From a virus: a stretch of DNA of 20,428 nt. The DNA lies in IMG/VR virus record IMGVR_UViG_3300046459_000567, positions 1 through 20,428 of that record; one strand, 5' to 3'. Made by a program: the position numbers and the translations under genes. Below are positions 1-20,428 of this stretch, one piece after another. The stretch's first letter is position 1; each line of letters opens with the position of its first letter. Under the pieces are notes generated by a model, which was given only the letters and a program-made list of their open reading frames with translations, was not told the DNA's origin and ran no database searches.

Positions 1-266
1 TCGGCCTCCCGCCCTTCACAGTCGCCGGATCCTTCAGCGCGGTCCGCGCGGCGAACGTGTCCGTCCGCCTCGGCGCCTCAGGCGAGGCGCGCGGCTCCGG
101 CGAAATCTCCACCAGCAACGGCGGCAGCGTCCGCGCCCTCGCCGGTGGTTCCGTCAACGGCTCGACGAACCAGCCCGACTCCACATTCTGGGACCAGACC
201 AACCCGGTGGCCGCGGCCGCGGGCATGACCCTGCACATCGCCGGCCGGTACGAAGCCACCAGCTGA
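1..266 (+). CDS. C-terminal end of a phage structural/tail protein (partial)
   Basis: The reading frame is open from the first bases of the window (codons from base 3) to a TGA at 264-266, so this is the 3' end of a gene that starts outside. The visible 87 residues are rich in Gly, Ser, Ala and Thr, with no Cys and no hydrophobic segment. This suits a beta-rich repetitive appendage such as a tail fibre or baseplate tip. Position supports that reading: the next genes are another probable virion protein and the endolysin, and tail-tip genes usually precede lysis genes in actinophages. An internal GTG at 57 is not a convincing start, because the frame continues upstream without a stop. Family membership cannot be assigned from this fragment. 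Confidence 0.6.
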   Translation, partial: GLPPFTVAGSFSAVRAANVSVRLGASGEARGSGEISTSNGGSVRALAGGSVNGSTNQPDSTFWDQTNPVAAAAGMTLHIAGRYEATS

Positions 267-284
267 CCCGCCCCCACACCGTCC

Positions 285-307
285 GCCCCGAGCCTCCCGG
301 CCGGGGC
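285..307 (+). terminator. Hairpin, possible weak intrinsic terminator
   Basis: GCCCC at 285-289 pairs with GGGGC at 303-307, and an inner GCC/GGC stem closes a TCCC loop, followed by TTCGTCATTT. It lies between the end of the structural gene and the ribosome site of the next gene. It could attenuate rather than stop transcription into the lysis genes. The stem is short and bulged. Confidence 0.4.
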
Positions 308-329
308 TTCGTCATTTCCGGAGGTGCCG

Positions 330-806
330 GTGACCGGCGTCCGAATCGTGTCGCTCAAGGTCGACATCCCGCAGTCCGTCCCCACCGACGGCTACCACCT
401 GGTCCGCTTCCCCTACACCACCGAGTCCTACGACCCCTGGGGCATGCACCAGCCCACCCAGCCCGACGGCGCCAACGTCACCAACTGGAAGACCGACGAG
501 CGGTCGGGGCTGATCTGGCCGGCCGTCGCGGGCTGGGGTGTCCTCACCTCCCTCATCTACTGGGAGGCCGGGAACTACACCGAGGTCCGCGACCGGTTCG
601 TCCGCGACCCGCTCGGCGACTACGACTCCACGGCCACCGACCACCGGGCGCCGAGCCCGGGGATCCAGTGCTTCACCAAGCACCACCAGCTCTTCGTCCG
701 GCCCGACGTCCCCCTCGCCCTCCTCGTCGCGCACGACGCGACGTCCTCGAGGCGGGTCACCCTCGCCGAGTTCAAGCTCGCCATCCACCCCGTAGAGGAG
801 CCCTGA
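330..806 (+). CDS. Probable phage tail-associated / minor structural protein
   Basis: This encodes a soluble protein of about 158 residues of unknown function. I chose GTG at 330 rather than the in-frame GTG at 324 because the ribosome site GGAGG (320-324) overlaps the earlier codon and sits five bases before the later one. The sequence alternates short hydrophobic and polar stretches with many aromatic residues (Trp, Tyr, Phe) and no membrane segment, which suggests a compact beta-sandwich such as a jelly roll. Lying between a tail-type gene and the endolysin, it is most easily read as a tail-tip or receptor-binding accessory protein. That role is inference from position. The stop is three bases before the endolysin ATG, so the two genes are co-transcribed. 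Confidence 0.7.
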   Translation: MTGVRIVSLKVDIPQSVPTDGYHLVRFPYTTESYDPWGMHQPTQPDGANVTNWKTDERSGLIWPAVAGWGVLTSLIYWEAGNYTEVRDRFVRDPLGDYDSTATDHRAPSPGIQCFTKHHQLFVRPDVPLALLVAHDATSSRRVTLAEFKLAIHPVEEP

Positions 807-809
807 CCC

Positions 810-1577
810 ATGGCCGCACCACTGACACCGGACCGGCTGCTCGCGATACTCAAGTCCGAGGGCGTCAAGGTCGCCGAGTACCCGGGCTGGCGCACCCGCG
901 GACGGGACGACGAGACCGGCAAGACGTTCGGCCCGGTCCACATGGTCCTCAACCACCACACGGCAGGCCGCGACTCGCTCGCGGTCGTCGCCAAGGACGG
1001 CGTCGCCGGACTGCCCGGCCCGCTCGCTCACATCCACCTGGCGAAGTCCGGGCTGGCCACGCTGTGCAGTGCGGGCCGGGCGAACCACGCTGGGCTGATG
1101 GCGCGCAACGCCTACGAGTCGTTCCTCGACGAGGAGTCCACGCACCCGGCTCCGGCCAAGAGCTCGGGCACGATCGACGGCAACGACGTGGCCTACGGCA
1201 TCGAGACGGAGAACCTCGGCAACGGCAGCGACGTCTACACGCGGGCGCAGTACGACGCGTGGGTGCGGATCAACGCCGCGTTCTGCCGGGAGTACGGCTG
1301 GTCGGCGGAGTCGTGCGGCTGCCACAAGGAGACCTCGATCGAGTGCAAGGTCGACCCGCTCGGCCCGGTTGAGGGATACGGCACCCGCGGCAAATTCGCC
1401 TACACGGGCACGCAGTTCCGGGCGGACGTCGCCGAGCGGCTGACGCACCCGGCTTCGTGGTCGAAGCCGGTCACTCTCCCCGCCCCGATCCCGGGCCCGA
1501 TACCGACGCCGCCACTCACCACCGACCAGCGGCTCACCGCCCTGGAGAAGCGCGTCACCGCGCTCGAAACGAAGTGA
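810..1577 (+). CDS. Endolysin, N-acetylmuramoyl-L-alanine amidase
   Basis: A 255-residue peptidoglycan hydrolase of the zinc amidase (Amidase_2/PGRP-like) type. It would cut the bond between N-acetylmuramic acid and L-alanine of the host wall at lysis. Visible marks are NHHT at residues 48-51 (first zinc histidine), NHAG at 92-95, a GIETEN strand at 130-135, and a CHKET...K..DP block at 171-183 with the second histidine and the catalytic Lys/Asp region. No signal peptide is seen, so release should depend on a holin. After the catalytic domain come a Pro-rich linker (about 220-235) and a short heptad-like tail (about 236-253). No recognisable wall-binding domain is present. The ATG at 810 follows GAGGAG (795-800). 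It is the first gene of the lysis set and is followed by two small membrane proteins. Confidence 0.9.
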   Translation: MAAPLTPDRLLAILKSEGVKVAEYPGWRTRGRDDETGKTFGPVHMVLNHHTAGRDSLAVVAKDGVAGLPGPLAHIHLAKSGLATLCSAGRANHAGLMARNAYESFLDEESTHPAPAKSSGTIDGNDVAYGIETENLGNGSDVYTRAQYDAWVRINAAFCREYGWSAESCGCHKETSIECKVDPLGPVEGYGTRGKFAYTGTQFRADVAERLTHPASWSKPVTLPAPIPGPIPTPPLTTDQRLTALEKRVTALETK

Positions 1578-1585
1578 GGACCAGC

Positions 1586-1768
1586 ATGAAGATCTCCAGC
1601 ATCGCCAAGTCCCTCGTCGCCGGGCTCGCGGCCGGCGCCTCCGTCGCCGTCACCGCCATGCAGGACGGGACGCTCACCACCGGGGAGGGCGTGACCATCG
1701 CGCTCGCCATCCTCGCCGCCTGGGGCATCACCTGGGCGGTGCCCAACCGGCAGACCACGGGCGTCTGA
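1586..1768 (+). CDS. Small two-TM membrane protein, holin candidate
   Basis: A 60-residue protein with a short charged N-terminus, a first hydrophobic segment (about residues 6-25), a short polar turn with Asp, and a second hydrophobic segment (about 36-53), ending in a polar tail. Size, two-segment hairpin topology and position directly after the endolysin match small phage holins, which permeabilise the membrane so that a leaderless endolysin can reach the wall. The ATG at 1586 is preferred over in-frame upstream codons because those lie inside the endolysin gene; an AGGAC sequence lies just ahead of it. Its TGA overlaps the ATG of the next gene. Holin function is inferred from architecture and context, not from a diagnostic motif. 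Confidence 0.75.
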   Translation: MKISSIAKSLVAGLAAGASVAVTAMQDGTLTTGEGVTIALAILAAWGITWAVPNRQTTGV

Positions 1769-2034
1769 TGGGCGCCCCGGTCCCGGACCCGGGCGTCTAC
1801 ATCAGCAACACGCAGATGTACCAGGAGCTGAGATCCCTGAGCGATGGCCTGACCCGGGTGGAGACCAAGCTCGATGGCATCGGGCAGGGTCTCAACGACG
1901 TCGGCAAGGACGTCGCTGACCACGAGGCCCGCATCCGCACGCTGGAAAAAGCCCGATGGCCACTGCCCACCATCGGCGTCCTCGCCGGTGTCGCTGGCGC
2001 GGCGACCGGCGCCGTCGCCCTCTTCGCACGATGA
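1768..2034 (+). CDS. Coiled-coil protein with C-terminal TM segment, lysis accessory
   Basis: An 88-residue protein. A soluble N-terminal part with heptad-like spacing (about residues 15-62, with leucines and isoleucines at regular intervals) is followed by one C-terminal hydrophobic segment (about 66-86). This is the layout of XhlA-like haemolysin/holin-accessory proteins, which sit next to holin and amidase genes in many Gram-positive phages. The start codon overlaps the stop of the preceding holin candidate (TGATG), giving translational coupling. It probably acts with the two-TM protein in membrane disruption. Which of the two is the true holin cannot be decided from sequence. The gene is the last of the lysis operon and runs into a strong terminator three bases after its stop. 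Confidence 0.75.
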   Translation: MGAPVPDPGVYISNTQMYQELRSLSDGLTRVETKLDGIGQGLNDVGKDVADHEARIRTLEKARWPLPTIGVLAGVAGAATGAVALFAR

Positions 2035-2036
2035 CC

Positions 2037-2068
2037 GCGGCCCCGCCCTCTTCGGAGGGCGGGGCCGC
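2037..2068 (+). terminator. Strong intrinsic terminator ending the lysis operon
   Basis: A perfect 14-bp GC stem (2037-2050 with 2055-2068) closes a TTCG tetraloop and is followed by TTTCG. It starts immediately after the last lysis gene. The symmetric stem could also stop leftward transcripts from the GntR-type gene. Confidence 0.9.
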
Positions 2069-2081
2069 TTTCGTGCGTCCA

Positions 2082-2105
2082 GGGGTACTCGTCAGTGAGT
2101 ACCCC
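2082..2105 (-). terminator. Inverted repeat, probable terminator of the leftward GntR-type gene
   Basis: GGGGTACTC (2082-2090) and GAGTACCCC (2097-2105) form a perfect 9-bp stem with a six-base loop. It begins two bases beyond the TAA of the leftward gene at 2107, which suits a terminator for that gene. An operator role is possible but less likely at a 3' end. Confidence 0.55.
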
Positions 2106-2106
2106 C

Positions 2107-2397
2107 TTACGGCTTGGGCAGCTCGGTGACGAACGTGCCGATGCCCGGCTGCATCTGTGCGAGGCCCGCGTCCCTCAGCTCGGAGAGCACCCGGCGGGCG
2201 GTCATCTGCGCGATCCCGAACTCGCCGTGCAGGGCCAGCACGCCCGGCAGCTGCTCGCCCGGCGGATACGTTCCGTCCGCGATCCGCGCCTCGATCACCT
2301 CGTACACCTGTCGCCACCGCGGGATGTCCGGCTTCCAGTCCATGATCTCGACGCTAGGCAGGACAGGCCTACCCGGCGAGACGAGATTGCCTGACAC
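2107..2397 (-). CDS. GntR-type winged-helix DNA-binding protein, no effector domain
   Basis: A leftward 96-residue protein that is almost only the GntR DNA-binding domain: a helix with PRWRQVYEVIEARI, a wing-like TYPPGEQLPG, a recognition region around IAQMTARRVLSEL, and a final GIGTFV strand. Full GntR regulators carry a further 130-170 residues for ligand binding. Here the protein ends four residues after the wing, so it would be a ligand-free repressor or depend on a partner. The GTG at 2397 is preferred because a promoter-like pair ends eight bases before it, which suggests a leaderless message; the internal ATG at 2343 is the alternative. It sits between lysis cassette and attP and diverges from three tiny genes it may control. 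Confidence 0.85.
   Translation of the reverse strand: MSGNLVSPGRPVLPSVEIMDWKPDIPRWRQVYEVIEARIADGTYPPGEQLPGVLALHGEFGIAQMTARRVLSELRDAGLAQMQPGIGTFVTELPKP
2355..2371. repeat. TAGGC/GCCTA inverted repeat inside the GntR-type gene
   Basis: TAGGC (2355-2359) and GCCTA (2367-2371) are separated by seven bases, within the first codons of the leftward gene. The CTAGG core resembles the half-sites at 2399-2422, so it may be a second operator. Five-base arms are weak evidence. Confidence 0.3.
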
Positions 2398-2398
2398 G

Positions 2399-2422
2399 CC
2401 TAGCTACCCTAGCTACCTAGGG
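2399..2422. repeat. Tandem CTAGCTACC repeats, candidate GntR-type operator
   Basis: Two abutting 9-bp copies of CTAGCTACC (2400-2408 and 2409-2417) are followed by TAGGG, creating several CCTAG/CTAGG half-sites. They cover the -10 and start of the leftward GntR-type gene and lie ahead of the rightward trio. Autoregulation and control of both directions are inferred from position. Confidence 0.5.
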
Positions 2423-2434
2423 CTACGCTGCGAA
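2406..2434 (-). promoter_or_regulatory. Promoter for the GntR-type gene, probably leaderless
   Basis: On the minus strand TTCGCA (2434-2429) and TAGGGT (2411-2406) are separated by 17 bases. TAGGGT is a common Streptomyces -10 form. The -10 ends eight bases before GTG at 2397, so transcription should start at or next to the start codon, and no ribosome site is seen there. Confidence 0.45.
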
Positions 2435-2495
2435 CACAGAAAACCCCGGCGGCCGTGTCACCGACCCCGGGCTCGGCCGACTGGATGGAGTCGAC

Positions 2496-2672
2496 GTGAC
2501 CGACGATACGCATACCCCGCCCCGCAGCACAGACCAGACACCGGACACCGGATGGTGCGACTGGCACCGAGGCCCGTCCGGTACCGCCGCCCCGGTCGAG
2601 GGCGGCAGCGCGTGCGCCCCGTGCCGGGAGCAGCGCCACCTCCTCCCGCTCCGCCAGGCGGTCCGGCCGTGA
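2496..2672 (+). CDS. Small Cys/His-containing protein, possible zinc binder
   Basis: A 58-residue protein starting at GTG 2496, five bases after GGAG (2487-2490). The N-terminal third is polar and disordered-looking. It then carries WCDWH followed about 20 residues later by CAPC, a spacing compatible with one zinc site (C..H...C..C). No known family is recognised. It is the first gene of a three-gene string with 4-base stop-start overlaps (2669-2672, then 2845-2848), so the three are translated together. It lies between the lysis cassette and attP, where phages often carry genes expressed in the lysogen. The function is unknown. Confidence 0.65.
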   Translation: MTDDTHTPPRSTDQTPDTGWCDWHRGPSGTAAPVEGGSACAPCREQRHLLPLRQAVRP

Positions 2673-2848
2673 GCGCCCGATCCGTACAGCCACTCGCGCC
2701 CGTGGAGTACCGGGCGCTACTCACCCACTGCTCGACCTGCACCTCGTGCCGGACGGTTCCGGAACGGGAGTGCCCGCGGGCCGGAGCGCTGCGCCGACAG
2801 TGGCGCGCCGCGTCCCGTCGCAGCGCCTGCGCGAGGAGGCCTCGATGA
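2669..2848 (+). CDS. Small Cys-rich protein with CxxCxxC cluster
   Basis: A 59-residue protein whose GTG at 2669 overlaps the previous TGA. Its centre carries HCSTCTSC and a further Cys about nine residues on, then a basic helix with LRRQWRAAS. The arrangement of a His/Cys cluster, one more Cys, and an Arg-rich helix ending in a Trp is a familiar pattern among small Streptomyces proteins of unknown role, and suggests a structural zinc or a nucleic-acid contact. It has no membrane segment and no signal peptide. Its stop overlaps the ATG of the third gene in the string. I do not assign a function. Confidence 0.65.
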   Translation: MSARSVQPLAPVEYRALLTHCSTCTSCRTVPERECPRAGALRRQWRAASRRSACARRPR

Positions 2849-2985
2849 GCCTTTCGTCCCTCCCTCGTAAGCGCGGGCTCGGCGGCTACTGCTGGAACGA
2901 ATGGCAGGGCGGCCGGTACCACTGCACCCTGCCGTTCGGGCACAGCGGTAGGCACTGGCACGCGTACAGCCGCAAGAGCTGGTAG
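2845..2985 (+). CDS. Tiny Cys/His-rich protein (46 aa)
   Basis: This starts at ATG 2845, overlapping the previous TGA (ATGA), with a good ribosome site (GAGGAGG, 2834-2840). Its sequence is packed with Trp, Cys and His: YCWNEW, then HCTLPFGHSGRHWH. Short C...C....GHSG.H modules like this recur in Streptomyces genomes and probably bind a metal ion, but their role is not known to me. It closes the three-gene string and is followed at once by two tandem hairpins. The three tiny proteins could act together, for example in lysogeny-linked host modification or defence; that is speculation from location alone. Confidence 0.65.
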   Translation: MSLSSLPRKRGLGGYCWNEWQGGRYHCTLPFGHSGRHWHAYSRKSW

Positions 2986-2986
2986 A

Positions 2987-3067
2987 CCGCCCGCCCCGTA
3001 CCCCGTGCCCATTGGGGGCGGGCGGGACCAGGCCCCGGCCGGACGCCGATCCGGCCGGGGCCGTTTT
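2987..3067 (+). terminator. Tandem intrinsic terminators after the Cys-rich trio
   Basis: The first hairpin is an 11-bp perfect stem (2987-2997 with 3015-3025). The second is a 12-bp perfect stem (3031-3042 with 3051-3062, loop of eight) followed by GTTTT. Together they isolate the accessory block from attP and the integrase. Confidence 0.85.
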
Positions 3068-3254
3068 GCACCCAACCTTGGATTCGAAGGCGTGCCCACA
3101 GGCTGTGGAAATCGGCGACATAAGCGCAGGTCAAGGGCATGGGTGGGCACCAATGCCCACCCTTTCGAGCAAGATCTTTCCAGTGGTGGCACGAAGCCAT
3201 ATTGGGGTTCCCGAACCTGAGACAGTGACACCACTACGGGTGCAGACTCAGAGC
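3068..3254. other. Probable attP and integrase leader region
   Basis: These 187 bases between the double terminator and the integrase ATG hold no convincing gene. Large serine integrases usually have attP directly beside the gene, and the 3' side is excluded because the integrase overlaps the convergent repressor. Two dyads stand out: a 9-bp perfect inverted repeat at 3141-3162 and GGTTC/GAACC around a CC centre at 3206-3217. Either could centre the roughly 50-bp site with its 2-bp crossover core. The exact core cannot be fixed without the bacterial attB. Confidence 0.45.
3141..3162. repeat. Perfect 9-bp inverted repeat upstream of integrase
   Basis: GGGTGGGCA (3141-3149) and TGCCCACCC (3154-3162) flank CCAA. 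It could be part of attP, an operator for integrase, or a short hairpin terminator because TTTCG follows. Confidence 0.5.
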
Positions 3255-4766
3255 ATGAGCCCAACTCTCCGCGCCGCCGTCGACGTTGCCGCAGGCACCA
3301 AGACCCGCGCCGTCATCTACTGCCGCATCAGCCAGGACCGCACCGGCGCCGGCCTCGGCGTCGAGCGACAGCGCCAGGACTGCGAAGCCCTCGCAGAACG
3401 CAACGGCTGGAACGTCGTCGAGGTGTACGTCGACAACGACGTGTCCGCCTACAGCGGCAAGAAGCGCAAGGACTACCTGCGCATGCTCGACGACCTGGAG
3501 CAGGGCACCGCCACCATCGTCATCACCTGGCACACCGACCGGCTCCACCGCAGCCCGACGGAGCTGGAGAAGTACATCGCCCTGTCCGAGCGCCGCGGCA
3601 TCGCCACGCACACCGTGCAGGCCGGGACCGTCGACCTCGCCACGCCGTCCGGGCGGATGACCGCGCGGATCCTCGGCGCCGTCGCCCGCCAGGAGTCCGA
3701 GCACAAGGGCCACCGCGTCGCCCGCGCCCGGCAGCAGAAGGCCATGGCCGGCGAATGGGCGGGCGGCACCCGCCCGTTCGGCTGGGGCGTACCCACCGGG
3801 GAGACGCAGAAGCGGGTCGACCGGGCGACCGGCGAGGAACTCGAGGTGCCCGTCCTCGACACGAACAAGGTCGTGCCCGAGGAGGCCGAGGCGCTGCGGC
3901 AGTGGACGGACACCATCCTGTCCGGCGGGTCCATCCGCAGCTGCGTGAAGTGGTGCACGGACAAGGGGCTCACCACCACCCGCGGGAACGCGATCACCCA
4001 CCAGGATCTGCGGGACATGCTGAAGCGCCCGAGGAACGCCGGGATCGCGGTCTACAGGGGCGAGGAGGTCGGGCCCGGACAGTGGGCGCCGATCGTCCCG
4101 GAGGAGAAGTTCAGGGCCGTTGTGGCGATCCTGTCCGACCCGTCACGTACCTCGAACCGCGGGGCCCAGCCGAAGTGGGTGGGCTCGCTGCTGTACCTGT
4201 GCGGCCGGGACTGCGGTCAGGGCATGACGGTGACCCAGTCCGGTGGCCGGCAGTACCCGAGCTACAAGTGTCCGACCGGGCACGGCGGCGGGCGGCGGGC
4301 CGAGGTCGTCGACCAGTACGTCGAGGACACGATCGTCGAGCGGCTGTCACGCGACGACGCGGAGGACCTGTTGCTGCCCGGTCCGGACGACGTGGACGTT
4401 GCCGGGTTGCAGGCGGAGAGCGAGCGGATCCGCCGGCGGATGACCGACCTGGCCGGTCTGTTCGGTGCGGGCCAGTTGGAGCTGGGCCCGTTCACCGAGG
4501 GCATGGAGACGGCCCGCGCGCAGCTCGACGGGGTGACGCACCAGTTGGCGCGTGCGGCGATGGTGGACCCGCTCGTCGGCCTGGTCGGCGCGCCGGATGT
4601 GCGGAAGGCGTGGAAGGCGTTGCTGCTGGAGCAGAAGCGCAACGTGCTGCGGGCGGCGCTCGTCGTCACGCTGGTCAAGCCGCGGTCGGGGCGCATGCCC
4701 GACGGCGGGTACTTCGACTACGACGCTGTGCATTTCGCATGGAAAAGGCGCAGCACTCAAGGATGA
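3255..4766 (+). CDS. int: Large serine integrase
   Basis: A 503-residue site-specific recombinase that would join attP to the host attB through a Ser-DNA intermediate. The resolvase domain covers about residues 18-165: YCRIS with nucleophile Ser26, GVERQRQDC, DRLHRSPTELEK, and a GRMTARILGAVARQESE segment leading into the long helix. The recombinase domain begins at GTRPFGW. A zinc-ribbon part includes Cys316, Cys320, Cys339 and His343, and a coiled-coil-like insertion follows (about 380-440). The length suits the family. ATG 3255 fits the start of the resolvase domain, although no strong ribosome site precedes it and in-frame GTGs at 3225 and 3240 are possible. It converges with the repressor, and their ends overlap by 10 bases. 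Confidence 0.95.
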   Translation: MSPTLRAAVDVAAGTKTRAVIYCRISQDRTGAGLGVERQRQDCEALAERNGWNVVEVYVDNDVSAYSGKKRKDYLRMLDDLEQGTATIVITWHTDRLHRSPTELEKYIALSERRGIATHTVQAGTVDLATPSGRMTARILGAVARQESEHKGHRVARARQQKAMAGEWAGGTRPFGWGVPTGETQKRVDRATGEELEVPVLDTNKVVPEEAEALRQWTDTILSGGSIRSCVKWCTDKGLTTTRGNAITHQDLRDMLKRPRNAGIAVYRGEEVGPGQWAPIVPEEKFRAVVAILSDPSRTSNRGAQPKWVGSLLYLCGRDCGQGMTVTQSGGRQYPSYKCPTGHGGGRRAEVVDQYVEDTIVERLSRDDAEDLLLPGPDDVDVAGLQAESERIRRRMTDLAGLFGAGQLELGPFTEGMETARAQLDGVTHQLARAAMVDPLVGLVGAPDVRKAWKALLLEQKRNVLRAALVVTLVKPRSGRMPDGGYFDYDAVHFAWKRRSTQG

Positions 4767-5560
4767 TTCCTCGATTCGACCCAGTCGATGACGTCGTCGA
4801 CTAGCAGCGGACACACAGTGTTCACGTATGTCTCACGGCGACGCAGGTAGTCGAGAAAGTAGGTAGGAGACTTTCCTGTTTCCAGGTAGTGCGCCGCCGA
4901 AAGAGGAATCTCCTTATCTCCGAACCCCGGCAACCACTCGCTCGGGCCCGTCACCCCCTTCTCCTTTACCTCTCGGGCCGCATGAGTCAGCCCCATCTGA
5001 TCCACCTCTTCTACCTGGTGGGCTGGTACTCCTGCGGCATCAAGCACGCGCTTCAGCGAAGGAACATCGAACGCACGGCTTTGCGAGAAAGCCTCGAAAG
5101 ATTGCTTTAGCCGTGACGTGTCCAGCGTGTAAGAGAATTCAACGATGGCCAGCATGACCCCCTCAACCACGACAGCTTTCGCTAGATTCGATTCGATGTA
5201 GGCGAGCTGACTCTTTGCGTGGTCCATCTGATGCTTCAGATCGTTCGTCTGTTGTTGCAACTCCTCCTTCACCTCGTCTAGCGCAGTCCGCCCGCTTAGG
5301 AAATAGCTCAGCTCCCGCTTCAGAATCGATGAGAGTGCCACGACTTCCGTGAAAAGGGCCGGCCTATCGGCCGCCTCTGTCTTGGCCACCGTGGTCTGCC
5401 GCCAACTGAAGCCGCGCCCCATCATCGCGTCAGCTACGGCCTGTTGAGAGAGACCTAGGTTCACCCTCGCCATCCTCATGCGGCGACCCAACGCCACACG
5501 TAGGGCGTCCGCATCCAGATCGGGTTCGTTGGCTGGCGTTGAACTGCGCTCATCCTTCAT
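4757..5560 (-). CDS. XRE-type HTH repressor with coiled coil, probable immunity repressor
   Basis: A leftward 267-residue protein. Residues about 24-84 form an XRE/Cro-CI-like helix-turn-helix domain (RMRMARVNLGLSQQAVADAM, then WRQTTVAKTE as recognition region). A strong heptad stretch follows (about 92-130) for dimerisation, then a C-terminal domain I do not recognise; it lacks the Ser/Lys pattern of a LexA-type autoprotease. ATG 5560 is chosen over the upstream in-frame GTG 5584 because a promoter-like pair ends eight bases ahead, which suggests a leaderless message. Divergent from the early operon and tail-to-tail with integrase, it occupies the classic immunity position. Its base composition is clearly less GC-rich than its neighbours, a sign of separate origin. 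Confidence 0.85.
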   Translation of the reverse strand: MKDERSSTPANEPDLDADALRVALGRRMRMARVNLGLSQQAVADAMMGRGFSWRQTTVAKTEAADRPALFTEVVALSSILKRELSYFLSGRTALDEVKEELQQQTNDLKHQMDHAKSQLAYIESNLAKAVVVEGVMLAIVEFSYTLDTSRLKQSFEAFSQSRAFDVPSLKRVLDAAGVPAHQVEEVDQMGLTHAAREVKEKGVTGPSEWLPGFGDKEIPLSAAHYLETGKSPTYFLDYLRRRETYVNTVCPLLVDDVIDWVESRNHP

Positions 5561-5568
5561 GAGGATCG

Positions 5569-5597
5569 ATGGTAGCGACGACACGCGACGGCGTCAC
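5569..5597 (-). promoter_or_regulatory. Promoter of the repressor gene (lysogeny promoter)
   Basis: On the minus strand GTGACG (5597-5592) and TACCAT (5574-5569) have 17-base spacing. The -10 ends eight bases before ATG 5560, and there is no ribosome site, so a leaderless transcript is likely. Confidence 0.5.
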
Positions 5598-5608
5598 CCC
5601 CAGCAAGG

Positions 5609-5638
5609 TTGACGGGGTGGCGAAAGCGCTGGCATGCT
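5609..5638 (+). promoter_or_regulatory. Candidate early rightward promoter
   Basis: TTGACG (5609-5614) and CATGCT (5633-5638) are 18 bases apart, about 60 bases before the first early gene. AAGC/GCTT and GCTG/CAGC dyads lie within and next to it, possible repressor contacts. The -35 is good and the -10 only moderate. Confidence 0.45.
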
Positions 5639-5698
5639 TCAGCAGCATCAGGAGGCTGATCCAAGCTCCCTCGCCCATCCCTGACGAGGTTGAACGGC

Positions 5699-5956
5699 AT
5701 GCAGCACTACTTCACGACGGCGGAGGTAGCGGAGCGCTACCGCACCGCTTCAAGCACGATCCGGTACTGGCGGCACATCGGCTACGGCCCCAAGGGGGCG
5801 AAGGTCGGGAGGCGTTTCCTGTACCCGGAGACCGCGATCCGCGAGTTCGACGAGGCCCTGCTCTCGCAGGCCAGCACCAAGAGCGTTGACGCCGAGGAAC
5901 AGCTGCCAGGCCACCTCGACGCCAACGCCACACGAGTCACCTCTCACCAGCGCTAA
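5699..5956 (+). CDS. Small MerR/excisionase-type HTH protein (Cro/Xis position)
   Basis: An 85-residue DNA-binding protein. The first 55 residues match the short winged-helix fold shared by MerR heads and phage excisionases: YFTTAEVAERY, then STIRYWRHIGYGP, a K.GRRFLYP wing, and a final helix IREFDEALLSQ. The C-terminal 30 residues are polar. ATG 5699 is used because GAGG (5686-5689) lies nine bases ahead; a TTG at 5690 would leave no spacing. It is the first gene after the divergent control region, so it may act as a Cro-like antirepressor or as the directionality factor that switches the serine integrase to excision. Sequence alone cannot separate these. Confidence 0.8.
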   Translation: MQHYFTTAEVAERYRTASSTIRYWRHIGYGPKGAKVGRRFLYPETAIREFDEALLSQASTKSVDAEEQLPGHLDANATRVTSHQR

Positions 5957-6022
5957 CTGAAAAACAGCGACGCCGGGGCCAACTGCCAGGCCGCCCCCAT
6001 GCGCCGCTGCGAAAGGATCCTC

Positions 6023-6628
6023 ATGCGCAACCTTGCCATGGCGACAGCGTCGTCGCCCACCCCGCCCTACGCACCGGCGGGCAAGGAGTCCCCCGCCGAC
6101 GAGATGATGGAGCGCATCCTCACCGCAAGCCGGGACAAGGTCGTCGAGGCCCTGCCCGAGGCCGTCGACCAGGCCATGCGGAAGGCCCTCCCCGAGCACT
6201 ACACGCCCGAGACCGCCGCCGCGATCGCCGCTGGCATGACGGCCGAACTCAGCCAGCCCGCCCAGCCCGCGCGCTCCCCCGAGGTGACCCGTGCGCTCGC
6301 GCAGCTCGAACTCGACAAGCAGGCCGCGAAGGACGCCGGCCTCTGGGACGCCCAGTACGAGCGGGTCCTGAACACCTTCGGCGAGATGCTCATCGAGGCC
6401 AACGACGTCGATACCGTCCTCGAAGTCATCTTCCAGGCGATGGCCAACCAGATCGCGGCGGAGAACAACCTGCGGTTGGCGCGAGCGAACGCGAGCGCCG
6501 ACGACCAGTTCGACGGACAGATTATTGTCTGGCCCGAGTCCGGACTCGTCCTGGTCCCCCACAGCATGGACGCGCACGAGGTCCTGGACCAGCTCCGCGC
6601 CCACCTCGGCGAGAAGGCGGGCGAGTGA
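6023..6628 (+). CDS. Conserved-looking phage early protein of unknown function
   Basis: A 201-residue soluble protein. ATG 6023 is preferred to ATG 5999 because GAAAGGA (6010-6016) precedes it at normal spacing. The N-terminal 30 residues are low-complexity and Pro/Ala-rich. Residues about 30-165 are predicted to be mostly helical, with an acidic surface and regular leucines, and the C-terminal part has short strands around IIVWPESGLVLVP before a last helix. I recognise no catalytic or DNA-binding motif. It is the first gene of a string of four overlapping genes (6625, 6843 and 7505 starts each overlap the preceding stop), so it probably belongs to an early operon. It could be a structural or adaptor component of replication control; this is not shown. 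Confidence 0.75.
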   Translation: MRNLAMATASSPTPPYAPAGKESPADEMMERILTASRDKVVEALPEAVDQAMRKALPEHYTPETAAAIAAGMTAELSQPAQPARSPEVTRALAQLELDKQAAKDAGLWDAQYERVLNTFGEMLIEANDVDTVLEVIFQAMANQIAAENNLRLARANASADDQFDGQIIVWPESGLVLVPHSMDAHEVLDQLRAHLGEKAGE

Positions 6629-6846
6629 CTGCCCCCGGGAAGACCGCGACGGCCGGAGTTGTCTCCGGCCGTCCGGCCCGCGGCGACCGTCCCGTCCGCT
6701 TCGAGGACCCCGTCCGGAACGCCGCGTACTGGGCTCGCATCGACGCGATCGTCTCGTCGGCGCCGCCGTTCAGCGACCACCAGCGGGCCGTGATCAGGAC
6801 CGCCTTCTCCACCATCACCACCCCGAACAGCCAGGAGGCGGCATGA
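6625..6846 (+). CDS. Small early protein with PVRNAAYWARIDAIV helix
   Basis: A 73-residue protein starting at GTG 6625, overlapping the previous TGA. The first 25 residues are flexible and basic. The core RNAAYWARIDAIVSSAPP followed by SDHQRAVIRTAFST forms two amphipathic helices. Short proteins with this W-A-R-I-D and S-D-x-Q-R pattern recur in Streptomyces phages and plasmids, usually near replication or regulatory genes, without an assigned role as far as I know. It has no Cys, no membrane segment and no enzyme motif. It is coupled on both sides by stop-start overlaps. Confidence 0.7.
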   Translation: MTAPGKTATAGVVSGRPARGDRPVRFEDPVRNAAYWARIDAIVSSAPPFSDHQRAVIRTAFSTITTPNSQEAA

Positions 6847-7508
6847 ACTTCGCCCCGGACACCTTCCGCGCCACGATCCACGGACACATCGAGTCCGGAG
6901 CACTGGCCGCCCACGACGGCCAGACCGTCCTGTCGGTCTGCGACCTCGCGGAACGCCACGGCCGCCACCTCACGGACAGCCAGCAGGCCGTCACCTTCAT
7001 GGGCCTCCCGGAAAAGCTGATCCCCGTTCTCGCCGACCCGCGGGACGGGGACAGTGACTGGTACTTCGTCGGCTCCGTCCTGTTGGCCACCGGTGCGACC
7101 CGGCAGCAGTGGGAGCGGGTCCGTGACGACGAGATCGCCGAAGCCGCAGTAGAGCCGGCCGTACCGCCCCGGGTGGACACGGTCACCGTCTACGGGGCCG
7201 ACGGCACCACCCACACCCTCGACGTCTGCAACTGGCAGATGGCACTCCTGCTCGCCCTCGACGGCCCCTGGGGCGGGGAGTTGATGGCCAACGCTCAGCC
7301 CGCCTTCCGCCGGGTCATGGTCGAGACCGGGCTCGGCGACCAGTTCCAGACCGTGCGGATCGCCGAGGACGGCACCGTGCACGAGACGGGCGAGTCCATG
7401 ACGGACGCCATCCTCGCCGAGGGTCCGCTGCCCTCGGCCGAGGTCGCCCGCGAGCAGATCCGGCGCGGTCCCCTCGGTGCCCTCGACCTGGACGGGGGCC
7501 ACCGGTGA
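6843..7508 (+). CDS. Early phage protein of unknown function
   Basis: A 221-residue soluble protein. ATG 6843 has an excellent ribosome site (GGAGG, 6834-6838) and overlaps the previous TGA (ATGA). The N-terminal half is mixed alpha/beta with many His and Asp residues, a linker rich in Ala/Val/Pro follows (about 105-120), and a second small domain starts at VDTVTVYGADGTTHTLDV. Two halves separated by a linker suggest a two-domain protein, but neither half carries a family motif I can name. Its stop overlaps the GTG of the next gene. Confidence 0.7.
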   Translation: MNFAPDTFRATIHGHIESGALAAHDGQTVLSVCDLAERHGRHLTDSQQAVTFMGLPEKLIPVLADPRDGDSDWYFVGSVLLATGATRQQWERVRDDEIAEAAVEPAVPPRVDTVTVYGADGTTHTLDVCNWQMALLLALDGPWGGELMANAQPAFRRVMVETGLGDQFQTVRIAEDGTVHETGESMTDAILAEGPLPSAEVAREQIRRGPLGALDLDGGHR

Positions 7509-7732
7509 CCCGTACCCCGCCGGACGAGCCCATCGACCTGGTCCCCGAAGACCTGTACATGCAGCGCGCGGCCGAGCACGCCCGGCATGAGCTGATCCTC
7601 GACAACATCCGGATCCACCTCGAAGAACAGCCCAGCCCGGTCACGGTGCTCACCGCCGTCCGCCGGTGGATCAACGACGTCATCGCCGTGGGCGACCAGG
7701 TCGCCAAGACCAAGCGGAACAACTCCGGCTGA
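7505..7732 (+). CDS. Small helical protein of unknown function
   Basis: A 75-residue acidic-to-neutral protein starting at GTG 7505 within the preceding stop. It is predicted almost entirely helical: YMQRAAEHARHELILDNIRIHL, a Pro break, and a second helix VLTAVRRWINDVIAVGDQVAK. There are no cysteines and no membrane segment. It is the last gene of the first early string and is followed after 14 bases by a strong hairpin. The function is unknown. Confidence 0.65.
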   Translation: MTRTPPDEPIDLVPEDLYMQRAAEHARHELILDNIRIHLEEQPSPVTVLTAVRRWINDVIAVGDQVAKTKRNNSG

Positions 7733-7746
7733 CCGGGGTAACGCTG

Positions 7747-7780
7747 GCGGCCCCGGGCCAACCCCCAGGCCCGGGGCCGC
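7747..7780 (+). terminator. Intrinsic terminator or attenuator between early gene strings
   Basis: GCGGCCCCGGGCC (7747-7759) pairs perfectly with 7768-7780 (13 bp, loop of eight). No T-run follows, only TTGCGC, but such GC hairpins stop transcription in Streptomyces. It separates the first early string from the replication genes. Confidence 0.75.
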
Positions 7781-7830
7781 TTGCGCACTCACGAACCTCA
7801 CTGGCCCCGCTCGTAGAAGAGAGCACGTTC

Positions 7831-8139
7831 GTGAACAGCACCACCACCGTCCTCCCGATCTTCGGGGAGGACACCGAGCAGGACGAGGCGCCGATCCAGT
7901 CGCCTCCGTCCGCTCTCGGCATGGCCGCCGCCGCGGCCCGCCTCGTCGCCTACCGCGACACCGTTTCAGGTGAAACACCCGACGAGCCGCGCGCGCTCCT
8001 CGTCGTCGATTGCCCGTTCTGCGGCACCCAGCACGTCCACTCCGCCGGCCTCGCCTCGGCACCGCGCGTCTGCCCCCGACGCTCGCGCTGCATCGGCCTC
8101 CCGACCGGCACGTACTACTTCCCGGAGGTGACCACGTGA
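7831..8139 (+). CDS. Small zinc-ribbon-like protein carrying a parS-like DNA motif
   Basis: A 102-residue protein starting at GTG 7831, shortly after a GAAGAGAG ribosome site. The N-terminal half is acidic and Ala-rich. The C-terminal half has CPFCGTQHVHS and then a CPRRSRC pair, so two Cys pairs could hold one zinc ion, as in small phage zinc ribbons. It overlaps the primase-like gene by four bases and is probably made with it, so a helper role in replication is likely but unproven. Codons 45-49 (GTT TCA GGT GAA ACA) are a run of non-preferred codons in a gene that otherwise uses G/C-ending codons, and they spell a near-perfect parS site. Confidence 0.75.
   Translation: MNSTTTVLPIFGEDTEQDEAPIQSPPSALGMAAAAARLVAYRDTVSGETPDEPRALLVVDCPFCGTQHVHSAGLASAPRVCPRRSRCIGLPTGTYYFPEVTT
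7963..7976. promoter_or_regulatory. parS-like palindrome (candidate ParB binding site)
   Basis: The sequence GTTTCAGGTGAAAC differs by one base (C to G at the seventh position) from the bacterial and Streptomyces parS core GTTTCACGTGAAAC. The six-base arms are intact. It lies inside a coding gene and is made of non-preferred codons. Binding by host ParB is an inference, and the changed base is in the conserved centre. Confidence 0.5.
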
Positions 8140-8996
8140 CCGACGGGATCGCCTACAACAAGCTCGCCGACCGCGTCCGCGACCTCGGTCTTCAGCACCG
8201 GTTCAGCGGCGGCGCACTGCGCGTCCAAGGTGTCTGCCACGACGGGGACTCCCCGGACACCGTTGCCGTTCGGCGCGGCAACAACGGCGGCGTCGTCATC
8301 CACTGCCACAAGTGCGACGGCAACACCGACTTCCTCGCCGCGATCGGCTGGACCGAGGCCGACCTGTTCGACGAGCCGCTGGCCGAACGCCCGCGCGACA
8401 GGCCCGAAGACGACACGTGGATCCCTTGCCAGGACCGCGGCCACAAGCGGGTCGCCCAGTACGTCTACCGCAACGAGAACAAGGCGGTCGTCCACGGCGT
8501 GACCCGCTGCGACAACAAGTGCTTCGCCCAGTGGCGGCCGGACAACGGCACCCGCTCCGGACGCCGTTGGTCCCTCAACGACAAGGAGGGCAACCGGCTC
8601 GTACCCCTCGTCCCCTACCGGCTGCCCGAGTTGCTGGCCGCGAAGGAAGCGGACCGGGTCATCTGGATCGCCGAGGGCGAGAAGGACGTACACGCGCTCG
8701 TCGACCACGGGCTCGTGGCCACCTGCAACGCGGCCGGGTCCGGGAAGTGGGTGGCTGAGCACGCCGCGTACCTCGAAGGCGCGGACGTGACGATCGTCGC
8801 CGACCGCGACCCCAAGGGCCGCGAGCACGCAGAGCTGGTCGTCGCGTCGCTCCGCGGGCTGGCCCGCACGGTGTACGTGGTCCAGGCCCTCACCGGCAAG
8901 GACGCCCACGACCACTTCGCCGCCGGTCACAAGGACTCGGAGTTCAACCAGGTCTGGGCGCCCGTCCCTCACCCTGCCGACCGGGGGCAGGCATGA
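8136..8996 (+). CDS. Toprim-domain DNA primase-like protein
   Basis: A 286-residue protein related to phage primases. The N-terminal part looks like a CHC2-type zinc finger (Cys34-His35, then Cys57 and Cys60 in HCHKC). A second Cys/His group lies around PCQDRGHK and RCDNKC. The Toprim fold follows: IAEGEKD with Glu180, a central ATCNAAGSGKW turn, and the metal-binding pair Asp223/Asp225 in VADRDPKG. It would make RNA primers, or act as the primase half of a primase-helicase together with the next gene. GTG 8136 is well placed after GGAGG (8123-8127) and overlaps the previous stop. No helicase motif is fused to it. The length is shorter than DnaG (about 600), as expected for a phage or plasmid version. 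Confidence 0.85.
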   Translation: MTDGIAYNKLADRVRDLGLQHRFSGGALRVQGVCHDGDSPDTVAVRRGNNGGVVIHCHKCDGNTDFLAAIGWTEADLFDEPLAERPRDRPEDDTWIPCQDRGHKRVAQYVYRNENKAVVHGVTRCDNKCFAQWRPDNGTRSGRRWSLNDKEGNRLVPLVPYRLPELLAAKEADRVIWIAEGEKDVHALVDHGLVATCNAAGSGKWVAEHAAYLEGADVTIVADRDPKGREHAELVVASLRGLARTVYVVQALTGKDAHDHFAAGHKDSEFNQVWAPVPHPADRGQA

Positions 8997-10558
8997 GCGA
9001 AGAGCCGAACTGGGCCGAGGACGTCAAGGAACCCGACTGGTCGTCCGGTGTCCACGCCGAGGACAGCCAGGGGTGGGACGAAGCGGTCCCCCTGGCGCCC
9101 CCGCCGCCGCTGCCGCTCGACTCCGGTCGACTGCGCGGCATCGGGGTCATGGCGCAGGCCGTGTCCACCAGCCTTCAGGTGCCCGTCGATCTGCCGGCCT
9201 GGCTCGGGATGGCCGCCGTCTCCACTGCGATCGGCGGACGCCGGGCCGTGAGCCCGAAGCCGGACTGGACCGAGCCGGTCACCCTGTACACGATGCCGGT
9301 CGCCGCCCCCGGAGAGATGAAGTCGCCAGCCCTGAGCCTGATGGGCAAGCCGATCTACGCGGAGGAGGAACGCCGCAGGGAAGCCGACAAGGTCGCGGTC
9401 GTCCGGGACCGGCGGGACCGGAAGATGACCGAGGCCGCGGTCACCGAGGCCGAGAACCGCGTCATCAAGGCGAAGGACTCCGCCGCCCGCAGCAAGGCGA
9501 AGCAGAACCTGGAAGCTGCCTACTCCGAGCTGGAGGAACTCGGCGACCCCCTCGTGCACACCCAGCTGGTCGCCGACGACACCACGCCCGAGGCTGCCAT
9601 CGACCTGATCGCCGAGCAGGGCGAGCGGCTCGCCGTGCTGTCCACCGAGGGATCGTTCCTCGGCAACGTCGGCGGCCGGTACAGCAAGTCGGCCAACCCC
9701 GAGATCGTCCTCAAGGCGTGGAGCCACGAGACGCACTCCGTCAACCGCAAGAGCGGCCCGCCCGTCCTGCTCAAGCGCCCGAACCTCAGCCTCGGTCTCG
9801 CCGTGCAGCCCGGGTTCCTCACCGGCATGGGAGAGACCGGCGACGTCTTCGAGGCCCGCGGCCTCATGGCCCGGTTCATCTTCGCCATGCCGACCAGCCG
9901 AGTCGGAGAGCGGACCTACGACAGCGATCCGATCCCGGCCGAGGTGACCGCCGCGTACAACGCGGCCGTCGTCCGGATGATGCAGACGATCCACGACGAC
10001 CCCGAGTACCGGGTGATGAGCCTGGACCAGAAGGCGCAGGATCTCTTCCGCTCGTTCTGGGAAGCGCTGGAGCCGCGACACAAGGCGCACGGCGACCTCG
10101 CCGCGGTGGAGGGCTGGGCGAAGAAGCTGCCCGGTCAGGTTCTGCGGATCGCCGCGGTGCTCGCGCTGTACGAGGAGCCGACCACGCTGACCGTGAGCGG
10201 CGAGGTGATGGACGACGCGATCTCCCTCGTGCCGTACCTGATCCAGCACGCGCGTCTGGTCGCTGACCTCATGTCGGAGGAGCGGCAGTCCAAGCTCGGT
10301 CCCGCGCGCGCCGTCCTGGACTGGGTGCGCCGTGCCGAGCAGCGGGGTCGGTTCGCTGCGAAGGACGTGGAGAAGGCCGTGCGGGGCCAGAAGTGGTGCA
10401 CGGCCATGGAGGACGTGGACGCCGCTATCGGCGTGCTGGAGCACGCCGGGTGGGTCCGGAGGATCGACCCTCCGCCGCGCGAGGACGGGGCTCGCGGCCG
10501 GCCGCCGAAGTCTCGTTTTGTCGCGCACCCGGAGACGTTCAAGGCGAAGGCCGGGTGA
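8993..10558 (+). CDS. DUF3987-type replication protein (degenerate P-loop)
   Basis: A 521-residue protein that resembles the DUF3987/YfjI family, often found beside primases in phages and mobile elements and probably acting as a helicase-like partner. Residues about 45-120 form the conserved head, with a degenerate Walker A, GEMKSP, at 107-112 where ATPases have GxxxxGKS/T. A long charged coiled-coil segment follows (about 123-186), then a core with TEGSFLGNVGGRY and a FEARGLMARFIFAMP stretch. The C-terminal 130 residues look like a winged-helix unit. ATG 8993 overlaps the primase-like stop (ATGA), so the two proteins are made together. No separate RecA-like replicative helicase or polymerase is seen in the window. 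Confidence 0.8.
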   Translation: MSEEPNWAEDVKEPDWSSGVHAEDSQGWDEAVPLAPPPPLPLDSGRLRGIGVMAQAVSTSLQVPVDLPAWLGMAAVSTAIGGRRAVSPKPDWTEPVTLYTMPVAAPGEMKSPALSLMGKPIYAEEERRREADKVAVVRDRRDRKMTEAAVTEAENRVIKAKDSAARSKAKQNLEAAYSELEELGDPLVHTQLVADDTTPEAAIDLIAEQGERLAVLSTEGSFLGNVGGRYSKSANPEIVLKAWSHETHSVNRKSGPPVLLKRPNLSLGLAVQPGFLTGMGETGDVFEARGLMARFIFAMPTSRVGERTYDSDPIPAEVTAAYNAAVVRMMQTIHDDPEYRVMSLDQKAQDLFRSFWEALEPRHKAHGDLAAVEGWAKKLPGQVLRIAAVLALYEEPTTLTVSGEVMDDAISLVPYLIQHARLVADLMSEERQSKLGPARAVLDWVRRAEQRGRFAAKDVEKAVRGQKWCTAMEDVDAAIGVLEHAGWVRRIDPPPREDGARGRPPKSRFVAHPETFKAKAG

Positions 10559-10604
10559 GTTCTTTCCATTAATTCCATGCCCGAGGGGAGGCCGAGGACT
10601 GCCC

Positions 10605-10667
10605 TTGATTACTTACAGGTCTCCCCGTAAGCCAATTTAAAGAGTAATTATTACTCTCTGTAATCAA
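10605..10667. other. AT-rich nested palindromes, candidate replication origin
   Basis: Within the gap after the DUF3987 gene (10559-10791, no convincing gene), GC content drops sharply. TTGATTAC (10605-10612) and GTAATCAA (10660-10667) form an outer 8-bp dyad. Inside are CTTAC/GTAAG arms (10612-10616, 10627-10631) and a perfect 17-bp palindrome, AGAGTAATTATTACTCT (10641-10657), next to AATTTAAA. The motif TTAC/GTAA occurs six times. Location beside primase-like, DUF3987 and SSB genes favours an origin; a strong operator or promoter region is the alternative. Confidence 0.5.
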
Positions 10668-10791
10668 TGAGGGGAGAGGTCATGCGCGGACCGTGAGCAA
10701 CAGGCCACCTCGCCACCCGATCCCCACCCCTGCACGGCATGGAAAAAAGGGAAACAACCCGCACCCGTGCCGCCGCACCCCAAGGAGAGAC

Positions 10792-11433
10792 ATGGCAACC
10801 CAGCCCACGCCGGACAGCACGTCCATCGAGACAGCCACCGTCCAGATCCGCACCCTGAACGTCGGCTCCAAGCAGATGACCCAGGGCATCTTCCGCCAGC
10901 TCATCGAGCAGCCGGCCATCGACAACACCGGACACGTCCAGGGCACCCCGTGGGGAATCGTCAACTACCACCCCGACCGATGCGACGACGCCAAGGAGCA
11001 CCTGCACGTCGTGTGGCAGCTCGGCGACCAGCTGCGCCGCGGGTTCGTCCTGGCCCCGTAGCACGCGTACCTCCGGCATCCGCTGGTGGCCGAGTACGTG
11101 ACGGCCCGCATCCACGAAGGCGCCCGGCGGGATACGCCCCGCGCGGAGCACGGAGATCTCAAGGTCCACCGCTCGGTCACCACCCGAGAGATCGGAGCGA
11201 CCGTCTACGTCCAAGGCGTCCGGTTCGCTGGCACGGTGGGGCCCTTGGCCCTGTCCGTCTTCGATCGGACCGGCTACGACGAGCAGGCCGAGCGCCTTCC
11301 GGCCGACTTCGCGGACGCCTATCAGCGCCCCCTCCGCAGCTCGGCCGAGGTCGCCGAGCTGCTGCCCGTCGAGGCGTACAGGGCGGCCTGGCGCGAACTG
11401 TCTGCCCTGCCCCAGCTGTTCATCGGCCGCTGA
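10792..11433 (+). pseudogene. Unknown early gene interrupted by an in-frame TAG
   Basis: From ATG 10792 (ribosome site AAGGAGAGA, 10782-10790) one reading frame runs to 11433, except for a TAG at codon 90 (11059-11061). The upstream 89 residues include SKQMTQGIFRQL, GTPWGIVNYHP and EHLHVVWQLGDQLRRGFVLAP. The downstream 123 residues continue in the same frame with no ribosome site before any start codon (first candidate GTG 11086). The simplest reading is a nonsense change in a 213-residue gene; TGG to TAG would restore Trp. Amber readthrough or a truncated but working 89-residue protein remain possible. The protein looks soluble and I do not recognise the family. An upstream in-frame GTG at 10693 is less likely as the start. 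Confidence 0.6.
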
Positions 11434-11467
11434 CCGGCAGCCAGCCAACAACCGAAGGAGAACCACC

Positions 11468-11866
11468 ATGCACCGCACCACCATCACCGACGTCGACGAC
11501 TTCACCGCAGCTCGCATCACCGGCCTCTGGAACGCCGTCGCCCCCAGCATGATCGAAGGCCTCGCCGAAGACCTCCACTACTTCGCCGAGGACCCCACCT
11601 TCAACGCCGGGGAACGGACGGCCCTCACCACCCTGGAGGCCAGCCTGCGCCGACTCGACAGCGGCGAACTCCACGGCAACCCGGTCGTGTTCCGCGACGT
11701 AGTCCAGGGCTGGCTCGCCTACTTCTTCCGCAGCGCAGAGACCCCGGTCGGCATGCCCCTCGGCCCGGTCTACCGGCTCGCCGCCGAACTGGATGACCTC
11801 GCGCAGGCGTTCCAGCGGGAGCAGTTCCTCAACACCGACCCGTGGCAGAGCAGCACTTCGGCCTAA
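11468..11866 (+). CDS. Helical early protein of unknown function
   Basis: A 132-residue acidic protein. ATG 11468 follows AAGGAGA (11455-11461). It is predicted mostly helical with two or three long amphipathic helices (about residues 10-45, 50-66 and 75-88) and a final helix near [15 protein letters not shown]. It has no Cys, no membrane segment and no catalytic motif. It lies between the broken gene and SSB and is followed by a hairpin, so it may be the end of a short transcription unit. I do not assign a function. Confidence 0.7.
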
Positions 11867-11879
11867 CCCGCACGCAATC

Positions 11880-11908
11880 GGCCGGGCCCGCGGATATCGG
11901 GCCCGGCC
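11880..11908 (+). terminator. GC hairpin before ssb, terminator or attenuator
   Basis: GGCCGGGCCCG (11880-11890) pairs perfectly with 11898-11908 (11 bp, loop CGGATAT). No T-run follows. It would trim or reduce readthrough into the SSB gene. Confidence 0.6.
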
Positions 11909-11969
11909 TCCCACCCAGCATCCCGCAACCGGTGGTCACCGCGACCACCACTCCCGAAGGAGCCCCGCC

Positions 11970-12446
11970 ATGGCAGGCGAGACCGTCATCACCGTCGTCG
12001 GCAATCTGGTCGACGACCCCGAACTCCGCTTCACCCAGGCCGGCGCCGCCGTCGCCAAGTTCCGCATCGCCTCCACCCCGCGCGTCTTCAACCGCGAGGC
12101 CAACGAGTGGAAGGACGGCGACGCCCTGTTCCTCACCTGCTCGGTGTGGCGGCAGGCCGCCGAGAACGTCGCCGAGTCCCTCGCTAAGGGCGTGCGCGTC
12201 ATCGTCCAGGGTCGGCTGAAGCAGCGGTCTTACGAGGACGGCCAGGGCGTGAAGCGGACCGTGTACGAGCTCGACGTCGACGAGGTCGGCCCGACCCTCG
12301 CCCGCGCCACCGCCAAGGTCACCAAGAACCCGGCGGGCGGCGTGTCCGGATCCGGACACGGTGGCGGCCAGCAGCAGGGCGGCGGCTGGGGCAACCAGCA
12401 GCCCGCCGCGCAGAGCGCAGGACACAGCGACGAGCCCCCGTTCTGA
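11970..12446 (+). CDS. ssb: Single-stranded DNA-binding protein
   Basis: A 158-residue SSB. The OB-fold occupies about residues 1-112: [65 protein letters not shown] and a [13 protein letters not shown] strand. A Gly/Gln-rich flexible tail follows, ending in the acidic tip DEPPF, which recruits replication and repair partners in bacterial SSBs. ATG 11970 follows AAGGAG (11958-11963). It would coat exposed single strands during phage replication and protect them from nucleases. The length is slightly under that of Streptomyces SSBs (about 180-200). Its place after the primase-like and DUF3987 genes completes a small replication set. Confidence 0.95.
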
Positions 12447-12476
12447 TCAGCGACCAGCCAGAGAAGGGAGGCCGAC

Positions 12477-13115
12477 GTGACCCTCAACGACCAAGCCGTG
12501 AACGCCTGCGGGCTGTGCGAGGGCGAGGCCGACGGCCGGTACCTGTGCGAGCGGGACGCGGTCACCCTCGTCCGGCGCCTCGCCCAACTGCCCGACCTCG
12601 ACGCCGAGCTGACCATGCATCTGGTGCCCGCGCGTTCCGGGTTCGGCGAGTTGGTCGCCACGCGGTCGGCCGCTGGCCCGCGGTCGCCGATCAACGAGGC
12701 GGTGTTCGACGAGATCCACGGCAACCGGGCGGGCGAGGTCGTGCACTCCTGGCGGGTGGACGTCCAGCGGGAGCGGTGGCCGCAGCACGCGGCGCCGCCC
12801 CCGGCCGGGCTGGCCGCGGACTGCCGGTGGCTGTCGATGGAGCTGGAGTGGATCGTCGTCCACTACCCGGCGGCCGGCGACCTGGCGCGCGAGGTCCGCG
12901 AGTTGGAGGCCCAGCTGCGGTCGCTCGTCGGGGATCCGCTGCCGCGTCGTCAGCGGCTCGGGTTGTGCATCGCGGCGGTGGACGGGGCGGTGTGCGGTGC
13001 GGTGCTGTCCCGGCTGCCGGGTGAGGTGGTGCGGTGCCGGTGGTGCGGGGCGTCGTACCGGACGGAGCAGGAGTTGCTGCTGCTCGCGCACTTCCAGCCG
13101 AAGGAGAACGCGTGA
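12477..13115 (+). CDS. Zinc-ribbon protein of unknown function
   Basis: A 212-residue protein. GTG 12477 follows AAGGGAGG. It has two Cys clusters: CGLCEG with a later YLCERDA at the N-terminus (about 11-29), and LC...VC followed by RCRWCGASY near the C-terminus. The middle 130 residues look helical and Trp-containing (LAADCRWLSMELEWIVVHYP). This two-ended Cys pattern is found in actinomycete mobile-element proteins of unknown role and may bind DNA or RNA. Its last codons overlap the -35 of the promoter for the small HTH gene that follows. No enzyme motif is visible. Confidence 0.75.
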   Translation: MTLNDQAVNACGLCEGEADGRYLCERDAVTLVRRLAQLPDLDAELTMHLVPARSGFGELVATRSAAGPRSPINEAVFDEIHGNRAGEVVHSWRVDVQRERWPQHAAPPPAGLAADCRWLSMELEWIVVHYPAAGDLAREVRELEAQLRSLVGDPLPRRQRLGLCIAAVDGAVCGAVLSRLPGEVVRCRWCGASYRTEQELLLLAHFQPKENA

Positions 13116-13140
13116 CTATAACGGCCCCCCGTGATAGTCT
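13112..13140 (+). promoter_or_regulatory. Promoter with 26-bp dyad operator ahead of a small HTH gene
   Basis: GTGACT (13112-13117) and TAGTCT (13135-13140) are 17 bases apart, and the -10 ends seven bases before GTG 13148. An inverted repeat overlies both boxes: arm 13114-13124 (GACTATAACGG) pairs with 13129-13139 (CCGTGATAGTC), 10 of 11 positions, with loop CCCC. A repressor bound there would block the promoter. Confidence 0.65.
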
Positions 13141-13147
13141 CTCCGTT

Positions 13148-13360
13148 GTGACCGAGGAACCCTGGCGGGTCCGGTTCAGGCGTGAGGAAGAGCTGGTGGA
13201 ACAGCTCCAATCGCAACTGTCCGGAGCGCTCGAACGGCGCGGCAAGGCGCTCGCCGACGGCAAGGCCGAACTCGGCAGCGCCTACAAGGTCGCGAAGGAC
13301 GTCGGACGGAGTTACACCTCCGTCAACGACGCGATCAAGAAGTACTCGACAACCGAATAG
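13148..13360 (+). CDS. Small helix-turn-helix protein, probably autoregulated
   Basis: A 70-residue protein. The first 40 residues form a charged helix rich in Glu, Arg and Gln (VRFRREEELVEQLQSQLSGAL). The C-terminal part KVAKDVGRSYTSVNDAIKKY has the pattern of a homeodomain-like helix-turn-helix (helix, glycine turn, recognition helix). GTG 13148 is chosen over the in-frame GTG 13112 because a -10 element ends seven bases ahead and no ribosome site is present, as in leaderless messages. The upstream GTG would also put the dyad operator inside the coding region. The 26-bp dyad over the promoter makes autoregulation likely. It could set timing between the replication genes and the SpdB/TraB-like block downstream. 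Confidence 0.75.
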   Translation: MTEEPWRVRFRREEELVEQLQSQLSGALERRGKALADGKAELGSAYKVAKDVGRSYTSVNDAIKKYSTTE

Positions 13361-13461
13361 AAGCGGGGCCGGACGACAGCTCCCGGGTGGTGGAACACCC
13401 GAGGCGCGCGCGTCGCCCGACCCCAGACCAGAACCCCCTGACTCAACCAGGAGGACCGGCC

Positions 13462-13620
13462 ATGCCGGAGTCTATTCCGTGCGCACTGACCAGTGCGCAG
13501 CCCAGCCGCCGCCTCGTCGCGGCCGGCATCATCCGCCGCACCCCCGGCCGCACGATCACCGTGCGCGTCACCGCGGCCGGCGCCACCGGCAGCAGCATCC
13601 GCAAGGCGGACGCCCGGTGA
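13462..13620 (+). CDS. Small basic protein (52 aa)
   Basis: This starts at ATG 13462 after AGGAGG. The sequence is basic and rich in Arg, Ala and Thr, with an SRRLVAAGIIRRTPGRTITVRV core that suggests two short strands. There is no Cys and no membrane segment. The TGA overlaps the GTG of the next gene, which begins a chain of translationally coupled genes reaching the SpdB-like protein. The function is unknown. Confidence 0.55.
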   Translation: MPESIPCALTSAQPSRRLVAAGIIRRTPGRTITVRVTAAGATGSSIRKADAR

Positions 13621-13955
13621 CCAACATCGACATCCCCGAGCCGGTGCGCGACCTCCTCGCCGCCGTCCTCGAAGCGATCAACATCCCGCACCCCGCCACC
13701 TACGGCGGCCAGGACGCCCACGACCGGCTCCTCAACGACCGCGTCATGTACGCCCGCCTCGCGCTGCGCAGCACGCTCGATGACGCCGAGCTCAGCCCCG
13801 CCATGGGCCCCGCCTGGGACGCCCGCTACCTGCGCGACCGTCTCGCCCAGCACCCCGTCACCGGCTACGTCACCGTCGACCAGGCGGACGCCGCCCTCAA
13901 CGAGGGCAAGACCTGGGCCGAGGCCGTCGCGCTCCCCGCAGGGGAGGACCAGTGA
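13617..13955 (+). CDS. Small protein of unknown function
   Basis: A 112-residue acidic protein starting at GTG 13617 within the previous stop. It begins with an amphipathic helix (VRDLLAAVLEAINIP), and has DRLLNDRVMYARLALRSTLD and a final helix around DQADAALNEGKTWAEAV. Proteins with a similar helix-rich layout are frequent in Streptomyces phages and integrative elements, without an assigned role as far as I know. It is coupled to the genes on both sides by 4-base overlaps. Confidence 0.65.
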   Translation: MTNIDIPEPVRDLLAAVLEAINIPHPATYGGQDAHDRLLNDRVMYARLALRSTLDDAELSPAMGPAWDARYLRDRLAQHPVTGYVTVDQADAALNEGKTWAEAVALPAGEDQ

Positions 13956-14326
13956 CCGAGCTGCGCACCGTCACCCTGACCACCGCCGACCACGGCCCGG
14001 TCGCCCTGCCCGAGCCCACGTGGTGCGCGGGCCACGCCCACCACGACCCCGAGACCCAGCGCGTCGACCTCATCCACGCCGGCCCCGTCGTCGAGTGCCT
14101 CTACCTCGGCCGCACGCTGCTCGCCGCCGAGCTCGTCCAGTCCCCCTACGCCGAGTCCTCCGACAGGCACCTCGGCGGCCGGGCGCCCGGCGTCTCTGTC
14201 TACCCGCTCGGCCAGACCCTCGACGCCACCGAGCTGTACAGCCTGGCCGCTGACCTCGACCGGTACGCCGATCGGCTCCGCGGCCTCGCCGACCAGCTCG
14301 ACGCGCTCCGGGACGGTGGCCAGTGA
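13952..14326 (+). CDS. DUF6907-like protein
   Basis: A 124-residue protein starting at GTG 13952 (GTGA overlap). Its pattern is WCAGHAHHDPETQRVDLIHAGPVV near the N-terminus, a strand that reads AAELVQSPY, a V-S-V-Y strand, and a C-terminal helix DLDRYADRLRGLADQLDAL. This resembles the actinomycete DUF6907 family, where a W-C...H...H.GP region is followed by strands and a helix. The role of the family is unknown to me; the Cys/His group might bind a metal. The identification is by eye and moderate. Confidence 0.65.
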   Translation: MTELRTVTLTTADHGPVALPEPTWCAGHAHHDPETQRVDLIHAGPVVECLYLGRTLLAAELVQSPYAESSDRHLGGRAPGVSVYPLGQTLDATELYSLAADLDRYADRLRGLADQLDALRDGGQ

Positions 14327-14574
14327 GCTTCCGCGACCGGGCCCGCGACGCCCTGTACTCCGCGATGAACACGCCCGACGGCTCCCCCGCCTCCGCCCGC
14401 CGCGCCACCCAGCTCGCTGCCGTAACGGCGCAGGCAGCCGCGCAGCACGGGCATGCCGGCACCGCTGCGGTCGTCGCCACCCTCGGCGCTGCGGCCGTCG
14501 CCGCCGAGGGCGCCCTCAGTAACTACGTCTACCCGCCCGGCGACTACGCGTCGTTCCGAGAGGACACCCCGTGA
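14323..14574 (+). CDS. Small Ala-rich protein of unknown function
   Basis: An 83-residue protein starting at GTG 14323 (GTGA overlap). The centre is a long Ala-rich helix (about residues 24-65, with TQLAAVTAQAAAQHGHAGTAAVV) that is moderately hydrophobic but carries several polar residues, so a true membrane segment is uncertain. It precedes the SpdB-like membrane protein and is coupled to it, so it may assist it. I do not recognise the family. Confidence 0.6.
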   Translation: MSFRDRARDALYSAMNTPDGSPASARRATQLAAVTAQAAAQHGHAGTAAVVATLGAAAVAAEGALSNYVYPPGDYASFREDTP

Positions 14575-15518
14575 ACCACGTCAGGAAGGCAGCGCCCTGG
14601 CTGCTGCCCGCCATCCTTACCGCCGTCGCGGTCGTGTGGGCCGTCGCCGCGATCGGCAGCATCCTCACCGCGACCGCCCACCCCGCGTTCGCCTACTCCG
14701 TCGCCGTCCTCTACGACGCCGTCTGGCTGTACGCCCTCGCGCAGGAGACCGCGCACCGCCGGCAGGGATCCAGTGCCCGACTCCCCAAGGTCATCGGGTG
14801 GGTGTTCCTGCCCCTCACCGTTGCGGTCCTCGCCGTGCACGGGGCGCTCGCCGGAGACGCTCTCGCCGCGGCGGTCGGCGCCCTGATCCCCGTCCTCGCG
14901 AAGACGACGCTCGTCATGGCGATCGACCGGGAGCGCACCCGGATCAGCGCGCGGGCGCAGGCCGCCATCGACCGAACCCGTGCCATCACGCGTGACCGCA
15001 TCGCCGTCTCCCGTGCCGTGGCCGCGGCACGGGCCGACGAGACCCTCGCTGCCGCGGACATCGTGAAGGCGTCCCGGGAGGCGGAAGCCGAGGCCATCAC
15101 GACCACCCACGACGCGTTCGAGCGGTACGCGGAGATCGTGGACGAGCACCCCTTGCCGGACTGGCACACCGACCTTCCCGCCCTGGTCTCCGACACCGAG
15201 TTGCAGGCCCTCCTCGCGGGGGGTGTGCCGGACGACGAAACCGCAGGTGGCACGGGGGGTTCAAGCCTGGCGGTCACGCAGGGCGGTCACGGTTCTGGCA
15301 CGCCCCCGCTGGAGGGGCCGCGGACGGCGAACAGCAAGGCGGTAGCGATGCTCGCCGCCGAGCTGTACGCCACCGACCCGCCGCCCTCGAAGCGGCAGTT
15401 CCGTGCGGCGATGCGGGCCGAGATGAACGCCCAAGGTCTGACCGGGGCATGGGACACCATCGACGCCCTGTACGACCGGGAGAAGGCACTGGCCGGGCCG
15501 GGCGGGGGCAACCCGTGA
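14571..15518 (+). CDS. SpdB-like four-TM membrane protein
   Basis: A 315-residue protein. It has four hydrophobic segments in the first 120 residues (about 9-32, 40-60, 72-93 and 97-117), then a long, highly charged Ala/Arg/Glu-rich helix (about 120-195), a flexible Gly-rich linker near 225-250, and a C-terminal helical tail. Four TM segments plus a cytoplasmic charged helix is the layout of SpdB-type spread proteins of Streptomyces conjugative plasmids, which act with TraB to pass plasmid DNA between neighbouring hyphal compartments. The TraB/FtsK-type translocase downstream strengthens this reading. An exact family match was not tested. GTG 14571 overlaps the preceding stop. Confidence 0.65.
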   Translation: MNHVRKAAPWLLPAILTAVAVVWAVAAIGSILTATAHPAFAYSVAVLYDAVWLYALAQETAHRRQGSSARLPKVIGWVFLPLTVAVLAVHGALAGDALAAAVGALIPVLAKTTLVMAIDRERTRISARAQAAIDRTRAITRDRIAVSRAVAAARADETLAAADIVKASREAEAEAITTTHDAFERYAEIVDEHPLPDWHTDLPALVSDTELQALLAGGVPDDETAGGTGGSSLAVTQGGHGSGTPPLEGPRTANSKAVAMLAAELYATDPPPSKRQFRAAMRAEMNAQGLTGAWDTIDALYDREKALAGPGGGNP

Positions 15519-15814
15519 GCGACATCGAGAAGGCGGCCCGGGACGCCGTCGAGGCTGCCGACAACACCGAGCTGATGCGGACGATCACCGCAATCCTCGC
15601 CGTGCAGAAGGCCACCGCGGAGCAGACGCCCGCCCCGCAGCAGGCCCGGCAGGAGTTCGACGCCCGGAAGTGGCTGACCATCGGTGGCCTCGGCATCGCC
15701 GGGGGCCTGGTCGCCTCCCTGTTCGCCATCGCCGTCGCCATCGGCGCCGTGTCCGTCGCGATCCTCGCCCTCGTCCTCCGCTCCATCTGGAGCGACATCC
15801 AAAAGCACCGCTGA
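15515..15814 (+). CDS. Small membrane protein of the SpdB/TraB-like block
   Basis: A 99-residue protein starting at GTG 15515 (GTGA overlap). The N-terminal half is soluble and helical with heptad-like residues. Residues about 54-88 form one long or two short hydrophobic segments (LTIGGLGIAGGLVASLFAIAV and the stretch after it), followed by a short basic tail that suggests a cytoplasmic C-terminus. Small TM proteins next to SpdB genes are common in actinomycete conjugative elements. No specific family is named here. Confidence 0.65.
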   Translation: MSDIEKAARDAVEAADNTELMRTITAILAVQKATAEQTPAPQQARQEFDARKWLTIGGLGIAGGLVASLFAIAVAIGAVSVAILALVLRSIWSDIQKHR

Positions 15815-15827
15815 ACAGGAGGAACCC

Positions 15828-16034
15828 GTGAACCGAGACAAGCGCCTGAAGATGGCGGACGCCGCCATCGACCGCGCCACCACCCTCGCCCGCGAGGCCG
15901 AGTCCGCGGCCCGGGGCGACGGCTGGCAGAGGGCGGAGCCGCTCGCCGCCGCCGGCGCCCTGTGGGCATCGATCGCCGTCGCGGACGCCGCCGTCGCCCA
16001 GGCCCTGCCCGACGACACCACCCCGGAGGCCTGA
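15828..16034 (+). CDS. Small helical protein of unknown function
   Basis: A 68-residue protein starting at GTG 15828 after a strong AGGAGGA ribosome site. It is predicted as two amphipathic helices (KRLKMADAAIDRATTLAREAES and LAAAGALWASIAVADAAV). There is no Cys and no clear TM segment. It sits between the small membrane protein and a highly charged small protein. Similar two-helix proteins occur in actinomycete mobile elements. No function is assigned. Confidence 0.6.
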   Translation: MNRDKRLKMADAAIDRATTLAREAESAARGDGWQRAEPLAAAGALWASIAVADAAVAQALPDDTTPEA

Positions 16035-16035
16035 C

Positions 16036-16221
16036 ATGGCGCTCACCGACAAGGACCCGCACAACGCCCGCGAGTTGGCCGCCGTGATCCTCCTCGGCGT
16101 CCGCATCGAACGCCGTCAGGCCCGCGGCAAGCCCGTCAAGGCCCTGGAGAACCGCGTCGAGCGGATCCGCGAGGACGCGCAGAAGCGCGAGGACGCCAAG
16201 GACGCCGCACGCCGCAAGTAG
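16036..16221 (+). CDS. Small highly charged helical protein
   Basis: A 61-residue protein starting at ATG 16036 one base after the previous stop, with GGAGG (16024-16028) as ribosome site. It is Arg/Lys/Glu-rich and probably one long helix (VERIREDAQKREDAKDAARRK), which suits a coiled coil or a nucleic-acid contact. It is the last gene before a hairpin and the translocase gene. The function is unknown. Confidence 0.6.
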   Translation: MALTDKDPHNARELAAVILLGVRIERRQARGKPVKALENRVERIREDAQKREDAKDAARRK

Positions 16222-16227
16222 CACCGC

Positions 16228-16271
16228 CCCGGGGACGGCGTCCTGCCTGCAAGCCGTCGCCGTCCCCGGGC
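16228..16271 (+). terminator. Hairpin before the translocase gene
   Basis: CCCGGGGACGG (16228-16238) pairs with CCGTCCCCGGG (16261-16271), 11 bp, with two more pairs beyond a one-base bulge. No T-run follows. It would reduce transcription into the translocase gene. Confidence 0.6.
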
Positions 16272-16306
16272 CCCGGACCGCCCATCGAGCAACCGGAGCC
16301 ACCAGC

Positions 16307-18403
16307 ATGACCGACAGCCTGATCAAGCCGCTACAGGACGCCCCTCAGGACGCCGAGGACGCTGGCGTCCGGCAGACCGTCCTCGACATCATCCAGAACG
16401 CCGAGCCGCGTCCCGTCGACCGCCCCGAGCCCGCCGCCGACGGCACATGGATCGCCGAACGCCAGGCCTACCTCGCCGAGGCCCCGCCCATCGTCCCCCC
16501 GGCCCTCCGCCGCTGGGACGCCTTCACGAACTCCGTCCGCTGGACCGCGTCCTACTACGGACACGTCGCCGGCTTCCATGCCCTCCGCGCCCCCGTCTAC
16601 TTCGGGCGGCTGCTCCTGCGCGCCCCTCGCGGCACCGGCCGGCTCATCGTCCGCTGGGGCCGCTGGGTCGCCGACACCGAGGCCCGACCCGTCGAGGCCA
16701 AGGCCGCCGCGTCCGCCGACATCGAAGCGTGGCTGTCCCTGTCCCGCGAGCACTCCCGCCGCGTCCGGCCCCGCCGCGTCGCCTCCATCGCCGTCGCCAC
16801 CGCCACCGGCATCACCACCCTCGTCAGCACGTTCCTCGTACCCGGCTGGACGCTCACCGCCTACATCGGCGCCGCCGCCCTGGCCGGACTGAACGGCAAG
16901 AAGGGCGACAAGGCGCTCATCACCCGCTACGTCGCCACCAACGTGCTCCGCCGCCTCGACTCCACCGAGGTGTTCGACGCGCTCGCCGCGATCGGCATCG
17001 AGGGCAGGAAGGGCCGCAAGGGCGTGGAGTTCGCCTCCGAGGTGATGCGCGACGGGCCCGGCTGGCGCGCCGAGGTCGACCTGCCGCCCGGTGTCGAGGC
17101 CACCGCCGTCCTGGAGAAACGGGCCGCGCTCGCCGCCGCCATGCGCCGCCCCATCAGCACCGTGTGGCCCTCGGCCGACCGCACCGCCCACCCCGGGCGT
17201 CTCGTGCTGTGGGTCGCCCAGCGGGACCCGGCCAAGGCCGACCGGAGGCTGTGGCCGCTCATGAAGGGCGGTCAGGCCGACGTGTACGAGCCGCTGCCCT
17301 ACGGCTTCGACCCGCGCGGCAACCTCATCGAGGTCACCCTCATGTACTCGAACCTGCTCGTCGGCGGCATCCCCGGCTCCGGCAAGACGTCGTGCGCGCT
17401 CGCCATCGTCCTCGGCGTCGCCCTCGACGTCACCGCCGAGCTGTGGATCTACGAACTCAAGGGCTCTGGCGACCTCGACTCGGTCAAGCCCGTCTGCCAC
17501 CGGTACGTGTCCGGCGACGAGGACGAGGACCTGGAGGCCGCCCTCGCCGGGATGCGCTCCGGGATCGCCGAGTACCAGCGGCGCGCCAAGTTCATCAAGG
17601 GACTGCCCGCCTCCGAGGTCCCCGACGGCCGGCGCGTCACCCGGGCGCTCGCCGAGAAGTACCCGGAGCAGCAGCTCGGCCCGCGCGTCATCGTCATCGA
17701 CGAGGTGCAGGAGCTGTTCACCCACGCCGACTACAAGGACGAGGCCGCCGCCCTCGCGACCCGGCTCATCAAGAAGGGCCGCGCCTACGGCCTCATCCTC
17801 ATCCTGCTCACCCAGAACCCCGACGCCCCGAGCCTGCCCAGCTCGGTCTCCAGCTCCGTCGGCACCCGCCTGTGCCTCGCCGTCATGGACTGGCGCGCCA
17901 ACAACAACGTGCTCGGCACCGGCGCCTACGACCGCGGCCTCCGGGCCACCGACATCAGCATCGACGAGCAGGGCACCGGCATCCTCGCCCGCGGCCGCGA
18001 AGGCATCACCGTCCGCGCCGCGTTCATCAAGCAGACCGAGGCCGAGGACATCGGCAAGCGCGCCCTGGCGCTGCGCACCGCGGCCGGCACCCTCACCGGG
18101 CAGGCCGTCGGCGCCCGGGTCGAAGAGCAGGACGTCGAGACGGTCCTCGACCACCTGCGGGCCATCTGGCCCGACGGAGTCGAGACCGTCCACTCGCACC
18201 GGCTCGTCGAGGCCCTCGCCGCGTACCGGGCCGACCTGTACCGGCCGTGGACCGAGCTGGACGCCGCCGGAGCGTCCACGGCCCTGTCCGCCGCCCTGAA
18301 GCCCCACAAGGTGTCCACCCGGCAGCTCACCATCCGGGAGTGCTGCGGCGGCGCCAAGGGCCTCCGGTACGCCGATCTGCCCGCCGCAGAAGACGCCGAG
18401 TAG
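16307..18403 (+). CDS. TraB/FtsK-type DNA translocase
   Basis: A 698-residue membrane-anchored ATPase of the FtsK/SpoIIIE/TraB type, which pumps double-stranded DNA. A long N-terminal region is followed by two hydrophobic segments (about 161-200) that would anchor a hexamer in the membrane. The motor has Walker A GGIPGSGKT at 353-361 (Lys360) and Walker B VIVIDE with Asp465/Glu466, plus LILLTQNPD as a sensor-like strand. The last 120 residues resemble the winged-helix module with which TraB and FtsK read short DNA repeats. The SpdB-like gene upstream and the repeats just downstream favour a TraB-like transfer role over chromosome segregation. ATG 16307 follows a weak ribosome site. FtsK-like genes also occur in some Streptomyces phages. 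Confidence 0.85.
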   Translation: MTDSLIKPLQDAPQDAEDAGVRQTVLDIIQNAEPRPVDRPEPAADGTWIAERQAYLAEAPPIVPPALRRWDAFTNSVRWTASYYGHVAGFHALRAPVYFGRLLLRAPRGTGRLIVRWGRWVADTEARPVEAKAAASADIEAWLSLSREHSRRVRPRRVASIAVATATGITTLVSTFLVPGWTLTAYIGAAALAGLNGKKGDKALITRYVATNVLRRLDSTEVFDALAAIGIEGRKGRKGVEFASEVMRDGPGWRAEVDLPPGVEATAVLEKRAALAAAMRRPISTVWPSADRTAHPGRLVLWVAQRDPAKADRRLWPLMKGGQADVYEPLPYGFDPRGNLIEVTLMYSNLLVGGIPGSGKTSCALAIVLGVALDVTAELWIYELKGSGDLDSVKPVCHRYVSGDEDEDLEAALAGMRSGIAEYQRRAKFIKGLPASEVPDGRRVTRALAEKYPEQQLGPRVIVIDEVQELFTHADYKDEAAALATRLIKKGRAYGLILILLTQNPDAPSLPSSVSSSVGTRLCLAVMDWRANNNVLGTGAYDRGLRATDISIDEQGTGILARGREGITVRAAFIKQTEAEDIGKRALALRTAAGTLTGQAVGARVEEQDVETVLDHLRAIWPDGVETVHSHRLVEALAAYRADLYRPWTELDAAGASTALSAALKPHKVSTRQLTIRECCGGAKGLRYADLPAAEDAE

Positions 18404-18413
18404 AGCCCTCAAC

Positions 18414-18458
18414 CCGGTTTCGGATCAAGCCCGTGGTTTCGCCTTGATCCGAAACCGG
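18414..18458 (+). terminator. 16-bp perfect hairpin after the translocase gene
   Basis: The arm 18414-18429 pairs perfectly with 18443-18458 across a 13-base loop. The arms contain GGTTTCGGATCAAG and its complement. No T-run follows, so it is either a terminator or a DNA site with dyad symmetry. Confidence 0.65.
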
Positions 18459-18503
18459 TTTCGCCCCCGATATCGGACCCCACCTGCGAAGTTTCGAGTT
18501 TCG
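18416..18503. repeat. Cluster of GTTTCG repeats, candidate transfer (clt-like) site
   Basis: Five direct copies of GTTTCG lie at 18417-18422, 18436-18441, 18458-18463, 18491-18496 and 18498-18503, with one inverted copy at 18450-18455 in the hairpin arm. The 186-base gap 18404-18589 holds no convincing gene. In Streptomyces plasmids TraB recognises short repeats near its own gene, so these are candidates for its binding site. Confidence 0.4.
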
Positions 18504-18589
18504 GGCCCCTCCACGAGCGGCCCAGATCGCCCCGGAACCGGCTCCCGAGACTGTGCCCGCGGCTGACACCACTGCGAGAGGATGACCCC

Positions 18590-19003
18590 ATGACGGAAGA
18601 CCTGGTGCGGTGGCTCGGCGAGCAGCTCGACGAGGACGAGCGGATCGCACTGGCGGCTCGCGAGGGCGCGGAAGGGCGATGGCACCACCACGGGGATGAG
18701 AATGGTGCTCACGTCTCAGGTGATCATGACGGCTATCACGTGGCTTACGACGAGGGTTACCCGACCGTGGAGCAGGCCGCGTTCATCGCCGAGCATGATC
18801 CGGCCAGGGTGCTGCGCGAGATCGAAGCGAAGCGCCGCGTACTGCGCCAACACGAAGACGTCCGAGCACAGGTAAGGAACCCAGTGAGCGCGGAGAACCG
18901 ACGGGCGGCCCGCGTCGAGCAAGGCGCGCTGGAAGACGTGATGCGCCTGCTCGCCATGCCCTACGCGGACAGGCCCGGATACCGCGAGGAGTGGCGGCCG
19001 TAG
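18590..19003 (+). CDS. DUF6221-like protein
   Basis: A 137-residue soluble protein. ATG 18590 follows GAGAGGA (18576-18582). It begins with an acidic helix (EDLVRWLGEQLDEDERIAL), then has a His-rich loop, and the block AAFIAEHDPARVLREIEAKRRVLRQHE, ending in RLLAMPYADRPGYREEWRP. The HDPARVLRE.EAKR segment and the final LA.PYADRPGYR.EW signature are characteristic of the actinomycete DUF6221 family, common in Streptomyces genomes and phages. Its function is not known to me. The gene stands alone between the repeat region and a small HTH gene. Confidence 0.8.
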   Translation: MTEDLVRWLGEQLDEDERIALAAREGAEGRWHHHGDENGAHVSGDHDGYHVAYDEGYPTVEQAAFIAEHDPARVLREIEAKRRVLRQHEDVRAQVRNPVSAENRRAARVEQGALEDVMRLLAMPYADRPGYREEWRP

Positions 19004-19016
19004 ACATCATGGGGGC

Positions 19017-19217
19017 ATGGAGTCACAGCTCATCCGGCCCGGCCACCTCACCGCCCACCAGACCGCCCGCACCCTCGGCGTCGGCCTCCCGGCCGTCCGC
19101 AAGCTCGTCCAGCGAGGCCAGCTCTCCCGCTCCGGCGGCACCGAGCGACAGCCCTGGTACGCCGTGCAGGACGTCGCCGCTCTCGTCGCCCGGCGCGCCT
19201 CGCCCCAGTCCGCTTGA
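19017..19217 (+). CDS. Second small MerR/excisionase-type HTH protein
   Basis: A 66-residue protein that is nearly only a helix-turn-helix of the excisionase/MerR-head type: HLTAHQTARTLGVGLPAVRKLVQRGQL, a short wing (ERQPWYAVQDV), and a last helix ALVARR. No ribosome site is clear before ATG 19017, so a leaderless message is possible. A perfect TTGACC/GGTCAA dyad overlaps its stop codon and may be its operator. It could be the excision directionality factor or a late regulator. It differs in sequence from the HTH protein at 5699, so the window has two such proteins. Confidence 0.75.
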   Translation: MESQLIRPGHLTAHQTARTLGVGLPAVRKLVQRGQLSRSGGTERQPWYAVQDVAALVARRASPQSA

Positions 19218-19275
19218 CCCGCAGGTCAACGCAGTGTCACGATCTGCGTGTACAGCCATGCCCGCACACGGGCAT
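19214..19275. repeat. Three adjacent short dyads after the HTH gene
   Basis: TTGACC/GGTCAA at 19214-19229, ACGCAG/CTGCGT at 19229-19249 and ATGCCCG/CGGGCAT at 19258-19275 are perfect inverted repeats placed nearly end to end. They may be operators or structured RNA ahead of the terminator. Confidence 0.5.
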
Positions 19276-19285
19276 CACAGCACTC

Positions 19286-19329
19286 ACGACGAAGCCTCAG
19301 CCACCGTCCCCCGGCTGGGGCTTCGTCGT
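19286..19329 (+). terminator. Strong intrinsic terminator ending the early arm
   Basis: A 17-position stem (19286-19302 with 19313-19329) with one T-G wobble pair and a 10-base loop. ACGACGAAGCC pairs with GGCTTCGTCGT. No T-run follows. It closes the early arm before the end region. Confidence 0.8.
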
Positions 19330-19507
19330 GCTCAGCGTCCGCCGCCTGGGGGGACCGCTCACCATGCACTGACACGGGCCGTGGTGAGCACGGGGCCCAG
19401 GCTGCGGACCTTCACTCACCCGGGTCACGGGACGGCCATACGGCCACCGCAACGCCCCCCGACGGCGCATGATGCCCACTCAGCCGTCGAGCGTCCTTGG
19501 GGGGACC
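19330..19507. other. Non-coding gap with repeated TGGGGGGACC, possible cos or promoter region
   Basis: No convincing gene is seen on either strand in 178 bases. TGGGGGGACC occurs at 19347-19356 and 19498-19507. The gap lies between the terminator of the early arm and a new rightward operon with HNH and kinase-like genes. In many phages cos and the terminase genes lie near an HNH gene, so a cos site could be here; this is position-based only. Confidence 0.3.
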
Positions 19508-19759
19508 ATGCGCGACTACCGCGCCGTACAGACAGCCGTCCGCGTCGAGAAACTCCGGATCTGGTTCGCCTGGGCCACCGGCACCTTCATCCTGCTGGTC
19601 ATCGCCTTCGCCACCCAGCACGTCCACATCCTCAGCGTCATCACACAGACGCTCCTCGTCGTCGGTTTCCTCGCCCTCACCGTCGCCCTGTTCCGGATGA
19701 CCGGCGCGCTCAACCGCAGGGCCCAGGCCGCGCGCGACGAGGTCCTCGGCGACGCGTAG
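19508..19759 (+). CDS. Small two-TM membrane protein
   Basis: An 83-residue protein. After a basic N-terminus (about 1-20) come two hydrophobic segments (about 20-39 and 46-66) and a charged C-terminal helix (NRRAQAARDEV). ATG 19508 directly follows a G-run and ACC that could serve as a ribosome site; an in-frame ATG at 19469 is less likely. It begins the final operon with the HNH gene. It could be a holin-like or membrane-anchoring protein, but no motif decides. The function is unknown. Confidence 0.65.
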   Translation: MRDYRAVQTAVRVEKLRIWFAWATGTFILLVIAFATQHVHILSVITQTLLVVGFLALTVALFRMTGALNRRAQAARDEVLGDA

Positions 19760-19777
19760 ACAGAGCAGGAGGCGCCC

Positions 19778-20056
19778 GTGGCCGGCATCCGCAACGGGCG
19801 CCCCTACCGCCGCCTCGTCGCCACCGTGAAGGCCATGGGCCACCCCTGCTGGATCTGCGGCCACAACATCCCCGAGGGCGTCGACGGCCGCCGACACCCG
19901 CTCGCCTTCACCCTCGACCACCTCATGCCACTCAGTCGCGGCGGCGACCTGCTCGACCCCGCCAACGCCCGCTCAGCGCACCGCCGCTGCAACAGCAGCA
20001 GGGGCAACCGGGCTGGCCCGCCGCGCCAGACGGTGCGGTCCTCCCGGAGGTGGTGA
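19778..20056 (+). CDS. HNH endonuclease
   Basis: A 92-residue HNH nuclease. The zinc pair Cys24/Cys27 (CWIC) is followed by the catalytic DH (Asp47-His48 in TLDHLMPLSRGG), Asn63 and the final His68..Cys71-Asn72 with R-G (HRRCNSSRG). This is the small phage HNH type that works with terminase to cut DNA at packaging. GTG 19778 has AGGAGG (19767-19772) five bases ahead. Position near an end of the phage gene map and beside a kinase-like gene matches cos phages, where HNH lies next to cos and terminase. The terminase itself is not in the window. Confidence 0.92.
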   Translation: MAGIRNGRPYRRLVATVKAMGHPCWICGHNIPEGVDGRRHPLAFTLDHLMPLSRGGDLLDPANARSAHRRCNSSRGNRAGPPRQTVRSSRRW

Positions 20057-20060
20057 CAGC

Positions 20061-20192
20061 ATGGGCCGCATGGCATTGCTCTGGCTCCAGGTCCGCTACC
20101 GAGTTCGCGCCCTACTCGGCATCCGAGACGTTAGGCAAGTCCGCCTCCGCTCAGAGATCGAACGGATGAAGGCCGGCCGCTCCGAGTCGTAG
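20061..20192 (+). CDS. Tiny basic protein (43 aa)
   Basis: This starts at ATG 20061, 11 bases after GGAGG (20046-20050), and ends with TAG at 20190-20192. It is Arg-rich with hydrophobic residues interspersed (MALLWLQVRYRVRALLGI), so an amphipathic membrane-surface or nucleic-acid helix is possible. It follows the HNH gene by four bases, so it is probably expressed with it. It is short and without family marks, hence a modest confidence. Confidence 0.5.
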   Translation: MGRMALLWLQVRYRVRALLGIRDVRQVRLRSEIERMKAGRSES

Positions 20193-20224
20193 GCGCCGCG
20201 AAGGAGCAGGAGGAGTGACACCTC

Positions 20225-20428
20225 GTGCTGATCGTGGTCACCGGTCCGCCGGCCGCGGGCAAGTCCAGCTGGATCAAGGCGCACGCGACAGCGCGTGACA
20301 TCGTCATCGACCTGGACCTGATGGCCCTCGCGATGGCCGGCCCCGGCGCCGACCACCACAACCACACCGCCGCACTCACCGCCGTCGTGCACCGAGCGAG
20401 GTACGCGGCCATCGACGAGGCGTGCCAG
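20225..20428 (+). CDS. P-loop ATPase/kinase-like protein (5' end only)
   Basis: GTG 20225 follows AGGAGGAG and the frame stays open to the end of the window, giving 68 residues of an incomplete gene. It begins with LIVVTGPPAAGKSSWI, a Walker A P-loop in the position typical of small nucleotide or polynucleotide kinases and zeta-type kinases, then IVIDLDLMA as a following strand with two Asp. The rest is missing, so substrate and family cannot be set. Similar ATP-binding proteins are found near HNH and terminase genes in Streptomyces phages. The start is five residues before the first glycine of the P-loop strand, which is normal. Confidence 0.75.
   Translation, partial: MLIVVTGPPAAGKSSWIKAHATARDIVIDLDLMALAMAGPGADHHNHTAALTAVVHRARYAAIDEACQ

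Follow-up and report, generated by a model that had tools for sequence, protein, structure and literature searches.

What is the function of the AT-rich island that lies just downstream of the DUF3987 gene of a temperate Streptomyces phage? The window, by which we mean the whole stretch of DNA analysed (a 20.4-kb virus record of 20,428 nucleotides), carries genes for an endolysin and a holin-like protein, a serine integrase, a repressor-like XRE regulator, a Toprim primase, a DUF3987 protein, an SSB and an FtsK-like ATPase, and a close relative of the phage is carried by Streptomyces violaceoruber NRRL S-981. Annotated phages resemble the window mostly in ssb, in endolysin or over short lengths of primase/helicase DNA, and their DUF3987 is remote. 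An earlier note on this DNA had proposed the island as a candidate replication origin, a proposal that is well supported by the comparison of relatives presented here. The GC skew, which declines fairly steadily along the window, was left out of the origin evidence. The features discussed are the following.

3153-4766: serine integrase gene
8136-8996, + strand: Toprim (DnaG-like) primase gene (PHROG 6088 'DNA primase', E 9.5e-22; Toprim_3 below cut-off)
8993-10558, + strand: DUF3987 protein, proposed initiator helicase (PF13148, E 9e-85; PHROG 2373 'DNA helicase', E 3.5e-62)
10265-10555, + strand: C-terminal winged-helix domain of DUF3987, amino acids 425-521, proposed to bind the iterons (AlphaFold2 pLDDT 79, pTM 0.69)
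10559-10580, + strand: left outer arm GTTCTTTCCATTAATTCCATGC, with TTCC units at 10559-10567 and 10568-10576, then ATGC
10605-10667, no strand: AT-rich inner island, probable DNA unwinding element with inner protein sites (AT-richest 60-mer; 82% mean identity, 17 relatives)
10605-10612 and 10660-10667, left half on + strand: 8-bp outer dyad TTGATTAC / GTAATCAA
10612-10616 and 10627-10631 (10612-10631), no strand: CTTAC / GTAAG dyad, C10612 being common to the outer dyad
10641-10657, no strand: 17-bp palindrome AGAGTAATTATTACTCT, one of only two palindromes with a half-length of at least 8 in the window
10737-10758, - strand: right outer arm, inverted copy GTTGTTTCC CTTTTTTCC ATGC, 18/22 complementary to the left arm
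11970-12446, + strand: ssb (Pfam SSB, E 3e-30)

The island is the middle of a larger element

All the features that the earlier note had listed at 10605-10667 were found: the outer 8-bp dyad, the CTTAC/GTAAG dyad, the 17-bp palindrome, AATTTAAA (10634-10641) and six TTAC/GTAA units, three of each. No 60-mer of the window is richer in A+T than that of the island (40/60, the window mean being 17.9, SD 3.7, and the next best value 32), and among 5000 dinucleotide shuffles of its sequence 3.1% contained an 8-bp dyad and 0.26% a palindrome of half-length 8. The island is thus real, but it is surrounded by a larger element of 200 bp (10559-10758), the outer arms of which had been missed. A repeat search revealed a 23-nt inverted repeat surrounding the island, and the outer limits of the element are set by a 22-bp inverted repeat, GTTCTTTCCATTAATTCCATGC and the reverse complement of GTTGTTTCCCTTTTTTCCATGC, with TTCC units spaced 9 bp. 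The 9-bp units are GTTCTTTCC ATTAATTCC in the left arm and, on the other strand, GTTGTTTCC CTTTTTTCC in the right arm, and ATGC ends both arms. No other 22-bp inverted repeat of the window with a spacing of 100-200 bp is as good, and the arm pattern occurs twice in the window (the two arms), and never in shuffles. The midpoint of the arms (about 10658) is near the palindrome centre (10649).

The left arm begins one base past the end of the DUF3987 gene (10558). The element is not directly before ssb as had been stated for the island, since ORF 10792-11061 and further sequence separate the element from ssb, which starts around 11970. A perfect 20-bp palindrome, CGTGTCCGGATCCGGACACG, is present within the 3' part of ssb (12341-12360). 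With respect to iteron-type origins, repeated short units are found beside the putative initiator gene, two 9-bp units per mirrored arm, with the AT-richest 60-mer of the window in between. However, each arm has just two 9-bp units, both imperfect, whereas iteron origins typically have more, and this counts against the origin reading.

Conservation of the element among relatives

We compared 17 homologous gaps (the window and 16 others) flanked by DUF3987 genes whose products are 70-100% identical; in the close group DUF3987 is 88-100% identical to that of the window, and in the distant group 70-74%. The absence of the repeats from this gap in close relatives would, according to the earlier note, refute an origin; the element as a whole is kept in 17/17 gaps, with outer arms and core sequence always directly 3' of DUF3987, while the spacers are not kept. 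Mean identity to the window in the 17-sequence alignment is 93% for the left arm, 82% for the right arm and for the island, and 57% and 46% for the spacers. Most members of the distant group have the same core, TCCATTAATTCCATGC, without mismatch in both of their facing arms, and an arm complementarity of 19/22; L111 is one base off this core in each arm. In the distant group the DUF3987 reading frame extends over the left arm, which in the window group comes after the stop codon, and it is therefore the DNA, not the protein, that is conserved. The outer arms are 87% paired (0/500 shuffles as high), and one pair is swapped on both sides in seven sequences. We read this covariation as two protein sites that would have evolved together rather than as a stem, because pairing is not required of arms separated by about 155 bp.

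A rival reading is that the island works as folded DNA or RNA, a three-way junction or cruciform, like the stem-loop origin of pRN1, which needs an intact stem-loop (PMC4234260). The window sequence does fold as the earlier note had supposed, single-strand DNA folding giving a three-way shape of -12.2 kcal/mol that no shuffle matched (0/200; z -2.98). This shape is not conserved, however: in the 17 sequences the inner dyads have 77.4% paired cells vs 76.7% in shuffles, with covariation as high in 166/500 shuffles, and the palindrome and dyads decay outside the closest group. The 8-bp dyad has 8/8 pairs in most close relatives and 2-6/8 in the distant group; the CTTAC/GTAAG dyad has 5/5 pairs in the window and 2-4/5 in 13 of the 17 sequences; the palindrome is perfect in the window, L003 and L005 and has only 4-6/8 pairs in distant relatives, its right half, ATTACTCT, being better preserved than the left. 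Inner pairs thus break without covariation, where a pRN1-type stem-loop would show conserved pairing, and Rfam covariance models gave no match at gathering score. These pair counts led us to reject the three-way junction or cruciform as a conserved feature, and a folded structure as the functional form of the island is quite unlikely. What is conserved is the primary sequence and the outer inverted repeat. The structural basis first proposed for the origin is not supported, the inner dyads and the three-way junction being intact in the closest relatives only.

The element could also be a regulatory site, acting on the downstream genes as operator or promoter or terminating transcription after DUF3987, as it lies between genes transcribed in one direction and facing repeats are common in operators too. 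Several observations make this improbable. Scans for tRNA, promoter and terminator detected no such site; the genes downstream of the element differ among relatives while the element stays; the relatives that keep the arms have an XRE regulator of 33-45% identity or none that was detected; and the position of the left arm within the DUF3987 frame in the distant group does not suit such a site. ssb follows the element immediately in L061, is further away in other relatives, and was not detected in the DNA examined around the L005, L008, L010 and L057 loci.

Association of the element with DUF3987

Across 393 Streptomyces genomes the 16-mer TCCATTAATTCCATGC has five occurrences, each next to a close DUF3987 homologue, and four of the five form two facing pairs about 143 bp apart. 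Similarly, every occurrence of the motif in GC-rich viral contigs is beside DUF3987. A search of viral contigs with TTGATTACTTACAGGT alone returned 33 stretches, which outside the window's group are all AT-rich (28-43% GC) and were discarded as chance matches.

The primase gene does not show the same association. The Toprim primase was not detected in L006, L007 and L008, and the element is present in all three. In L006 and L008, DUF3987 is fused in frame to a domain matching the PHROG 'DNA polymerase/primase' family, and L007 shows read-through of the same kind. The L006 fusion (L006:4729-7551) encodes a 940-amino-acid primase/polymerase-DUF3987 protein, the primase part of which is unrelated to the Toprim primase of the window. 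The element stays while the primase is swapped and the downstream genes vary, and therefore belongs with the DUF3987 helicase; DUF3987, rather than the primase or ssb, is its partner gene. The primase swap is informative in this respect, as it shows to which gene the putative origin belongs.

Mirrored iterons downstream of distant DUF3987 genes

A DUF3987 profile search of Streptomyces detected the family in 63 of 386 genomes at E <= 1e-60. We examined 380 bp after the stop codon in a distant set of 66 loci (L112-L177: integrative elements and one circular plasmid), in which the identity of DUF3987 to the window protein is about 30-36% where it was measured. A 20-bp inverted repeat with at least 18 matches is present within these 380 bp in 52/66 loci, vs 0/132 in-gene controls, and mirrored 9-bp iterons of three classes are present in 59/66 (CCGCAnAAn in 17 loci, CCACAGAAA in 12 and TGACAGAAC in 30). 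The strongest repeat spacing in the distant loci is 9 bp, as in the window arms. Many iteron-bearing loci have, in addition, a facing pair GACCTGC / GCAGGTC.

In seven of the 66 loci none of the three iteron classes was found 3' of the gene (L112-L115, L174, L176 and L177), and this too counts against the origin reading. L177 has a differing inverted repeat instead, and L112-L115 are the four highest-scoring distant DUF3987 loci; in these four, DUF3987 is followed at once by another gene or by sequence devoid of iterons of the three classes. Judging from this arrangement, the origin of L112-L115 must presumably be elsewhere or be of other appearance.

The distant loci also bear on the possibility that the element serves the serine integrase as attP, or that it is a site for packaging. 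The phage does carry a serine integrase, and short AT-rich dyads can serve in recombination. However, the integrase gene (3153-4766) is about 6 kb off, and prophage records L060 and L061 have it right at their edge, which places attP there; the element is neither next to int nor at a prophage junction, as a serine-integrase attP would be. Furthermore, distant DUF3987 genes that adjoin a site-specific integrase of different annotation have elements at the same place, and no terminase gene was found near the element. Both an attP and a packaging function are highly improbable. The likely attP region is an AT-rich stretch at about 3064-3260 that extends from shortly before the serine integrase gene into its beginning.

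The DUF3987 winged helix as a predicted reader

The window protein is a clear member of its family (Pfam PF13148 score 285 bits, gathering cut-off 27), and a helicase function has been predicted for DUF3987 (PMC5862659). AlphaFold gave a poor model of the full-length protein (pLDDT 45), which was not used for fold claims; the helicase activity of the protein therefore rests on family annotation. Amino acids 104-112 contain the Walker A-like motif of this DUF3987 group, PGEMKS, which lacks the usual GK glycine; ANRKS, GNRKS or SEKKT is found in distant homologues.

The last 97 residues (amino acids 425-521) were modelled with a helix-strand-helix-helix-strand-strand order. Foldseek searches with this winged-helix model returned mostly winged-helix transcription factors and replication terminator protein; the best E value was 0.007, which supports the fold class only. 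Nothing useful came from PDB sequence searches with the DUF3987, primase and winged-helix sequences. The iteron class follows the winged-helix sequence, and the classes differ in the stretch that links strand 1 to helix 3. This agreement could result from common descent alone, ancestry differing by class too. In the open literature on DUF3987, as far as it was read, no experiment on DNA or origin binding by a DUF3987 protein was found, nor any on this phage.

A model for initiation and comparison with known systems

Taken together, these observations make it very probable that 10559-10758 is the replication origin of the phage, with iteron arms bound by the DUF3987 winged helix and an AT island that melts. 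The mirrored arms of 9-bp-spaced iterons would be bound by the C-terminal winged helix of the DUF3987 helicase, and helicase complexes on the two facing arms would cause melting of the AT-rich island between them. The primase of the element, Toprim here and a helicase-fused primase/polymerase in some relatives, would prime next, and host or phage proteins would then start two forks.

The best explanation by analogy is that the element may work like the origins of SaPI, SCCmec-Cch2, P4 and pWTY27. In SaPIs, the origin is just after the initiator helicase gene and is read by the helicase C-terminal domain of Rep (PMC7581432). As in the window, a short-repeat origin is immediately 3' of the helicase gene and a separate primase gene is nearby, but the helicase family and the repeat sequence are different, SaPI is a satellite and not a phage, and recognition is predicted in the window. 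For SCCmec Cch2, binding of the C-terminal domain to repeats downstream of the helicase gene was shown by binding assays (PMC7581432). These repeats are in the same gap as those of the window; however, a 23-bp direct-repeat region is needed and inverted repeats are dispensable for binding, and the primase-polymerase is unrelated.

The alpha protein of P4 binds origin repeats by a winged helix (PMC4234260). It shares with the window a Toprim-type primase, a helicase and a C-terminal winged helix, for which binding to origin repeats is predicted in the window, but has all three in one protein where the window has a separate Toprim primase gene and a DUF3987 helicase. The Streptomyces theta plasmid pWTY27 has a prim/pol gene, a gene for a 522-amino-acid RepA and then an essential 300-bp repeat region bound by RepA (PMC3583192). 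Its resemblance to the window is in layout (a prim/pol and a Rep gene, on the complement strand, followed by direct and inverted repeats), and its iterons, GTGGGAAC/TTCCCAC, are different. The pRN1 origin is within 166 bp after the replication gene (PMC4234260), and in the AICE SLP1 the Prim-Pol gene and the following gene are in a region important for replication (PMC3218068).

We lean, with reserve, towards a broader proposal: DUF3987 would be a widespread origin-binding initiator helicase, its winged helix reading mirrored 9-bp iterons directly after its own gene; helicase and origin would form a portable unit that survives the exchange of unrelated primases (Toprim or primase/polymerase), and the iterons and winged helix would co-evolve, so that Streptomyces phages and integrative elements would fall into compatibility groups. 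DUF3987 occurs in many phages, plasmids and islands as a family of unknown function, and would in this way be given a role that is concrete and testable. Mirrored 9-bp repeats just after the DUF3987 stop codon may provide a rule for finding origins from sequence alone, with new small Streptomyces replicons as a possible yield.

The Streptomyces Prim-Pol/DUF3987 modules (L112-L177) resemble the window by their homologous winged-helix DUF3987 and by mirrored 9-bp iterons directly 3' of it; unlike in the window, the iterons are more numerous and regular, the primase is different, and a small HTH gene and an integrase follow where annotated. A module of this type is carried by the circular Streptomyces plasmid NZ_CP107792.1, where nested mirrored 9-bp iteron arrays are present at L138:6405-6665.
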